Shown here one piece after another: positions 1 through 64,000 of a stretch of DNA of 64,000 nt. Both the position numbers and the translations under genes were made by a program. The DNA is from Streptomyces echinatus. Its GTDB lineage: Bacteria; Actinomycetota; Actinomycetes; Streptomycetales; Streptomycetaceae. The DNA is taken from assembly GCF_014203595.1 (NCBI RefSeq), contig NZ_JACHJK010000003.1, positions 372,001 through 436,000 on the forward strand, read 5' to 3'. The number at the start of each line of letters is the position of its first letter. The first letter of the stretch is position 1. The notes under the pieces are model-generated. The model ran no database searches, was not told the origin of the DNA, and worked only from the letters and a program-made list of their open reading frames with translations.

Positions 1-235
1 GCGAGAGCTGACCGCCGGCACGAGGGGCTCCCGGTGGATCACCGGGCGCCCCTCGGTGCCGTACAGGCCGAGGGGCAGCGTGGCCGGCGCCGGGGTGATG
101 CACGTTCCTTGTCGGGCGGGGCACCCGCGAGCGCGTAGAACTCGTGCAGCGCGGTGAGCAGGGACCAGCCGAGCGCCGCCTTGGCCTGCGCCGCCGCTCG
201 GCGGTGAACCACTCACCGGCCATCACCTGCGCTGT
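1..235 (-). other. possible gene fragment at window edge
   Basis: Read on the minus strand, this edge has two stretches that look coding but lie in different frames. One contains ALGWSLLTALHEFYALAG (about 120-200) and the other LGLYGTEGRPVIHREPL (about 1-75). They could be one gene running off the left edge with a frameshift near position 100, or a decayed remnant. I do not recognise a family. The evidence is only codon pattern and protein-like composition. Confidence 0.2.
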
Positions 236-826
236 GTTCGCCGAGGGCACCAACCTGCCAGCCGCTGTGGCCCCGACGGCCGCTTTCCCTGTCCGACGGA
301 CGTCCCCACCCGGACCGGCAGGATACGCGTCCTGGCGTTTGACCTTGGTGAACGGGCCGGGACCTGCCAACGGAGTTCCTCAAGACGGTTGGGCGAAGAG
401 GGCTACTTCTGCCGGTGGTTCTGCATGGTCCACCCCCACGTGCCCGTGATCCACTCTCCAGTGGCCGGGAGACGCCGGTTCCTCCCCTTCCCTTTGCAGA
501 CCCGGGCCACTCGGCAAAGGAGCATGCTCATGCGCGGATTCAAGAGTGCCCTGACCGCAGTCGGGGCCCCTTGGCAGCCTTCGCGGCGACGAGGGTCGCG
601 GCTCTCGTGGACCGCCCGGCAGTTGAGCTGCGCCGTCCAGGACGGCCCCGGCTGCCCGTGACCGCCGTAGCCAAGGGACACCGGCCCGCCCCTGCTCGTA
701 CCGCTCCGCGGACGGGCGAGGGGCCCGGGCCGGGAGGCCGAGGCTCTACGCGAAGGCCGGACCGGGCGCGATCCAGGCCTTCTCCTACACCCCTTGATCA
801 AAATGAAGGAACAGGAGTCCGACCCC
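236..826. other. gene-free stretch upstream of the NlpC/P60 gene
   Basis: No convincing gene is visible in these roughly 590 bases. Open frames exist on both strands but have arginine/proline-rich, shadow-like composition. The stretch should contain the promoter and leader of the cell-wall hydrolase starting at 827. A c-di-AMP (ydaO-type) leader is often found before such genes in streptomycetes, but I could not recognise its conserved core here. Confidence 0.4.
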
Positions 827-1864
827 ATGACGTCCCATCGTCGCCCCAAGCAGCCGAGCCGCACGCGCGTGACCGTGCTGACCACGGCAGCCGCCGCTGC
901 CGTCGCCCTGAGCGCGAACTCCGCCGATGCCACGCCCAGTCAGAGGCTCGGCAAGGACGAGGTCAAGGCGAAGGCCGACAAGCTCTACGAGCAGGCGGAG
1001 CAGGCCACGGAGAAGTACAACGCGGCCAACGAGAAGCAGCGGAAGCTGCAGAAGGACATCTCCGCCATCCAGGACAGCGTCGCCCGCGGCCAGCAGGAAC
1101 TGAACGCGCTGCGCGAGGGGCTGGGTTCGCTGGCCACCGCCCAGTATCGCTCCGGAGGTATCGACCCCTCGGTGCAGCTCCTCCTCTCGTCGGACCCTGC
1201 CGACTTCCTCGCCAGGGCGTCCACGCTCGACCAGTTGAGCAGCCAGCAGGTCGACGCCCTGAAGAAGGTCCAGGACAAACAGCGGGAACTCGCCCAGCAG
1301 CGCGCCGAGGCCACGGAGAAGCTTGAGGACCTCACCACCTCCCGCACCGAACTGGGCAACAGGAAGAAGGAAATCCAGAACAGGCTCGCCGAGGCGCAGA
1401 AGCTGCTCAACACCTTGACCGCGAAGGAGAAGGCGGCCCTCGCCGCCGAGCAGCAGCGCGCCGGCCACGCCTCCGCCGAGCGGGTGAACCTCGGCCACGA
1501 CACCCCCGCGTCCGGCCGGGCCGGCGCCGCGTTCTCCGCCGCCCAGAGCCAGCTCGGCAAGCCCTATGTCCGCGGCGGCACAGGTCCCTCCTCGTACGAC
1601 TGCTCGGGCCTGACCTCCTGGGCCTACGCCCAGGCCGACGTCTCCATACCGCGCACCTCCGAGGCCCAGTCGGGCATCGGGACCCGCCTCACGCGGAGCC
1701 AGCTCCAGGTCGGCGACCTGGTCTTCTTCTTCAACGACCTGCACCACGTGGGCCTGTACGCGGGCAACGGCCAGATCCTGCACGCCCCTCGCTCGGGCAC
1801 GGTCGTACGGTACGAGTCGATGGACACCATCGGCGGACCGTTCATGTTCGGTGTCCGCGTCTGA
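827..1864 (+). CDS. secreted NlpC/P60 (C40) peptidoglycan endopeptidase
   Basis: Predicted exported cell-wall hydrolase of 345 aa that would cut peptide stems of peptidoglycan. The N-terminus is a basic segment plus an Ala-rich hydrophobic stretch ending near SANSADA, a signal peptide. Residues about 45-215 are rich in Glu/Lys/Gln heptads and look like a long coiled coil. The C-terminal NlpC/P60 domain has the catalytic Cys in YDCSGL (about residue 258) and His in HHVGLYAG (about 306). This is the RipA-like architecture common in actinobacteria. The ATG at 827 is preferred over 794 because AGGAG lies just upstream and the signal peptide follows directly. It converges on the wbl gene. Confidence 0.9.
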   Translation: MTSHRRPKQPSRTRVTVLTTAAAAAVALSANSADATPSQRLGKDEVKAKADKLYEQAEQATEKYNAANEKQRKLQKDISAIQDSVARGQQELNALREGLGSLATAQYRSGGIDPSVQLLLSSDPADFLARASTLDQLSSQQVDALKKVQDKQRELAQQRAEATEKLEDLTTSRTELGNRKKEIQNRLAEAQKLLNTLTAKEKAALAAEQQRAGHASAERVNLGHDTPASGRAGAAFSAAQSQLGKPYVRGGTGPSSYDCSGLTSWAYAQADVSIPRTSEAQSGIGTRLTRSQLQVGDLVFFFNDLHHVGLYAGNGQILHAPRSGTVVRYESMDTIGGPFMFGVRV

Positions 1865-1964
1865 ACTGACGGACGACCACCGGCATTCGGCCGCAGGGTG
1901 CAAGACCGCACGGCCGGAGCCGGTCAGCACCCACGAGGGCCGTGAGGGCGGCGCAGGGCGCTGT

Positions 1965-2294
1965 TCAGGCGGCGCGCTTGCGGTCCGTGGCCTGGACCGG
2001 GAGTGGCCGGTCCGGGCTGACGTGCTCGGTGCGGGCGATCTCCAGCAGCCGGCGCCAGGAGCTCACCGTCGAGCGGCGCCGTAGCAGGCTGCGGCGGTCA
2101 CGCTCGGTCATGCCTCCCCAGATGCCGTGTTCGATGCGGTTGTCGAGAGCGTGGGCGAGGCATTCGGTCCGGACCGGGCAGCCGTTGCACAGGGCCTTCG
2201 CCCGGTTCTGGGCCGCGCCCTCGACGAACAGCTCCTCAGGGTCCATGGTGCGGCACTTCGCCCGTGTCTCCCACTCACGATCGCCCGTTGTCAT
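1965..2294 (-). CDS. WhiB-like (Wbl) iron-sulfur transcription factor
   Basis: A 109-aa protein of the actinobacterial Wbl family, which binds a 4Fe-4S cluster and regulates transcription, usually with the principal sigma factor. The four cluster cysteines are C14, C36, C39 and C45 in the pattern C-x21-C-x2-C-x5-C, followed by the GIWGG turn (about 57-61) and a basic C-terminal segment (ERDRRSLLRRR) for DNA contact. The start at 2294 is chosen because GGGAGG lies about 9 bases upstream and it gives the usual short Wbl N-terminus. The C-terminal extension of about 35 residues is longer than the shortest family members. I cannot assign it to a specific wbl gene. Confidence 0.92.
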   Translation of the reverse strand: MTTGDREWETRAKCRTMDPEELFVEGAAQNRAKALCNGCPVRTECLAHALDNRIEHGIWGGMTERDRRSLLRRRSTVSSWRRLLEIARTEHVSPDRPLPVQATDRKRAA

Positions 2295-2399
2295 CGCCGC
2301 CTGCCCTCCCGTTGCGTTGCCCCGCCTGCGGGGCTTGGTGCGGACCGTATGCCCAGGACACGGAGATGTTGATCCTCTGTGTCGGTGGACTGCGCCCAC

Positions 2400-2966
2400 G
2401 GCCCTTCGACGTCAAGTACGGATGCTGCGGCCGTTCGAGCTCAACGCCACGTCCGGGGTGTTGGCACTCAACGCCCACACAGGCGCCCGCGCAGCACAGG
2501 TCGGCGAGATAGGGGCCTGCTCAGTCGGGCGGCGGGGCAGCCGTTGGGCGGCCACCCGGAGAAGTTCGCCGACGCCTCGTTCCTGTACTCGGCGTCGGCC
2601 ACCGCCGGACGGGGCAGCAACGTCCAGTCCATGGACTGCGGCGACGACTACCAGTGCACCGCCGTCGCCGGATACGACAGCCCGACCGGCAACGGCTCAC
2701 CGAACGGCCTGTCCGCCTCCGGCGGATGAATTGCCGTCGTACTGATCCGCCCGAACGATGATCAAGCAGCCGGGGCCAGGGCCTCCGGCAGACCTTCCTC
2801 GGCGAAGAACTGTCGGGAGCCCTCGGCCCGGCCTCGGTCAGCACGCCCGTGATGAGCACGATGACGCCCGCAACCAACAGAGCCGTACCAAGAAGCGGCG
2901 CCTCGTCGGCTGACCACGGGTAACACGCTTCGCACATCACTTGCGCCGCCTGCTCAGAGTGCTGAC
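2400..2966. other. region with only weak coding signals
   Basis: No convincing complete gene. Two stretches look protein-like. On the plus strand about 2545-2729 there is a possible C-terminal remnant containing ADASFLYSASATAGRGSN and a Cys-rich tail ending at TGA 2729. On the minus strand about 2830-2982 a frame beginning MVKLACQHSEQAAQVMC runs into a hydrophobic helix (LLGTALLVAGVIVLITGVL), then into arginine-rich nonsense. Both may be remnants; neither is assigned a family. Confidence 0.3.
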
Positions 2967-3431
2967 ATGCCAGTTTCACCACACCTGCAAGACATCACCC
3001 CCGACAACTTCGAGACCGCGGTCAACCTGAGGGTTCGCCCCGACCAGGAACATCTGGTGGAACCCGTGGTGAAGTCACTCGCCGAGGCGTACGTCCACCC
3101 CGGCATCGCCTGGCCCCGGCTCATCTGCGATGACGACGAGGCCGTCGGGTTCCTCATTGCCTTCTTCCACATCGACTGGACCGGCAAAGGCACCGACTGT
3201 CGCTCCGGACTCTGGCGCCTCAACATCGCGGACGGAAAGCAGGGCCGGGGCTACGGGCGCTTCGCAGTGGAGTCCGTAGCCGCTGAAATCCGGCGCCGAG
3301 GTGGCACGCGCCTGACTACCACCTGGCATCCCGGACCGGATGGCCCCACAGGCTTCTACCTGGCGCTCGGCTTCCGACCAACCGGCGAGACCAGCGGCGG
3401 CCAGATGGTGGGCATGCTGGAGCTGGACTGA
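2967..3431 (+). CDS. GNAT family N-acetyltransferase
   Basis: A 154-aa single-domain GNAT fold enzyme that would transfer acetyl from acetyl-CoA to an amine. The acetyl-CoA pyrophosphate-binding loop is QGRGYGR (about residues 91-97), preceded by a beta-strand in LWRLNI, and the C-terminal part has the usual GFYLALGFRPTGE strand. The length and the N-terminal half resemble diamine/spermidine-type acetyltransferases, but the substrate cannot be read from sequence. It stands alone, with no obvious operon partner. Confidence 0.85.
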   Translation: MPVSPHLQDITPDNFETAVNLRVRPDQEHLVEPVVKSLAEAYVHPGIAWPRLICDDDEAVGFLIAFFHIDWTGKGTDCRSGLWRLNIADGKQGRGYGRFAVESVAAEIRRRGGTRLTTTWHPGPDGPTGFYLALGFRPTGETSGGQMVGMLELD

Positions 3432-3767
3432 ACCCGGCGGCAGGAGACCAAGCGGCGCCTCGGGATCGCTGTGGAACCTGTACGAGCTCACCGGGGCCGA
3501 GTTCGCACAAGCCTCCCATCGGCCGTCCAATGCGCGCGCTCGTGGAGAACGGTTGCATCCGTCCATGGCCGCGGTGTGCCAGCACCACCTCGGGTGGCAC
3601 ACCGGCATCACCCCGGTATGCCGGCCGCAACCGTTGAGGCACGGCCGAAGCGGCAGCGGCCGCCGCTCACGCCGGAGGACAATGCGAGCTGGAACCCCGA
3701 GCACCGGCCGGTAGGACCGGACAGGCCCCCTACAGGGGGCGGCTCATCGGCCTCGTCGCATTCGCCT
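3432..3767. other. gene-free stretch
   Basis: Plus-strand open frames run through this interval, but their composition is arginine/histidine/proline-rich and no motif is recognisable. Nothing can be supported. Confidence 0.35.
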
Positions 3768-4334
3768 TCAGCGCTGTTGGCCCGGTCGCCGGCGCCGCTG
3801 GGCAGGACGTCCGGACCGTCGTGCGGGCGCGGGCTGCCCCTCGGCGGGAGCAGCGCCGGGTGAGGAGAACCCGCCGGGGATACCTGGCGAGGCGGGCGCG
3901 GGGATCTGCGGTGCCGGCTGCTCGGCATTACGGCTCTGCCGCGCGGCGCGGGCGACGACGGTGGCGTTCGGGATCAGCGGTGCGCAGGCCGCGCAGACCT
4001 CTTCGACGCTCCAGACCTGGCCCACGGCCGGGTCGTGCCGCAGGATCAGCACCACCGCTCCGGCGCAGTGGACCGTGCCGGGGTGGGCGGAGCACTGCTG
4101 CGAACCGCAGTAGCAGAAGGCGTTGGGGCGGACGGTGGCCGCCTTGGCGTGAGCAGCGGCGTGCCGGGCCGCGAAGGCCCGCAGGGCCGCGAGGTCCTTG
4201 GAGCGGGCCGGCATCCGGCACCCCTCCCTGCTGCAGGAAAGGGTGGCGGAGTGGTCGCGGTGCCCGATGAGCCGGATCGTCCAGGCCCGGCCGGGCACTC
4301 GCTCGGTGGAGCTTTCGCTGTACGCGGTCGTCAC
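3768..4334 (-). CDS. hypothetical cysteine-rich protein
   Basis: A 188-aa protein with no function I can assign. The N-terminal two thirds look conserved-domain-like, with six to eight cysteines: SCSREGC, FCYCGSQQC, TVHC and VCAACAPLI. They suggest one or two metal-binding (zinc-ribbon-like) sites around an alanine-rich helix (DLAALRAFAARHAAAHAK). The last 50 residues are Pro/Ala/Gly/Arg-rich and probably disordered. I chose the GTG at 4334 because AGAAGGA lies upstream; a GTG at 4376 is also open. Proteins of this look occur as uncharacterised streptomycete proteins. Confidence 0.6.
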   Translation of the reverse strand: MTTAYSESSTERVPGRAWTIRLIGHRDHSATLSCSREGCRMPARSKDLAALRAFAARHAAAHAKAATVRPNAFCYCGSQQCSAHPGTVHCAGAVVLILRHDPAVGQVWSVEEVCAACAPLIPNATVVARAARQSRNAEQPAPQIPAPASPGIPGGFSSPGAAPAEGQPAPARRSGRPAQRRRRPGQQR

Positions 4335-4714
4335 AACAACGGCCGTCCTTCTGCTTGATCGATGGTGTCTCTCCACTATGAGCCACCCGCCGGGCGACCA
4401 TGCACCGATTTTGGGCCCCTTGCGGCGCGTCCCCCACGAGCGGAGCCGGCCCCAACACGGGTGATCCCGCGTGGCAAGCGAACGGGACGCGGGATCGCGG
4501 ATGACCGGGACCCTCAGCTCAAGGCGCTCCAGGATACTTTCCCAAGAATCGATCCCACCTTGCCTTCAGTCCGCATTTGTCACGAGACGCACAGCTGGCT
4601 AGGCACGTGTCGGCACGTCCCTCTTGCGGTCCGAGGCGAACCTGTGTGCGCCCGGGGCTTATAGTCTGCGGCGAGAACGCCGGAGCGAAAGATCGCCTCG
4701 GTGATGGAGGGGTC
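4335..4714. other. gene-free intergenic stretch between divergent genes
   Basis: These 380 bases lie between the start of the Cys-rich protein gene (minus) and the lipoprotein gene (plus), so they should contain two divergent promoters. I see no clear promoter hexamer pair, repeat or further gene. Confidence 0.35.
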
Positions 4715-5344
4715 ATGATCTTCGGCCATGGACGGGCCGCGGCCACAGCCGCACTGGCACTCGCAGCCTGTACGGGCCTCGTGGCCTGCGACGACGGCTC
4801 CGGCTCGGCAGCGAGTGCGAGCGCCGTGCCCACGGTTGCCCGGAGTGCGCCGACATCCGCCACGTCCTCGGCCTCGCCCACACCGACGGAGTCGCGGGCG
4901 GCGGTCACGGCATCCGTCAGCCCGAGCGCGGTGGCGAGCACGTCTTCGGCCCCCACCGCCGAGGCGGAGGCCGTTGTCTCTCGCACGGCGGCAGCGCCGA
5001 GTGCCGCTGCGTGCAGGAACCTGGCGGTCCCCGCCGACGTGAAGTCGGCAGTGACCCAAACGTGGGAGCACGCCAAGAGGGTCGGCCACATCCAGCCCAG
5101 GCCTGGCAACTTCTACTACGGCAGCTGCGGAACCACGCACTACGCAGCCGCCCGCTTCGAAGCTGGTGCCGGCGCGACGGGCGACGACCGGGTCCAACTC
5201 CAGGATGAGGGCTCGGGCCTGCAGTTCTTCCGCCTCTCCCCCGGCACCGCCTGGTGGTTCGTCGGCTCCGACACGTATCCGGCCACCGGGGACTGCTCGC
5301 GGTTCGCGCCCGCCGACCTCGCACGCCGGTGGAACTGCTCCTGA
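4715..5344 (+). CDS. putative secreted lipoprotein, unknown function
   Basis: A 209-aa predicted exported protein. Residues 1-25 form a short basic-plus-hydrophobic signal with two possible lipobox cysteines, LAAC (C19) and LVAC (C25). A Ser/Thr/Ala/Pro-rich linker covers about 30-105. The C-terminal domain (about 110-209) has Cys residues that could form disulfides (AACRNL, YGSCGTTH, GDCSRF, WNCS) and aromatic motifs such as NFYYGSCG. Streptomycetes encode many such small surface proteins of unknown role. The start at 4715 is preferred over the ATG/GTG-rich upstream frame because GGAGG at 4706 and the signal peptide fit it. Confidence 0.75.
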   Translation: MIFGHGRAAATAALALAACTGLVACDDGSGSAASASAVPTVARSAPTSATSSASPTPTESRAAVTASVSPSAVASTSSAPTAEAEAVVSRTAAAPSAAACRNLAVPADVKSAVTQTWEHAKRVGHIQPRPGNFYYGSCGTTHYAAARFEAGAGATGDDRVQLQDEGSGLQFFRLSPGTAWWFVGSDTYPATGDCSRFAPADLARRWNCS

Positions 5345-5589
5345 CCACGACCGCTGCCGGCCGTTGCCTCACCAGCGTCTGACGACTCCGGACGAGCACC
5401 TGTCGGCAGCGGCCCAGCCGGGTCGTACTCCCCCACCACCGCGGGCCGCCGGATCGCACTGCGCGCTCTTCTGCGAGCAGATCTTCGGCCCGGACGGCCC
5501 GGACGACTGTGTCTGTGGCGAACGGCTCACCTTCTGGGACGTCGACGGGGCATGCGATGCGTGCGAACGTCCCCTGGCCATGCTCAGTT

Positions 5590-6054
5590 TTGGCAGATCG
5601 CCGACTGCGAGCTGGTCCTGGTCACCGACCCCGGCCCCACGGCACCGCGCACCGGTCAGCTCCTGAGCGTCGAGGACTGGATCTCCACCGTCGACGGCAC
5701 CCGGCCCCGCTGGTCCAGCGGCAGGGTCGCGCTGGTGGGCGACGCCGCGTACGCACCGTCGTTCCTCACCGGACAGGGCTCCAGCCTCGCTCTCGTCGGC
5801 GCGTACATGCTCGCCGGATCCCTGGCCGACCGGGACCATGCCTCGGGCTTCGCCGCCTACGAACACGACACGCGGGGGTTTGTGACCATGAACCAGGAGC
5901 AGATCGGCGAGGGCGACGCCATGCTCTTCCCCACCACCGCTCGGGCCCTCGAACAGCGCAACGCGGTGCTGCGCGATCTCAGCGCCATGCCCTCCGCGGA
6001 GGAACACCGGCCCATTCGGCCCTCACACTGCCCGCATTCCCACCCACGACGTGA
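5590..6054 (+). pseudogene. C-terminal remnant of an FAD-dependent monooxygenase
   Basis: Only the C-terminal third of a group A flavoprotein monooxygenase (PHBH-like) is present. The FAD-ribityl-binding motif is clear in GRVALVGDAAYAPSF followed by GQGSSLALVGAYMLAG. The N-terminal Rossmann GxGxxG part is missing. Sequence upstream of about 5585 is unrelated, suggesting a deletion junction there. The family's usual tail ending (ALTLP) appears only in a second frame (HSALTLPAF, ending at TGA 6054), so a further frameshift lies near 5990-6000. Two lesions make a functional product unlikely. Confidence 0.75.
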
Positions 6055-6278
6055 GCGCGGGCACGCACTGATGACGGGCGTCGCCGGCGGTCGGGGCCGA
6101 CGGTCCGGACCCGGCGCCGGTGGCGTGGGTGCCTCGCATCCGCCCGGGGAGCTGCCCAGGCAGTCGGCAAGGCGCGGCCGGTCGACGGTCAGGACCAGCG
6201 CCTCGGGCACGAACACGGGCCCGCGAGCTCGCCGTACGGGACGGCGGATTCCTCGTCGCGGCTGTCAGGCGCTGCTCG

Positions 6279-7106
6279 TCACTGCGACCCCGCGGCCATC
6301 AGCGTCGCGGCGATGGGTTCGAGCTCGTCCACCAGCTCGTCGAGCTCGGCGGGAGACAGGGCGTCGTAGGGCGGGGCGGCGAGCTCGTCGGTAAGGGCTT
6401 CGACGCGCTGCTTGGTCTCGCGGCCCGCGTCGGTGAACCGGCCGTCGGTGTCGACGAGCCCGCGCTCGCGCAAGCCCTCCATGACCGCGGCCAACCGCTC
6501 CTTCGGCAGGTGGTGGAGGCGCCCGAACGACTCCGGCGGGTGGATGCCACGCTCCAGCGCGTCGAGCACGTGGGCCTCCGTGCCGCCGATGCGCGCGCCG
6601 ACGAGGGCGGCGACGTGCCCGTCGGCGCGGTGCTCGCGCAGCATGGTCGCGGAATGCCACAGCCGGGCGACCGGGTCGCTCGGTACCGGAAGTGCGCGCA
6701 TCCCGGCGTACATCACCCGGCCTTCCATGGGCGCGTTCATCGCCGCTTTGGTGGTCAGGTCGGCAGCCCGCACCAGGCCCGGGGAGTCGGCCAGTTCGTC
6801 GCCGAGGATCCGCCGTACGGAGGCCGCGCTGCCCCGCTCCCGCGCGGCGAGGGACGCCTCGGGCGGGATCGTCTCCCACGCGCTCGGAATGTGCCGCACG
6901 GCCTCCCCCTCGGCGAAGCTGTAGAAGGCCGCGTGCACGACCTCGGCCGGCACCCGCCCCAGCGGCGCGGCGCGGCTGGCGAAGTAGCCGTCCCAGTAGG
7001 TGCGGTGGCCGAGCGCGGCCAGTTCCTCGTTGCACTCGTCGGCGGAGTAGGTCACCAGACAGATCGGTTCCAGGAGCTCGAACATGCGACGGGCGGTGTG
7101 AGTCAT
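6279..7106 (-). CDS. SCO6745-family protein (HTH-like, SalK-related)
   Basis: A 275-aa protein of the streptomycete SCO6745 family, often annotated as an HTH or SalK-like protein. The signature start ARRMFELLEPICLVTYS and the central YWDGYFASRAAPLG and VVHAAFYSF segments are typical, as is the C-terminal winged-helix-like half (LPKERLAAVMEGLRERGLVDTDGRFTDAG). SalK was named as a sensor kinase of a salivaricin system, but no kinase motifs are visible here, so molecular function is unknown. The start at 7106 matches the family N-terminus. GGAGG sits only two bases before it, so the GTG at 7130 is an alternative. Confidence 0.8.
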   Translation of the reverse strand: MTHTARRMFELLEPICLVTYSADECNEELAALGHRTYWDGYFASRAAPLGRVPAEVVHAAFYSFAEGEAVRHIPSAWETIPPEASLAARERGSAASVRRILGDELADSPGLVRAADLTTKAAMNAPMEGRVMYAGMRALPVPSDPVARLWHSATMLREHRADGHVAALVGARIGGTEAHVLDALERGIHPPESFGRLHHLPKERLAAVMEGLRERGLVDTDGRFTDAGRETKQRVEALTDELAAPPYDALSPAELDELVDELEPIAATLMAAGSQ

Positions 7107-7311
7107 GGCCTCCATCATGCCCGCGGTCACGCCCCGTGAAGTGGTAGGGCCGCTGGATCAACCTGTGGGTACGGCATACGACGGAGAAGCCGGCCAGCCG
7201 CAGGATTCCGCTCAATGCCGTCCGCATGAGCAGAACGACCCGGTGTTCCGGCCGTAGTTCGTGATCTCGCTGGTGGGGGGGGCGAGGAAGAGCCTCAACC
7301 AGAGGCGGCCG

Positions 7312-7770
7312 CTATTCCAGCCACGTCCCGTCGCGCATGATGACTCTGCCTCGCAGTTCCCGCTCGCCGCGCCATGCGCGCACGGTCTTCGGCACCACGC
7401 GTACGTACACGAAGGAACCCTCCTCCGCGCGCGGGTCCCACCCGAACTTGGCGGCGAACGCCTCCGCCGCGTCTCCGGGCACGTCCTGGTCGGGGAAGTA
7501 CTCCGCCTCACCCTGGAGAAGCACCACATCGGAGGTGTCCGGCAACGCCAGGCGCACGCGCGGCTCCTCGCGGACGTTGCGCGCGGTCGCGGAGGTGGCA
7601 CCGGTGCACATCCACACCGCCAGCCCGTCCCACGAAAACCACAGCGGCACCTGGTGCGGCCCGTGATCGGCATGTGCTGTCGACACCCACACATCCCGCT
7701 CGGAAACGAGCCGTTCCAGAGTGTCGCGCTTACGCTCCGCCGCCGGGCGGCGAACAATCCCCGTCTGCAT
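7312..7770 (-). CDS. pyridoxamine 5'-phosphate oxidase-like FMN/F420-binding protein
   Basis: A 152-aa split-barrel protein of the PNPOx-like family, which binds FMN or F420 and reduces or sequesters various substrates. Visible family features are the opening strand (DVWVSTAHADHGPHQVPLWF), the central ATARNVREEPRVRLAL segment that shapes the cofactor site, and a strand-rich C-terminal half. The length is usual for single-domain actinobacterial members. The cofactor and substrate cannot be decided by eye. No operon partner is evident. Confidence 0.8.
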   Translation of the reverse strand: MQTGIVRRPAAERKRDTLERLVSERDVWVSTAHADHGPHQVPLWFSWDGLAVWMCTGATSATARNVREEPRVRLALPDTSDVVLLQGEAEYFPDQDVPGDAAEAFAAKFGWDPRAEEGSFVYVRVVPKTVRAWRGERELRGRVIMRDGTWLE

Positions 7771-7959
7771 GAGTGCCGACCTTAGTCAGCAGGCTCATCA
7801 GCGCGCATGAGGCGAGGGACCTACTCCCGGCGACCGATGCCCCCTCAGTCCTCGGCGCGGTGACAGCCGCCTGGCGTGACAGTTCGGCTCCGCTGGGAGG
7901 CCCCGACGGGGACCGACGTATCGTGTCCGTCCCAGTCATCGACACCTGGGGGGCGGTCC

Positions 7960-8652
7960 ATGGCAACAGGCGGCCAAGAGGGCGAGCGGTGGGCTGCGGC
8001 CCAACCTGAAGCGGCGGCGTCTGAGGATCTGGTCCGGCGCATGGAGCTCATTGCACTGGCTCAAGGCGTCGACCTGGGCCAGCTGCGGCCTCTGACCGGT
8101 CAGGACGCCGGCGCTGAGATGGACACACACCGTGGCAAGGTGGTCGTGTCCCTGCGGGAGGAGGACATGTTCCGTGTACGGCTCTGTCTCCACCCTGCTT
8201 TCGCCTGGTCGGAGGGCTGGACGGACGATCTCGACGCGGCGGTGGGGGTGGCGGAACTGTGGTACCAGGGCGGCCGTCTGCGGGAGTTGCACGACCGCTT
8301 CCCGTTCATGAGCTGGGACGAACTGGCGCAAGGGTTCGAGGACGGTGACCCTGCTGCCGCGAAGTGGCGACAGCTCCTTTCCAGCGATTGGCATCTACGT
8401 GACCGCCCGCTTCTCGAGGCGGCCCATGCGCACCCTGACCTGCGGGTGTTCTATCCGTACATCAGCATGGGGAGCCTGATGCTGAGCCGGAAGCCGTTCG
8501 ACTTGGAATCGGGCCTCGTGAAGATCATTCCGTTTTCCGAAGACCACTACCGAGTGACCATGTGGCCGGCCGCGTTCCGGCGTGACATGACTTCCTTGAA
8601 CGAGGCGCTAGACGTCGCGGTGGCCTGCTTCCGGTCCCTGCCGGATGCGTGA
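7960..8652 (+). CDS. DUF6193 family protein
   Basis: A 230-aa soluble protein resembling the DUF6193 family, which databases sometimes label 'natural product biosynthesis protein'; no activity is established to my knowledge. Recognisable parts are the tryptophan-rich centre (AFAWSEGWTDDLDAAVGVAELWY), the PFMSWDELAQGFEDGD segment and the C-terminal YRVTMWPAAFRRD. Similar proteins often sit alone beside immunity-like genes in streptomycetes. I chose ATG 7960 (MATGGQEG) because a GGGGGG run lies just upstream; the open frame continues to 7876. Confidence 0.65.
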   Translation: MATGGQEGERWAAAQPEAAASEDLVRRMELIALAQGVDLGQLRPLTGQDAGAEMDTHRGKVVVSLREEDMFRVRLCLHPAFAWSEGWTDDLDAAVGVAELWYQGGRLRELHDRFPFMSWDELAQGFEDGDPAAAKWRQLLSSDWHLRDRPLLEAAHAHPDLRVFYPYISMGSLMLSRKPFDLESGLVKIIPFSEDHYRVTMWPAAFRRDMTSLNEALDVAVACFRSLPDA

Positions 8653-8689
8653 CGTCGCACCAGGCTGCGCCACGCGGTGGAGTGCGGGA

Positions 8690-9109
8690 TCAGTCGGGCT
8701 CGACCGGTACTCGGAAGCGTTGGGCGACGACGAGAGTGGCATCGTCGATGACGGGAGTGCGCCCCAGGAACTCGCTCACACCATCGCTCCGGAAGAACTC
8801 TTCGTGAGCCGTCCGCCACTGTGCCACGTCGGCGTAGCCGCGCCCCTCGGCTCGTGCGAAGTCGTCGTCGATCTCCCGCATGGGAACCACCCGTACGTCG
8901 ACGAGTTCGATCGTGACGGCCGGACGACCCTCGGAATCGAGCACCGAGAACCGCTGACCGGTCCGCGGCAGCTCCTCTCCGGCGTGCTCGTAGATCTCCA
9001 GGAGCCCCGTGAGCGCGGTCTTCCGACCGCTCAGGATCGCCACCACACCACGGTCGCGTTCAGGGCCAGGAAAGGCGAGTTCAAGAGCAGGAAGGTCCTC
9101 ATGTCCCAT
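8690..9109 (-). CDS. ASCH domain protein
   Basis: A 139-aa protein matching the ASCH fold, a PUA-like beta-barrel thought to bind RNA or modified nucleosides. Features seen are LAFPGPERDRGVVAILSGRKTALTGLL at the N-terminus, where the Lys-Thr-x-x-Thr stretch is the ASCH signature, GQRFSVLDSEGRP, and the VPMREIDDDFARAEG segment before a terminal helix. The start at 9109 gives the usual N-terminus; the frame is open further upstream to 9247 but that part is arginine/proline-rich. Neighbours give no functional clue. Confidence 0.75.
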   Translation of the reverse strand: MGHEDLPALELAFPGPERDRGVVAILSGRKTALTGLLEIYEHAGEELPRTGQRFSVLDSEGRPAVTIELVDVRVVPMREIDDDFARAEGRGYADVAQWRTAHEEFFRSDGVSEFLGRTPVIDDATLVVAQRFRVPVEPD

Positions 9110-9281
9110 CGGGAGATGGTACGAAGCCCGATCGCCTTGATCAACGGTCCTGGTGAGGCGGGCATCCGGTCCGGTTTGCGGGCCACGGGCCAGTCTTCCC
9201 CGACCCGTGGCCTCCGCCGGGCCGCCACCGCGCCGATCCCGTGTCACCGCGCGGGTGTGCCGCCAGCTGTCGTCAAGGAGT

Positions 9282-9482
9282 TCAGTCTGAGTGCGGACGA
9301 CTGGCGCGGAACCATGTCACCACAACCAAGGCCGCGGTGACGTACATGACGACGCTGGCGCTGGCCACGGATTCGACGTACTGCTCGTAACCGTCTTCGC
9401 GAAGCTGAACCGTCAGGAATCCGAGCGCCGTTGCTAACGTCGCTATAGCGGCGGACAGGGAAGCGAACGGGATTTTCGTCAT
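9282..9482 (-). CDS. small two-helix membrane protein
   Basis: A predicted 66-aa protein with two hydrophobic segments, about residues 6-26 (FASLSAAIATLATALGFLTV) and 40-58 (SASVVMYVTAALVVVTWF), separated by a charged loop. It ends in a short basic tail. GGAAGA lies about 7 bases before the ATG at 9482, supporting this start over 9548. No family is recognised. Confidence 0.5.
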   Translation of the reverse strand: MTKIPFASLSAAIATLATALGFLTVQLREDGYEQYVESVASASVVMYVTAALVVVTWFRASRPHSD

Positions 9483-9641
9483 TGGTTTCTTCCACACTGC
9501 GAGACGACTGGTCACCGCCGAGTCTACGTACACACCGTCAACTGCCAAAGGCAGCCAGGCACTGCGCGCGGCGCACCCGCAGGCCAGTGCAGGCCGACAC
9601 CCGTTGCTAGTTCACCGCCGACCAAGGCGCTGCCGAACTGC

Positions 9642-10046
9642 TCAAGGGGCGGTCGACCGTCGTCTTCTTCTGATCAGGAAGGCAGCGCCAAGCACGGCCA
9701 GGGCGCCGGCGAACGGGCCCCAGACCGCGAGTGAGAGGGGCGAGGCGGCCGCCGTACCCGCCGCGACGCAGGCAGCGGTGCCCGGTGCCGTACCCAGTGC
9801 CGTGGCCCAGGCGAAACCCGCGACGGGCAGGCGGTTGGAGCCTGCTGCCAGGCTCACGGCGGCGAACGGCATCCCAGGTGTGAGGCGCAGCCCGAGCATC
9901 GTGCTGAAGGGGCGGTGGACCAGGCGCGTGGTCAGTACCCTGACATGGCGGTTGCGGGCGCCGAGCAGGTCCAGGGCGTCGCTGCCCAGGAGGCGGCCGG
10001 CACCGTACCCGAGGAGGGCTCCGGTCGTGTTGCCGAGCAGCGCCAC
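9642..10046 (-). pseudogene. N-terminally truncated TVP38/TMEM64 (VTT) membrane protein
   Basis: The 134-residue frame matches the C-terminal two thirds of VTT/DedA-like TVP38 proteins. ALLGNTTGALLGYGAGRLLG leads into the conserved RLTPGMPFAAVSLAAGSNR re-entrant motif and then ATALGTAPGTAACVAAG. Normal family members are about 200-230 aa. The same frame is blocked upstream by the TGA that ends the SDR gene (10098-10100), so about 60-80 N-terminal residues are absent. Translation could start at the GTG 10046, but a first membrane helix pair would be missing, so I treat it as a remnant. Confidence 0.6.
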
Positions 10047-10097
10047 GAGCAGTCCGCAGCGGCAGCGGCTGGGGCTTCGGTGCCCAAGCGGCAGGCG

Positions 10098-10832
10098 TCA
10101 TTGGGCACTTGCGGCGGGGCGGACGACGATTTCGTTGACGTCGACCTGCGCAGGCTGCGAAACGGCGTACGCGATGGCGTCCGCGATGGCGGAGGCGGGC
10201 AGCGCCACGGCGCGGTACGTCTGCATGGCCTCCCTGGCAGCGGGGTCGGAGATGCTGTCGGCGAGTTCGGACTCGGTGACGCCCGGAGAGACGAGGGTGA
10301 CCCGGATGTTCCCGGTGGACTCCTGGCGCAGACCTTCGGAGATCGCGCGGACGGCGAACTTGGTGGCGCAGTAGACGGCGGCGGTGGGAGAGACCTCGTA
10401 CGCCCCGACGGAGGCCAGGTTCACGAAGTGCCCGCCGCCCTGAGCACGCATGACGGGCAGGGCGGCGGCGATCCCGTTCAGGACTCCCCGCACGTTCACG
10501 TCGATCATGCGGTCCCACTCGTCGACCCTCAGAGCCTCCAGCGGCGAGAGCGGCATCACACCGGCGTTGTTGACCACCACGTCCAGCCGGCCGTAACGCT
10601 CGCGGGCGGCGGAGACGAAGGCCCGGACGTCGGCGGCGTCCGTGACGTCCAGCCGCTGGAACGCCGCGCTGCCGCCCGCGGCCGCGATCTCTTCGGTCAG
10701 CGCTTCGAGACGATCGGTGCGCCGCGCTCCGAGGAAGAGGCGGTGGCCGTCGGCGGCCAGCCGGCGCGCGGTCGCCGCTCCGATCCCGCTGCTCGCCCCC
10801 GTGATCGCCACGACCTTGACTGCCTGTGCCAT
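10098..10832 (-). CDS. short-chain dehydrogenase/reductase (classical SDR)
   Basis: A 244-aa NAD(P)-dependent oxidoreductase. Motifs in order: cofactor loop TGASSGIG (11-18), NNAG (88-91), catalytic Ser141, and Y154-x3-K158 in YCATK. Arginines after the second strand (GARRTDR) suggest NADP preference. AGAAGGAA precedes the ATG at 10832. It is divergent from the XRE regulator at 11189, an arrangement very common for this pair in actinobacteria and consistent with the regulator controlling it. The substrate is unknown. Confidence 0.92.
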   Translation of the reverse strand: MAQAVKVVAITGASSGIGAATARRLAADGHRLFLGARRTDRLEALTEEIAAAGGSAAFQRLDVTDAADVRAFVSAARERYGRLDVVVNNAGVMPLSPLEALRVDEWDRMIDVNVRGVLNGIAAALPVMRAQGGGHFVNLASVGAYEVSPTAAVYCATKFAVRAISEGLRQESTGNIRVTLVSPGVTESELADSISDPAAREAMQTYRAVALPASAIADAIAYAVSQPAQVDVNEIVVRPAASAQ

Positions 10833-10890
10833 GTTCCTTCTTCCTCTCGACAGAGCACGAGGTGCTCGTGGTGAAGCACGCCATCGCGCA

Positions 10891-10946
10891 CGTCGCCCGT
10901 CGCCCGTCGCCCGTCGCCCGTCGCCCGTCGCCCGTCGCCCGTCGCG
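10891..10946. repeat. 7-bp tandem repeat, eight copies
   Basis: CGTCGCC is repeated head to tail seven times, followed by an eighth copy ending in G (CGTCGCG). The array lies in the 356-bp divergent intergenic region, 59 bp upstream of the SDR start and about 240 bp upstream of the XRE regulator start. Being 7 bp, each unit gained or lost changes promoter spacing rather than a reading frame. The remainder of the intergenic region (10833-11188) shows no other gene. Confidence 0.95.
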
Positions 10947-11188
10947 GTGAATCCGGTGTCGTCGACGTAGTCGATGTGGCTGCCGGTCACCGTGTCGCGG
11001 CCCGTGTGCGCGCGGCGCCGGTGGCCGCGGGCTTCCTCGTGACGGCCGTCCGCCCGCCCTCGTCCATGGGTGTGGATCTGTCCTGCCCGACCGAGTCTGG
11101 CCAGGGCGCGGACCACCGACCAGGACGTGTGCTGCCTGGGTGCGGTACACCCAGGCGGCGCACCGCCTCTGCGGCCTAGTCTGAGCGC

Positions 11189-12022
11189 ATGACCGACAAC
11201 CACCTGGGAGAGTTCCTGCGCGCACGCAGGGCGGGGCTGCGGCCCGAGGACGTCGGCGTGGCGAGCCACGGCGTGCGCAGGGTTCCGGGACTGCGCCGTG
11301 CGGAGATAGCCGTCCTGGCCGGGGTGAACGTGGACTACTACACCCGTCTGGAACAGGGGCGCGAACGCCACCCCTCACCCCAGCTACTTGACGCGCTCGG
11401 CCGCGCCCTGCGATTGGATCCCGACGCCCGCGCGCACCTGCACCAGTTGGCGGGGACAGTGCCGAGTGACCAGTTCACCGCCACCACGGACGGTGTCGGT
11501 CCCGCCCTTCGCCAGCTGATGGACGGCTTCCCCGGGGCCGCGGCCTTCGTCGTCAACCGGTCCCTGGACATCCTGGCGGGCAACGCCCTGGCCCAGGCCC
11601 TTCATTCGCCCTTCGAGCCGGCGGACAATCTGGCCCGCATGACCTTCCTCGACCCGGCGGGGCGACAGTTCTACACCCGATGGAGTCGCACGGCCCGGGC
11701 CACCGTGGGCCATCTGCGTCAGGCGGCCGGCCGCGACCCCGCCAACCCGCGGCTACGGGAACTCGTCCGCACCCTCACCGACCACAGCGCGGACTTCACC
11801 CGCCTCTGGAACGCCCACGCCGTACGTGGCAAGAGCCAGGACGCCAAGCACCTGCTCCACCCGGACGTCGGCCCCCTGACGCTCACCTATCAGGCGTTCG
11901 ACGTACGCGACGCGCCGGGCCAGCAACTTGTCATCTATCAGGCCGAGTCCGGCAGCAGTAGCGCTCAGGCCCTCGACCTGCTCGGCTCCCTCCACGCCAC
12001 TCCCGAGCGGGCGGCCCTGTAG
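11189..12022 (+). CDS. XRE-family regulator with MmyB-like ligand-binding domain
   Basis: A 277-aa transcription factor. Residues about 5-75 form an XRE helix-turn-helix (LRRAEIAVLAGVNVDYYTRLEQGR is the recognition part), followed by the MmyB-like PAS-type ligand-binding domain (about 105-270) with the family's FVVNRSLDILAGNALA and TRLWNAHAVRGKSQDAKHLLHPDVG signatures. Such regulators normally repress a divergent oxidoreductase and respond to a small hydrophobic ligand. The divergent SDR at 10098 is the likely target. Confidence 0.92.
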   Translation: MTDNHLGEFLRARRAGLRPEDVGVASHGVRRVPGLRRAEIAVLAGVNVDYYTRLEQGRERHPSPQLLDALGRALRLDPDARAHLHQLAGTVPSDQFTATTDGVGPALRQLMDGFPGAAAFVVNRSLDILAGNALAQALHSPFEPADNLARMTFLDPAGRQFYTRWSRTARATVGHLRQAAGRDPANPRLRELVRTLTDHSADFTRLWNAHAVRGKSQDAKHLLHPDVGPLTLTYQAFDVRDAPGQQLVIYQAESGSSSAQALDLLGSLHATPERAAL

Positions 12023-12049
12023 CCGAAGGCGACCCGGCCGCGTCACCGC

Positions 12050-12430
<381 letters not shown>

Positions 12431-12546
12431 TCACATTTACTTCTAGTAGTGAAGGCGCGCCGCGAATGGTCGCCTGGTAGGCGTAACGGGGAGGAGACCG
12501 GGCGCCTTTCGAGGACCAGGAGGCCGTGGCCCGGCAGACCCCTCGG

Positions 12547-14931
12547 TCAGCCGTCCCACGTCCAGTCGGCCACCTCGGGCAGGTCGATGCCGTGTTCCCT
12601 GATCCAGACGTGGTGGCGCTGCCGGGCGTCCTCCATCTGCTGACGCACCGTCGCCGCGCGGACGGCGAGGCCGGGGACGCGGTCGATGACGTCCATGACC
12701 AGGCGGTAGCGGTCGAGGTCGTTGCTGATCACCATGTCGAACGGCGTGGTCGTGGTGCCGATCTCCTTGTAGCCGCGCACATGCAGGTTGGGGTGGCCGG
12801 TGCGGCGGTAGGCGAGGCGGTGGATGAGCCACGGGTAGCCGTGATAGGCGAACAGTACCGGCTTGTCCACGGTGAACAGTCCGTCGTACTCGAAGTCACT
12901 CATGCCGTGCGGATGAGCCTCACTCGGAAGCAGCCGGGCGATGTCCACGACGTTCACGACCCGCACCGCCAGCTCCGGCAGCTGCCGGCGGAGCAACTGG
13001 GCCGCGGCCAGAACCTCTTGGGTCGGGACGTCACCGGCACAGGCCAGCACCACATCCGGCTCGCGTGTGCCGTCCTCCGTGCCGGCCCACTCCCAGATAC
13101 CGGCACCGCGGGCGCAGTGCACCTTCGCCTCCTCCATCGTCAGCCAGTCGAAGCAGGGCTGTTTGCCGGCTACGACGACGTTGACGTAGTCGCGGCTGCG
13201 CAGGACGTGATCGGCGACCGACAGCAGGGTGTTGGCGTCCGGCGGGAAGTACACGCGCACTGCTTCCGGGCTCTTGTTCAGCACATGATCGACGAAGCCT
13301 GGGTCCTGGTGGGAGAAACCGTTGTGGTCCTGGCGCCATACATGCGAGGTCAGCAGGTAGTTGAGGGAGGCGATGGGGGCGCGCCAGGGCAGTCGGCGGG
13401 TGGTGCGCAGCCACTTGATGTGCTGGTTCACCATCGAGTCGACGATGTGAACGAACGCCTCGTAGCAGGAGAACAGCCCGTGCCGGCCGGTGAGGAGGTA
13501 GCCCTCCAGCCAGCCCTGGCAGGTGTGTTCGGAGAGGATCTCCATCACCCGGCCATGCCGGTCGAGGTGCTCGTCGACCGGGAGGACGGCTGCCTGCCAG
13601 GCCTTCCCGCTTGCCGCGTAGACCGCCTGGAGCCGGTTGGAGGCGGTCTCGTCGGGCCCCACGAGCCGGAAGTCGCGCCGGTCGGCGGTGGCGGCCATGA
13701 CGCCCTGGAGCATGTCGCCGAGCACGCGGGTCGGCTCGTGCAGGGTCGCGCCGGGCTTGTCGACCTCCACGGCGTAGCGTTCCAACGGCGGCAGCGGGAG
13801 CTCGCGCAGCAGGAGTCCGCCGTTGGCGTGCGGGGTGGCGCCGAGCCGACGCCTTCCTCGCGGGATGCACGCCAGCACGGTCGCGCGCGGGGCGCCGTTC
13901 TCGTCGAAGAGTTCCTCGGGCCGGTAGGAGCGCATCCACTCCTCCAGCCGGCGCAGATGCTCGGGATTGTCCCGGACGGCGGTCAACGGCACCTGGTGCG
14001 CCCGCCAGGTGCCCTCCACCGGCAGCCCGTCGACCTCGGCCGGGCCGGTCCAGCCCTTCGGAGTGCGCAGCACGATCACCGGCCAGCGGGGCCGGTCGGT
14101 GGACGACTCTTCGCGGGCGGCGCGCTGGAGGGCGGCGATGCGGTCGAGGGCGTTGTCCATCGCTTCGGCCATCCGGCGATGGACGGCGGCCGGGTCGTCG
14201 CCGGTGACATGGATCGGCTGGTGGCCGTACCCCCTCAGCAGGTCGTCCAGTTCGGTCTCGGGAAGGCGGGACAGCACCGTCGGATTGGCGATCTTGTAGC
14301 CGTTCAGGTGCAGGATCGGCAGCACGGCGCCGTCGCGGACCGGGTCGAGGAACTTGTTCGAGTGCCAGGAGGCGGCCAGCGGCCCGGTCTCCGCCTCCCC
14401 GTCGCCGATCACACAGGCGACCAACAGGTCCGGGTTGTCCAGTGCGGCGCCGTAGGCGTGGGACAGGGAGTAGCCCAGTTCGCCGCCCTCATGGATCGAG
14501 CCCGGCGTCTCGGGGGCGACGTGGCTGGGCACTCCGCCGGGGAAGGAGAACTGTTTGAAGAGCCGCGCCATGCCCGCCATGTCCCGGGTGACGTCCGGAT
14601 ACGTCTCGCTGTACGAGCCTTCCAGCCAGGAATTCGCCAGGACGGCCGGTCCGCCGTGGCCCGGTCCCCAGATGCAGAGGGCGTCCACGTCACGCGCCTT
14701 GACGACGCGGTTGAGGTGGGTGTGGACCAGGTTGAGGCCGGGAGAGGTACCCCAGTGACCGAGCAGGCGCGGCTTGACGTGCTCGGGCCGCAGCGGCTCG
14801 GTCAGCAGGGGGTTGGCCATGAGGTAGATCTGCCCCACGGAGAGGTAGTTCGCGGCGCGCCAGTGGGCGTCCAGGGTGGCGAGCTCCTCTTCCGTGAGCT
14901 CGGCGGACGCCTGGTGCGTGTCGAGGGACAT
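12547..14931 (-). CDS. xfp: phosphoketolase (xylulose-5-P / fructose-6-P)
   Basis: A 794-aa thiamine-diphosphate enzyme, the normal family size, that splits xylulose-5-phosphate (and often fructose-6-phosphate) with phosphate to acetyl phosphate. Visible family segments are [17 protein letters not shown] near the N-terminus, WGPGHGGPA, the ThDP/Mg motif GDGEAETGP, and the C-terminal XFP domain ending in ADWTWDG. The ATG at 14931 has GGAAGGA upstream. The neighbouring universal stress protein and the alcohol dehydrogenase remnant match the stress/hypoxia gene groups seen in streptomycetes. Acetate kinase and phosphotransacetylase are not in the window. Confidence 0.95.
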
Positions 14932-15423
14932 CTGCGGTCCTTCCCGGTTCGGGCGGCGGGCGGGGCGGGACGCGTGCCGGGGCACAGCACCCCACCTTGC
15001 GGTGAGCCGACGGCTTCCGACAGGGCCCATTCGGCCCCATGGCGAGCCGAACCGTCCTCGGCCCGGCCGCGCTCACCGTGCGAGGGCCACCCCGTACAGC
15101 ATCCGTCCTCCCACCGGCTCGGACGCGGCGACCAGGTCCGGATGGATGCGCACGAACACCCGGGCGGTGGGCCGGGTCGACCGCGCCGGCCGGACCACGA
15201 CCGTCGGGTACCGGCCGGGCGATGCGGGGCGCGGTATGTACCGAAGGGCCCACGGCCCGGACCGAGCGGCCTGTGGCGAGGGCCGCCGTTGGCGCACACG
15301 CTGGGATCGACGGCCGCGGCTGCTTCCCGGCGTCGGACTCCCGCTCCTCTCGCACGAGGCGACCGAGCAGGGGATCCGCGCGGTGTTCCAGTGAGCCGGG
15401 TCCGGCCCGTCACAGGCGTCGGA
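14932..15423. other. gene-free stretch between xfp and the USP gene
   Basis: About 490 bases with no convincing complete gene. A minus-strand frame ending at 15073 contains RVFVRIHPDLVAASEPVGG, which reads like a C-terminal protein fragment, but I recognise no family. The xfp promoter should lie in the right-hand two thirds, since the ribosome-binding site is at about 14941. Confidence 0.35.
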
Positions 15424-15867
15424 TCACTGCTGCCCGGGCCGCACAATCACGACCGGGCAGCTCGCGTGCTGAGACACGTGCTGGCTGACGGAGCCGAGCA
15501 GGGCACGCGCGAACCCGCCCCTGCCCCGGCTGCCGACGACCAGGACCTCCGCTCCTTCGGCCGCCCGCAGCAGGACATCGGCGGCGTTGCCGTGCACCAC
15601 ATGGGTCCGCACCGAACCCGCAGCGTCCGAACCGAGCACGTCGGTCAGCTCCTGGCTCACCTTCTGCCGGGTCTCGTCCTCGTCGACGTCCATGTCCACG
15701 GCGGGCCCCGACCAGCCGTACAGGCCCGGCAGCTCCCACACGGCGACCGCGTCCACGGTGCCGTTGACGAGGCCTGCGTACCGCACGGCCCAGCGCAACG
15801 CCTCCTTCGAGGAATGCGAGCCGTCGACACCGACCACCACCTTTGGCCGGGAGACATCGCTCTCCAT
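15424..15867 (-). CDS. universal stress protein (UspA family)
   Basis: A 147-aa single-domain USP. The N-terminal strand is KVVVGVDGSHSSKEALRWA, and the ATP-binding motif G-x2-G-x9-G-S is present in VVGSRGRGGFARALLGSVSQHV (about 108-130), so this is an ATP-binding type member. GAAGGAGAGGG precedes the ATG at 15867. Its position between phosphoketolase and a decayed alcohol dehydrogenase is typical of oxygen-limitation stress clusters in actinobacteria. Confidence 0.93.
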   Translation of the reverse strand: MESDVSRPKVVVGVDGSHSSKEALRWAVRYAGLVNGTVDAVAVWELPGLYGWSGPAVDMDVDEDETRQKVSQELTDVLGSDAAGSVRTHVVHGNAADVLLRAAEGAEVLVVGSRGRGGFARALLGSVSQHVSQHASCPVVIVRPGQQ

Positions 15868-16024
15868 GCGTCCCTCTCCTTCGACGTGCGCGGACCTGGT
15901 CGCCGGGCCCCCTCCGTTCTCTACGCTGAGGGACACATCGCCACACCGCCAGAGAAGGACCTCCGGGGGCGTGACGGACAATGCGGCCGGCAGCGGCCGT
16001 AGCGACACCGTCTCGCCTTCCAAC

Positions 16025-16693
16025 CTTCCGCTCGCCGCCCCACCGGAGGGCGCCTGTGCCGGTACCGCGGGCGAACACCTCGTAGGCGTCCTCCATCCGG
16101 TCGAGGCCGAAGGTGTGGGTGACCAGAGGGGAGACGGGCAGATGGCCGCACCTCGGGAGCTCCAGCAGCCACGGTGTGGAGAGCGTGTCGACCTGGCCCG
16201 TGCTGATGGCACGCGTGCCGTTCGCTCGGGCGGGCACATCGCCAACATGGCACGCACCGGACACCGGTGTCGGAGTTCGGGGGGGCCGTCGGGTGGTGGA
16301 GTGATCGGCGACCGGCACGCGCACCAGTTCGGCCTGGGTTCCATTGATCAGACCGCCCAGGATCCATCCGCCTCCCCCACGGCACTGCCCGTACCTGCCG
16401 TCGCGGCACTCCTCGCAATCGCCGCAGGCCGAGACGGACGACACGATCACCTGGTCACCGGGGCGCAGGTGGTGGACCTGCTGACCGATGCCGACGACCT
16501 CGCCGACGGCCTCATGGCCCAGGACCGTCCCCGGCTTCACCTCGGGGAAGTCGCCCCGCCTGATGTGGAGATCAGTGCCGCAGACGGTGGTGGCGTCGAT
16601 CTGTACGATCGCGTCGGTCGCCTCCTCGATCACCGGATCGGGGACGGTGTCCCAGGAGGTGTGTACCGGGCCGTGGTAGACGAGCGCTCGCAC
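16025..16693 (-). pseudogene. zinc alcohol dehydrogenase with Rossmann domain deleted
   Basis: The N-terminal catalytic domain of a medium-chain Zn alcohol dehydrogenase is clear: VRALVYHGP start (GTG 16693), catalytic-zinc GHEAVGEVVG, and the structural-zinc cysteines CGDCEEC...QC. After AELVRVPVADHS the frame jumps to the C-terminal segment (ISTGQVDTLSTPWLLEL... FGLDRMEDAYEVFA). About 120-150 residues including the NAD-binding GxGxxG fold are missing. The frame then reads on past the expected stop into sequence overlapping the USP gene. This is an internal deletion and the product cannot bind NAD. Confidence 0.8.
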
Positions 16694-16859
16694 CGCATTC
16701 GCTCCCTGGCTCCCCCAGTTCCACGGTCGCCCCCGCACCGCACCCGGGCAACACGGCCACGCGCAACGCCTCGGTCCGGCTGCAGATGGCCGCGCGTGAC
16801 GTTGGCTCCACTCATCAGACCCCCTTGGAATCGATCACTCCAGGGACGCGGGAGGCGCT

Positions 16860-17711
16860 CTACCGGCGGACCGCCGAGATGAGTCCGCCGGGCCCCTCCT
16901 CGCGCTGCGGCGGGGTGCTGATCGGGCGGCCGTAGGCGGCAGCGCGCTCGCGCAGGGTGTGGCTGTCGGCATCCCAGCCGTGCCCGGCCAGCCAGCCAAC
17001 CGGGTCGTCGGGCATCTCCGAGACCCACATGGACGCCGCCGACCCGGGCACGGCGTCCGCGCCGAAACGCTCGATCACCCCGCGCGAGCCCAGCGTCAGC
17101 CCCATCCGACTGCCCGCCGCCGACAGCGTGCCGATCCGGGTCAGCAGTCGCTCCACCGCATCCTCGGGCAGGTAGATCAGCAGACCTTCGGCGATCCACG
17201 CGGTCGGCACGGCCGGGTCGTGCCCCGCGGCGGCCAGCGCGCTCGGCCAGTCCTCACGCAGGTCCACCGCGACGGTGATCCGCTCGCAGCGCGCGACGGC
17301 CCGCTCCTGGCGCAGCACCGAAGCCTTGAAATCCAGCGGCGCGGCGGTGTCGATCTCGAACAGCCGGGTGCCCTCGGGCCAGTCCATCCGGAAGGCCCGG
17401 CTGTCCATGCCCGCGCCGAGCAGCACGACCTGTCGGACCCCGGACGCGGAGGCTCCCCGCAGCAGGTCGTCGAGGAATTTCGTCCTGATGACGATGGAGA
17501 ACGACACGGCCTGCCGGCGGCGTCGCGCGGCCTCGTCGTCGGGCAGCGGCGGCGAGGAGGGCCACAGGCCGCCGGCGGCGGCGAAGGCCTGCGCCAGTGG
17601 GTCGCGGAACAGCGCGTTCTCCCGCTCGGTCTCCAGCGCCCGCACCCGGGCCACCCCCACCGCCGTGGCCCACACTCCCGACGGCCGCACCCGCTCCCGC
17701 TCATCAGTCAC
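16860..17711 (-). CDS. class I SAM-dependent methyltransferase (TIGR00027 type)
   Basis: A 283-aa protein of the leucine-carboxyl-methyltransferase-like family common in mycobacteria and streptomycetes. Landmarks: the N-terminal SGVWATAVGVARVRALETER, R-T-x-F-L-D-D, the SAM-binding motif I VVLLGAGMDSRAFRM (about 95-110), FEIDTAAPLDFK, and the post-I/II segment TAWIAEGLLIYLP. Real substrates are mostly unknown; some relatives O-methylate small molecules or polyketide intermediates. No biosynthetic genes adjoin it. Confidence 0.9.
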   Translation of the reverse strand: MTDERERVRPSGVWATAVGVARVRALETERENALFRDPLAQAFAAAGGLWPSSPPLPDDEAARRRRQAVSFSIVIRTKFLDDLLRGASASGVRQVVLLGAGMDSRAFRMDWPEGTRLFEIDTAAPLDFKASVLRQERAVARCERITVAVDLREDWPSALAAAGHDPAVPTAWIAEGLLIYLPEDAVERLLTRIGTLSAAGSRMGLTLGSRGVIERFGADAVPGSAASMWVSEMPDDPVGWLAGHGWDADSHTLRERAAAYGRPISTPPQREEGPGGLISAVRR

Positions 17712-17964
17712 CGTGCCAGCCTAGATGATCGGTTCCAGAGGGCCCGATGAATGGCGCCGACTCCAGGTGCGGCCGCAAGGCCGCCCGCCGGCGCCAGGCC
17801 GTGCACCCAACGCAGGGGCGTTGAGGGCGCGTTCACGCACACCCGCACGGGTGCCGCCGCCTGCGGATCCGCCGGCTGACCGCGACGACGCCAACGAAGC
17901 CTTCCTCGCCAGCGGGTGCGCGCTCATCCGCTGGAGACGTCTGAACTCATCTCGGGAGCGGTTC

Positions 17965-18876
17965 TTACTCCGTCACGATCGGGGGCAGCGGTTCGCAGGC
18001 CGCGTGCCAGGCGGGGGGAAGGGCAGCGACGCCCGTGCGGGCGGCGATCACCCCACCCGCGATAGCGCAGGTGGTGTCGATGTCGCCGCGCCCGGCGACC
18101 GTCAACCACAGCCCTTCGTGCAGGTCGTCGAGATGCCCCGCCGCGCACCACAGGGCGTACGGGACGGTGTCGGGCCCTGACATCCGGTAGCCGGAGCCCA
18201 GAACCTCCGCGGCATGCCGAACCGAGGTGTGCTCCGGCATCCGGGCCGCGACCCGCACTCCCGACCGGACGTCACTGTCGGGGAGTCGTTCGGCGACCGC
18301 CTGAAGGAAGTCCGGCCTCGCCGGGGCGTGCCCGCCCCGGCTGCGGGTCGCCAGCGCCGCGGCGAGCGCGACCGCCACCGCTCCAGTGACCGCCTCCGGG
18401 TGGTGGTGCGAGACCGCGCCCTGGCGGGCTGCCTGCTCGGCGACCGCATCGAGGTCGGCGGAGTGCCAGGCGCCGAGCGGGGCGGCGCGCATGGCCGCTC
18501 CGTTGCCCCAGGAGCCCTGGCCGCCGAACTGTCCGGCGACCACCTCCTGCCAGGGCTCGCCCGCGCCGATCCGGCGGAGCACATCATGCATCGAGGCTCC
18601 GTAGCCGCGGTGCGTGTCGTCGGCGTAGGCCGCCGCGAAGCGCTGGGCCAGGCGGTCCTGGTCGACGACGCCGCCGCCCTCGGCGAGTTCCCGGACGAGA
18701 ACGAGCGCTTGAGCGGTGTCGTCACTCCACCGCCACAGGGGTTCCGGAGGCAGCGTCCGCGCCTCCAGGCCTGCCGGACCGTCCCGGCGCAGGATGCCGA
18801 ACCAACGATCACCGAAGGCGTCGCCGAACGCGAGCCCGTACAACGAATCCAGCACAGCAGTAGGCACGTTGATCAC
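17965..18876 (-). CDS. ADP-ribosylglycohydrolase (DraG-like)
   Basis: A 303-aa macrodomain-independent ADP-ribosyl hydrolase that removes ADP-ribose from modified proteins or small molecules using two magnesium ions. Metal-binding motifs are WSDDTAQAL near the N-terminus and [16 protein letters not shown] near the C-terminus, with [12 protein letters not shown] and [16 protein letters not shown] between. The GTG at 18876 is taken as start; a GTG nine bases inside is equally possible and no strong ribosome-binding site is visible. It is divergent from the arginase-like gene with only 48 bases between. Confidence 0.9.
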
Positions 18877-18924
18877 CGGAGGCAGTATCGCAGCGCGACG
18901 GCGCTCCCGCACTCCGATATCGGT

Positions 18925-19706
18925 GTGGACAGGCTTCTGCTGGCCGAGGGTGCGCACCGGCTGAGCGCGCTGCTCCCCGCGACGCGACGCACCGTCGTGG
19001 AGACCGACTCCCGTCCCGGACAGCACCAGGACGGCGTACGCCACCTCGATGTGCTGATCCGCTCGCTGGATGCAACCAGGGCCGCGCTGGGCCGAAGCGA
19101 CCACGACCCGCTGCTCGTTCTGGGTGGCGACTGCGGTGTCGAGCCGGCGCCGGTCGCTCGCGCCGTCGCTCGCCATGGCGACAGCCTGGCAGTCGTCTGG
19201 TTCGACGCGCACGCGGACCTCAACACCCCCGGGACATCTCCCTCCGGGGGCTTCCACGGCATGGTGCTACGCACCCTGCTCGGCCAGGGGCCGTCACAAC
19301 TGTCGCCCCAGCCGGAGGAGCGTCTTTCCCCCGGCAGGTCGTCCTCGCGGGTGCTCGTGCCCTCGATCCCGCTGAACTGGCCTTCGTCGAGTCCGAAGGA
19401 ATCCGAACCCTGTCCGTTCAGGCTCTTCGGGAACCGGACCGACTCATCTCTGCGGTGGCGGGTACCGGGGCCACGCACGTCTACATCCACTTGGATCTCG
19501 ACGTGCTGGACCCCGAGCACTTCCCCAGCCTGTCCTGCCCGGAACCCGGGGGTCTGCATCCCGAGCAACTGCGCGCCGCCCTACGAGCGTTGGCGGAACG
19601 CTTCCACCTGGCCGGCTTGGGGGTCACCGAACATGCCCCGGCCGCCGACTCAGCCGGTAGTGACCAGGTCCTCCAAGGGATCCTCGACCGCTTGGCTATC
19701 CCGTAG
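18925..19706 (+). pseudogene. arginase/ureohydrolase-family gene, frameshifted
   Basis: All binuclear-manganese motifs of the arginase superfamily are present but in two frames: [12 protein letters not shown] and [11 protein letters not shown] in the first, then [12 protein letters not shown] and the C-terminal half in the second. The shift lies in the C-rich stretch around 19323-19338 (reading LSPG then [15 protein letters not shown]), consistent with loss of one base. The family resembles actinobacterial arginase-like proteins of about 250-300 aa rather than a proven arginase. A sequencing error in the homopolymer would restore a normal gene. The start at GTG 18925 is a guess. Confidence 0.75.
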
Positions 19707-19785
19707 CGACAGCCGGTGCCGGTTCCGTCACCGTCTTCCTTCCGCCGGCGATCCATTGTCAGTGGTGGACGGCAAGATGCAGGGC

Positions 19786-21876
19786 ATGACGACTTCTGCA
19801 GCAGTGATCGACGATGCCGCCGCCTACACACAAGCGGTCGAGGACGCCGGGCGTGCGGCTGCCGCCTACTACGCGGGTGGTACGTCGCCTCTGGACGATG
19901 ACGCCTACGACCGTCTGGTGCGCGGGATCGCCATGTGGGAGGCAGAGCACCCCGATCAAGTACTGCCCGACTCACCCACGGACAAGGTCGCCGGCGGCGC
20001 GGCCGAGGGCGATGTGCCGCACATAGTGCCGATGCTCAGCCTGGACAACGTGTTCTCCGCGGAGGAATTCACTGCCTGGACGGTCGCTCTGGGCAGGCGG
20101 ATCGGCCGGGAGGTCACGCGGTTCCATGTGGGGCCGAAGCTGGACGGGCTGGCGGTCGCCGCCCGCTACAGCGGTGGCCGCCTCACCCGGCTGATCACTC
20201 GCGGGGACGGGACGGCCGGGGAGGACGTTTCGCACGCGATGGGCACCGTAGAGGGACTGCCCGCGACCCTGGCAGAGCCGGTCACCGTGGAGGTGCGCGG
20301 CGAAGTCCTCATGACCACTGCCCAGTTCGAGCACGCCAACGAGGTGCGCACGGCGCACGGCGGACAGCCGTTCGCCAATCCCCGCAACGCGGCCGCCGGC
20401 ACCCTGCGGGCGAAGGAGCGCGCGTACACGGTCCCGATGACCTTCTTCGGCTACAGTCTGCTTCCCGCGCCCGACACCGACCCGGCCCTCACCGAACGGC
20501 TGAAGACATCCGCGCACAGCGACCTGATGAAGCTGGCCGCCGATCTCGGAGTACACACGAGCGCCGGGACCGCCGTCCCGGACACATGCGCCGAGGATGC
20601 CGAGCAGGTCCTGGCCCGGGTGAAGGAGATCGCCGCTGCGCGTGCGGACCTGCCCTTCGGCATCGACGGCATCGTCATCAAGGCCGATCTCGCCGCTGAC
20701 CAGGAAGCGGCCGGTTCCGGCTCCCGCGCGCCCCGGTGGGCGATCGCCTACAAGCTGCCGGCCGTGGAGAAGATCACCCGGCTGCTGGAGGTGGAGTGGA
20801 ACGTCGGCCGCACCGGGATCATCGCCCCGCGCGCCGTCCTCGAACCGGTCGTGATCGACGGCTCCACCATCACCTACGCGACCCTGCACAATCCGGCGGA
20901 CATCACGCGTCGCGGTCTGCTCCTCGGCGACCACGTCATGGTCCTCCGCGCCGGCGATGTCATCCCCCGTATCGAGGCCCCGGTCGCTCACCTGCGCACG
21001 GGGGATGAACGGCCCATCGCGTTCCCCGAGCACTGCCCCCGCTGCGGGTCCGGAATCGACACGAGCGAGGAACGCTGGCGGTGCGCCCAGGGCCGCAACT
21101 GTCATCTGGTCGCGTCTCTCGCCTATGCCGCCGGCCGGGACCAGCTCGACATCGAGGGCCTGGGCCGGACCCGCATCGTCCAGCTCGTCGACGCGGGCCT
21201 GGTCACCGATCTCGCCGACCTGTTCACCCTGCGGCGGGAGCAGCTGCTCGGCCTGGACCGCATGGGTGAAACCAGCACCGACAACCTCCTCGCCGCGATC
21301 GACAAAGCCAGGAGACAGCCTCTGGCGCGCGTACTGTGTGCGCTCGGCATCCGGGGCACCGGCCGCTCCATGTCCCGGCGCATCGCTCGGCACTTCGCCA
21401 CCATGGACCAGGTGCGCACCGCCGACGCCGAGGCGATGCAGCGGGTCGAGGGCATCGGGGCGGAGAAGGCCCCCTCGATCGTCGCGGAACTCGCGGAACT
21501 CGCCCCGCTCATCGACAAGCTCGCCACTGCCGGCATCAACATGACCGAGCCCGGCGCGACCCCGCCCTCACCCGCCGAGACGGACGCCGGCGCCGAAGGC
21601 GTGGCTGACGCGCAGACCGACGCCGGTCCCCTGGCCGGCATGACCGTGGTCGTCACCGGCGCCATGACAGGGAACCTGGAACGGCTCACCCGCAACGAGA
21701 TGAACGAACTCATCGAACGGGCCGGGGGGCGCTCTTCCTCCAGCGTCTCCAAGAAGACCACCCTCGTCGTCGCCGGTGACGGCGCCGGGTCCAAGCGGGC
21801 CAAGGCGGAACAGCTCGGTGTCCGGCTCATCGGCCCGGACGAGTTCGCCACCCTCGTGGCCCACCTCCTCGACTGA
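19786..21876 (+). CDS. ligA-like: NAD-dependent DNA ligase (accessory LigA-type)
   Basis: A 696-aa ligase that seals nicks using NAD+. Domains in order: Ia (1-60), adenylation domain with nucleophile Lys118 in PKLDGLA, OB fold (about 300-400), four-cysteine zinc finger beginning CPRCGS (about 415-442), helix-hairpin-helix repeats (about 450-590) and a BRCT domain (about 615-696, [12 protein letters not shown]... [13 protein letters not shown]). The divergent N-terminus and lone placement suggest this is not the housekeeping ligA but a second copy, as some streptomycetes have. The start could also be ATG 19777. Confidence 0.93.
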
Positions 21877-22036
21877 CTTGAACGCAACTCCAGGCGCCGA
21901 TCCGCCTTTCCCAGCGGAGTGGGGGGAGCCCTGTCCGGGAGGCACCGCACGTCGTGCCGGGCGGGCCACAAGCCGTCGGGGGGAAGGCGTCGGCCTCTGC
22001 CGTGGGGGCGGCCTGACAGTTGGGCGCGACATCCCT

Positions 22037-22627
22037 TCAGGCTACGAGCAGGCGTTGGCCGAGATCTGCCGCGTCGAGGTGAACCAGGTCGCTGTTGCGC
22101 TCGGCCCACCGGCCGGAGTGGAGGTCGTCGCCGAGGCTTCGTACGGCCCGTTGCTCGGCCTCCGGCCCGACCCACGTCCACACCGACATCGCACGGCGCA
22201 CGTGATCCTCCAGATACGCCCCCGGTCGACGCCAGTACGCCTCGAACAGGCCGTCGGCGCAGTCCCCCGGGATGGAAACCGGCTTCACGCGGACGCCGAT
22301 CGCGTCGCCAATCCCCGCGAGCGAGGGGAACTCCGCGAGGAGGGCGGCGAACTCGGGCAGGTAGTCGCGGGTGAGCCAGAACCGGTCCTGCCATCCGGGC
22401 TCGTCGGTTTCGAACGTGAGCACCACCACGCGCCGGGCCACACGCCGCATCTCGCGCAGCCCCGCGATCGGGTCCTCCCAGTGGTGGACGGTGGAGACGG
22501 CCATCGCGACGTCGCCGGCCGCGGTCCGCGTCGACGGCCGAACGAGCCCGATCTCGTCATAGTGATGCAGCGTGCGGACGCTCACGCCTGCCCACGCGTC
22601 CCACGATCCAGTGATCTTCCACGGCAC
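22037..22627 (-). pseudogene. MerR helix-turn-helix fused to a truncated methyltransferase
   Basis: The 196-residue frame joins two unrelated pieces. Residues about 13-36 are the MerR recognition helix and wing (AGVSVRTLHHYDEIGLVRPS) with the usual N-terminus replaced. From about residue 39 the sequence is the back half of a class I methyltransferase (DVAMAVSTVHHW, then LREMRRVARRVVVLTFETDEPGW), lacking the SAM-binding motif I. Neither half is complete, so this is best read as a deletion scar that happens to be in frame. Confidence 0.7.
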
Positions 22628-22771
22628 CGACTATGGAGCCTGACGTCACGTGAGGGTCAAGAGCCGCGCTCACTGCAGCAGGGCCGGAACGGAGGCCACC
22701 GGCCCACGGCCCTCCACTACGCCGACGGGCCGTCCGTCCGCACCCACGGATGAAGACCCGTCGGAACGTGG

Positions 22772-23257
22772 TCAGACAAAATAGTCCTCCACATCGGCGA
22801 GCGGATACCCTCGCGAATAGCTCATCAAGGCCGAGTACTTGTCATTGCCGAGGAAATAGCCGCCGGTGTGATGCAGATAGAAGCATCGCCCCACTTCATC
22901 GATGAGAATCGTCCCGCCGTCGTAGGTGTCATGCGCGACAGGGAAAACCTTCTTGCCCAGTCCGTCGGCGATGTCCTGAACATCTTCGGCCGCGCCCACG
23001 TACATGAGTCGCGGGTTGAACTCCACCCTGTCGTCGGTGGAGGCGTTCCTGGGCGCCACAAGACCTGCGTGCTCGCGCAGGAAGTCGAGAGCGGGCTCGA
23101 TGGCATCCAGGCTGCCGCCGTCGTTGCGGAAAGATTCCAGGGCTATCTCCACTTCGGCAGCGGCGAGGTCGTCACACCGGCGCCCCGGGTGCCACCCAGC
23201 ATCGGCCAGCCAGGCATCAACCGCCTCAGGCGACTTCAGTACGCGCACAGTTCTCAT
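22772..23257 (-). CDS. SUKH-3 family immunity protein
   Basis: A 161-aa protein of the SUKH-3 type of the SMI1/KNR4-like immunity superfamily, which neutralises secreted polymorphic toxins. Family features are the DAGWHPGRRCD start, ALDFLREHAGLVAP, VFPVAHDTYDGGTILIDEVGRCFYLHHTGGYFLGND, and the C-terminal RGY acidic tail. Base composition is somewhat lower in GC than neighbours. No toxin gene is adjacent. The plus-strand lipoprotein fragment beside it is not a toxin, so this is an orphan immunity gene. Confidence 0.85.
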   Translation of the reverse strand: MRTVRVLKSPEAVDAWLADAGWHPGRRCDDLAAAEVEIALESFRNDGGSLDAIEPALDFLREHAGLVAPRNASTDDRVEFNPRLMYVGAAEDVQDIADGLGKKVFPVAHDTYDGGTILIDEVGRCFYLHHTGGYFLGNDKYSALMSYSRGYPLADVEDYFV

Positions 23258-23282
23258 CCTCTTCCAAGTCGAACAGCCTCAC

Positions 23283-23525
23283 CGCAGCCTCACGGCCTGT
23301 GGCAGTGGCGACGACGCCAAGGCCCAACAGGCAGTCTGCAAGGCCGGCATGAAGAAGGAGTTCAAGGATGCCTTGCGCCGCCGGCTCGACGACGCCACCC
23401 GGGTCGCCACGGAAGACGCCTGCAAGGGCATGGAGGATGAGACCCAGATGAAGCTCCGCGCCGATGTCGCGAAGGAGCAGTACGAGGAGGACAGTCGGCA
23501 GGGCCTGGTGGGCGCCCGGCCGTGA
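23283..23525 (+). pseudogene. lipoprotein fragment lacking its signal peptide
   Basis: The frame ending at TGA 23525 contains LTACGSGDDAKAQQAVC, which looks like a lipobox plus mature N-terminus, then a helix-rich Cys-containing domain (KAGMKKEFKDALRRRL, TEDACKGMEDET). The hydrophobic signal that should precede LTAC is missing, and sequence before about 23280 belongs to the neighbouring SUKH-3 gene's upstream region. It appears to be a 3' remnant left by a recombination junction. Confidence 0.55.
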
Positions 23526-23657
23526 CGTGACGGGGCGTCGCGGGGTGTGCTGCACGTCCCAGATGCCGTGTGACACACCCTGGCCGCCCGCTCCCACCGC
23601 GCCGCACGGGGAGCGGTCGGCCCTGGATCGGACGCGGTGCTGTCGCCACCGGACCCG

Positions 23658-23686
23658 TTGACGCATTGGTCCAGACCTTCTACGTT
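23658..23686 (+). promoter_or_regulatory. chitinase promoter with DasR/direct-repeat-type element
   Basis: TTGACG (-35, 23658-23663) and TACGTT (-10, 23681-23686) are separated by 17 bp. Between them sits TGGTCCAGACCT (23667-23678), identical to the 12-bp element known from streptomycete chitinase promoters and close to the DasR (dre) consensus around TGGTCTAGACCA. It lies 75 bp upstream of the GH18 start. Only one copy is present, while several known chi promoters have two. Confidence 0.85.
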
Positions 23687-23761
23687 GTGAGCTCTCAGTC
23701 AGGCACCGCGCGCGCACGGTTCACCTCGCCCCTGTACCACCCCACGATGACAGGGAGAGCC

Positions 23762-26143
23762 ATGTTCCACCGGCGCAGACCACCACTCACACCATCTCGG
23801 AGAAGCCTGCTCAGGGCCCTCGCCGGCAGCCCCGGCGCCGGCCCTGGTCCCCACGCCCGGCGTCGCGACGGCCGATTCCGGCGGCGGGTCGCCGCTCTGG
23901 GCACCGCGCTGCTCCTGCCGCTCGCCTTGCTCACCACGCTCGCCGCGCCCGCCCACGCGGCCGGGACGCTGACGGCGACGTTCACCACGCAGGACAACGG
24001 TTCATGGTGGAAGGGCACTTACGTGGTGCGCAACAGCGGCTCGGCCGCCGTCAGCGGCTGGAGCCTGGAGTTCAACCTGCCGGCCGGGGTCTCCGTGACC
24101 GGCCACTACAACGGTGACGCGACCGTCTCCGGGCGGCACGTGACCGTGAAGAACGCCTTCTACAACGCCGACGTCCCGGCCGGCGGCAGCACCGAGCCGT
24201 ACAGCTACTGGTTCATCGCGAGCGGGCCGATCGGCACGCCGACGGGCTGCACCGTCAACGGCGACAAGTGCGACGGCACCCCCGACGTCCCGCCGACCGC
24301 GCCCGGCACCCCGAAGGCGACCGCGGTCACGGCGCACTCGGTCGCGATGAGCTGGGCCGCCGCGCAGGGCGGCGACCACACCGTGGCCTCCTACGAGGTG
24401 CTCAGCGGCTCGGGCACCGTGGCCACCGCGACGGGCACCTCCACCACCGTCACCGGCCTGACGCCGGCGACGAGTTACACGTTCACCGTGCGCGCCAAGG
24501 ACACACGCGGAAACGTGGGACCGGCGAGCGTCCCGTTGACCGTCAAGACCGTCGATCCGGCGACCGACCCGACACCGCCGACGGCGCCCAGAAATCTGCG
24601 CACCACCGGCAAGACCTCCTCCAGCATCGGCCTGGCCTGGGAGAAGTCCACCGACAACGTGGGCATGGCCGCCTACGACGTCTACCGCGGCGGCACCCTG
24701 GCCAAGAGCGTCGGCGCGGACACCACGACGGCCACCGTCGACGGGCTCTCCCCCGCCACCGCCTACAGCTTCACCGTCAAGGCCCGTGACACCGCCGACA
24801 ACTCCTCACCGGCGTCGAACACGGTCTCCGTCACCACCGACGACGTGGCCGGACAGGGCAAGCAGCTCAAGGTGGGCTACTTCGCGCAGTGGGGCATCTA
24901 CGGCCGCCAGTACTTCGTGAAGAACCTGGACACCTCGGGCGCCGCCGCCAAGCTCGACGTGGTCAACTACGCCTTCGAGAACCTGGACCCGGCCAACCTC
25001 ACCTGCCAGGCGGGGGTGACCAAGGGCGTCTCCGCCAACCCTCAGGACCCCGACGAGGGCACCGGTGCGGGCGACGCGGACGCCGACTACGCCCGTCCCA
25101 TGTCGGCCGCACAGTCGGTGGACGGAGTCGCCGACGACGGCTGGGCCAAACTCCGGGGCAACCTCAACCAGTTGAAGAAGCTCAAGGCCAAGTACCCGAA
25201 GCTGAAGGTCGTGGTGTCCCTCGGTGGCTGGACGTACTCGAAGTTCTTCTCGGACGCCGCTGCCACTCAGGCCTCCCGGGAGAAGTTCGTCAAGTCCTGC
25301 GTGGACGTGTGGATCAAGGGTGATCTGCCCGTCTACAACGGCGCGGGCGGCCCGGGCACGGCCGCCGGAATCTTCGACGGCATCGACATCGACTGGGAGT
25401 GGCCCGGCTCGGAAGGACATCCGGGCAACCACTACGGCAGCCAGGACAAGGCCAACCTCACCGCGCTGCTCGCCGAGTTCCGCAAACAGCTCGACGCGCT
25501 CGGCGGTGAGCACCGGCTGCTGACCGCTTTCACCCCGGCCGACCCGGCGAAGATCTCCGCCGGCTGGGACCTGAACCGGATCTTCGATGCGCTCGACTAC
25601 GCCAACGTACAGGGGTACGACTTCCACGGCGCGGGCAGCGACAACTCCTGGGAGCCGGGGCGCACCGGTCACGGTTCCAACCTGTACTCCGACACACAGG
25701 ACCCTTACCCCTTCCACTTCAGCATCGAGGACGCGGTCAAGGTCTATCTCGACGCCGGGGTCAACCCCCGCAAGCTGACGGTGGGCTTCCCGTTCTACGG
25801 GCGCGGCTGGCAGGGCGTGACCGACGGCGGGGTCGCCGGTGAGTGGCAGGACGCGGGCGGGGCGGCGCCCGGTCAGTTCGACACCGAGGCCGGGGTGCGC
25901 GGCTACCACAACCTGATCACCAGCTTCCCGTCCATGACCGTCCGCCACGACGAGCAGTCCGTGTCGACGTACGGCTACACCGGTCCGGGCGGCCAGTGGT
26001 GGACGTTCGACGACGCCTGGTCGATCGGGAAGAAGACAGCCTGGATCAAGTCCAAGGGGCTGCTGGGCGGCTTCGTCTGGGAAATGTCCGGCGACACGCC
26101 CAACGGTCAGCTGATGACCGCGCTGAACGACGGGCTGAAGTAG
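23762..26143 (+). CDS. secreted GH18 chitinase with CBM2 and two FnIII domains
   Basis: A 793-aa secreted chitinase. A long basic N-terminus leads into a signal peptide ending near PAHA (about 66). Then come a CBM2 cellulose/chitin-binding domain (about 67-165), two fibronectin type III domains (about 178-260 and 270-350) and a GH18 barrel (about 365-790) starting LKVGYFAQWGIYGR. The catalytic DxxDxDxE motif is DGIDIDWE (about 539-546). The C-terminal WEMSGD strand completes the barrel. GGGAG lies six bases before ATG 23762. The promoter element upstream predicts induction by chitin oligomers or N-acetylglucosamine through DasR-type control. Confidence 0.96.
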   Translation: MFHRRRPPLTPSRRSLLRALAGSPGAGPGPHARRRDGRFRRRVAALGTALLLPLALLTTLAAPAHAAGTLTATFTTQDNGSWWKGTYVVRNSGSAAVSGWSLEFNLPAGVSVTGHYNGDATVSGRHVTVKNAFYNADVPAGGSTEPYSYWFIASGPIGTPTGCTVNGDKCDGTPDVPPTAPGTPKATAVTAHSVAMSWAAAQGGDHTVASYEVLSGSGTVATATGTSTTVTGLTPATSYTFTVRAKDTRGNVGPASVPLTVKTVDPATDPTPPTAPRNLRTTGKTSSSIGLAWEKSTDNVGMAAYDVYRGGTLAKSVGADTTTATVDGLSPATAYSFTVKARDTADNSSPASNTVSVTTDDVAGQGKQLKVGYFAQWGIYGRQYFVKNLDTSGAAAKLDVVNYAFENLDPANLTCQAGVTKGVSANPQDPDEGTGAGDADADYARPMSAAQSVDGVADDGWAKLRGNLNQLKKLKAKYPKLKVVVSLGGWTYSKFFSDAAATQASREKFVKSCVDVWIKGDLPVYNGAGGPGTAAGIFDGIDIDWEWPGSEGHPGNHYGSQDKANLTALLAEFRKQLDALGGEHRLLTAFTPADPAKISAGWDLNRIFDALDYANVQGYDFHGAGSDNSWEPGRTGHGSNLYSDTQDPYPFHFSIEDAVKVYLDAGVNPRKLTVGFPFYGRGWQGVTDGGVAGEWQDAGGAAPGQFDTEAGVRGYHNLITSFPSMTVRHDEQSVSTYGYTGPGGQWWTFDDAWSIGKKTAWIKSKGLLGGFVWEMSGDTPNGQLMTALNDGLK

Positions 26144-26247
26144 CGGCACGCGGCATCCGGCGCCGCATGCGGCCGCCGGGCGGGCGGACCCCACACCGCC
26201 CGCCCGGGTCGCCCGTCCCCGCGGGTCTGCCCATGGTGCGCGGCGGG

Positions 26248-26781
26248 TCAGTCTTCGAAACGGATCCCGGGCACCGGTCGATCGCGACGTGCGTCCGAGT
26301 TGGCCGGCAGACCTGCCACCTCGTCGACCAGGGGCTGGACCCGGTAGGGGATGACCTCACTCAGCGCGATGACCGTCGTGCTGCGGCGGACGCCCGGCAC
26401 CTCCAGGACGTGGTCGATCACCTGTTGCACGTGATGGTTGCTCGTGCCCGCTATGCGGCACCAGATGTCGCCGGGGCCCGTCACGATGCGGGCCTCAAGG
26501 ATCTGCGGTACGGCCCGCAGACGCGCGGTGATGGCCTCGCGGGCCGACTGGTCGACCTCGAACGTGGTGAACGCCTCGACGACGTGGCCGAGAGCGGAGA
26601 CGTCCACCTCCGGACCGTAGCCGGTCACCACGCCGGAGCCGGTCAGCCGGTCGAGTCGTGCCTGCAGTGTGCCGCGTGCGACGCCGAGTCGGCGGGCGAT
26701 CTCCAGGAGGCCCTCACGCGGGCGCTCTCGGAGCAGGCGGAGCATCCGGCCGTCGAGCGCGTCGAGTCCCTGTCGTGCCAC
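26248..26781 (-). CDS. Lrp/AsnC family transcriptional regulator
   Basis: A 177-aa regulator. An N-terminal winged HTH (about 5-55: LDALDGRMLRLLRERP, then LGVARGTLQARLDRLTGSGVV) is followed by the RAM ligand-binding domain with the typical VEAFTTFEV and VTGPGDIWCRIAGTSNHHVQQVIDHVLEVPGV segments. GTG 26781 is the start; the frame is open upstream but not Lrp-like. It is divergent from the nitroreductase with a short intergenic region containing an inverted repeat, so it probably controls that gene and itself. Confidence 0.9.
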   Translation of the reverse strand: MARQGLDALDGRMLRLLRERPREGLLEIARRLGVARGTLQARLDRLTGSGVVTGYGPEVDVSALGHVVEAFTTFEVDQSAREAITARLRAVPQILEARIVTGPGDIWCRIAGTSNHHVQQVIDHVLEVPGVRRSTTVIALSEVIPYRVQPLVDEVAGLPANSDARRDRPVPGIRFED

Positions 26782-26841
26782 CGCACCTGCCGATCTGCTA
26801 CCTCGTAGGCACCTCCATGCCTTGGCCGTTGTCAGATTAGC

Positions 26842-26868
26842 AATGGGATGGAGAGTCTGTTGCCCATT
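26842..26868. promoter_or_regulatory. inverted repeat in lrp/nitroreductase intergenic region
   Basis: AATGGG (26842-26847) and CCCATT (26863-26868) form an inverted repeat with a 15-bp gap. It lies between the divergent Lrp-type regulator and the nitroreductase gene, in a noticeably more AT-rich patch. The position suits an operator for the Lrp-family protein. This is inference from position and symmetry only. Confidence 0.4.
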
Positions 26869-26916
26869 CGACTGCCGTCGGCCCACGCTGTGGGCTCCCG
26901 TCCACGAGGAGCAGGC

Positions 26917-27603
26917 ATGAGGCAGCACACCCACCCGTTCGTCCCCTACCGGCCCGACCGATACGACGACGCCGAGATGGTCCGGCGGGGTAAGGACTTC
27001 GTGTCGTTCCTCGACCGCCGGCGCAGCGTGCGGTTCTTCAGTGCCGAGCCGGTCCCGCGCACCTGCATCGACCTTGCCATCGCCGCGGCCAACACCGCCC
27101 CCTCCGGAGCCCACTTCCAGCCGTGGAAGTTCGCCGTGATCGGCGACGCCGAGACCAAGCACCGCATCCGGGTCGCCGCCGAGCAGGAGGAACAGGTCAA
27201 TTACGAGGGCGGGCGGATCCCGCCCGAGTGGCGCGCCGCGCTCGCACGCCTCGAAACGAGTTCGGACAAAAGCTTCCTCGACGTCGTGCCGTGGATCGTC
27301 GTCTGTTTCGCCGAGAAGAGCACCGCGATGCCGGACGGTTCGCTGCGCAAGAACTACTACGTCAACGAAAGTGTGGGGATCGCGTGCGGATTCTTCATCG
27401 CCGCCCTGCACGCGATGGGACTGAGCACCCTCACGCACACGCCCAACCCGATGGGCTTCCTCACCGCGATCTGCGAGCGGCCCGGCAACGAACGGCCCTA
27501 CATCCTCTTCCCCGTCGGTCATGCCGCGGCCGACTGCGAGGTCCCGGACCTGGCACGCAAGTCGCTGGCGGAGGCGACCGCGGAGCGCCCGCGACGCCCC
27601 TGA
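26917..27603 (+). CDS. nitroreductase-family flavoprotein (iodotyrosine-deiodinase-like)
   Basis: A 228-aa FMN-dependent oxidoreductase. The FMN phosphate-binding start is DRRRSVRFFS, followed by TAPSGAHFQPWKFAVI, the substrate-lid region and the C-terminal FPVGHA segment. The sequence around APSGAHFQPW is the version found in the IYD/BluB-like branch, which includes reductive dehalogenases. GAGGAG lies upstream of ATG 26917. The divergent Lrp-type regulator suggests amino-acid-like control, compatible with an aromatic amino acid substrate, but this is inference. Confidence 0.88.
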   Translation: MRQHTHPFVPYRPDRYDDAEMVRRGKDFVSFLDRRRSVRFFSAEPVPRTCIDLAIAAANTAPSGAHFQPWKFAVIGDAETKHRIRVAAEQEEQVNYEGGRIPPEWRAALARLETSSDKSFLDVVPWIVVCFAEKSTAMPDGSLRKNYYVNESVGIACGFFIAALHAMGLSTLTHTPNPMGFLTAICERPGNERPYILFPVGHAAADCEVPDLARKSLAEATAERPRRP

Positions 27604-27735
27604 CCTCGGATGCGGTCCGGCACCGATCGGCGCACAGCGTGTCCGGTGTCGTTCGCCGGAGCCAGGGTGACCTTGCCCACCGGGTGCGACAACCGGAAAC
27701 TTGCGATGGCACAGGCACTTCAGGAGGGGACAGTG

Positions 27736-28197
27736 ATGCTGCCGGAGGCGATGACGACGTTGGCGGCCAGTGGTGCGGGGGCTCTGGTGGCGGCCATGGC
27801 CACCGATGTCTGGCAAGGGGCTCGTGGCGGCGCGGTGCGGCTGTACCGGCGCTGGAACGGTGACCGGAACGCCACCTTGGAAGCGCAGTTGGACCAGCAC
27901 GCACTGCTGGTCCGACAGGCGGACGATCCCGACCGGGCCAGGCAGCTTCTGTCGGGACAGTGGCAGTTGCTCTTCGCCCAGTTGCTGAGCGAGCATCCCG
28001 ACGCGGAGGCTGATCTGCGTGCCCTGGTCGAGACGATCCGGCGGGAGCTGCCCGAAAGCGGCAAGCAGTGGGTGCAGACCAATATCGCGCGTGATCAGGG
28101 GACGGTGTACGGGGTACAGGGCGGCAACGTCATCCACCATCACCAGGGGCTTCCGGCCGCGCCCGGTTCCGCCGGTGAGGACGGCCGCCAGCAGTGA
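27736..28197 (+). CDS. small protein with helical N-terminus and amyloid-like C-terminal motif
   Basis: A 153-aa protein of a type widespread in streptomycetes without a fixed name. The N-terminus (about 5-35) is an Ala-rich hydrophobic helix ending in DVWQGARGGAVRLYRRW, then a helical charged region. The C-terminal 30 residues contain DQGTVYGVQGGNVIHHHQG, which resembles RHIM/BASS-type amyloid signalling motifs (short Gly/Gln/Val strands). In other genomes such proteins precede NTPase or protease effector genes. Here the following gene overlaps by 4 bp but is cut off after about 50 codons. GGAGGGG precedes ATG 27736. Confidence 0.6.
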   Translation: MLPEAMTTLAASGAGALVAAMATDVWQGARGGAVRLYRRWNGDRNATLEAQLDQHALLVRQADDPDRARQLLSGQWQLLFAQLLSEHPDAEADLRALVETIRRELPESGKQWVQTNIARDQGTVYGVQGGNVIHHHQGLPAAPGSAGEDGRQQ

Positions 28198-28350
28198 CGT
28201 CCCGGGCCGGTGGAGGGCAGATGCCGGAGCGGCTCCAGGAGGTACGGGCCGAGGCGGCCTGCGCGTACGGTGCGATAGGGGCCGACATCCATGTCTTCGG
28301 TGACGGCACCCCGGTGTATCTGCCGTTCGAACACCGGCGGGTCATGGATC
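28194..28350 (+). pseudogene. 5' fragment of the downstream partner gene
   Basis: Starting at GTG 28194, overlapping the previous stop, the frame encodes ERLQEVRAEAACAYGAIG and DIHVFGDGTPVYLPFEHRR, then turns into arginine-rich nonsense. The GADIHVFGDGTPVYL strand pattern resembles the N-terminus of large streptomycete proteins encoded directly after the small amyloid-motif proteins. Sequence from about 28352 belongs to an unrelated epimerase, so the gene has been cut by a deletion. Confidence 0.5.
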
Positions 28351-28351
28351 T

Positions 28352-28641
28352 GGTTGACCCGTCAGGCGGTTGCGGCCGGGCACGAGACCGCGGCTACCTA
28401 CGCCACCCGACCTGGCAGCGATACCGAAGTCGCCTGGCACGCGCTTGATTTGAGGGACACCGGCCGCGGGAACGCGGTCATGGCCGAAGGGCCCGTCCGG
28501 CTGGCGTTGGCGGCGGCGAACTACGGGAGCCGCCTGGTCCATGTGTCCAGCGACGCGGTCTTCTCCGGCGCCCGAACCCAGTACGACGAGACCTGCCTCC
28601 CTGACCCCCTCACACCGTACGGAGGTCGCAGATCGTCCCTC
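28352..28641 (+). pseudogene. RmlD-like NAD(P)-dependent epimerase/reductase fragment
   Basis: In one frame the sequence reads LTRQAVAAGHETAATY, DLRDTG, then LALAAANYGSRLVHVSSDAVFSG and a PLTPYG end. These are parts of an extended SDR of the dTDP-4-dehydrorhamnose reductase type. The N-terminal GxxGxxG, a stretch between DLRDTG and LALAAA, and everything after PYG are missing. It carries both an internal deletion and truncated ends. Confidence 0.65.
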
Positions 28642-28651
28642 GGGGGCGCCG

Positions 28652-28867
28652 CTACTCCTCGCTCCACCTGAACGTGTCGATGCCGCGCGGGTGCCCGGCG
28701 TCGGCGTCGGTATCGTCGTCCTGGAGCCACCGGTGTCCGACGAGGCGTGTGCACAGGGTGAGGGCGCCCAGGCAGAGCCCGCACAGGCACACCACTGCGA
28801 TCACGAGCACCATCAGGCCGACCAGGCCTTGGGCGGCAAAGCGCGCCACGATGTCAGTGAGGTTCAT
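28652..28867 (-). CDS. small single-pass membrane protein
   Basis: A predicted 71-aa protein: a short amphipathic start (MNLTDIVARFAAQGL), one strong transmembrane segment with two cysteines (VLVIAVVCLCGLCLGALTLC), then an acidic cytoplasmic-looking tail ending FRWSEE. The ATG at 28867 is chosen because it begins directly before the helix. No family recognised. Confidence 0.45.
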   Translation of the reverse strand: MNLTDIVARFAAQGLVGLMVLVIAVVCLCGLCLGALTLCTRLVGHRWLQDDDTDADAGHPRGIDTFRWSEE

Positions 28868-29067
28868 GCAACCGCATGCCGGCATGGGCCCCAGCGTGGC
28901 ACGCGGTGCGTGGCGTGTCGTGTGTTCCGTCCGTATCACTGCCGCACGGTGATGGTTTCGTGACGATCAATGCCCGGCCGGCTGGAGGACCGCCTGGGCC
29001 GGTGACGGCCGGCCTGCTGCGGCCGCCGGCGGGGGACGGCGGCCGCACCGCTCGGATCCTGGCGGCG

Positions 29068-29415
29068 TCAGGCCTTCGGGGTGGGGCGCTTGATGAATTC
29101 GATGACCTCGCCGTTGAGGCCGTACACGAAGCCGACCTCGAGGGTCATGTTGCCCGTGGCGCCCTTGGCCTGCACCTGGGCCGGCTCCATCAGCGCACGG
29201 GCGCCGGCGGCGACGGCGCGCTGGAACAGCGCGGCGGGGTCCTCGGTGCGGATCGCGAAGTGGACCAGCGTGGCGGACCGGGCGCGCTCTTCGTCGCTCG
29301 GGAGGGCGTCGGTGTCGAGCGGCTGGGCCGAGCCACCGGGCGGGGTGGAGACCGCGTCGAAGAGCTCGATCACGCGGTCATCGTCCGAGGTCGCCGGGCG
29401 GATGACCAAGGTCAT
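29068..29415 (-). pseudogene. C-terminal part of a VOC (glyoxalase-like) protein
   Basis: The frame reads DRVIELFDAV, LVHFAIRTEDPAALFQRAV and LEVGFVYGLNGEVIEFIKR, the second strand set and metal-ligand Glu region of a VOC-fold protein. The expected first 40-50 residues (the opening DH... strand) are absent. At about 29400 the opposite strand switches to an unrelated fragment, so the gene was cut there. A short product from ATG 29415 could be made but would have half a fold. Confidence 0.6.
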
Positions 29416-29499
29416 CGACGGCATCAACCCCGGCGCCGGCATCAGCCGCTTCTCCGCCCGCATGGTGCGGGACTACGGACTCGAACGGCACGGATACAC

Positions 29500-29625
29500 C
29501 TACGTGCCCGGAACCTCGGCCCGGTCGCGGTAGGCGGTCAGGTATTCGCCGTGGCTGGCGGGCAGCCATGCCGAGACCAGCAGGTCGATCTCCCCCAGGC
29601 CCTGCAGCTCGAAGAGCTGCTGGTG
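29500..29625 (-). pseudogene. fragment of a glycine-betaine-type (OpuAC) binding protein
   Basis: A short stretch reads QLFELQGLGEIDLLVSAWLP then ASHGEYL, matching the hinge region of OpuAC/ProX-type substrate-binding proteins, where a GEID..VSAWLP.SHG.Y pattern is usual. Nothing else of the gene is present on either side. The facing plus-strand stretch about 29395-29533 (GINPGAGISRFSARMVRDYG) is another unidentified fragment. Confidence 0.4.
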
Positions 29626-29643
29626 GAGGGCGGCTGGCCGCCG

Positions 29644-30008
29644 GGGTCCCCCTGGCCGACCTCGCCGAGCGGGAGTGGATCCACTACACCCCCGACAGCG
29701 GCCTTGCCGGCCTTCTGGACGAGGCGTGCGCACGGGCCGGCTTCCAGGCCCGTGTCGCCGTCCGCACCCAGCAGGCCCCGTTCGCGGCCAACTTCGCCGC
29801 CGCCGGCCTCGGCATCGCCCTCGTGCCCGGCAACGTCCTGCCGCCGGAGTTCCACGGCATGCTGCTCCGCCCCGACCCGCCCCTCCTGCGCACCCTGGCC
29901 GCCTACACCCGCGGTGAACCCGACCCCATCACCCACGCCTTCCTGGACATGCTCACCGCGGAGGTGCCCCTCACGCCCCCGCACATCCGCGACCGCTTCC
30001 CCGACTGA
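29644..30008 (+). pseudogene. LysR-type regulator, C-terminal substrate-binding fragment
   Basis: The frame ending at TGA 30008 contains WIHYTPDSGLAGLLDEAC, ANFAAAGLGIALVPGNVLP and a final LTAYTRG-type segment, the second half of the LysR effector-binding domain. The DNA-binding HTH and the first effector subdomain are missing, so it is a remnant of roughly 115 codons. Confidence 0.7.
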
Positions 30009-30157
30009 CGGCATTTCAGGACTACCGTCCGGCTCGCACGGCGCCCGCGCGAAGGAAGCCGCGGGCGGTGCGCGGAAACCGCAGCCCTGTCGCTCACAAA
30101 GGGCGAGACGTCCAGGGGGCGACCGGCGTGGTGCGGCACCACGCCGGTCGCTCGGCC

Positions 30158-30670
30158 TCAGCGGGCCGTCGCGAAGTCCTGCGTCCAGTAGTGGCTCGTC
30201 CCGGAGACGCCGACGCCGATCTCCTTGAAGGAGCAGTTGAGGATGTTCGCCTTGTGGCCCGGGCTGTGCATCCAGCCGTTCATGACCTTGGCAGGGGTGC
30301 CGTAGCCGTAGGCGACGTTCTCACCGTAGCCGCGCCAGCGGTACCCGGCACGCGTGATGCGCTGCCCGGGGTTGGAGCCGTCGGAGCCGGTGTGCGACAT
30401 CCGGTGGTGGACGGACTGGTCCTTGCTGTGGTTCTGCGCGGCCTTGGTCAGCTTCGCGTTGACCTTCAGCGCCCGGCAGCCGGCCTTGGCTCGCTCCTTG
30501 TTCACCAGTGCCACGACCTTGGCCGTCGGGCTGGTGGACGACGGCGCCGCGGCGGCGGCCTGCGAGGTCTCCTGGGACGCCATCGCGGCCGTGGCTATGC
30601 CCACCATGCCGAGGGCTGCGACCGCGATGGCCGCATTGCGGAAGTGCTTCTTCCTGCGATGCTTCTGCAT
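30158..30670 (-). CDS. secreted CAP (SCP/PR-1) domain protein
   Basis: A 170-aa exported protein. The signal segment is AAIAVAALGMVGIATAAMA followed by a Ser/Ala linker. The CAP domain (about 50-170) shows VVALVNKERAKAGCRALKVN, SVHHRMSHTGSDGSNPGQRI with the cavity histidine, GYGENVAYGYGTPAKVMNGWMHSPGHKANILN and the final YWTQDFA. The H...E...H cavity set and the Cys pair (GCRAL, ILNCSF) are present. GAGGTAAGG precedes ATG 30670. A second, divergent CAP gene is at 45539. Function in bacteria is unsettled. Confidence 0.93.
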   Translation of the reverse strand: MQKHRRKKHFRNAAIAVAALGMVGIATAAMASQETSQAAAAAPSSTSPTAKVVALVNKERAKAGCRALKVNAKLTKAAQNHSKDQSVHHRMSHTGSDGSNPGQRITRAGYRWRGYGENVAYGYGTPAKVMNGWMHSPGHKANILNCSFKEIGVGVSGTSHYWTQDFATAR

Positions 30671-31107
30671 GCCTTACCTCATTCGGAAATCGGGATTCGC
30701 GACGACGCCTCGGGGCTCCGGCGCCGAGCGGGACGCCATTGTCAGAACCCCCGCGAAGGCATCGCAAATCACTCCGCTTGACCGCCCCTCAACTGCGCCG
30801 CATCGGGCTTGAAATGAGCGTGCATTCATGCGGGGCGGGCGGACGGCACCGCTCGTGAGATATTTGATGACTCCCAGAAGCCTTGCCCACCAAGGAATTC
30901 GCCGAATGCGTCTCGAATGAAGAGACGGGCATTTCGCCGGAGAGGGCAATATCGTTCTCCAGTGGGCATGTCCGGAGATGTCGGTGGGAGCTCGCCGTCC
31001 GTAACCTGCCCCGACCCATGATCCATTTCACATCCCGGCCGGCCGGACGGTCACCCCCTCTGAGGAGGCGCGCTTTCTTGCCGTGGGTGTGCCTCGGCGA
31101 AGAAAAA
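30671..31107. other. gene-free stretch upstream of the CAP gene
   Basis: About 440 bases, somewhat less GC-rich, with no convincing gene. It should hold the promoter for the CAP-domain gene (minus strand). No clear -35/-10 pair, repeat or riboswitch core was recognised. Confidence 0.35.
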
Positions 31108-31290
31108 CATCACCCCCATCACACCCGACTTCGACGAGTTCGTACTCCTGCTCGACGTCCAGGACGTCAAAGCCACCAAGCAGTACTACACCGACCCGGC
31201 CTGAACGTCGGCAGAAGCTTCGGCAGCAAGTACGTCGAGTTCACCACCGACGCCGGACACATCACGAAGCCACCACTTCCCTGTCCGGAA
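31108..31290 (+). pseudogene. VOC-family fragment with frameshift
   Basis: ITPDFDEFVLLLDVQDVKATKQYYTDP in one frame continues as LNVGRSFGSKYVEFTTDAG in the next. Together they match the first beta-alpha-beta unit of a glyoxalase/bleomycin-resistance (VOC) protein. The shift is at about 31198-31202, where the first frame stops at TGA, and nothing of the C-terminal half follows. Confidence 0.6.
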
Positions 31291-31451
31291 GGTCGTGCCG
31301 CAGGCCGGGAGCCATGGGCGCCGTCGCAGCCGTACCTTCCCGCCGGTCCTCGAAGACCTGTCCGCCACCGGCGACGATCGGAGGTTCGGTCATCACCGGC
31401 GTCAGCACCGCACCCGTTGCCGCGAGTTGTCCCCACGCGCGGTCATGCGCG

Positions 31452-31672
31452 TCACTTCTCCATGTCCAGCACTGCCATCATGCCCCGGTCCCGTGGTTGA
31501 GGATGTGACAGTGCGTGACGGTCTTGCCGGCGTAGTGCTTGAAGCGCATCCGGAGCACGAGGCGGCCCTTCGGGGAGACGTTCGCGACGTCCTGCATGCC
31601 GTGGCCCTGGTGCGGACGGCCGTTGATGCTCATCAGCTGGAAGTGGTTGGTGTGCACGTGGAAGGATTGTCG
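31452..31672 (-). pseudogene. C-terminal remnant of a multicopper oxidase
   Basis: On the minus strand the copper-binding C-terminus of a multicopper oxidase is legible: FHVHTNHFQLMS at the start, KGRLVLRMRFKHYAGK, then the type 1/type 3 copper motif THCHILNH. Right after NHGTG the frame is broken and the usual ending GMMAVLDMEK is found in another frame, stopping at 31452. The upstream three quarters of the enzyme are missing. Confidence 0.75.
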
Positions 31673-31752
31673 AAGTCCATGCCTATGGCCCGACCAGGGC
31701 GCGCTGCGATCATCTGGTCAGTGCCCTGCCCCCGCGTGAAGAACGAGGCATG

Positions 31753-32802
31753 ATGTCGATTCCGCTTCAAGTGCGTGCCCAGGCGGTCGCCCTCCGGGCC
31801 GCGTTCGCGTTGCCACGCCCGCTGCGGCGGCTGCTGGCGGGTCCGCCGGTTCAGCGCGACGGTCAGGAACTCGCCCTGGACGCGCAGTTGCTGCTCCGGC
31901 TGATGCGCATCGCCGGCACCAGAATCGTCGTGGACGGCAACGTCGACGCCTCCCGCGCCGGCCTGGACCTGTCGAGGCATCTGGTGAGCGGACCCGTGAT
32001 CGGGCGGGTCGCCGCGCAGGAGATCCGGATCCCGGTGGAGCACGGTCGGCTGGCCGCCACGCTGTACACGCCCGAGGGGCTCGCCACGCCGTCCGGGCTG
32101 CTGGTCTTCTACCACGGTGGCGGGTGGGTGATCGGCAGCCGGCTCAGCCATGACAACACCGCGCGCTTCCTCGCCCAGCAGGCCGGCGTACAAGTGCTGT
32201 CCGTCGAGTACCGGCAGCCTCCGGAGCACATCTTCCCGGCGGCCGTCGAGGACGCGCTGGCCGCGTTCGACCACGCCCACGACCACGCCGTCGACCTCGG
32301 GGCCGACCCGGCGCGGATCGCCGTCGGCGGCGACAGCGCGGGCGGCAACATCGCCGCCGTGACCGCGCAGCTCGCCACCAGGCGCGGCGGCCCGGCGCCC
32401 GCCTTCCAACTGCTGCTCTACCCCGCAACCGACGTCTCGCGGCGTTCGCACTCGCGGGACTCGTTCGCCGACGGCTTCTTCCTCACCGGCAAGGACATGG
32501 ACTGGTTCGCCGACCACTACGCCCCCGCGGGCGTGGACCGTGCGGACCCCCGGATGTCCCCGCTCCTCACCGACGACCTCTCCGGACTGCCAAGCGCCTA
32601 CATAGGCACCGCCGGCTTCGACCCGCTGCGCGACGACGGCGAGGACTACGCCGAGGCGCTCACCAAGGCCGGCGTACCGACCACCCTCAGCCGCCAGCCC
32701 GACCTGATCCACGGGTACGCCAACTTCCTCGGCATCGGCCACCGCTTCCGGGAGGCAACGCTGGAGGCGGCCAAGGCACTGCGGACGGCCCTCAGCGAAT
32801 GA
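31753..32802 (+). CDS. alpha/beta hydrolase, HSL-family esterase
   Basis: A 349-aa esterase/lipase of the hormone-sensitive-lipase group. The oxyanion-hole motif is HGGGW (about 121-125), the nucleophile Ser is in GGDSAGGN (about 191-198), the acid lies in GFDPLRDDGEDYAE and the catalytic His in DLIHGYANF. An N-terminal cap of about 80 residues precedes the strand KIPVEHGRL-like region. ATG 31753 is preferred over the adjacent ATG 31750 for spacing to GAGG. The substrate is likely a short acyl ester. Confidence 0.93.
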   Translation: MSIPLQVRAQAVALRAAFALPRPLRRLLAGPPVQRDGQELALDAQLLLRLMRIAGTRIVVDGNVDASRAGLDLSRHLVSGPVIGRVAAQEIRIPVEHGRLAATLYTPEGLATPSGLLVFYHGGGWVIGSRLSHDNTARFLAQQAGVQVLSVEYRQPPEHIFPAAVEDALAAFDHAHDHAVDLGADPARIAVGGDSAGGNIAAVTAQLATRRGGPAPAFQLLLYPATDVSRRSHSRDSFADGFFLTGKDMDWFADHYAPAGVDRADPRMSPLLTDDLSGLPSAYIGTAGFDPLRDDGEDYAEALTKAGVPTTLSRQPDLIHGYANFLGIGHRFREATLEAAKALRTALSE

Positions 32803-32864
32803 GTGGCGGACGGGGTGCAGGACGGGGCCCGGTACGGGGAGCACCGTCGTCGTTCGTCGCGCTT

Positions 32865-33896
32865 TCAGGCGTCTCTGGCGGCCGGTAGGTGCTGATGGCC
32901 TTCGGGCTTGGTGGCTCGGGACATCAGCTCCTGTACGACATGCGCCGCCTTCCGGCCGCCGTGGATGATGTCGACCACGGCCCGGGTGATCGGCATCTCC
33001 ACGTCGTGACGCCGTCCCAGGTCCTGAATGGCCTTGCAGGAGGCGACGCCTTCCGCGGTCTGGGTGGTGGCGGCCCGCGCCTCCTCGACGCTCAGGCCCC
33101 GGCCCAGGTGGGCGCCGAAGGTGTGGTTACGGGACAGCGCGGACGAGCACGTGGCCACCAGGTCGCCCATGCCGGCCAGCCCGGCGAGTGTGAGCGGGTC
33201 CGCACCCATGGCGACGCCCAGCCTGGTCGCCTCGGCCAGCCCCCGGGTCACCAGAGCCGCCTTGGCGTTGTCACCCAGCCTCATGCCATCGGTGACACCG
33301 ACGGCCAGGGCGATGACGTTCTTGATGGCGCCGCCCAGTTCGCAGCCGATGACGTCGGTGTTCGTGTAGGGCCGGAAGTACGGCGTGTGGCACGCGGACT
33401 GGATGAGTGCGGCCGTGCTCTCGTCGGTGCAGGCGACGACGCTCGCGGCCGGTTGTCGGGCGACGATCTCGGCGGCCAGGTTGGGCCCGGACACCACGGC
33501 GATCCGGTCGGACCACGCGCCGGTCGTCTCGGCGATGACCTCGCTCATGAGCCGGCCGGTGCCCAGCTCCACGCCCTTCATCAGCGACACGAACACCGTG
33601 CGGTTCTGCCACTGCCCCGTCCAGCCTTCGAGCAGCGGACGGGCGCTCTGGGCGGAGACGGCGAGGAGGGCGATGCCGGCGCCGTGCGCCGCCTCGGCCG
33701 GGTCGGTGGTCGCCCGGACGTTGTCCGGCAGCTTGACCTGGGGCAGGTAGTCGGGGTTGGCGCGGGTGCCGTTGATCGCGTCGACCAGCGCCGCCCGGCG
33801 TCCCCATAGCGTGACCTCGCATCCGGCGTCAGCCAGCACGCGGGAGAACGCGGTCCCCCAAGAGCCGGCCCCGTAGACGGCAACACGACGAGACAT
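32865..33896 (-). CDS. gpsA: NAD(P)-dependent glycerol-3-phosphate dehydrogenase
   Basis: A 343-aa GpsA-type enzyme converting dihydroxyacetone phosphate to sn-glycerol-3-phosphate for phospholipid synthesis. Residues 4-18 VAVYGAGSWGTAFSR form the GxGxxG cofactor site. Later motifs are SGPNLAAEIV, GCELGGAIKNVIALAVGV with the catalytic Lys, and GLAGMGDLVATC. Full length for the family. Streptomycetes often carry an additional gpsA copy; genomic context here (no 1-acylglycerol-phosphate acyltransferase or ddl next door) suggests the accessory one. Confidence 0.95.
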   Translation of the reverse strand: MSRRVAVYGAGSWGTAFSRVLADAGCEVTLWGRRAALVDAINGTRANPDYLPQVKLPDNVRATTDPAEAAHGAGIALLAVSAQSARPLLEGWTGQWQNRTVFVSLMKGVELGTGRLMSEVIAETTGAWSDRIAVVSGPNLAAEIVARQPAASVVACTDESTAALIQSACHTPYFRPYTNTDVIGCELGGAIKNVIALAVGVTDGMRLGDNAKAALVTRGLAEATRLGVAMGADPLTLAGLAGMGDLVATCSSALSRNHTFGAHLGRGLSVEEARAATTQTAEGVASCKAIQDLGRRHDVEMPITRAVVDIIHGGRKAAHVVQELMSRATKPEGHQHLPAARDA

Positions 33897-34242
33897 GCGA
33901 TGGATCTCCTGTCCAGTGGGGGAGGCACTTCCGAGGACCGGGGCGCCTCATCGACTCAACGACCATCGACCGGTCAGGCAGCCGTTCAGAACACGACGTT
34001 GTCCTTGGTGAGGATTCATACCCAGCGGGCCGTGAGTACGTCGACTCGTGATCGACCGACGGCCGTCTTCTACAGGGGCCGGGACGGGTACGGGCGGATG
34101 GAGCAGGCGGCCCCTTCGGGCGACGTGGCCGACCCCCTTGCCCCCGGCGCGAGGGCCCGGAGCGCTTCCGGTCGGTTCGAGCCGAGGCACAGGACGGGGC
34201 CCGCGTCCCACTCGCCGGCGGAGACGTGCGTAGGCTGCTCGA
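33897..34242. other. gene-free intergenic stretch between divergent genes
   Basis: The 346 bases between the starts of gpsA (minus) and the DUF2199 gene (plus) have no convincing coding sequence. They should contain both promoters; I could not pick out clear hexamers. Confidence 0.35.
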
Positions 34243-35151
34243 GTGACTGCGCACCTCCCCACCTGCTCCTGCTGCGGCGACACGCTTTCCGACGGGTCGC
34301 GGGTCGACATCGGTTTCAACCTGCCCGACGCGGCGCTTCGGGCTCCAGAGGCGACCCGCCACCAGCTCGGGGTGCGCGCTCTGATGCGCGTGGACGGCGT
34401 CGGCTGCTTCGTACGGTGCCTGTTGCCCGTCAGTCTGACGCAGGCCACGGAACTCGTGATGGGCATGTGGCTGGAGGTGGACGACGCGACCCTGCGGCGC
34501 GCTCAGGACCTGTGGGAAGACCCGCGCTACGCCGACCTCTCCTTCCAGGGCAAGATCGCCAACAGGATTCAGCCATGGGGTGACGAGCTGGTCGGGGCCG
34601 AGGTCACCGCTCGGGTCGGGGACGCCGAGGAACTGCCCTACGTCGTCACCGGTCACGGCCCCGCCGCCGCCCGCCTCCTGGCGGAGACCTGGGAGCGGGA
34701 CCATGTCCTCAGCCGATTCCCGAACCCGCTTCCGGTCGACGTGCGGACCTCCCTCGGGGACGGCTGGTCGGTGGTGCGGACCGCCGGCCTGGGTGCGTCC
34801 TTCGCCGACGGGACCGACCACTTCACCGGCCCGGACCGCAGTGTCGCCGTGAACCTCATGGAGGACGACGTCCCCGGCCGCGCGCCTGAGGACTTCCTGG
34901 CCGCCCTGATGGCCGGGGCTCCCGACAAGCTGCCCGCGCAGCGCCGCACGGAGCCTGTCCCCGGCGGGCTGCGGTACGCCTTCTGGCTGACCCCCGAGGA
35001 CAATGGTCGTCCTCGGCACGAGTTCTACGGCTTCACCGTGGTGACCGGATCGGCCGCCGGCGCGTTCTGCACCTACGAGGACCCCGCCGGTCTGGCATGG
35101 GCCCAGGAGACCTGGCGATCACTGAACCATGATCTCCGAACCGCCCCCTAG
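34243..35151 (+). CDS. DUF2199 family protein
   Basis: A 302-aa protein whose N-terminal 150 residues match DUF2199: it opens with the CxxC metal-site-like CSCCGDTL, followed by FNLPDAALRAPEATRH, a Cys-containing VRCLLPVSLT and the WLEVDDATLRRAQDLWEDPRY helix. The C-terminal half (about 160-300) is a separate strand-rich domain of unknown type (DGWSVVRTAGLGASFADGTDHFTG...). Function unknown. GTG 34243 begins directly at the conserved N-terminus, though no strong ribosome-binding site is visible. Confidence 0.75.
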   Translation: MTAHLPTCSCCGDTLSDGSRVDIGFNLPDAALRAPEATRHQLGVRALMRVDGVGCFVRCLLPVSLTQATELVMGMWLEVDDATLRRAQDLWEDPRYADLSFQGKIANRIQPWGDELVGAEVTARVGDAEELPYVVTGHGPAAARLLAETWERDHVLSRFPNPLPVDVRTSLGDGWSVVRTAGLGASFADGTDHFTGPDRSVAVNLMEDDVPGRAPEDFLAALMAGAPDKLPAQRRTEPVPGGLRYAFWLTPEDNGRPRHEFYGFTVVTGSAAGAFCTYEDPAGLAWAQETWRSLNHDLRTAP

Positions 35152-35232
35152 GTGCTGTCGGAGCAGCCGGCGCCCAGGCTGTGGTTTCCTGGGAATCTCG
35201 GGTCGGCTCTCATCTCCCGGACGGTTGCGGGG

Positions 35233-35775
35233 TCAGCCGATGGTTCCTGGGCAGCCGATCCGGTACAGCACACACGGGCGGAGCGGCCCCTCGGGCGCAC
35301 TCGGATCCTCGAAATCGTCGGCCGGGTCCCGGGTCATGCCGATGCGGCGCATCACGGCCTGGGAGCGGAGGTTGTTCACGGTCGTCGACGCAACCACTTC
35401 CCGCAGCCCGAGGGCCTCGAAGCCGAAGGCCAGGCAGGCCAGGGCGGCCTCGGTGGCGTAGCCGTGCCCCCATGCGGACCGCTTCAGCCGCCAGCCGACG
35501 TCCACGCCGGTGAAGGGCATGTCCTCCCCCACTACGTCCAGGCCGGCACGGCCGACGAACTCACCGGTGTGCCGTACTTCGAGCGCCCACCAACCAAAGC
35601 CTCGGTCTTCGAAATCAGCCTGCATTCGTGCCATCACGGCATCGCTTTGCGCCCGTGCGAGCAGTTCGCCGAGGTGTTCCCGGACTTCGGGGTCGGCGTT
35701 CATGGCCGCCCACGGTTCGAGGTCGGATTCCTGCCAGCGGCGTAGCAGAAGGCGATCGGTTCCAAGCTCTGGCAT
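35233..35775 (-). CDS. GNAT acetyltransferase, RimJ/RimL-like
   Basis: A 180-aa N-acetyltransferase of the ribosomal-protein-alanine-acetyltransferase-like group. It opens ELGTDRLLLRRWQESDLEPWAAMNAD, has VGWRLKRSAWGHGYATEAALA as the acetyl-CoA loop region, and ends NLRSQAVMRRIGMTRDP. ATG 35775 gives the standard family start. Its layout is very similar to the GNAT gene at 42499. The substrate is unknown. Confidence 0.87.
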   Translation of the reverse strand: MPELGTDRLLLRRWQESDLEPWAAMNADPEVREHLGELLARAQSDAVMARMQADFEDRGFGWWALEVRHTGEFVGRAGLDVVGEDMPFTGVDVGWRLKRSAWGHGYATEAALACLAFGFEALGLREVVASTTVNNLRSQAVMRRIGMTRDPADDFEDPSAPEGPLRPCVLYRIGCPGTIG

Positions 35776-36021
35776 GCCGCCCAGCCAACCCGACCCCGAC
35801 AGGGATGTCGATCGGATATGCCGACCCCTGCGGTGCTCGCCCACGCCCGACCGGCTGTCCCGCCGAGGACGGCGGCACGACCGGCCCCCTCACCGCCGAC
35901 CTCGGCCACGCCGACCAGGCCCAGCTCACCCGCACGATGCGCCGACATCTCGGCCGTCTCGGCTCCAGCCCGGCCCCGCCCTGTGGGCGGTGCTGTCAGT
36001 GGCGGCTGGCAGCATGTCCGC

Positions 36022-37266
36022 ATGACTCGCGACGATCTTGACACGCTGTTCGCCTCCCCCGCGGCTCTGCTGGCCGCAGCTCCCGAGGGCCTTCGGGACC
36101 TGCCCGCCGCGGGCGGTGGAGCGGGCCGCGAGGCCTACGCCCAGGCCGTCACGATCCTCGACGGAGCCGAGGTGCCGCGGGCAGAGTTCGCCTCGTGGCT
36201 GCACTTCGGCGCGAAGGTCCTGGGCCACGACGCCTACGCCGACCTGGTGGCCGAAGCCGAGCCGGGAATGCCCTGGCGGACCGTCTGGGCCTGGTGGCGG
36301 CCGGTCGGCGCCTACCGGGCCAAGCCGAACCTGAGCGGGGACGCCGATGTCGAGGTCCACGAGGGGCCGGACGGCCGTCTCCTGCTGAAGCTGTGGTCGC
36401 AGTGGACCCAGGAGCGCTGGCTCGATCCGGCCACCGGTGAACGGGTCCCGGCCCCCGCCGACGGCGAGTTCGCCGAGCGGCCGTACGACGCCCTCGACGA
36501 GGGGCCCGTCCTCTTCGACCCGGACGACGACCACGGCCTCCACCAGCCCGACGCCTGGGAGGAACCCGCCCCTCTCGGAGGCGACCGTGTCATGTTCTTC
36601 GAGCCGCGCGGCGTCGTGGTCCTGGAGCGCAACGGCACGGCGGCCGACGGACAGATAAGCTCCGAAGCCGTCTCCTGGGGGTCGGGCGCGCCTTGGTTCG
36701 CGGGGCCGACGGCGGCCGAAGCCCCACTGGACGCCGCACGTTTGGAGGAAGCGTTCGACGCGGACGGGATGGTACTGCTGACGCCGGATCAACTGCCCGC
36801 CGCGCTGACGCACGCGCCCACCCGGGATCTGGCCGTCACGGCGGGGCTGCCGACGTGGTTCGCCGCCGGAGTCGCCACGTTCACCCTGGCCTGGGCCGAC
36901 GGGAAGGCGCAGGGGCTGGAGCCCGATGAGAACGGCCTGCTGCACCTGGGCACCTTCGAGCTGGCGTATGGCGACATCGGCCGGGTTCTCGTCCACCCCG
37001 AGACGGGCGCGGTGTCGATGGTCCGCAACGGCGAGGGGCCCTTCCCCTTCGCCCGGGACACCGAGACCTTCGTGCGGCTGCTGGAGACCGTGTACCGGTT
37101 CATGAGCGCCTGCTGGAGCCCGTACCCGGGTGAGTACGGCAAGCGGGACTTCCTGAGCGAAGTCGCCGCCCTCGAACCGCTCTCGGTGGACGAGGAAGCA
37201 CCTGCGGAGAACGTCTGGGAGCACCTGTTCGCGGCCATCCTCGAGCTCAGCCCGTGGGGCTTCTGA
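36022..37266 (+). CDS. SUKH-4 family immunity-type protein
   Basis: A 414-aa protein whose last 170 residues match the SUKH-4 immunity family: the entry RDLAVTAGLPTWF, LLHLGTFELAYGDIGRVLVHPETGAVSMV and the FVRLLETVYRFMSACW helix. The first 230 residues form an additional domain with Trp-rich motifs (PWRTVWAWWRPVGAYR, LWSQWTQERWLDP) often seen with such proteins in streptomycetes. Expected role: neutralising a secreted nuclease or deaminase toxin, but no toxin gene is adjacent. ATG 36022 is the first codon of the conserved N-terminus. Confidence 0.82.
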   Translation: MTRDDLDTLFASPAALLAAAPEGLRDLPAAGGGAGREAYAQAVTILDGAEVPRAEFASWLHFGAKVLGHDAYADLVAEAEPGMPWRTVWAWWRPVGAYRAKPNLSGDADVEVHEGPDGRLLLKLWSQWTQERWLDPATGERVPAPADGEFAERPYDALDEGPVLFDPDDDHGLHQPDAWEEPAPLGGDRVMFFEPRGVVVLERNGTAADGQISSEAVSWGSGAPWFAGPTAAEAPLDAARLEEAFDADGMVLLTPDQLPAALTHAPTRDLAVTAGLPTWFAAGVATFTLAWADGKAQGLEPDENGLLHLGTFELAYGDIGRVLVHPETGAVSMVRNGEGPFPFARDTETFVRLLETVYRFMSACWSPYPGEYGKRDFLSEVAALEPLSVDEEAPAENVWEHLFAAILELSPWGF

Positions 37267-37349
37267 CACCGGACGTACGGGCGCGGGGGCTACTGGAACG
37301 GATCGGCGTCGCGCCTCTGCCGCGCCGGAGCGGGAGGCGCTCGCCGGGG

Positions 37350-37964
37350 CTAGAAGCGCTGTACGAGTTCGCAGGTGTCGGGCACGACGATGTCTCGGGG
37401 GGCCCGGTCGGCGACCAGTACGTCGAAGCCGGCGCCGCAGTCGATCTGGTCGAAGCCGCCGTTGCGGCTGACGATGGTGTCGTCACCGCCGCGGCCGATC
37501 ATGGTCACGGTGATCAGGGTCGGACCGGTCCAGCCGTCGAGGTCGGTGAGCCGGTCGGGGCCGTCGCCGCCGATCAGGATGTCGTTGCCCTGGCCGCCCA
37601 CGAGGTCGCTCGGAAGGTTGGTGTCGTTCTGAGCCGTGTCGTTCCGGTCGCCGAGGTTGGCGATGATCCGGGTCACACCGTCGCCCGCGCAGAGCACCGT
37701 ATGGCCGCTCCCGGTGCAGCCCGGGCCCGCGGTGAGGTTGCTCGTCGTGTCGGTGACCCGGAGGGTTCCCGCGCTGAAGGTGTCGAAGGTGACGTTGTTG
37801 GTCTCGCCGGCCAGGGCGGTGAAGGTGAGCCGGCCGTTGCCGCTCGTCACGAAGGCGGGGCTTGCGGACGCGGGGCTCACGAAGGCCATCGCCAGCGTGA
37901 GTGCGGCCACGGCCGGGGCGGCGACGCGGACAGCGATGCGTGGACGGGAAGCGGTCGGGCTCAT
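37350..37964 (-). CDS. secreted calcium-binding (RTX-like) repeat protein
   Basis: A 204-aa exported protein. A signal peptide (RVAAPAVAALTLAMAFVSPASA) is followed by a domain of unknown role and then degenerate RTX-type nonapeptides, GGQGNDILIGGDGPDRL and GRGGDDTIVSRNGGFDQI, which form calcium-binding beta-rolls. Two cysteines near the end (DCGAGF, DTCELV) may form a disulfide. Similar short proteins are numerous in streptomycetes. ATG 37964 fits the signal peptide. Confidence 0.8.
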   Translation of the reverse strand: MSPTASRPRIAVRVAAPAVAALTLAMAFVSPASASPAFVTSGNGRLTFTALAGETNNVTFDTFSAGTLRVTDTTSNLTAGPGCTGSGHTVLCAGDGVTRIIANLGDRNDTAQNDTNLPSDLVGGQGNDILIGGDGPDRLTDLDGWTGPTLITVTMIGRGGDDTIVSRNGGFDQIDCGAGFDVLVADRAPRDIVVPDTCELVQRF

Positions 37965-38156
37965 CGGTGCCTGTTCCTTGGGGTCGGCCAGTGCGGATCT
38001 GGTCCCGGTTTCGTCGCCCCCTTCGCTACCCGCGGTGACGATTCGGCTCACCTGTTCGTCACACAGTTACCTCGCGTGCCGCAGCAGGCCCAGCCGGGCG
38101 GACGAGCACAGTGTGCAGGGCGTCAGCGGATGGCTCGTGCATGTGCCGGGCAAAGC

Positions 38157-38360
38157 TCACCGCGTGAGGTGTTCGGTGAGCAGGCGCCGTATCCGGTCTG
38201 CCGCTTCGGGCGGAACGCCGGCGAGGCCGCGCTGCACGCGGGCGCGCACGGCGGCCTCTTCGGCGGGTGACAGGTCGCCCGCGCCGAGCAGCAGCGTCAG
38301 AGCATCCGAAGACGACAGCAGCCTGCGTACCCCCACCACGCGCCCCCAGGGATCGTCCAT
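38157..38360 (-). CDS. small hypothetical protein
   Basis: A predicted 67-aa soluble protein from ATG 38360, with two helices: VVGVRRLLSSSDALTLLLG and LSPAEEAAVRARVQRGL to RIRRLLTEHL. The composition is natural for a streptomycete protein, but no family is recognised and the start is uncertain, since the frame is open to 38489. Confidence 0.4.
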   Translation of the reverse strand: MDDPWGRVVGVRRLLSSSDALTLLLGAGDLSPAEEAAVRARVQRGLAGVPPEAADRIRRLLTEHLTR

Positions 38361-38549
38361 CGGTTGCGGTGATCTCCCGACGCACTCTGACACAGCGGCG
38401 AGCGGTGCGGCGTGCCGTTCGGAAATCGGTGGCCCGAGTGGGGGCAAGTTGCCTTCATGCAGCGGTAGTTGGGGCCGCTTCGTCGCCACCTCAGGAGTCC
38501 CGGGCGTGCGGCGCGCCGGACACCCTGCCAGGCCGAAGGACCGGCTCGG

Positions 38550-39506
38550 TCAGGGGCTCCAGTAGTCGCGCTCCGGCAGCTGGACCCATGTATCGGGAGT
38601 GCCGACCACCGCGCGTGGGTCTGTCGGACGCAGGCCCACGAAGGCACAGCAGTACGCCACGGCGTTGTACTGGTAGAGGTAGGCGTTCAGCACTTCCTCG
38701 GGGGTGTCGTTCTCGTACGGTCCGCCACCCGGGTGCAGGTCCCAGCCCTCGACAGCTCCGTCACGGGCGATGCCGCCCTGGTTGCCACTCTTGGGGTTGG
38801 CGTACAGGCCGTAGCAGACGGTGCCGGCGGACAGCCGGGTCAGCACGCCCGGCATGTGCGGCGCGTATCCCCAGGGCTGGGTCACGACACAGCCGCCCGG
38901 CACGGACGTCACGCCGATGATCTGGGCGCTCTCGTCCATGTCGTACTCGTACGGATCTTCCAGCAGCTCACCGATGACCTCGTCCGCCACCGGCGCCGCC
39001 TCCAGGCGGCGCACCGCTTCGGCCGCGTCGATCCCTGCCACGCAGGCCAGACCGAAGCCGTCGTGGTCGAACTCGCCCAGCGCCGTGCTGAGCCGTACGG
39101 CCTCCTCCGCCGCCGCTCTCTCCGAGGTGGTCAGGCGTACCCCGGCCGGTGCCGGGAAGAGGTCCGGTGTCGGTCCCGCCAGGCTCAGCCGTCCCGGTGA
39201 CCAGCCGCCGAGAGACGGCCGCCAGGGATCGGCCCCGGCAGCGGCGAGGGCGCGCGCGTTCTCCGGCTTCCTGGACACGACGGCTTCCCACAGCGCCGTC
39301 ACCCCGTTCTCCAGCGCGTCCACGTCCGCGACCCGCCCTGCCAGCTCCGCAACGACCTCCGGGGAACCGAACGTCGCCGCACGATGCAACGGACGTCCCC
39401 CGCTCCACTTCTCCGGATCGGCGCCTTCGCCGAGACGCCGGCGGATGTCGCCGACATCCGTCCAGTCCCAGCCCGTCCCGGCCCAACCGTCACGCTCAGC
39501 TGTCAT
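38550..39506 (-). CDS. ankyrin-repeat protein
   Basis: A 318-aa protein. The N-terminal region (about 15-90) contains two to three ankyrin repeats: [55 protein letters not shown] and [14 protein letters not shown]. The C-terminal 200 residues form an unassigned domain with a Trp/Tyr-rich strand region ([30 protein letters not shown]). Such proteins are common near SUKH-type immunity genes and may be immunity or effector-binding proteins. GGAGGGGG precedes ATG 39506. Confidence 0.82.
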
Positions 39507-39587
39507 CGATCCCCCTCCAACGCAGTCCGCATGGCTGCCACGCACTCACACGTTCGCACAGAGGTCTGACATCACCTGCGGGGAGCG

Positions 39588-40041
39588 TCTGCGCATCCCC
39601 GGCGGACACGGGGCCGTGGTCGGCCTGCCGAGCAGTGATGCCGTGTCCGCGTCGCTCGACTGGGCGCTGTCGCACGACAGGTTCGTCATCACCTTGTGCC
39701 ACGGCCCGGCCGCGCTGCTCGCCGCCTCGCGGGGCAAGGACGAGTCGCCGTTCAAGGGTTACTCGGTCTGCGTCTTCCCCGACTCTCTCGACGAGGGGCC
39801 CAACCTTGAGATCGGCTATCTTCCGGGGCGCTTGCCGTGGCTGGTCGTCGGGCTGTTGAGCGAGCAAGGGCTGCACGTCATCAACGACGACATGACCGGC
39901 AGAACACACCGGGACCGAAAGCTCCTCACAGGTGACAGCCCCCTCGCCTCCCACAAGCTCGGCCTGCTCGCGGCTGACGCCCTGATCGAGGCGGTCCGGG
40001 CCGAGGCCTGGTTGTTGCGGGTCAGGACGTTGGTGACGTGA
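39588..40041 (+). pseudogene. N-terminally truncated HchA/Hsp31 (DJ-1 family)
   Basis: From [16 protein letters not shown] onward the sequence is an excellent match to the C-terminal half of HchA glyoxalase III/deglycase, including the nucleophile Cys in [27 protein letters not shown] and [12 protein letters not shown]. The first 130-150 residues are missing; what lies upstream is the ankyrin gene's promoter region. The frame runs 20 bases into the TetR gene's end. The N-terminal lobe carrying the catalytic Glu is lost. Confidence 0.82.
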
Positions 40042-40669
40042 GTTGTTGGCAGATCAGCTGGTGAGCAAGTTGCGCCGTCGCGAGCAGGTCCTCGCGTGCC
40101 GTGTCGACGTTGGATCGCACCGACAATCCGTGCCAGATGGATTGGATGAGCCCGGTCAGGACTGCTGCGTTGGTGCCCGCGGCTAGTTCCCCGTCCTGGA
40201 TCGCTCGTTCGATGCGCACGAGGAGGGCCTGCTCGTTCGAGCTGTGCAGTTCGGCGATGTAGGCGCTGGTATCGAGCGTGCTCGTGCTGTCGGTCATCAC
40301 GGCGCTGCTGATGAGACATCCGGGGTGCGTGTCGCTTGGCTGGGTGAACTCGTGGACCGAGTCGGTGAGGATGCGTTCGATGACCGTCTGGATGTCGTTC
40401 TCGGCGACAGCCTGCTGGTAGATCTCGCGGTAACGCTCGGCGTAGGTCCGCACCGCTTCCTCGAACACTCCGGCCTTGCTGCCGAAGGCGGCGTAAAGGC
40501 TGGAGGTGGAAAGCCCGAGGGTCGCGGTCAAGGTGCGGGTCGAGGTGCCGGAGTAGCCGCGTCGCCAGAAGAGGCGAGCGGCGTCAAGGACCGCACGGTC
40601 GCGGTCGAAGGCTCGGGGGCGTCCACGGTTGCGTTCGGTCACGCTTGCATTGTAGATCGTTCGCTCCAT
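40022..40669 (-). CDS. TetR/AcrR family regulator
   Basis: A 215-aa repressor. The HTH (about 25-65) reads [36 protein letters not shown]. The C-terminal TetR domain (about 85-200) ends [12 protein letters not shown] and contains a CLISSAV strand typical of YcdC/AcrR-type members. ATG 40669 lies inside a perfect palindrome shared with the divergent hydrolase, with no ribosome-binding site upstream; an in-frame GTG at 40642 is an alternative. It probably represses the hydrolase and itself. Confidence 0.9.
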
Positions 40670-40692
40670 AATAGATTTATGGAGCGAACGAT
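40656..40692. promoter_or_regulatory. palindromic operator containing both divergent start codons
   Basis: ATCGTTCGCTCCATAA (40656-40671), TAGAT, TTATGGAGCGAACGAT (40677-40692): a perfect 16-bp inverted repeat. The ATG codons of the TetR gene (40669, minus) and the hydrolase (40679, plus) are mirror images within the arms, so both proteins begin MERTI. CATAAT (40668-40673) and, on the other strand, CATAAA sit 5-6 bases before the ATGs, with TTGCAT (40645-40650) 17 bp before the first. This fits leaderless divergent transcription shut by one TetR site. Confidence 0.85.
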
Positions 40693-41476
40693 TCAGAAGA
40701 AGCTGTCGGTCGGCGGGGACAGCTGGGTCACGGTCGATGTGTACGGCGAGCCGGACACTCCGGGCCTCGTCGTCGTCCCGGGCGTGATGAGCGATGCGCA
40801 TGCGTGGCGTGATGTGGCGGGCGCCATCGATGCTTGGCCCTCCGTGGTAGTTGTGAACCGTCGTGGCCGTGCCCCCTCGGGGCCGTTGACCAACTCGTAC
40901 TCGCTGCGGACAGAGGTTGAGGACCTCGGCGTGGTCCTTGACGAGTTCGACAGCGCGAGGGCTCTCTTCGGTTGGAGCTACGGCGGCATGATCGCCTTGC
41001 TGGCCGCCAACGAGCGCCTGATTCACCAGATGATCGCCTACGAGCCGGTGATGCAGCCGTTCGGACGCCATGCGCTGCCGGACCTGAAGGTGGCAGCGGA
41101 GACGGCGGACTGGGATCGCTGCGTCGAGATCGTCAATCGGCAGATCTCCGGCTTCTCCGCAGCGTATGTCGATGACCTTCGGGCCGATCCTCACAGTTGG
41201 GCGATACTGCGTCGCTTGAGCGGACCGCTGTACGCCGAACTCGGCGCGCTCAATGCGACACCGCCTCCGGATGTGATGGCACAGCAGGCGAAGCAAGTCG
41301 ACTTGATCATCGGCCAGCCTAATCGCGGAACGGCTCCCTACGGAACGTCGTTCGACCTCGTGCGGCAGCACGTCACGCATGCCGGAGTCCACGAACTTCC
41401 TGGCCAGGGTCACCTGGTCCACATTCAGGCGCCGGCAGAGCTGGGGCGCCTGCTCAACAACCTCGCCGCGATCTGA
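40679..41476 (+). CDS. alpha/beta hydrolase
   Basis: A 265-aa hydrolase. The nucleophile elbow is FGWSYGGM (Ser about 100). The strand VDVYGEPDTPGLVVVPGVM with the oxyanion region, RRGRAPSG, and a catalytic His in GQGHLVHIQAP complete the fold. No ribosome-binding site precedes ATG 40679, which lies in the TetR operator palindrome, suggesting a leaderless mRNA. Its TGA overlaps the first codon of the IS481-type transposase, so the element may have inserted at its end; the C-terminus still looks complete. Confidence 0.88.
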   Translation: MERTIQKKLSVGGDSWVTVDVYGEPDTPGLVVVPGVMSDAHAWRDVAGAIDAWPSVVVVNRRGRAPSGPLTNSYSLRTEVEDLGVVLDEFDSARALFGWSYGGMIALLAANERLIHQMIAYEPVMQPFGRHALPDLKVAAETADWDRCVEIVNRQISGFSAAYVDDLRADPHSWAILRRLSGPLYAELGALNATPPPDVMAQQAKQVDLIIGQPNRGTAPYGTSFDLVRQHVTHAGVHELPGQGHLVHIQAPAELGRLLNNLAAI

Positions 41477-42480
41477 TGGGTACCCATGCCAATGCGCCGC
41501 TCTCCATTGAGGGCCGCAGGCGACTGGTTGAGCGATGCATGTCACGTCCGATCGCCCACGTTGCTGCGGAGATGGGCATCTCCAGGGCATGCGCGTCCAA
41601 GTGGGTCAACCGGTACCGTCGTCATGGTGAGCTCGGCCTGCACGACCGGTCCTCCGCACCCCACCGTCAACCCACAGCCACACCGGGCGAGGTAGTGGAG
41701 CGGATCGAGCAGATGCGCCGAAACCACAAGTGATCCGCAGGACGGATCGCCTTCGAACTCAGCCAAACCGGGCTCACTGCGAGCCGACGCACCGTCACCC
41801 GGCACCTCGCCCATCTCGGTCTGAGTAGACGACGATTCATCGACCCCGACGGCCACACCACTCGGAAACCACGCACAATCACCGCTCGTCGGCCGGGACA
41901 CATGGTGCACATCGACGTGAAGAAGGTCGGACGGATACCTGACGGCGGTGGATGGCGAGCCCACGGCCGAGACAGCGACCACTCCCGGGAAGTCAGCCGG
42001 AACAAGAAGAAGACCGGCCGTGCAGGGTAGGTGTACCTGCACTCCGCGATCGACGGGCACACCCGCCTCGCCTACACCGAGCCCTTGCCGGATGAGAAAG
42101 CCTCGACGGCGATCGCGTTCCTGCACCGAGCCAGGGCGTGGTTTGCCATACACGGCATCACCCGCGTCGAACGGCTCGTCACCGACAATGGTGCCTGCTA
42201 CCGGGCCGACGCGTTCACCCGTGCTCTACTCGGCTCACGGCACCAACGGATCCGACCGTACACGCCCCGGCACAACGGGAAAGTGGAACGGTACAGCCGG
42301 ATCCTGTCAGAAGAGTTCCTGTACGCGCGCACCTGGACCTCCGAAACACAGCGAGCCCAGGCGCTGGTGGTTTGGAACATCCACTACAACTACCACCGAC
42401 CCCACACCGCCCTCGGCGGACAACCACCCGCAGCGACACTCGGCCAGACCGTCACCAACGTCCTGGCCTCATACACCTAG
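41476..42480 (+). mobile_element. IS481-family insertion sequence, transposase with two nonsense codons
   Basis: The transposase is readable from ATG 41476 to TAG 42480 in one frame of about 334 codons. An N-terminal HTH (IAHVAAEMGISRACASKWVNRY) is followed by the DDE catalytic core with D in MVHIDVKK, D in LVTDNGACYRA and E in VERYSRILSEE. The frame is interrupted by TGA at 41731-41733 (usually a Trp after NHK) and TAG at 42028-42030 (usually a Tyr after GRAG). The element is therefore dead. Terminal inverted repeats could not be fixed by eye. Confidence 0.85.
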
Positions 42481-42498
42481 TACCGAGCGTGGCCGCCA

Positions 42499-43059
42499 TC
42501 AACGAGTGGTGGTGGCGTACTGGTCCGACGACAACTCGAACACCTTCACTCGCCGACCGCTGGTGGGATTGACGGTCTCACGGGCCGGATGCATCCCCAG
42601 TTTCCTCATGATGCGTTCGGAGGCGTCGTTGCCCACTTGAGCGATGCTGACGATCCGCTCCAGCCCCCGCTCTTCGAATGCGAACCGTACAGCGGCCGCA
42701 GCGGCCTCGGTGGCCAGGCCCTTCCCCCAGTGGGAACGTCCCAGCCGCCAGCCGGCCTCAACCGCCGGCAGTACCTCCGGCAGGAACGCGGGCACCGAAA
42801 GGCCGGTGAACCCGGCCAGTTCGCCGGTGGACCTGAGCTCCACGGCGAACAGGCCGAAGCCCTGGGACTCCCACTCGCTCTCCCATGCCTGGATCCCGTG
42901 GCGAGTCTGCTGTTCGTCACGGACGCTGCCGTCACGGATCCACCGCATGACCTCGGGGTCGGCATTGATGGCGGCCATGGGCGCAACGTCTTCCTCGCGC
43001 CAGCGACGCAGGATCAAACGGGGAGTCTCAAGAGTGACCATCCAGTCATTCTGGATCAC
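42499..43059 (-). CDS. GNAT acetyltransferase, RimJ/RimL-like
   Basis: A 186-aa N-acetyltransferase. It opens LETPRLILRRWREEDVAPMAAINADPEV, has AGWRLGRSHWGKGLATEAAAAAVRFAFE as the acetyl-CoA loop region and ASERIMRKLGMHP before the final strand. It is close in plan to the protein at 35233. GTG 43059 is chosen for AGAGGA six bases upstream. The stop lies 19 bases from the IS481-type element, so the insertion may have landed at this gene's 3' end. Confidence 0.87.
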   Translation of the reverse strand: MIQNDWMVTLETPRLILRRWREEDVAPMAAINADPEVMRWIRDGSVRDEQQTRHGIQAWESEWESQGFGLFAVELRSTGELAGFTGLSVPAFLPEVLPAVEAGWRLGRSHWGKGLATEAAAAAVRFAFEERGLERIVSIAQVGNDASERIMRKLGMHPARETVNPTSGRRVKVFELSSDQYATTTR

Positions 43060-43072
43060 CAATTTCCTCTGT

Positions 43073-43975
43073 TCAAGGGCCTGCCCAGGGCAGCTGTGAC
43101 AAGGCAGGGGGGATCAGCATGGGGTTCGCGCCGATCTGGTCGGGGTAGACGTCGAAATCGACACTGGGAGCTGTTTCCGCATAGGTGTTGACGGCATAGT
43201 CGGACATGAGGTCCCGACCCAATTTGTCGACCTCTTTGGCAGGCACCGAAAGGATGTAGCCCTTCGGATTGAAACGCCTCACCTGGCGAATGAACCAATC
43301 ATCCCAGACGGCAGAGGAGTGAGTCGACTCAATGGCCTTCCATTGGCATAGGTTCGTAAGCCCCCAGGCGTAGGACCTGTTGACGGAAATTGAATTCCCG
43401 GGTTTGATCGCGAAGTAGTAGTGCGGGGCGAAGGTCCCGCTGTAGAAGGCCTTGACGTTACCCGCGTCGTGGACCGCTGAAAACACTGACGAGAATGCCG
43501 TCTTATTCAATGACACAGCCCTTGTCCGCTCCCCGTCCCAGTATGTGAAGGAGGGGTTGAAGTCAGGGCTGCAGGATGTGACAGCGTATGCCACCACACG
43601 GTTGCGTGGATCCGTCACGGCATCGACCCAGTATTCGTCGCGGGGCTGAAAAGTGTTTTGAGTGAGGTTCCCCAGGCTCGTCTTGCTGATCGCAACCTGG
43701 ATGGAGGGCCGCCCCAGCTGCTCTTCAAATTTCGCAAGGGTGTAGCCGGCCTGAAGCTTGGCCAGCTTCGTGTACTCGCCGGCTTGCCAATTGAAGTGCT
43801 GCTGATACCAGTGCCCACCGGTGACGTATGCGGTGATAAAAGTGCTCACTGCCGTGACGGCACTACTGACATAGAGGAGGACGACCAAAGGCAGACTGCG
43901 TTCGGTCAGTTTCTTGAAGCGCTCGCCAAGTGTAAGTCTCCGCTCCTCCGGGTGCTCTCCCTCGGTCTCGGCCAT
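43073..43975 (-). CDS. membrane-anchored protein, ETEC_3214-like
   Basis: A 300-aa protein with one N-terminal transmembrane segment (about 28-50, SLPLVVLLYVSSAVTAVSTF) after a charged start, then a large domain with many aromatics (TGGHWYQQHFNWQAGEYTKL, KLQAGYTLAKFEEQLGRPS). This resembles the ETEC_3214 domain family, of unknown function, with moderate confidence. The DNA is clearly less GC-rich than its neighbours, suggesting recent transfer. ATG 43975 begins just before the charged N-terminus; no strong ribosome-binding site is seen. Confidence 0.65.
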   Translation of the reverse strand: MAETEGEHPEERRLTLGERFKKLTERSLPLVVLLYVSSAVTAVSTFITAYVTGGHWYQQHFNWQAGEYTKLAKLQAGYTLAKFEEQLGRPSIQVAISKTSLGNLTQNTFQPRDEYWVDAVTDPRNRVVAYAVTSCSPDFNPSFTYWDGERTRAVSLNKTAFSSVFSAVHDAGNVKAFYSGTFAPHYYFAIKPGNSISVNRSYAWGLTNLCQWKAIESTHSSAVWDDWFIRQVRRFNPKGYILSVPAKEVDKLGRDLMSDYAVNTYAETAPSVDFDVYPDQIGANPMLIPPALSQLPWAGP

Positions 43976-44108
43976 AGGGCATGAGTAACTCACTGCACTG
44001 CCCCATGCCACCGGAAGTAGGCCGAACGCGGGAGCGCGGATGAGTGGAGCTGTCTCAGAGGTTCGCGCGCGTACGTGTACGACGCCCGGCCAGGGCGACA
44101 GTCCCGGA

Positions 44109-44128
44109 GCAGGGGGATATCCCCCTGC
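44109..44128. promoter_or_regulatory. perfect 20-bp palindrome
   Basis: GCAGGGGGATATCCCCCTGC is self-complementary with no spacer. It lies in the divergent intergenic region between the ETEC_3214-like membrane gene and the serine hydrolase gene, 57 bp upstream of the latter's start. It could be an operator for a dimeric regulator; the lack of a loop argues against a terminator. Confidence 0.7.
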
Positions 44129-44184
44129 CGATCCTGGGGTGTGCCGGATCGCACCCCCCGAGGCGCAAAATCTAGCGTTCGGGC

Positions 44185-45366
44185 ATGACTTCGGCCCCAC
44201 GAAAGCACCTCGCCCTGGCCCTCGGTGTCGCTGCGCTCCTCACCGCCGACGTGGCCACCGCCGTCGCCCAGCCCTCAGGTCACTCCACGGTGGAGCGGTT
44301 GCGGCGGGACACCGCTGCGATCCACGCCCTCGGTGTCAGCGGTGTGCAGGCTCGCGCCGTCGCGCCGGACGGGCGGCAGTCGGTCGCCACCAGCGGCACC
44401 GCCGACCTGAAGACCGGCCGCCCGGTCGCGCCCGACGGCTACTTCCGCATGGCCAGCACGTCCAAGACGCTGGTCGCCACCGTGGTCCTCCAACTGGAGG
44501 CCGAGGGCGGGCTGTCCCTGGACGACACCGTCGACCACTGGCTGCCGGGGGTGGTACGCGACAACGGCAACGACGGCCGGCTCATCACCGTGCGCCAACT
44601 GCTGCAGCACACCAGCGGCATCCACGACGACCTGCCCGGATACACCACGCCGGCGGAGTACTACCGACAGCGCCACGACGTCTACACCAGCGAGCAGTTG
44701 GTCGCGCGCGCCATGGCGCACGTGCCGGACTTCCCGCCCGGCGAGGGCTGGGCGTACTCCAACACCGGCTACGTCCTGCTCGACATGATCATCCAAAAGG
44801 TCACCGGTCGACCCGTGCACGAGGAGATCGAAGAACGCGTCCTGCGCCCGCTCGGCCTCGACCAGACCCGGTGGATGGGCACCTCCCCCGGCCTGCCCCG
44901 GCCGCACGCGAAGGGCTATCAACTCTTCGGTCCCGGTGCCGTCGTGGACGTCACCGACCAGATACCGGTCGATTCCGAGAACCTGTCGTGGGTCACGACC
45001 ACGAGGGACGAGAACCGCTTGCTGCGCGCGCTGCTGGCGGGCCGGCTGCTCCCGGCGCGGCAACTGGCCGAGATGAAGCGGACCGTACCCGTGAGCGCGG
45101 AGGTCCAACAGCTGTGGCCCGGGGGACGATACGGGCTCGGCCTGGTCGAACGTCCTCTGACCTGTGGGGGAACCTACTGGAGCCACGAGGGCGGGGACGG
45201 CGGCTACATCACCCTCAACGGCGTCACCGACGATGGCCGGCGAAGCGTCGCGGTCTCCATGTCCGAGGCACGCGGCGACACTCCGGAGCACATACTGGGC
45301 CAGGAGAACGCGGCCGGCGCCCTGATCGACCACGCACTGTGCGCCGGGGATTCAGGCACCCCGTGA
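44185..45366 (+). CDS. secreted serine hydrolase (beta-lactamase/D-Ala-D-Ala carboxypeptidase family)
   Basis: A 393-aa exported protein of the class C beta-lactamase-like (Pfam Beta-lactamase) group. The signal peptide is HLALALGVAALLTADVATAVA. The SxxK motif is S91-T-S-K94 in RMASTSKTL, the YxN motif is YSNTGY (about 191), and the C-terminal HxG box is WSHEGGDGGY. Most such streptomycete proteins are D-alanyl-D-alanine peptidases or esterases rather than true beta-lactamases. A strong hairpin follows at 45415. Confidence 0.92.
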   Translation: MTSAPRKHLALALGVAALLTADVATAVAQPSGHSTVERLRRDTAAIHALGVSGVQARAVAPDGRQSVATSGTADLKTGRPVAPDGYFRMASTSKTLVATVVLQLEAEGGLSLDDTVDHWLPGVVRDNGNDGRLITVRQLLQHTSGIHDDLPGYTTPAEYYRQRHDVYTSEQLVARAMAHVPDFPPGEGWAYSNTGYVLLDMIIQKVTGRPVHEEIEERVLRPLGLDQTRWMGTSPGLPRPHAKGYQLFGPGAVVDVTDQIPVDSENLSWVTTTRDENRLLRALLAGRLLPARQLAEMKRTVPVSAEVQQLWPGGRYGLGLVERPLTCGGTYWSHEGGDGGYITLNGVTDDGRRSVAVSMSEARGDTPEHILGQENAAGALIDHALCAGDSGTP

Positions 45367-45414
45367 GCGGAGGCGGTCACTGACCGCCCGGTGGCCGTCT
45401 GAGTCCATTAACGA

Positions 45415-45472
45415 GCCTCCCGTGCCGCTGGGTTGAGACTTCAATCTCGTCACCCGACGGCACGGGGGCTTT
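45415..45472 (+). terminator. intrinsic-type hairpin after the serine hydrolase
   Basis: GCCTCCCGTGCCG (45415-45427) pairs with CGGCACGGGGGC (45458-45469), leaving a 30-base loop that can fold further, and is followed by a short T run (TTTG). It lies between the serine hydrolase stop (45366) and the convergent CAP gene end (45539), so it may serve both directions. Confidence 0.7.
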
Positions 45473-45538
45473 GTGCGTTGCGGCCCTCATCTCGACCGCA
45501 CCGACGCTCAGAGCTTCTGAGTGTCGTTCCGGAACCGG

Positions 45539-46039
45539 TCAGGTACCGAAGAGCTGGGTCCAGAGGTTGCCGGAGGCGCCGGCGAGTCCGGTCTGCTTCC
45601 ACTTGCAGTTCAGGATGGCTGCCTTGTGAGGTCCGCTGCTCATCCAGCTGTCGAAGACCTCCTGCGCGGTGGCGCCACCCTGGTGGATGTTCTCCTCGGT
45701 CGGACTGGACGGGCTGAAGCCGGCCTTCTCGACCCGCTGCTGGATACTCGACCCGTCGGAGCCGGTGTGCGAGAAGAAGTTGTTCTTGGCCATGTCGTCG
45801 CTGTGAGCCTGCGCGGCCGCGGTGAGCTGGCCGTTCATGCTCAGCGCCGGGCAATTGGCCTTCTCCCGTGCGGCGTTCTCCAGAGCCAGGATCTCGTTGG
45901 CGTTGGCCTGCTGCACGACGTTGGGCCCGGCGGGGGCGGCGGGAGCGGCGCTCGCGCCGGCTGCGGCGGGCAGCACGAGCAGGGGGATTGCGCACGCGGC
46001 AGCGCATGCACCGTGCAGTCGGTGAGTGAGGGCGCGCAT
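45539..46039 (-). CDS. secreted CAP (SCP/PR-1) domain protein
   Basis: A 166-aa exported protein. The signal peptide is LHGACAAACAIPLLVLPAAAGASA. The CAP domain (about 45-166) contains EILALENAAREKANCPALSMNG, AAQAHSDDMAKNNFFSHTGSDGSSI with the cavity His, TEENIHQGGATAQEVFDSWMSS and the final NLWTQLFGT. It is a divergent relative of the CAP protein at 30158. AAAGGAA precedes ATG 46039. Function is unknown. Confidence 0.92.
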   Translation of the reverse strand: MRALTHRLHGACAAACAIPLLVLPAAAGASAAPAAPAGPNVVQQANANEILALENAAREKANCPALSMNGQLTAAAQAHSDDMAKNNFFSHTGSDGSSIQQRVEKAGFSPSSPTEENIHQGGATAQEVFDSWMSSGPHKAAILNCKWKQTGLAGASGNLWTQLFGT

Positions 46040-46596
46040 AGCATTCCTTTCGTTCGTTCAACGTGTGCACCGGGAAACGCGGTTCGCGGTTGTCCGGCGC
46101 ATGACTCGCGAAGGGCCGGCTCCATCAGCGTCTCGGCTTCGGACAGCGAGCCGCGAGGTACGGAGCACCGCTGTTCTGGCAGTGGTGACGTTCGGCCCAG
46201 GGGGCACCGCTGCCGTCACCGTCGGTGGCTGGGACGCCGACGTGCCCGTTGAGGCACGCCCTCAGGCCCCTTCGGCCGCCCCGTTCGGCGGCCCGGCGAG
46301 GAGGTGATGGCTCCAGGCCGGTCACGGGGGCCTTCAGTGTCCGGCCCGTCGTTCTTGAGTCTGCCTGCCAGCCCATTTTAGCGCCGCGGGTATCGGATCT
46401 CCTGTCCAGGCCACCCACGGCAGGCGCCACCCGGACGTTCGCGCAACGTCTTGAGCAGGCCAGAATCCCGTTCGGCGCCGCAGGAGAACCGGACGGTGGT
46501 GCCGGGACCTACGGCGAAGAGCCGCGTGGCCATGCCCTCGTACGGCAACGGGTATCGGTCGCCGTCATCACCGGTACGCGCCGTCAGGCAGCCCGG
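46040..46596. other. gene-free stretch upstream of the lasso-peptide cluster
   Basis: About 560 bases with no convincing gene. A minus-strand frame around 46390-46560 reads PYEGMATRLFAVGPGTTVRF and then RDSGLLKTLRERP, protein-like but unassigned; it could be a remnant. The promoters of the CAP gene (minus) and the lasso cluster (plus) should lie here or just to the right. Confidence 0.35.
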
Positions 46597-46654
46597 TTGC
46601 GGGGCATGCGTGGCGGCGTAGCCTGGATGAGCGGCCCTGCCTGGATCTGGAGGT
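46597..46654 (+). promoter_or_regulatory. candidate promoter and ribosome-binding site of the lasso precursor
   Basis: TTGCGG (46597-46602) and TAGCCT (46619-46624), 16 bp apart, are a plausible housekeeping promoter about 35 bases before the precursor start. GGAGGT (46649-46654) is a near-perfect Shine-Dalgarno five bases before ATG 46660. The promoter is a weak inference; the ribosome-binding site is strong and decides the start of the precursor. Confidence 0.5.
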
Positions 46655-46659
46655 GGGCG

Positions 46660-46776
46660 ATGTTTCTCCGATTCCTGCGGCGACGTCAGCCGCGACGGCT
46701 GGTCCTTCTCGGCAAGAGCCGTCTGATTCGGGGCTTCAGCGGCGGATTCTATGACGGTCACGGATACCAGTCCTGA
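46660..46776 (+). CDS. lasso peptide precursor (A), 38 aa
   Basis: A small gene for a 38-aa peptide. The leader (1-24) is basic and contains QPRRLVLLGKSRLIR, which aligns with the usual lasso leader pattern P-x-L-V-x-LG ending before the core. The core is residues 25-38, GFSGGFYDGHGYQS. Gly at position 1 and the only acidic residue, Asp8, allow an 8-residue macrolactam ring G1-D8 with tail GHGYQS. The residue two before the cleavage site is Ile, where Thr is normal. GGAGGT precedes the start. It is followed after 33 bases by the RRE-protease gene, which supports the assignment. Confidence 0.8.
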   Translation: MFLRFLRRRQPRRLVLLGKSRLIRGFSGGFYDGHGYQS

Positions 46777-46809
46777 CGCCGTCCCCGGCGAAACCCTGGA
46801 GGATGTGCG

Positions 46810-47436
46810 GTGGCAGAGGACACCGATGCCCTGGCAGCCATGGCAAGGATTCTGTCACCGCATTGCCGTGTCAGCCGGATGTCCGACGGAGCGCTGATCG
46901 TCGACTGGAAACGGACGCGTTTTCTCGGGATGACGGCGGCTGACGTCCGGAAACTCACCGAGGGAAGCCCTGAGGAACGCGCCGAGCTCGTCTCCGTTCT
47001 CGCGCGGGCCGGGTGCGCGACGGGCCGCCGGAGGAAGCACGCGGACGCCTGCGCCGTCGGGCTCTGGCTGCGTGCGGTGCACCTGCTCATCCGGACCCTG
47101 GGATTCGGGCGCGTCCTCCGACTGCTGTCCCTGGTCGCCCCGGGATACACCAGGGCCGACCTCCCCTCCGCGCAGGAGCTCGGACGGCTGAAGCGAGCGG
47201 TGCAGACACACAGCCGCGGCAGCTGGTTCGTCAACGGCGACTGCAAGTCGGAGGCGGTGACGGCGTTCCTCCTGTTGCGGCGGTGCGGCCTGGAGGCCGT
47301 CCTCCACGTCGGCGTGCGGGAACACCCCTTCGCCCTGCACGCCTGGACGGCCTCGGCCGGCGTGTGCGTCCCGGACGCCGATCCGCGAGGGCACGCCTTC
47401 ACACCACTGCTCTCGATCGACTGCGGGGGACGGTGA
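46810..47436 (+). CDS. fused lasso RRE-leader peptidase (B1-B2)
   Basis: A 208-aa protein. The N-terminal 80 residues (CRVSRMSDGALIVDWKRTRFLGMTAADVRKL and beyond) resemble the PqqD-like RiPP recognition element that binds the leader. The C-terminal half is the transglutaminase-like cysteine protease of the lasso B2 family, with Cys in NGDCKSEAVTAFLLLRRCG, His in FALHAWT and Asp in CVPDADP as the likely triad. Its role is to remove the leader so that Gly1 is free. Most actinobacterial clusters encode B1 and B2 separately, so the fusion is notable. GGAGG lies seven bases before GTG 46810. Confidence 0.85.
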   Translation: MAEDTDALAAMARILSPHCRVSRMSDGALIVDWKRTRFLGMTAADVRKLTEGSPEERAELVSVLARAGCATGRRRKHADACAVGLWLRAVHLLIRTLGFGRVLRLLSLVAPGYTRADLPSAQELGRLKRAVQTHSRGSWFVNGDCKSEAVTAFLLLRRCGLEAVLHVGVREHPFALHAWTASAGVCVPDADPRGHAFTPLLSIDCGGR

Positions 47437-47437
47437 C

Positions 47438-49255
47438 GTGGACGCGCTCCGCCTCGAATGGGCCGACGGCGGCCCGAGGCTCCGGACCTCCGAGGCCATG
47501 GCACGTCAGGGACTCGTGACGACGGTCTCCACGCCGGCCGGTACCGCGGCCGTCGTCGGCTGGGTCGGCTCGGCCCGCGACCGGTCGGCGGGCGCACACG
47601 CTCTCCTCGACGCTCTGGGCCGCAGGGGAGCAACCCGGCCACTGCCGGCCGGCGACTACGCGGCCGTACTGGTGTGCCGCGACCGCATCCTCCTCACGCG
47701 CGACCAACAGGCCCGAGTCCCCCTGTTCTTCCGGGCGTCCGGCGGCCGCGTGGATGCCGTGAGCACCTCCGCCCGCGGCCTGGGCAACGCCACGGAGCTG
47801 GATCCCCGCTACTTCTGCCGGTACCTCACCGGGAACGCGGCGCAACCGCACACGGACGGCACGCCGTTCGCCGGGGTGCACCGGGTCCTCGGCGGAGAAA
47901 TGGTGGAGCTGTCCCTCACCGGGCAGTTGCGCCGTCGTACGCCGTGCCCCGTCCGTCGGGCCACCGACCGGCCCGCACCCGCGGCTGAGGGGGCCCGTCT
48001 CGGTGAGGCCGCGCGAGAGCTGCGCCTGGTACTCGAGAACGCCGTCGGACGGCGTATGGGCGCGTCGACGGCCTGCCATGTCTCGGGCGGCACCGACTCC
48101 ACCAGCGTCGCGCTGCTCGCCGCACGTCTGCTGGCCGAGGAGCGCATCGGCTCCGGGAACCTCGTCCTGCTCGCCGGGCGCTTCTCCCGCGGCGAGCTGG
48201 CCGAGGAACAGCGGTACCTAGACCTGGCGTTGGCGGAGATCCGCCGGCTCGCGCCCTCGGCGCGCCCCGTGATCGTCGACGCCGACGACGTGGCCGACTT
48301 CGACGACTTCCAGCACCACGCGGGAGACGCGGACGAGCCCTATGCGCACGCTTTCCGGGCCCCGTTCTGGAGCAGACTCCACTCCGAGGCCGCGGAACTC
48401 GGCTGTGACACCCTTCTGACCGGCTGCGGAGCCGATCCCGTCGCGGACGCCAACCCGTTCCATCTGCACAGGCTCGCCCGTACGGGCCGGCTGCGGGAGA
48501 TGACCGAGCAGGCACGTGCCTGGGCGGCAGGGAGCGAACGGGGGCTGCGGGACGTCGTCCGCTCCTACGTGGTCCAGCCGGCTGTTCCGCTCGTGGCCGA
48601 ACGGTTCGCCGCGCTGGTCCGCGGCGGAACGGTGCTCGGCGGCCTCGGCACCTTCAACCGCCCCCGATGGCTGCGCCGCGGGTTCGCGCGGGCTCACGGC
48701 TACCGGGAGGCCGGTGTCGCCGAGAGCCGCTTCGTGTTCGGGCGCCGGCCGGAACAGTCGCTGTACGACGTCGCCAACTACCTGGCCGCTCCCGATCCGC
48801 TGTCCTGGCAGCGGGCGCGACAGGACGGGTTCTTCCTCTCCCACCCCTTCCTCGACCCGGAGGTCGTCGCCACGATGAGCGGCCTTCCCCTCGCGGCCAC
48901 GTTCCGGCCGGGCCGTCCGAAGGCCGTTCTCCGCGAGGCCATGGCGGACCTGCTCCCTGCCCCGATCCGGGGCAGGGCGGTCAAGGTCCCCTTCGACGAC
49001 CTCTATGCCCGCGGTCTGCGGATCCACGGCGATGAGCTCATCGCCCTGTGCCGCGCGGCCCGGCATCCGCTGATCGCGGAGATGTTCGACGTCGAGACGC
49101 TGTGCCGGGCCGTGCAGGAGGCCCGGCTCGGCATGGGGGACGCGTACTCCTGGGACCGGCTGAACAGCTCGCTGGCCCTGGTGGCCTGGCTGGAGCGCCT
49201 GGGCCAGGACACGGGCGCGCGCCGGCCGGCGGTACCCGTCAGCGCCGGCTCGTGA
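47438..49255 (+). CDS. lasso cyclase (C), asparagine-synthetase-like
   Basis: A 605-aa ATP-dependent ligase of the asparagine synthetase B superfamily. The N-terminal glutamine-amidotransferase-like region lacks a Cys at position 2, as in lasso cyclases. The AMP-forming domain has the PP-loop VSGGTDSTS (about 214-222), TGCGADPV, and the C-terminal lobe SWDRLNSSLALVAWLE. It would adenylate Asp8 of the core and close the ring onto Gly1. GTG 47438 starts one base after the B1-B2 stop, implying translational coupling. A short hairpin GGCTCG/CGAGCC overlaps the stop codon (49247-49262). Confidence 0.9.
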   Translation: MDALRLEWADGGPRLRTSEAMARQGLVTTVSTPAGTAAVVGWVGSARDRSAGAHALLDALGRRGATRPLPAGDYAAVLVCRDRILLTRDQQARVPLFFRASGGRVDAVSTSARGLGNATELDPRYFCRYLTGNAAQPHTDGTPFAGVHRVLGGEMVELSLTGQLRRRTPCPVRRATDRPAPAAEGARLGEAARELRLVLENAVGRRMGASTACHVSGGTDSTSVALLAARLLAEERIGSGNLVLLAGRFSRGELAEEQRYLDLALAEIRRLAPSARPVIVDADDVADFDDFQHHAGDADEPYAHAFRAPFWSRLHSEAAELGCDTLLTGCGADPVADANPFHLHRLARTGRLREMTEQARAWAAGSERGLRDVVRSYVVQPAVPLVAERFAALVRGGTVLGGLGTFNRPRWLRRGFARAHGYREAGVAESRFVFGRRPEQSLYDVANYLAAPDPLSWQRARQDGFFLSHPFLDPEVVATMSGLPLAATFRPGRPKAVLREAMADLLPAPIRGRAVKVPFDDLYARGLRIHGDELIALCRAARHPLIAEMFDVETLCRAVQEARLGMGDAYSWDRLNSSLALVAWLERLGQDTGARRPAVPVSAGS

Positions 49256-49278
49256 GCGAGCCTCGGAAGCCGTACGTG

Positions 49279-49875
49279 TCAGGTCAGCAGGGCCGCGGCG
49301 TGGTCTCGTGCCTGGCGTAGCCAGGACGCGCGGGTTTCGGCGGAGGAGCCGGTGACCGTCCGGAAAACGACTCGGCGTACGTCGGCGACTCCCACGTACG
49401 GCAGGACGCATGCCGACCAGATCTTCTGCAGCGGGTCCCCGAACTCGGCCTCCTCGCGGTCGGCGGGGGTGTCAGAGGTGTTCAGGACGAGGGCCCGGCC
49501 GGCTTTCAGGAGGCCTTCGGGCTCCCCGTCCGCGGTCCCCAGCTTGTAGGCGACGCCGGGCACGAGCACCCGCTGCACCCAGCCGGTGAGGACAGCGGGC
49601 GGCATGCCCCACCAGTTGGGGTGAACGAACACCATGGCGTCGAGCGTGGCCACTTCGGCCCGGTGGAGTGCCAGCCCCGCATCGTGAGTGCCGGTGGCGG
49701 ACCGGACCGTCTCCGTCTCGTGAGCGGTCAGCTCCGGTGCGAATCCTTCGGCGCAGAGGTCGTGCGCGAGCACCTCGCAGCCGAGGCCGCGCAGGTGTTG
49801 CACGACGGTGTCGAACACCGCGTGATTGAAGCTGCCAGGCCGTGGATGGGCGAGATAGACCCCTATGCGCGGCAT
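49279..49875 (-). CDS. NAD(P)H quinone oxidoreductase (flavodoxin-like)
   Basis: A 198-aa flavodoxin-fold enzyme of the KefF/MdaB/NQO group that reduces quinones with NAD(P)H. Features: YLAHPRPGSFNHAVFD at the FMN phosphate site, VFVHPNWWGMPPAVLTGWVQRVL (the PxWWxxxPA stretch), then GKAL-type strand ALVLNTSDTPADREE and the terminal helix. It ends only 23 bases from the lasso cyclase stop, convergent, and is unlikely to belong to that cluster. Confidence 0.9.
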   Translation of the reverse strand: MPRIGVYLAHPRPGSFNHAVFDTVVQHLRGLGCEVLAHDLCAEGFAPELTAHETETVRSATGTHDAGLALHRAEVATLDAMVFVHPNWWGMPPAVLTGWVQRVLVPGVAYKLGTADGEPEGLLKAGRALVLNTSDTPADREEAEFGDPLQKIWSACVLPYVGVADVRRVVFRTVTGSSAETRASWLRQARDHAAALLT

Positions 49876-49905
49876 ACGTACCCCCGGGGAACGTCGGTAG
49901 TGTGG

Positions 49906-49942
49906 TCAGCGGTGAGGGCCCGTCGCAGGCCCTCACCGCTGA
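49906..49942 (-). terminator. strong perfect hairpin downstream of the GntR operon
   Basis: TCAGCGGTGAGGGCC (49906-49920) and GGCCCTCACCGCTGA (49928-49942) form a perfect 15-bp stem with a 7-base loop. It lies in the 331-base gap between the end of the lysoplasmalogenase gene (50207) and the start of the quinone oxidoreductase gene (49875), all on the minus strand. No T run follows, so a factor-independent role is unproven; it could equally be a regulatory structure in the downstream leader. The remainder of the gap shows only unassigned minus-strand frames. Confidence 0.6.
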
Positions 49943-50206
49943 TCATCATGACCGCAGGGGGCCACTCACCGAAACTGCCTGTCCACCGGATGGTCATCGG
50001 CTCGGCAAGGACGACCCGGACGGGGCGCTGGGGGCTCACACGGTGGAGGAGGGTTCGCCGTCCGGGACCGCGCTGCGGCTTCTGGCGACGTGGGGCCGGG
50101 AGAGTCCTCCGGTGACCTGACGCGGCGCTTCTCCTGGCCACGGCTGCTGATGTCGACTCGCGGAAATTGAGATCGACGGAGGCGTCGTGGGGGAACGGGT
50201 GACCGG

Positions 50207-50902
50207 TCATCCGCTGTCGGCCGCCGCGAGCATCGTCGGTGCCCGGTCTCGTGGCTTCCGTCGCGGTCGGCGGGAACCATTGATCGTCGGCCGTTCGGTG
50301 AAGGCGGTGACGAGCAGGGCCAGGGCGGCGGTGTAGGTCGCCATGACCAGCACCCCACGCCCGGTGAACTCGACTCCCGCGGCCCCCAGTCCGACGAGCA
50401 GGTCGGAGCCGAGGAACACCGATCCGCCCCAGGCCGCTCCGCGCCCCAGCACACGCGCGGTCAGTGCCATGGTGAGCAGGGCCGAGGCGTAGACACCCAC
50501 CGCGATTCCCAGGACCGGCCCGAGCGCGGGAGCGAGTGCGGCGACGGCCGCGACCCACGCGGCGAAGTGGACCGCGCACAGCACACGGCGGGACCGCAGA
50601 TACCCCGCGGCACCCGCGCGCAGGAACGCCGTCGTCCAGCACAGCTGCGCGCTCAGGAAGAACACGAGTCCCGAGAGGAAGGCCATGCGGCCGGGCAGCA
50701 TCAGCGCCACGTCCTCGGCGGTGGCGCAGCCGAGACCCGCGAGGACGGCCCCGTGCCGCCTGCCGGTCCGGCGCCACAGGTGCACGGCGAGCACGGGTGC
50801 CAGCAAGGGCTTGGTGACCCATTCCAGGAGCGGCCACCCCGCCGCGACACCGGCGACGTCGCATGCGGCCAGCGCGGCGAAGGCGAGGATCAGCGGCGGC
50901 AT
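50207..50902 (-). CDS. lysoplasmalogenase, YhhN/TMEM86 family
   Basis: A 231-aa integral membrane protein with about seven to eight helices. The YhhN family hydrolyses the vinyl-ether bond of lysoplasmalogens. Family features seen: LLEWVTKPLLAPVLAVHL, GLGCATAEDVALMLPGRMAFLSGLVFFLSAQLCW with the active-site Asp, and GSVFLGSDLLVGLG. The C-terminus is extended and basic. ATG 50902 follows the upstream stop by one base (TGACATG), so it is translationally coupled to the hydroxylase gene. It is the third gene of a GntR operon. Confidence 0.88.
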   Translation of the reverse strand: MPPLILAFAALAACDVAGVAAGWPLLEWVTKPLLAPVLAVHLWRRTGRRHGAVLAGLGCATAEDVALMLPGRMAFLSGLVFFLSAQLCWTTAFLRAGAAGYLRSRRVLCAVHFAAWVAAVAALAPALGPVLGIAVGVYASALLTMALTARVLGRGAAWGGSVFLGSDLLVGLGAAGVEFTGRGVLVMATYTAALALLVTAFTERPTINGSRRPRRKPRDRAPTMLAAADSG

Positions 50903-50903
50903 G

Positions 50904-51737
50904 TCACGCCTTCGCCTCGGGCGTCCAGCCGGGCGGCCCGAAGAGGTATCCGGCGCGGTCGCGCCAGCGCCCGGCCGCTCGGACGTCGTTCCAGGCGGCG
51001 GCGTACTCGTGGAAGGCCACCCGCAGCGGGTTGTAGGTGTCGATGTTCTTGGTCAGGCCGTACCTGACGCGCTCGCCCTCGGGCTCGAACGTGCCGAAGA
51101 TCCGGTCCCAGACGATGAGGATGCCGCCGTAGTTGCGGTCCAGGTAGGCGTTGTTGGAGCCGTGGTGGACACGGTGGTGGGAAGGGGTGTTGAAGACCCA
51201 TTCGACCGGCCGCCACAGCTTGTCCACGCGTTCGGTGTGCAGGAAGAACTGGTAGACCAGGCTGACGGCCTGTTGGACCAGGATCATCCACGGTGGGACG
51301 CCGAGCAGCGCGATCGGCAGCCAGAAGGGCAGCCCCGTCATGGGCGTCCAGCTCTGGCGCAGGGCGGTGGAGAGGTTGAAGCGGACGCTGGAGTGGTGGA
51401 CCACATGGCTCGCCCAGAGCACCCGCACCCGGTGGTGGGCGCGATGGAAGGCGTAGTAGGCGAGGTCGTCGCCGAAGAACAGCAGCACCCAGGTCCATAC
51501 GGAGGCCGGTGAGAGGTGCCAGGGGGCGACGGTGAAGAGGCCCGCGTACAACAGGATCGTCACGGCCTTCCACGGCGCCGCGACGACCTGGCTGCCCGCG
51601 CCCATCGACATGCTGGTGACGGTGTCGCGCAGTTCGTAGCCGCGCTCGTCGTCGTCGGGGAGGAAGCGGTAGGACAGCGCCTCGACGACGACCAGGAGCA
51701 CGAACGCCGGTATCGCGTAGACCACGGCCGGGATCAT
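50904..51737 (-). CDS. AGMO-like membrane fatty-acid-hydroxylase-superfamily oxygenase
   Basis: A 277-aa membrane diiron hydroxylase with four to five helices. The histidine boxes are YYAFHRAHHR, SHVVHHSS and NTPSHHRVHHG, with additional His near the end. Segments NLSTALRQSW, YQFFLHTE, DRNYGGILIVWDRIFGTFE and RYGLTKNIDTYNP closely match animal alkylglycerol monooxygenase (TMEM195), which cleaves ether lipids, more than typical sterol desaturases. Its pterin cofactor in bacteria is an open question. ATG 51737 follows the GntR stop by one base. Confidence 0.88.
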   Translation of the reverse strand: MIPAVVYAIPAFVLLVVVEALSYRFLPDDDERGYELRDTVTSMSMGAGSQVVAAPWKAVTILLYAGLFTVAPWHLSPASVWTWVLLFFGDDLAYYAFHRAHHRVRVLWASHVVHHSSVRFNLSTALRQSWTPMTGLPFWLPIALLGVPPWMILVQQAVSLVYQFFLHTERVDKLWRPVEWVFNTPSHHRVHHGSNNAYLDRNYGGILIVWDRIFGTFEPEGERVRYGLTKNIDTYNPLRVAFHEYAAAWNDVRAAGRWRDRAGYLFGPPGWTPEAKA

Positions 51738-51738
51738 C

Positions 51739-52449
51739 TCAGCGCACCGCCTTCGGAGTCGTGGGGACACTGCGGGACAGCAGTTCGCGCGCCAGCCGTT
51801 CGGCCGGCTCCGCCTCGCGGGCCTCGATGTGGGCCGCGAGCCGCAGGTGGGCCTCGACGTCGAGGAGTTCGGCGGTGCGCAGGTCGTCCGGCACGTCGGC
51901 GACCGGGAGCGTGCCGCTCACCAGGCTGTTGAAGGCCAGCAGGTAGGCGAGGTTCCCGGAACCCTCCACGATCAGCCGCCACCAGTCGACGTCCGCCGCG
52001 CCCAGCTCGACCAGGTCGGGACCGCTACGGGCGTACCGGTCCGTGGCCCGTACGATCCGGGCGGCCGCGGAGTCGGAGCGCCGCAGCGCGCACAGGCGGG
52101 CCGCGTCGGCGCCTATGCACGCCCGCATCTCCAGCGCGTCCCGGGTCAGGTCCTGCACCGACGGGCCGCCGTCGGCGGCGGCGATCCCCACCGCCAGGTC
52201 GAGTCCGGCGGTGTGCCGCCAGTCCAGGACGAGTGTGCGACCACCGTGGCTGACCTCCACCAGCCTGGCCTGCTGGAGCCGTTTCACGGCCTCACGGACG
52301 GCGTGCCGGTTCACCCCGAACTCGGCCGCCAGGTCACGTTCCGCCGTGAGGGCGGAACCGGGCGGCAAGGCACCGCCGAGGATCCTGTCGCGCAACAGGG
52401 CGAAGACCTGGTCGGAGACCGCCTCGCGCCGGATGTGTCGCTGGGTCAT
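51739..52449 (-). CDS. GntR/FadR-family transcriptional regulator
   Basis: A 236-aa regulator. The N-terminal winged HTH (about 8-72) contains ILGGALPPGSALTAERDLAAEFGVNRHAVREAVKRLQQARLVEV. The C-terminal helical FCD-type domain (about 85-225) binds an acyl or small carboxylate effector in this family. ATG 52449 is chosen because the frame upstream is not conserved. It heads an operon with the AGMO-like and lysoplasmalogenase genes, and a FadR-type operator lies just upstream, predicting autoregulation. Confidence 0.92.
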   Translation of the reverse strand: MTQRHIRREAVSDQVFALLRDRILGGALPPGSALTAERDLAAEFGVNRHAVREAVKRLQQARLVEVSHGGRTLVLDWRHTAGLDLAVGIAAADGGPSVQDLTRDALEMRACIGADAARLCALRRSDSAAARIVRATDRYARSGPDLVELGAADVDWWRLIVEGSGNLAYLLAFNSLVSGTLPVADVPDDLRTAELLDVEAHLRLAAHIEAREAEPAERLARELLSRSVPTTPKAVR

Positions 52450-52477
52450 GACGGAGAGGGTGGACGACGGTCTCGCA

Positions 52478-52498
52478 CTGGTCAACTGGTTGGACCAG
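52478..52498. promoter_or_regulatory. FadR-type operator upstream of the GntR operon
   Basis: TGGTTGGACCA (52487-52497) is an exact match to the FadR-subfamily operator pattern TNGTNNNACNA, and it is framed by CTGGTC (52478-52483) and GACCAG (52493-52498). It lies 29-49 bases before the regulator's start, where it would overlap the promoter. The pattern match is sequence-based; regulation is inferred. Confidence 0.8.
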
Positions 52499-52654
52499 AT
52501 TGGTCGGCGAAGTCGTGCGCGCGGACCCGTGGGGCTGGGGGCACGTGCGGGTGCGGGGAGCGGCCGGCCCGGCGGGGAGGCTGGGGCCGGCCGCTGGGTA
52601 CCGGACGGGGCAACCGGGCACCGGAGGTGAGTACGGCTGCCGCGCCGGGGCTTC

Positions 52655-53250
52655 TCACATCAGTTGCCGTCGGCGTCCCAGCCAGGTCTGGGCGATGACC
52701 ACGACGGCCAGGAAGCCGCCGCTGACGACCTGTTGGTGGGAGGAGTCCAGGGAGCCGATCTGGTTGATGACGTTCTGGATCACCTTCAGCAGCAGGACGC
52801 CCACCAGGGAGCCGCTGACGTAACCGAGGCCACCGGTCAGCAGGGTGCCGCCGATGACGACCGCGGAGATGGCGTCCAGTTCCATGCCGTCGCCCAGGAT
52901 GGTCACCCCGGAGGCCAGCCAGGCGGCGTTGAGTGCGCCGGCCAGTCCCGCGAGCAGACCGGAGAGCGCGTAGACGAGGTACGGCCGGAGCCGAGCAGGC
53001 CGCCCAGTCCGACGACCTCGCCCGGCCGGATGCTCACCGAGATGCCGTGCAGCTTGTGGGGGGCCGTCAGGTCCCGTGCGGCCAGCACCGGTTCGGCGCC
53101 CGCCGTGTGGTGGTCGCCGGTGAACTTGGTCAGGCCCTCCCTGCGGACCTCGCCGAGTTCGCGGCCGAGCATGGTGGACACCAGGGCGAGCCGGTCCAGG
53201 TCGGCGAGCCGGCCGTGGTGGACGTCCCTGCTCCCTTCGTCCGCCTGCCG
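52655..53250 (-). pseudogene. collapsed ribose-type ABC transporter (ATPase::permease)
   Basis: The minus strand first reads part of an RbsA-like sugar ATPase (end of domain 1, LADLDRLALVSTMLGREL, then the second Walker A in GEVVGLGGLLGSGRT). At about 52990 it switches to the C-terminal third of an RbsC-like permease (YLVYALSGLLAGLAGALNAAW, VIGGTLLTGGLGYVSGSL) ending at 52655. The rest of the ATPase and most of the permease are gone, and the frames differ. One deletion of more than a kilobase explains it. Confidence 0.8.
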
Positions 53251-53473
53251 TCCCGCGCCCGCGGCCGTGGCCCTGCGCCGGCGGCCGTGGCCCCGGGCGT
53301 CGCGGCACCGGCCCTCTCCGGCTGAGCGCGCCGGCGCGCAGGCCCCCGACCCTTTCGACCAGTCCGACGATCGCAATCACCGTACTCGGGCGCACCTCAC
53401 CGGCGCCCGGCCGTTCACCCGTTGTGACGCCCGGGGCGCACCGCCCGACGGATCCGAGCGGAAGGAGCACCAC

Positions 53474-54402
53474 GTGACTCTGCGCAGCAGACTCCTGTCA
53501 GTGGCAGCGGCACTGTCGACGCTGCTGGCGGCCCTTGCCCTGGCTCTCCTGGGGCAGGGCAGGGCACCGCACAGGCGCACGGGGTGGCGATGCTGCCCGG
53601 TTCCCGTACCTGCCTGTGCTATCTGGACGCCCACACGACGACCGGCGGCCTGGACCCGACCAACCCGGCGTGCCGCGACGCGCTGGCCGAGAGCGGTGCG
53701 ACGGCGCTGTACAACTGGTTCGCTGTGCTCGACTCCAACGCCGGCGGCCGGGGTGCCGGCTATGTCCCGGACGCCACCCTGTGCAGTGCCGGCGGCCGGT
53801 CCCCGTACGACTTCCGGGCCTACGACGCGGCCCGCTCGGACTGGCCGCGGACGCACCTGACCAGCGGGGCGACGATCCAGACCCAGTACAGCAACTGGGC
53901 GGCGCATCCGGGAGAGTTCCGGTTCTATCTCACCAAGCCGGGCTGGTCACCGGCGTCCACCCTGCGCTGGTCCGACCTCGACCTGATCCAGACGGTCGCC
54001 AACCCGCCGCAGCAGGGGTCGCCGGGCACGGACGGCGGCCACTACCACTGGGACCAGAAGCTGCCCTCCGGCCGCTCCGGCGACGCCGTGCTCTTCATCC
54101 AGTGGGTCCGCTCGGACAGTCAGGAGAACTTCTTCTCCTGCTCCGACATCGTCTTCGACGGCGGATACGGCGAGGTGACGGGCATCCGCGGCTCCGGCAG
54201 CACACCGACGCCCACCCCCACCCCCACGCCCTCGGACCCGCACACGGGTTCCTGCATGGCCACGTACTCCGTGGTGAACTCCTGGAGCGGTGGCTTCCAG
54301 GCCTCCGTCGAGGTCATGAACCATGGCACCACACCGCTCGACGGCTGGGCCGTGGCCTGGCGGCCCGGACGGTGGCGCACGGACCGGAGGCCGACCGGGT
54401 GA
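53474..54402 (+). pseudogene. AA10 lytic polysaccharide monooxygenase, frameshifted and truncated
   Basis: A signal peptide from GTG 53474 (RLLSVAAALSTLLAALALALL) should be followed by mature His1 of an AA10 copper oxygenase. The mature start HGVAMLPGSRTCLCY is found in a different frame, so one base is out of step near 53560-53575. The catalytic domain then reads well (GGHYHWDQKLPSG with the second histidine-brace His, FFSCSDIVF). The C-terminal CBM2 (SCMATYSVVNSWSGGFQASV) breaks off after LDGWAVAW. Either sequencing errors or a decayed gene. Confidence 0.78.
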
Positions 54403-54406
54403 TGCC

Positions 54407-55144
54407 CTACCGGTGCTCGGGATTCTCGTAGTCGTGGCGGCAGCCGGCGTCCCAGGCGGTGCGCTGGTTGCCGTAGGCGGGAATGCCTCCGAGATCCCTC
54501 AGCGCACGGGCCAGGTGCAGCAGGTTCCAGGTCATGAAGGTGGTGTTGCGGTTGGTGAAGTCGTTCTCCGGACCGCCCGAGCCCGGGTCGAGGTACGACG
54601 GGCCGGGGCCCGCCTCGCCGATCCATCCGGCGTCCGCCTGCGGCGGAATGGTGTACCCCAGGTGCTGCAGGCTGTAGAGGACGTTCATGGCACAGTGCTT
54701 GACCCCGTCCTCGTTGCCGGTGATCAGACAGCCGCCGACGCGGCCGTAGTAGGCGTACTGCCCCGCCTCGTTGAGCAGGCTGGAGCAGGCGTAGAGGCGT
54801 TCGACGACCCGCTTCATCACGGAGCTGTTGTCGCCCAGCCAGATGGGACCCGCCAGCACGAGGATGTCGGCCGCCATGACCTGCCGGTACAGCTCGGGCC
54901 AGGCGTCCGTCCGCCAGCCGTGCTCCCGCATGTCGGGCCACACACCGGTGGCGATGTCGTGGTCCACGGCCCGCACGACGTCGACGTGCACACCCTGCGC
55001 GTCCAGGATGGCGGTGCTGCGGTCGATCAGTCCCTGGGTGTTGCTCGTCTCCGGCGAGCGCTTCAGGGTGCAGTTGATCACCAGGGCGCGCAGGTCGTCG
55101 TAGTGGGCCGGTGGTGTGCCGGTGGTGGGCGGCGTAGCGGTCAA
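54407..55144 (-). CDS. flavodoxin-family NAD(P)H-dependent reductase
   Basis: A 245-aa flavodoxin-fold protein of the NADPH-dependent FMN reductase type. Landmarks: LRALVINCTLKRSPETSNTQ at the FMN phosphate loop, MAADILVLAGPIWLGDNSSVMKRVVERLYA, and GGCLITGNEDGVKHCAMNVLYSLQHLGY. It ends FRHDYENPEHR and has a Trp-rich C-terminal part. No partner gene. It converges on the broken AA10 gene. Confidence 0.9.
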   Translation of the reverse strand: MTATPPTTGTPPAHYDDLRALVINCTLKRSPETSNTQGLIDRSTAILDAQGVHVDVVRAVDHDIATGVWPDMREHGWRTDAWPELYRQVMAADILVLAGPIWLGDNSSVMKRVVERLYACSSLLNEAGQYAYYGRVGGCLITGNEDGVKHCAMNVLYSLQHLGYTIPPQADAGWIGEAGPGPSYLDPGSGGPENDFTNRNTTFMTWNLLHLARALRDLGGIPAYGNQRTAWDAGCRHDYENPEHR

Positions 55145-55322
55145 AGATCCTCCCTGAGCCCTGCCACCTCGGGTGCGCGGCGGCGCGTCGGTATCCGGAT
55201 CCAGCGTGCGGGCCGACCACGGCCGGCGCTACTCACGTGCACCCCTCGGGTCGGCATCCGGGACGGGGCGGGGCGGTGTCCCCGACCGGCCCGGTGCGGC
55301 ACGGTCGTGCATGCTGTGATGC

Positions 55323-56051
55323 ATGGCCACGATCCACCGCCGCCCCGACACCGTTCTCGTCGGTGCGCTGCTGGCGGGGGTCGGCGGATTCCTGGACGCC
55401 TACACGTTCATCCGGTACCACGTCTTCGCCAACCTCCAGTCGGGTAACGTCCTGCTGCTGTGTGTGGAGGCCACCGCCCGCCACTGGCAGCGAGCGCTCT
55501 CCCTGCTGGTCCCGATCGCGGCCTTCAGCACGGGCGTGCTGCTCGTGGAGGTGCTCGGCCTGCCCCGAGTGGAACGCCTCGTGCGACGGCCCCTGCGGAT
55601 CGTGCTCACACTGCAGATCACCGTCCTGGCCGTCATCGCCGCGTTGCCCGCCGACGCGCCCGAGAAGATCACCACCGTCGCGGTGTCCTTCGTGGCCGCG
55701 CTGCAGTTCTCCACCTTCACCACGCTGCGCGACGCCCCGTACACGACACTCGCGGAGAGCGGGAACCTCCAGAAATCCCTCGTCGCGGCACACCAGTGGG
55801 TGGCGACGAGGGATCCCGCGGCCGCTCGGCGCGCGGGACGCTACGGCCTCATCATCACCGCGTTCGTGAGCGGTGCGGTGCTCGGTGCGATCCTGACCCG
55901 TCTGGCCGGCACCCCCGCGGCCGGCGCGGCCGCCGCCCTGCTCACGGCCGTCCTCGTCCTGCTCATCCGCGAGACCCGACGGCTGCGACGCCAGGCGCCG
56001 GGCGCCGACGCGGGGGCGACGCCGCCGTCCGCTCCTCCGGCTGCCCACTGA
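55323..56051 (+). CDS. DUF1275 (YoaK) family membrane protein
   Basis: A 242-aa integral membrane protein with about six helices. The YoaK signature FLDAYTFIRYHVFANLQSGNVLLL is at the N-terminus, with QFSTFTTLRDAPYTTLAESGNLQK in the central loop region. Function of the family is unknown. It is tail-to-tail with a paralogue at 56164, an arrangement suggesting duplication with inversion or independent acquisition. The last 25 residues are Ala/Pro-rich. Confidence 0.88.
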   Translation: MATIHRRPDTVLVGALLAGVGGFLDAYTFIRYHVFANLQSGNVLLLCVEATARHWQRALSLLVPIAAFSTGVLLVEVLGLPRVERLVRRPLRIVLTLQITVLAVIAALPADAPEKITTVAVSFVAALQFSTFTTLRDAPYTTLAESGNLQKSLVAAHQWVATRDPAAARRAGRYGLIITAFVSGAVLGAILTRLAGTPAAGAAAALLTAVLVLLIRETRRLRRQAPGADAGATPPSAPPAAH

Positions 56052-56163
56052 CCGTCCGCTCACCGCGGCACGCCCGGGTGCGGAGCCGGCCGCGGCCGGC
56101 TCCGCAGTCCCCGCGACGGCCCGGTCCGCAGGCGCTCGCCGGGGTGAGCCGATGCGAGGGCGC

Positions 56164-56943
56164 TCAGCCCGCCTCGCCGGATCCGCCGGGCCTGCCCGGT
56201 CTGCGGGCCATGCGCTCGTCGTGGACGAACAGGCCCAGGCCCACCGTCAGCACGGCGCACGCGCCCCACACCGCGTGCACCCCCCAGCGGAACGTCATCC
56301 AGCCGCTGCAGAACGCCCCCACGAGAAACGCGAGGACCACGCAGGCGAACTGCCAGGACCGGCGCCTGGCCTCCCGGTCCTTGGCGACCACCGCCGCGTG
56401 CGCGTTCTGCATGGCCGCGCGGAGGTTTCCGGTGGTCATCGTGCTGTTGTAGACGGCATCGACGAGCGTGCGGAACGTCGACATCTGCACGGAGGCCATG
56501 AAGGCGACCAGCACGCTGACCAGCGCATCGGGCGCGCGGGCGGGAATCAGGCCGACCACCGCCAGCACCACGATCTCCAGGGCCATGGCCACACACGCCG
56601 GCCGGCGCAGCACCGCCGCCACCCTGGGCCGCCGGAGCGTCTCGGCCACCAGCACCCCCGCCAGAAAGGCGACAACCGGGGGAACATGGCCCAGCGCCTG
56701 CCACCAGTGCCGCTGAGCGGCCGCCACCCCCAGCAACACCACGTTGCCGCTCTGCGCGCTGGCGAACACTCCTCCTCGGCTGATGAACGTGTACGCGTCC
56801 AGGCCGCCCCCGACCATCGCCAGCAGCACGCCCAACCGCACCGACCGGTCCGTCGCCGGCACGCCCGCCCCCGTCCCAGGACCGTCCGCGGGCACCGGGC
56901 CCCGCCGTGGAACGCCCCTGGGCTGCGGCGTGGCATCCGACAT
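56164..56943 (-). CDS. DUF1275 (YoaK) family membrane protein
   Basis: A 259-aa paralogue of the preceding protein, with GGGLDAYTFISRGGVFASAQSGNVVLLG and VQMSTFRTLVDAVYNSTMTTGNLRAAMQNAHAA as family motifs, and five to six helices. ATG 56943 (MSDATPQPRG) gives a short disordered cytoplasmic start. The frame is open to 57210, but that part is arginine-rich. It faces the first DUF1275 gene with 112 bases between stops. Confidence 0.88.
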   Translation of the reverse strand: MSDATPQPRGVPRRGPVPADGPGTGAGVPATDRSVRLGVLLAMVGGGLDAYTFISRGGVFASAQSGNVVLLGVAAAQRHWWQALGHVPPVVAFLAGVLVAETLRRPRVAAVLRRPACVAMALEIVVLAVVGLIPARAPDALVSVLVAFMASVQMSTFRTLVDAVYNSTMTTGNLRAAMQNAHAAVVAKDREARRRSWQFACVVLAFLVGAFCSGWMTFRWGVHAVWGACAVLTVGLGLFVHDERMARRPGRPGGSGEAG

Positions 56944-57481
56944 GCCCTTCACACCTTTCACGACTGCCCGCACCGCCGCACGGTGCCGTCCGGCGGCTCC
57001 GGCCTCGCACCGGCGGCTGTCCGGCGCCACCGCCGGGCAAGCCGGGCGGCCCGGGGGAACCGCTCTTCCGCCAGTTCGCCGCGGCGGGAGACGACGGGCA
57101 GGTCGTTCGCTCGCCTCTCGGCGCGGACGTCGACACACCCGGCGCGACAGCTGCGTATGTGTCCAGATGCTCTCGATCATCCCCCACACCTCAGGCCGGT
57201 GCACGGTCATGCACGAGGAGGGCGAAAGGGCAGGGGGCCCGCAGGCCGTGGGCCCGCCTCGTGAGCGGGGCGGCCGCGCGCCCGAAGCCGTACGTACGCG
57301 CGTGAGTCTGTGCGGCCGTACGCTTTCCCGCTCGGCCGCACCTCCCCACCCGGTCGCGCCGCGCGGATGACGAGGCGGTCATCCTCCCGGTCCTGCGGAC
57401 GGGGGATCCGCCGCGGCGAGCGACGTCCCTAGCGTCGTGTCGGCGACGGGCCCACGCCGCCGGTGGGAGAGCGAGAGTGTC

Positions 57482-57967
57482 ATGCACAGCGAACAGCACA
57501 GGAATCAGGGACGCGTCATCGCCGGCGTCGACGGTCCCAAAGGCAGCGTCGTGACGCTGCGGTGCGCGGCCGAGGAGGCCCGACGGCGTCACGCCGTGCT
57601 TCTGGCCGTCACGGTGTGGAGCCCCTTCGGCGGCGACACCGCCGAACGCGCGTTCCCCTGCCCCGAGCTGGACGCGACCCAGCAGGCATCGGCCCGGGCC
57701 ACGCTCGAAGCCGCCTGCGAACGGGCCGGCCTTCCCGAGCACCTGCACGTACAGCGCCGGGTGGAGAGAGGTCTGCTGGGACCGGTGCTGGTCCGCCTGG
57801 CCCACGGCCCGCAGGACCTGCTGGTGATCGGCCTGCGCCAGCTGCGGGCGGCCGCCTGGCTACGCTCCTCACCCGACCGGTACTGCCTGCGGCACGCAGC
57901 TGCTCCCGTCCTCGTCGTCCCTCCCGACTGGACACCGGGTGCCGCCGGGGCTGCGCCGGCGCTCTGA
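57482..57967 (+). CDS. universal stress protein-like, divergent
   Basis: A 161-aa USP-fold protein. The opening VIAGVDGPKGSVVTLRCAAEEARRR and the RRVERGLLGPVLVRLAHGPQDLLVIG strand are family-like, but the ATP-binding G-x2-G-x9-G(S/T) motif is degraded (VIGLRQLRAAAWLRSSPDRYCLRHA), so it probably does not bind ATP in the usual way. It lies 189 bases upstream of the SpoIIE-type regulator gene in the same direction and may be co-regulated. Confidence 0.82.
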   Translation: MHSEQHRNQGRVIAGVDGPKGSVVTLRCAAEEARRRHAVLLAVTVWSPFGGDTAERAFPCPELDATQQASARATLEAACERAGLPEHLHVQRRVERGLLGPVLVRLAHGPQDLLVIGLRQLRAAAWLRSSPDRYCLRHAAAPVLVVPPDWTPGAAGAAPAL

Positions 57968-58156
57968 AGGACCCACTCGAAGTGGTGGACGCCCGGTGAT
58001 GGGCCACGGGGTTCCGATGCCGTCCGCACAGGAGGAGGGCCGCCGCCGGGCCGTCGGGGCGGATGCGACCGTGTGCCGCCGGAGAGAGCATGGAAAACGT
58101 GCCTGACCTCCAGCCTCACCCCTGTCTCAGACGGGTTCTCGAGATGGGACACGGTC

Positions 58157-60364
58157 ATGACAGACCAGACGGACACCTACACCACCCTGCATCGCGACAC
58201 CGCACTCGCCGACACCCTGCAGGAAGTGATCGAACAGCTCGGAGCGAACACGGGCCTGGCCTACCTGCTCGCCGATGACGACCGCACCCTGCGCAGCGTG
58301 ATCATCGGCGGAGCCCAGCCGGCGATCTACGTCATGCCCGAACGCGTCGGCACCGACGCCCCCTACGCCACAGCCGCCGCGTTCCGCACCGGAGAGATGA
58401 CCACGGCGGGGTTCCCCATCCCCCACCCTCCCGGCCTGAAGTTCGCCAGCCGCATCCCCTTCCCGTACTCCGTCGTCGCCCTGCCCATCGACACCGAACA
58501 CGGCCGGCTCGGAGTCGTCACCTTCGTCTGGGTCCCGCCCCGTACCCACTTCCTCAGCACCCGCGAAGTGGCCTGGCTGAAGGACACGACCGAAGACCTG
58601 GGCCGGATCCTGGGAGCCCTGGCGGACAGAGCGGTCGGCATGCGCCCCGGCACCAAACCGGCCCTGCTGCCGCTGTACCGGCGCGGGCCACGCCCGGCGG
58701 GGACCGTCGACAGCCGTTGGGGGCTGCCGGGGCATCCCGGCTCCACGGAAGTCAGTTTCATGTACCAGATCCACCAGCTGGCCGCCGAGCTGAACGAGGC
58801 CACCAGCGTCAGCGACGTCACGGCCGTCGTCCGGCAACGCGTCATGACCCCTTTCGGGGCCACCGCGTTCCTCGTCCACGTCCTCAAGGACGGCCGGCTG
58901 TGGGTGGCCGGACACAGCGACTACCCCACCGTCGCCCTGCGCCTCCTCCACGGTGCCGCGGCCACCGCCCACCGTGCCGACGCCGACGCCCTGCTCACCC
59001 GCACCCCTTTGTATTTCGCGGACCGTTCCGCCCTTCTGCGCACCTATCCGCACGCCGTCGACGACGGCCTCGAGGCCACCGCGTATCTGCCGATCACCTC
59101 GCATCAGCAGCCCTTGGGCGTGTGCACCCTCGGGTTCCCGCAGCGTCGCGTCTTCAGCTCGGAAGAACAGGCCGTGGTGATGCTGATGATGGATCTCATC
59201 GGCCCTGCCCTCGAACGCGCCACGCTCACCGAGAGCACCCGGCAACTCGCCGAGAAGCTCCAGAAGAAGCTGCTGCCTCGCGACCTCGTCGAAGTCCCCG
59301 GCATGACCACCACCGCGCGCTACGTCCCGGCCTCCTCCACCGCGGGGCTGGGCGGCGACTGGTACGACATGATTCCGCTGCCCGGCTGCCGCATCGCGCT
59401 CGTCGTCGGCGACGTGGAGGGCCACAGCATCGAAAGCAGCGTCGTCATGGGCCAGCTCAGGAGCGCCGTGCGTGCCTATGCCACCGAGGGCCACTCCCCC
59501 GGCACCGTGCTCAGCCGCGCCAACCGCCTGCTGAACGAACTCGACACGGACCTCATGGCCACCTGCTGCCTCATCGACTTCGACACCACCACGGGCACCG
59601 CCGAAACGGCCCTCGCCGGCCACCCGACGCCTCTCTTCCGCACCAGCGACGGCACCGTCATCACCCCCCGTCTTCCCGCCGGCCTCCCCCTCGGCATCAG
59701 CCCGGACACCCACTACACCACCACCGACATCCCCCTCACCCCGGGCGCCACCCTCTTCCTCTACACCAACGGGCTCACCGCCACGCCCGACACGGACAGC
59801 ACCGACGCCGACGCCGGTGGCTGGACGCACAGCCTCCTGTCACCGGCGCCGCCGAGCATCGATGAGCTCGCGGACCAGTTGATCCAACAAGCATCGGTCC
59901 ACACGGCGCACCACGACGACGTCGCTCTCCTCATCGCCCATTACGAAGGCCCCGTGCCCGGTCCCAACCGCCGCATCACGCGCATGACCTTCCACCGTCA
60001 CGACCTCAAAGCCGTCAAGACCGCGCGCCAGTTCATCACCGACAGCCTGCACACCTGGGGACTCGACGACCTCATCGACAGCACCCGGCTCGTGACCTCC
60101 GAAATCGTCACCAACGCCCTCATCCACGCGGACAGCGACGTCGACCTCCGCCTGCGTGAATACCCCGACCACCTCCGGCTGGAAGTACGCGACACCGACC
60201 CCACCCCGCCCATCCCCACCGCGATCACCCTCACCACCGAGACCAGCCAGCACACCGAACACGGCCGAGGCCTCCACATCGTCGACGCCCTCTCCACCGG
60301 ATGGGGCAACAGCCCCACCGGCCGCGGCAAGACCATCTGGGTCGACATCTACAACAACCCCTGA
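58157..60364 (+). CDS. GAF-SpoIIE(PP2C)-HATPase regulatory protein
   Basis: A 735-aa regulator for a partner-switching pathway. Two GAF-like sensor domains (about 10-190 and 205-370) are followed by a SpoIIE/PP2C phosphatase domain (about 385-610) with GGDWYDMIPL, VVGDVEGHSIESSVVMGQLR and DDVALLIAH, then a HATPase_c anti-sigma-kinase-like domain (about 620-735) with VTSEIVTNALIHA and GRGLHIVDALS. It would dephosphorylate an anti-anti-sigma factor. The usual metal-binding YTDGL is YTNGL here (N538). ATG 58157 follows GATGGGACA. Confidence 0.9.
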   Translation: MTDQTDTYTTLHRDTALADTLQEVIEQLGANTGLAYLLADDDRTLRSVIIGGAQPAIYVMPERVGTDAPYATAAAFRTGEMTTAGFPIPHPPGLKFASRIPFPYSVVALPIDTEHGRLGVVTFVWVPPRTHFLSTREVAWLKDTTEDLGRILGALADRAVGMRPGTKPALLPLYRRGPRPAGTVDSRWGLPGHPGSTEVSFMYQIHQLAAELNEATSVSDVTAVVRQRVMTPFGATAFLVHVLKDGRLWVAGHSDYPTVALRLLHGAAATAHRADADALLTRTPLYFADRSALLRTYPHAVDDGLEATAYLPITSHQQPLGVCTLGFPQRRVFSSEEQAVVMLMMDLIGPALERATLTESTRQLAEKLQKKLLPRDLVEVPGMTTTARYVPASSTAGLGGDWYDMIPLPGCRIALVVGDVEGHSIESSVVMGQLRSAVRAYATEGHSPGTVLSRANRLLNELDTDLMATCCLIDFDTTTGTAETALAGHPTPLFRTSDGTVITPRLPAGLPLGISPDTHYTTTDIPLTPGATLFLYTNGLTATPDTDSTDADAGGWTHSLLSPAPPSIDELADQLIQQASVHTAHHDDVALLIAHYEGPVPGPNRRITRMTFHRHDLKAVKTARQFITDSLHTWGLDDLIDSTRLVTSEIVTNALIHADSDVDLRLREYPDHLRLEVRDTDPTPPIPTAITLTTETSQHTEHGRGLHIVDALSTGWGNSPTGRGKTIWVDIYNNP

Positions 60365-60539
60365 GCCGACCACCCCGACCCGCCTGGCTCCTGGCCCGGC
60401 GGCACAGTGCATGGGGTCCGGGTTCGTTGAGGGGGTCGGATCGGGCGTAGTAGATTTCGGGGGGAGGCGCAGGAGTGCCTGCCCCGGACGAGATGTGCGC
60501 CGTACCCGGTCCGACAAGACGACGCTCGCGGGAGGCGTC

Positions 60540-61421
60540 ATGGGCGTGCACGGGCAGTGGATCGACTTCGGGTCCGAGGCACCGGTGCACCGGGCCCTGG
60601 ATGTGGACTGGATCCATGGCTCGCCGTCGGCGAAGCACAACACCGATCCCGACATCCAGGTGCACGCGTACGACGAACACACATTCATCCTGCGCCAGAA
60701 CAAGGCCATCAACTACGAGGCGCCGTTCCTCTTCCTGGTCTTCGGCAACACACGTGCCGTGCTCATCGACACCGGAGCCACCGAGTCGGCCGAGTTCTTC
60801 CCGCTGCGCCGAGTGGTCGACGAAGTCGTCGGACGCTGGCTGGCCGCCCATCCGCGCGACGACTACGGCTTGCTGGTGCTGCACACCCACGCTCACCGCG
60901 ACCACATCTCGGGCGACGCGCAGTTCGCCGACCGCCCGGGCACCACGGTGGTGGGGGCGGATCTGGACAGTGCCTGGGCGTACTTCGGCTTCGCCGACGA
61001 AGCCGACCGGGTCGCCCGGGTCGATCTCGGCGGCCGGGTGCTGGAGTGCCTGGCCACGCCGGGCCACCACAAGGCCGCCGTCACGTACTACGACCGGCAC
61101 ACCGGATTCCTGCTCACCGGTGACACGGTGTATCCCGGGCGGCTGTACGTGGAGGACTGGGCCGCCTTCGGCCGGACGGTCGACCGCTTGATCGCGTTCG
61201 CCGGCACCCGGCCGGTCACCCATGTCCTGGGCTGCCACATCGAGATGACCACCCAGTCCGGCGTCGACTATCCGGTCCGCACCACCTACCAGCCGGACGA
61301 GCCGCCCCTGGAGATGACCGTCGACCACCTGCGCGACATCCGCGCGGCCATCGACGAGATCGGCACCCGCCCCGGACGCCATCCCTACCCGGGGTTCGTC
61401 ATCTGCCGCGAGGACGACTGA
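60540..61421 (+). CDS. metallo-beta-lactamase-fold hydrolase
   Basis: A 293-aa MBL-fold protein. The zinc motif HTHAHRDH is at about 115-122 (HxHxDH type), LATPGHHKAAVTYYD follows with the next His, LTGDTVYPG gives the bridging Asp, and a final His lies in VLGCHIEM. This is the layout of glyoxalase II/Zn-hydrolase-like members rather than true beta-lactamases. GGGAGGC precedes ATG 60540. The TetR gene after it may control it. Confidence 0.9.
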   Translation: MGVHGQWIDFGSEAPVHRALDVDWIHGSPSAKHNTDPDIQVHAYDEHTFILRQNKAINYEAPFLFLVFGNTRAVLIDTGATESAEFFPLRRVVDEVVGRWLAAHPRDDYGLLVLHTHAHRDHISGDAQFADRPGTTVVGADLDSAWAYFGFADEADRVARVDLGGRVLECLATPGHHKAAVTYYDRHTGFLLTGDTVYPGRLYVEDWAAFGRTVDRLIAFAGTRPVTHVLGCHIEMTTQSGVDYPVRTTYQPDEPPLEMTVDHLRDIRAAIDEIGTRPGRHPYPGFVICREDD

Positions 61422-61463
61422 GCGGAGGACGACTGAGCAGGCCCGGCCCTGTCGCCCCTGGGG

Positions 61464-61479
61464 TACGATCGACCGTATG
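61464..61479 (+). promoter_or_regulatory. probable leaderless start of the TetR gene
   Basis: TACGAT (61464-61469) fits a -10 element with the ATG at 61477 seven bases downstream and no ribosome-binding site between, as in leaderless actinobacterial mRNAs. TACG...CGTA (61464-61477) is also a small inverted repeat that could be the TetR operator. Confidence 0.45.
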
Positions 61480-62094
61480 GGTAGTGCCATGGCAGATGTC
61501 ACCGACAAACGTCTCCTGCGCGGCGCCCGGACGCGGAAGACCGTACTGGAGCGGGCGGTCGACATCGCCTCGCTCGACGGTCTCGAAGGAGTCAGTTTCG
61601 GCCGTCTGGCCACGGACACCGGGCACAGCAAGGCGGGCATCCAGACGCTCTTCAAGACGAAGGAAGCGTTGCAGCTCGCGGTCGTGGACTTCGCCCGCGA
61701 GATGTTCATCGACAACGTCGTCCGGCCGGCCAGGTCCGCGCCGCGCGGCGTCGCCCGTCTGCGCGCGCTGCTCGACGAGTGGGTCGTCTACGCCTCGACC
61801 CCGCTGTTCGCGGGCGGCTGCTTCCGAGCCGCGAACCTCGCCGAGTTCGACGGCAAGCCCGGTCCCGTCCATGACGCGCTCTTCCGCGATCAGCGGGAAT
61901 GGCTCGAAGTCATCGCCGGCGAACTGCGGCACGCCGTGGACAGCGGTGAGATAGCGGACCTGGACATCGACCTCGCCGTCTTCCAGATCGACGCGGTGCT
62001 GTGCGCCGCCAACACGGCTCTACGGCTCGGGGACGACAGCGCGGTGAGCAAGGTACGCCGCATCGTCGAGGGCCTGCTGGCCGCCCCGCGATGA
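61477..62094 (+). CDS. TetR/AcrR family regulator
   Basis: A 205-aa repressor. The HTH (about 20-60) reads TVLERAVDIASLDGLEGVSFGRLATDTGHSKAGIQTLFKTK, and the C-terminal domain (about 80-200) contains GGCFRAANLAEFDGKPGPV, of the TetR_C_16/YxaF-like sort. It starts 55 bases after the MBL-fold gene and may regulate it, although the start looks leaderless with its own promoter. It is followed by a strong hairpin. Confidence 0.9.
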   Translation: MGSAMADVTDKRLLRGARTRKTVLERAVDIASLDGLEGVSFGRLATDTGHSKAGIQTLFKTKEALQLAVVDFAREMFIDNVVRPARSAPRGVARLRALLDEWVVYASTPLFAGGCFRAANLAEFDGKPGPVHDALFRDQREWLEVIAGELRHAVDSGEIADLDIDLAVFQIDAVLCAANTALRLGDDSAVSKVRRIVEGLLAAPR

Positions 62095-62102
62095 CCGGCC
62101 GG

Positions 62103-62148
62103 TGACAGGAGAATGCGGTGGGCCTCGGTCCACCGCATCGTCCTGTCA
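62103..62148. terminator. bidirectional hairpin terminator
   Basis: TGACAGGA and GCGGTGG pair with CCACCGC and TCCTGTCA around an 8-base loop (GCCTCGGT), a stem of about 18 bp with one internal mismatch, nine bases after the TetR stop and 109 before the end of the convergent sigma factor gene. It probably ends transcription from both sides. Confidence 0.75.
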
Positions 62149-62256
62149 GGTCACTTGGCCGGCTTCGCCGGGCCCGGGGGCCCCGGAGCGGATCGCCGCC
62201 CCGTGGCCGCTGCCCCGGGCTGCCGGAGAGCCAGTCGGCCTACACCGGCTCGAAGG

Positions 62257-63180
62257 TCACTTCGTCTGCCTGCGGGCCTGCCTCACCTCGCGGTCGACAG
62301 CCCAGGCGTCGGCGACCGGCCCGAGGTGGCCGAGCTTGTCGGGATTGATCACCGAGCGAATGGTCTCGATCTGCCCGTCGAGCGTTTCGAGGACCAGGAT
62401 GTGGAGCACCTTGCCGTCCCGGTCCTGGAAGACCGCACCGGGCTGCCCGTTGATCTCGCGCGGCCGGAAGGTCACGCCGACCCGGGCCATGAGGGGGTAG
62501 ACGGAGGCGAGCAGCCGGGCCACGTTGTCGGTGCCGGTGATGGCCCTGGCGAGCTGCGGGGCCTTGCCGCCGCCGTCCCCGACCATCTGGACGTCGGCTG
62601 CCAGCAGCTTCCGCAGCCCGCCCACGTCACCGTCCTTCAGGGCGTCGAAGAACCGGGTCGCCAGCTCCTGCCGCTCCTGACGGTCCGCCTCGAAGCGCGG
62701 CCGCCCGGCCCGCATGTGCTGCCGCGCCCGTACCAGCAGTTGCCGGCACGCCGCCTCCGACCGTCCCACCGCCGCGGCGACGTCGTCGAATCCGAAGCCG
62801 AAGACCTCCCGCAGCACGAACACCGACCGCTCCAGCGGGCTGAGCCGCTCCAGCAGGAGCAGCGCCGCCATCGACACCGAGTCGGCCAGCTCCGCCGAAC
62901 GCGCCGGATCCTGGTAGGGATCACTGAGCAGCGGCTCGGGGAACCAAGGGCCCACGTACTCCTCCCGCCTCACCCGCGCGGAGCGCAGCACGTCGATCGC
63001 GATCCGCGTCACCGTGGCCGACAGGAACGCCTTGGCCGACGCGACCTGGGTGGTCGAGCCGTCGTAGCGCAGCCACGTCTCCTGCACCGCGTCCTCGGCC
63101 TCACCCACGCTGCCCAGAATGCGGTAGGCGATCGAGAACAGCAGCGGCCGCAACTCCTCGAACTCCTCGACCTTGTTCAC
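62257..63180 (-). CDS. sigJ-like: ECF41-family RNA polymerase sigma factor
   Basis: A 307-aa extracytoplasmic-function sigma factor with a C-terminal SnoaL-like extension, the hallmark of ECF41 (SigJ). Sigma2 (about 5-75) has LLFSIAYRILGSVGEAEDAVQETWLR, sigma4 (about 110-165) has LSPLERSVFVLREVFGFGFDDVAAAVGRSEAACRQLLVRAR, and the extension (about 180-300) contains LRKLLAADVQMVGDGGGKAP and the family motif VINPDKL. GTG 63180 is chosen because GGGAGGGG lies upstream. It precedes a carboxymuconolactone decarboxylase gene, its standard partner. Confidence 0.93.
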   Translation of the reverse strand: MNKVEEFEELRPLLFSIAYRILGSVGEAEDAVQETWLRYDGSTTQVASAKAFLSATVTRIAIDVLRSARVRREEYVGPWFPEPLLSDPYQDPARSAELADSVSMAALLLLERLSPLERSVFVLREVFGFGFDDVAAAVGRSEAACRQLLVRARQHMRAGRPRFEADRQERQELATRFFDALKDGDVGGLRKLLAADVQMVGDGGGKAPQLARAITGTDNVARLLASVYPLMARVGVTFRPREINGQPGAVFQDRDGKVLHILVLETLDGQIETIRSVINPDKLGHLGPVADAWAVDREVRQARRQTK

Positions 63181-63364
63181 GACGAATCCCCTCCCGTGTA
63201 CCTTTCCACTCCGGCCGCGGTCGCCGGCGCCCTCATCTTCGGTGATCACCGGGACCGAGGTCTCCCGGACCGCCGGTCGTCCGGACCGGCGGTGGGTCAC
63301 GTCGGCGCGACCGAGGCCGGGACCGGGGCCCGTGGCGGGTCCCCGGGCCCGGCGGTGATGCCGG

Positions 63365-63838
63365 TCAGTGGAACTGTCCGGGCTCGTAGTCGCCGGCCGG
63401 CTGCTGGGTGATGATGTTAAGCCGGTTCACCGAGTTCATGAAGGAGACCAGGATCACCAGGGCGGTGAGCTGTTCCTCGTCATAGTGCTTGGCGACGTTC
63501 TCCCACACCGCGTCGCTGACGCCCGTGGCCGCGTCCGCGACCCTGGTCCCTTCCTCCGCCAGTTCCAGCGCGGCACGTTCGGCCTCGGTGAAGACCGTGG
63601 CCTCCCGCCACGCCGCGACCAGGTTCAGCCGCACCGAGGTCTCGCCGGCAGCGGCGGCCTCCTTGGTGTGCATGTCGATGCAGGCGGCGCAGCCGTTGAT
63701 CTGGCTCACGCGCAGCGACACCAGTTCCTGCGTCGCGGCCGGCAGCGGTGAGTCCTTGAGCGTCCTGCCCGCCGACATGAAGTACTTCAGAGCCTTGCCG
63801 GCGGTCGGGCTGGCGAAGTAGTTCAGTCGCGCTTCCAT
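63365..63838 (-). CDS. carboxymuconolactone decarboxylase-family (AhpD-like) protein
   Basis: A 157-aa alkylhydroperoxidase D-like protein with the CxxC redox motif (C50-AA-C53, H57 in NGCAACIDMH), preceded by the typical LVSLRVSQINGC strand. CMD genes are the classic neighbours and targets of ECF41 sigma factors. GGAGG precedes ATG 63838, and an ECF41-type promoter lies 40-66 bases further upstream. It lies immediately upstream of the sigma factor gene on the same strand, so transcription through both is likely. Confidence 0.92.
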   Translation of the reverse strand: MEARLNYFASPTAGKALKYFMSAGRTLKDSPLPAATQELVSLRVSQINGCAACIDMHTKEAAAAGETSVRLNLVAAWREATVFTEAERAALELAEEGTRVADAATGVSDAVWENVAKHYDEEQLTALVILVSFMNSVNRLNIITQQPAGDYEPGQFH

Positions 63839-63877
63839 GATGTGCTCCTCCGTGGTCGTCGGTGGCTACACCCCTGG

Positions 63878-63904
63878 GACGAGGTGGCCCGCCCCGCTGT
63901 GACA
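63878..63904 (-). promoter_or_regulatory. ECF41-type promoter for the CMD gene
   Basis: On the minus strand TGTCACA (63898-63904) and CGTC (63878-63881) are separated by exactly 16 bp, matching the published ECF41 consensus TGTCACA-N16-CGTC. It lies 40 bp upstream of the CMD start (63838). This ties the gene to the sigma factor encoded next to it. Confidence 0.88.
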
Positions 63905-64000
63905 CGGAGGGATGTGACCCGCGTCTCCCCGAGGCCGGTGCTCGTCGGCCCGTGAGGGAGGCACGCTCCACGGAGCTTCCGCAGTCCTCGCTCAGCCCTG

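What the first reader, a model, noticed from the sequence alone, without database searches (positions are those of the whole stretch)
46660..49255. Apparent minimal lasso-peptide cluster with an unusual precursor
Seen in sequence: a 38-codon ORF with a GGAGGT ribosome-binding site, a fused RRE plus cysteine-protease gene 33 bases later, and a coupled asparagine-synthetase-like gene. The precursor ends GFSGGFYDGHGYQS, giving a G1-D8 ring with a 6-residue tail, and Asp8 is the only acidic core residue. Known: lasso peptides need exactly precursor, RRE, leader peptidase and cyclase. The precursor is small and easily missed by annotation. I do not recognise this core. By my calculation the expected monoisotopic mass is about 1459.58 Da (linear 1477.59 minus water).
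Basis: partly seen in the sequence, partly recalled or inferred. Interest (0 to 1): 0.9.

Follow-up and report, generated by a model that had tools for sequence, protein, structure and literature searches.

The report
Conserved Streptomyces lasso peptide with partner
The three genes look like a complete factory for a small knotted (lasso) peptide that is nearly unchanged in the Streptomyces species that carry it, made with an unusual cutting signal, and so far always found in genomes that also hold one particular uncharacterised membrane protein.

Summary
At 46660-49255 lie a 38-codon precursor gene, a 208-aa gene over the curated lasso B2 cut-off, and an asparagine-synthetase-like gene; the mass checks (1459.579 Da). 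It is not chance: in 25 of 25 related loci compared, the same small ORF precedes the same two genes, mean dN/dS is about 0.3, and promoter-like element and ribosome-binding site are kept. Gly1, Asp8 and the following Gly-His-Gly are invariant in the 25. The RRE rests on a structure model only: no RRE family matches B's N-terminus, though two ordinary B1 proteins of the same genome match PqqD.

(1) Leader residue -2 is Ile in 25 of 25, where Thr is usual; Ile(-2) is known from Bradymonas, so this is a second setting: fused B, no kinase seen. (2) A membrane protein ("F2": five helices plus a beta-rich domain) occurs in exactly the genomes with this B: 17 of 392, and 11 of 245 in a second, overlapping sample, also where unlinked. 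(3) In the window's genome F2 sits beside a second precursor without B or C. F2's role is inferred (self-protection or reception). No product was shown. A new variant of a known kind.

The parts
46597..46624 (+). Promoter-like element, TTGCGG (46597-46602), 16 nt, TAGCCT (46619-46624)
   Evidence: TTGCG in 24 of 25 loci (L005 differs), GTAGC in 24 of 25 (L018 differs), same spacing in the 23 with both. That it is a promoter is inferred; no transcript data.
46649..46654 (+). Ribosome-binding site GGAGGT
   Evidence: GGAGGT at this place in 24 of 25 loci, GGAGTT in L007
46660..46776 (+). Precursor gene A, 38 aa: leader MFLRFLRRRQPRRLVLLGKSRLIR (1-24), core GFSGGFYDGHGYQS (25-38), predicted ring G25-D32
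   Evidence: in 25 loci core positions 1, 3, 4, 8, 9, 10, 11 and leader positions -1, -2, -3 are invariant. Cleavage site and ring are inferred.
46810..47436 (+). B gene, 208 aa: N-terminal RRE-like domain (about residues 1-70) fused to the lasso B2 leader peptidase (about 87-202); C145 and H177 invariant, D189 and D191 nearly so
   Evidence: families; conservation, 25 sequences; fold. Which residues are catalytic is from general knowledge of the family.
47438..49255 (+). C gene, 605 aa: asparagine-synthetase-like macrolactam cyclase; SGGTDS ATP-binding loop invariant in 25

Best explanation
A promoter just upstream transcribes A, B and C together (inferred). The RRE-like N-terminus of B binds the leader (fold supported by a model; binding inferred). 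The B2 domain cuts after residue 24, reading Ile at -2 (site inferred from invariance and from the only ring that fits). C activates Asp8 with ATP and joins it to the freed Gly1 amine, trapping the 6-residue tail GHGYQS in an 8-residue ring: a 14-residue lasso peptide without disulfides, about 1459.58 Da (inferred). The product then works with F2, a membrane protein of five predicted helices and a C-terminal beta-rich domain, encoded beside most of these operons and found in each genome checked that has one; F2 most likely meets the exported peptide at the cell surface, as self-protection or as its receptor (inferred). In the window's strain F2 is kept at another locus, beside a second precursor that has no B or C of its own there. 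The confidence below is for the lasso operon; for F2 as a working partner I would say about 0.6.
For: Families: B2 over cut-off, Asn_synthase over cut-off. RRE: helix, three strands, two helices over residues 2-66, block pLDDT 66-81; among the 50 PDB matches listed of 461, the six with Foldseek probability 0.84-1.00 for a short RRE-sized alignment are TbiB1 5v1u/5v1v and TfuB1 6jx3, lasso RREs with leaders. Precursor in 25 of 25 loci and beside B in all 17 and all 11 B-positive genomes of the two samples (a search that required DGHG). dN/dS about 0.31 over 275 of 276 pairs. Cassette: 89% DNA identity with Streptomyces atratus from 46587 to 49255, ending at C's stop. F2: B at E<=1e-20 in 17 of 392 Streptomyces genomes; strong F2 (50% identity or more, 456 bits or more) in the same 17 and in none of the other 375, next best 156 bits. 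Second sample: full-length B in 11 of 245 genomes, strong F2 (431 bits or more) in the same 11, next best 151 bits. Unlinked yet present in G000, G464 and G468 and in the genome of L027. A' beside F2 in G000.
Against: No product, transcript or enzyme activity was measured. No RRE model matched by sequence, although PqqD is found in the stand-alone B1 proteins of the same genome; Foldseek E-values are weak (0.067-0.57, none of 461 at 0.001) and the whole B model is poor (mean pLDDT 56.8). C is below the cut-offs of both lasso cyclase models. The leader lacks the Tyr of YxxPxL and has one residue more between Pro and Leu. No lasso-type ABC exporter was found among the flanking ORFs scanned, 42031-54402. 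Linkage alone gives co-occurrence where F2 is adjacent (16 of 17 and 8 of 11), so only four unlinked genomes test F2 independently. The genome search scored only the top few candidates of each genome (4-12), so misses are possible. A' may be a relic.
Confidence: 0.82

Rival explanations
1. The operon is an ordinary lasso cluster and F2 is only a hitch-hiking neighbour with its own unrelated task.
For: F2 belongs to a wider Streptomyces membrane-protein family: 65 of 392 genomes match at E<=1e-10, 48 of them only weakly; eight weak relatives examined, 13 kb each, had no A, B or C match beside them. F2 is convergent with C, and the precursor's promoter-like element was not seen upstream of F2 in the 19 sequences printed.
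Against: Exact coincidence of the strong subfamily with B in two samples, including genomes where it is unlinked, in G464 about 2 Mb away; a precursor kept beside F2 without B and C.
Confidence: 0.25
2. The peptide is not threaded: B and C make a branched macrolactam, or the leader is cut elsewhere.
For: C is under the curated cut-offs for lasso cyclases; the -2 residue is not Thr; 14 residues with a 6-residue tail is near the short end (recalled).
Against: Gly1 and Asp8 invariant in 25 loci while position 6 takes seven residues; B2 over cut-off; Ile(-2) has been shown to work in the Bradymonas system (PMC10368454).
Confidence: 0.1
3. The peptide is a narrow-spectrum antimicrobial and F2 is purely its immunity protein (a special case of the best explanation).
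For: No lasso-type exporter seen nearby that could serve as immunity; each B-positive genome of the two samples keeps F2.
Against: The core hardly changes, which fits a signal or a surface-binding role at least as well as an arms race; F2 is not in the operon.
Confidence: 0.35
4. The small ORF is a chance open frame.
For: It is short and overlaps other mechanical ORFs.
Against: 25 of 25 loci, dN/dS about 0.31, SD and upstream element conserved.
Confidence: 0.01

Closest known systems
bsf lasso cluster of Bradymonas sediminis (PMC10368454; abstract, introduction, part of the methods, discussion and passages read)
   Same: Leader position -2 is Ile instead of Thr; Gly at core position 1; B2 peptidase and C cyclase.
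   Different: bsf has separate B1 and B2, an ABC transporter, a kinase, a nucleotidyltransferase and a YxxPxL leader; here B is fused, no kinase was seen among the flanking ORFs scanned, and the leader lacks the Tyr. [quoted passage not shown] It cites Tietz 2017 and Kretsch 2023 for further predicted cases; Kretsch is not held, Tietz was not looked up.
Albusnodin / NF033561 cyclase family
   Same: Best NCBIfam model for C (146 bits). A GNAT acetyltransferase gene lies at 42499-43062, 3.6 kb upstream.
   Different: Below the cut-off of 300; the core has no Lys; the GNAT gene has no relative in the neighbourhoods of the 24 other loci (which filtered ORFs by GC3 and length).
Two ordinary lasso loci in the same genome (L047, L048)
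   Same: Precursor, RRE, B2, C.
   Different: Stand-alone B1 (84 and 83 aa, PqqD over cut-off), separate B2, leaders with YEAPTLVRLG / YEPPTLVEVG and Thr; L047 has an ABC transporter. B2 and C there were named by position and sequence. Citrulassin-like and anantin-like are from memory.
TbiB1 and TfuB1 (PDB 5v1u, 5v1v, 6jx3)
   Same: Fold of the B N-terminus.
   Different: Stand-alone proteins, 15-21% identity in the Foldseek alignments; here fused.

Membership tests
Lasso peptide biosynthetic gene cluster | B2 leader peptidase (transglutaminase-like Cys protease) | tested here: met
   NF033537 70.8 bits, cut-off 33; PF13471 over cut-off; Cys145, His177 invariant in 25
Lasso peptide biosynthetic gene cluster | Asparagine-synthetase-like macrolactam cyclase C | tested here: inconclusive
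   PF00733 over cut-off and SGGTDS invariant in 25, but NF033561 (146 of 300) and NF033535 (73 of 525) below their cut-offs
Lasso peptide biosynthetic gene cluster | RRE/B1 domain | tested here: inconclusive
   No sequence family match, whereas B1 of two other loci match PqqD; the model of residues 2-66 has the fold and lasso RREs lead by Foldseek probability, E 0.067-0.57
Lasso peptide biosynthetic gene cluster | Precursor with small residue at position 1 and Asp/Glu at 7-9 | tested here: met
   Gly1 and Asp8 in 25 of 25
Lasso peptide biosynthetic gene cluster | Thr at leader position -2 (usual, not defining) | tested here: not met
   Ile in 25 of 25; a working Ile(-2) precursor is in print (PMC10368454)
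Lasso peptide biosynthetic gene cluster | YxxPxLxxxG leader motif (usual) | tested here: inconclusive
   Pro, two residues, then mostly LVLLG; no Tyr at the place
Lasso peptide | Threaded macrolactam product | not testable with these tools
   Needs expression and MS/NMR
Albusnodin-type cluster | Cyclase over the curated NF033561 cut-off | tested here: not met
   146 of 300 bits
Albusnodin-type cluster | Dedicated acetyltransferase acting on a core Lys | tested here: not met
   No Lys in the core; a GNAT gene 3.6 kb away does not recur at the other loci

The most novel reading that the evidence does not exclude
A nearly invariant lasso peptide and a dedicated membrane protein form a ligand-receptor (or toxin-immunity) pair in Streptomyces; in the window's strain the pair A'-F2 persists as a two-gene unit whose peptide is matured in trans by the B and C of the window, so one enzyme set serves two lasso peptides at unlinked loci.
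Probability: 0.3. Interest if true: 0.75.

Novelty: new variant of a known kind. Interest (0 to 1): 0.55.

Why it matters
The natural role of most lasso peptides is unclear (general knowledge). A core kept almost unchanged in the Streptomyces species that have it, with a membrane protein that coincides with it in the genomes sampled, names a testable partner for what a lasso peptide does for its maker. The family is also a natural test of how B proteins read Ile instead of Thr at -2 in a fused, kinase-free setting; mining rules that expect Thr at -2 (recalled for RODEO, not checked) would place the core wrongly.

Tried and rejected
Chance ORF: rejected by conservation. F2 as a known transporter: no Pfam or NCBIfam family over its cut-off in the members scanned (stray weak matches such as PHO4 in 1 of 19, E 6e-4), no relative in the PDB by sequence; Foldseek matches are mostly beta-sandwich domains (ApaG best, E 6e-4), with transglutaminases and Kir channels in the list, and give no function. 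F2 remnant inside the window: none, best tblastn E 1.2. Remnants of B or C beside A': none, best E 1.8. A second orphan precursor beside the unlinked F2 of G409 and G410: no match; G464 was not examined. Shared promoter of F2 and A: not seen (start codons were picked by a simple rule that failed in several rows, so this is rough). First neighbour count gave F2 in 21 of 25 loci; the miss at L020 came from my GC3 filter, since one search places it next to C (inferred from contig coordinates), hence 22 of 25. Solved-structure search with the B alignment: three matches, E 0.69-0.77, meaningless. Papers naming some host species together with lasso peptides: the 15 of 131 listed looked like genome-mining papers and reviews (listing only). 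Mantel correlation of F2 and C distances, r 0.78 over 16 loci, not used as evidence because linked genes share history. The DNA pattern for the core found 15 of 392 genomes, all B-positive; the two B-positive genomes missed, G284 and G294, carry a precursor whose DNA differs from the pattern. The alignment search also gave six weak B2-only matches in other genomes, which I did not count.

Full report
What is there. The window is part of a 9.39-Mb genome in 55 contigs, by its nearest loci a Streptomyces (inference). At 46660-46776 lies a 38-codon gene with GGAGGT five bases before its ATG; B (46810-47436, 208 aa) follows after 33 bases and C (47438-49255, 605 aa) after one. B passes the curated cut-offs of NF033537 (lasso B2) and PF13471; C passes PF00733 but not the two lasso cyclase models.

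Is it real. One scan of named bacterial genomes gave 24 loci with a B relative, 67-89% identical; 23 are titled Streptomyces and one 'Actinobacteria bacterium OV450'. In each, and so in 25 of 25 with the window, a 38- or 39-codon ORF precedes B by 24 to about 84 bases. Over the 25 cores, positions 1, 3, 4, 8, 9, 10 and 11 never vary; position 6 takes seven residues, 5, 13 and 14 vary, and 2, 7 and 12 vary rarely; leader positions -3, -2 and -1 are Leu, Ile, Arg in all 25. In the genome samples -1 is sometimes His and -3 sometimes Ser. GGAGGT stands in 24 of 25, TTGCG in 24, GTAGC in 24, with one spacing in the 23 that have both. Mean dN 0.142, mean dS 0.450 over 275 of 276 pairs. Some third positions also stay fixed: GAC for Asp8 in 25 of 25, GGT for Gly9 in 24 of 25, which I cannot explain.

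How it probably works. The only acidic residue common to all members is Asp8, and Gly1 is the usual kind of first residue, so a Gly1-Asp8 ring fits all. The N-terminus of B finds no RRE family by sequence, while stand-alone B1 proteins of two other lasso loci in this genome match PqqD at 60 and 63 bits. With 25 sequences AlphaFold2 gives helix, three strands, two helices for residues 2-66 (block pLDDT 66-81; whole model 56.8), and the best-probability PDB matches are lasso RREs bound to leaders, with weak E-values. I take B as a fused, divergent RRE-peptidase. Actinobacterial B genes are usually split (PMC10368454, introduction); the two other lasso loci here are split, with Thr-type leaders.

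The -2 residue. Duan et al. 2023 (PMC10368454; abstract, introduction, discussion and passages read) report what they call the first experimentally validated Ile(-2) precursor, from Bradymonas, and list Ile/Val(-2) in Acidobacteriaceae and Sphingomonadales, with kinases or phosphotransferases. Ile(-2) is therefore not new; I found no description of its invariant use in a Streptomyces family with fused B in the searches.

The partner. Among neighbours the most recurrent gene after B and C is F2, convergent with C, in 22 of 25 loci; the next family recurs in 5. F2 models as five helices and a C-terminal beta-rich domain (mean pLDDT 73.5), placed outside by the odd number of helices if the N-terminus is inside (inference). 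In 392 Streptomyces genomes B occurs in 17 and strong F2 in the same 17; in 245 genomes of the order, 8 genera, full-length B occurs in 11, all of the window's genus, and strong F2 in the same 11. The samples overlap (G000, G297, G309 and G363 are positive in both), so 24 distinct positive genomes. By coordinates F2 is next to C in 16 of 17 and 8 of 11; in G000 and G468 it lies on another contig, in G464 about 2 Mb away. The genome of L027 also has its copy on another contig. G145 and G297 have two copies, the second of G145 beside a C fragment. Linkage explains most of the coincidence; the four unlinked cases are what speaks for function.

The window's genome. Its F2 lies on another contig (G000:C6:302551-303849), 70 bases from a second precursor, MFLRLLRRRRRPRGLLLLGNSRLIHGFSGASYDGHGYQS, with no B or C match there. 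That F2 is nearest to the one of S. musisoli, L024 (66%), in the set compared; A' scores best with L026 but has the 39-aa length of L024 (and by eye). Either the pair is a relic or A' is matured by the window's enzymes.

Judgement. Lasso operon: well supported by sequence. F2 as functional partner: likely, not shown. Role of F2 and peptide: unknown; my guess is surface binding for self-protection or reception. The novelty claim is limited: six core strings gave 0 open papers, but most subscription papers and all lasso databases were out of reach.

Noticed in passing
L079:6924-7043 (-), i.e. G000:C6:303923-304042: Second precursor A' beside F2, without B or C; -1 is His, core GFSGASYDGHGYQS; its upstream lacks the GGTTGCG element.
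   Followed up: partly
L047:3384-7946 (G000:C6): Ordinary lasso locus: precursor MKKAYEAPTLVRLGSFRKETGLLQRSGNDRLILSKN, C-like ORF, separate B1 (PqqD) and B2, ABC transporter; citrulassin-like from memory.
   Followed up: partly
L048:3086-5800 (G000:C12, near the contig end): Ordinary lasso locus with YEPPTLVEVG...T leader and core GFIGWGKDIFGHYGGGF, anantin-like from memory; separate B1 (PqqD) and B2.
   Followed up: partly
L081:2728-5074 (G145:C279): Second F2 copy beside a C fragment (52% over 158 aa): probably a decayed second cluster.
   Followed up: partly
46660-46776 and the 24 related precursors: Codons GAC (Asp8), AGC (Ser3), CGA (Arg4) and CTG (Leu6) are identical in the 25 loci and mean GC3 of the precursor (0.71) is lower than of B (0.82) and C (0.86); a constraint on the nucleotides is possible.
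   Followed up: no
46587-49255: DNA match to S. atratus (89%) covers upstream element, A, B and C and stops at C's stop codon: the cassette seems to move as a block.
   Followed up: partly
L117-L124: Weak F2 relatives (about 25-32% identical): a wider Streptomyces membrane-protein family of unknown function, no lasso genes beside the eight examined.
   Followed up: partly
42031-42480 (+), 42499-43062 (-), 52655-53473 (-), 53584-54402 (+): Integrase-core (transposase-like) ORF, GNAT acetyltransferase, C-terminal part of an ABC permease (BPD_transp_2), lytic polysaccharide monooxygenase with cellulose-binding domain.
   Followed up: partly
43073-44200 (-): 375-aa ORF with no Pfam match.
   Followed up: no
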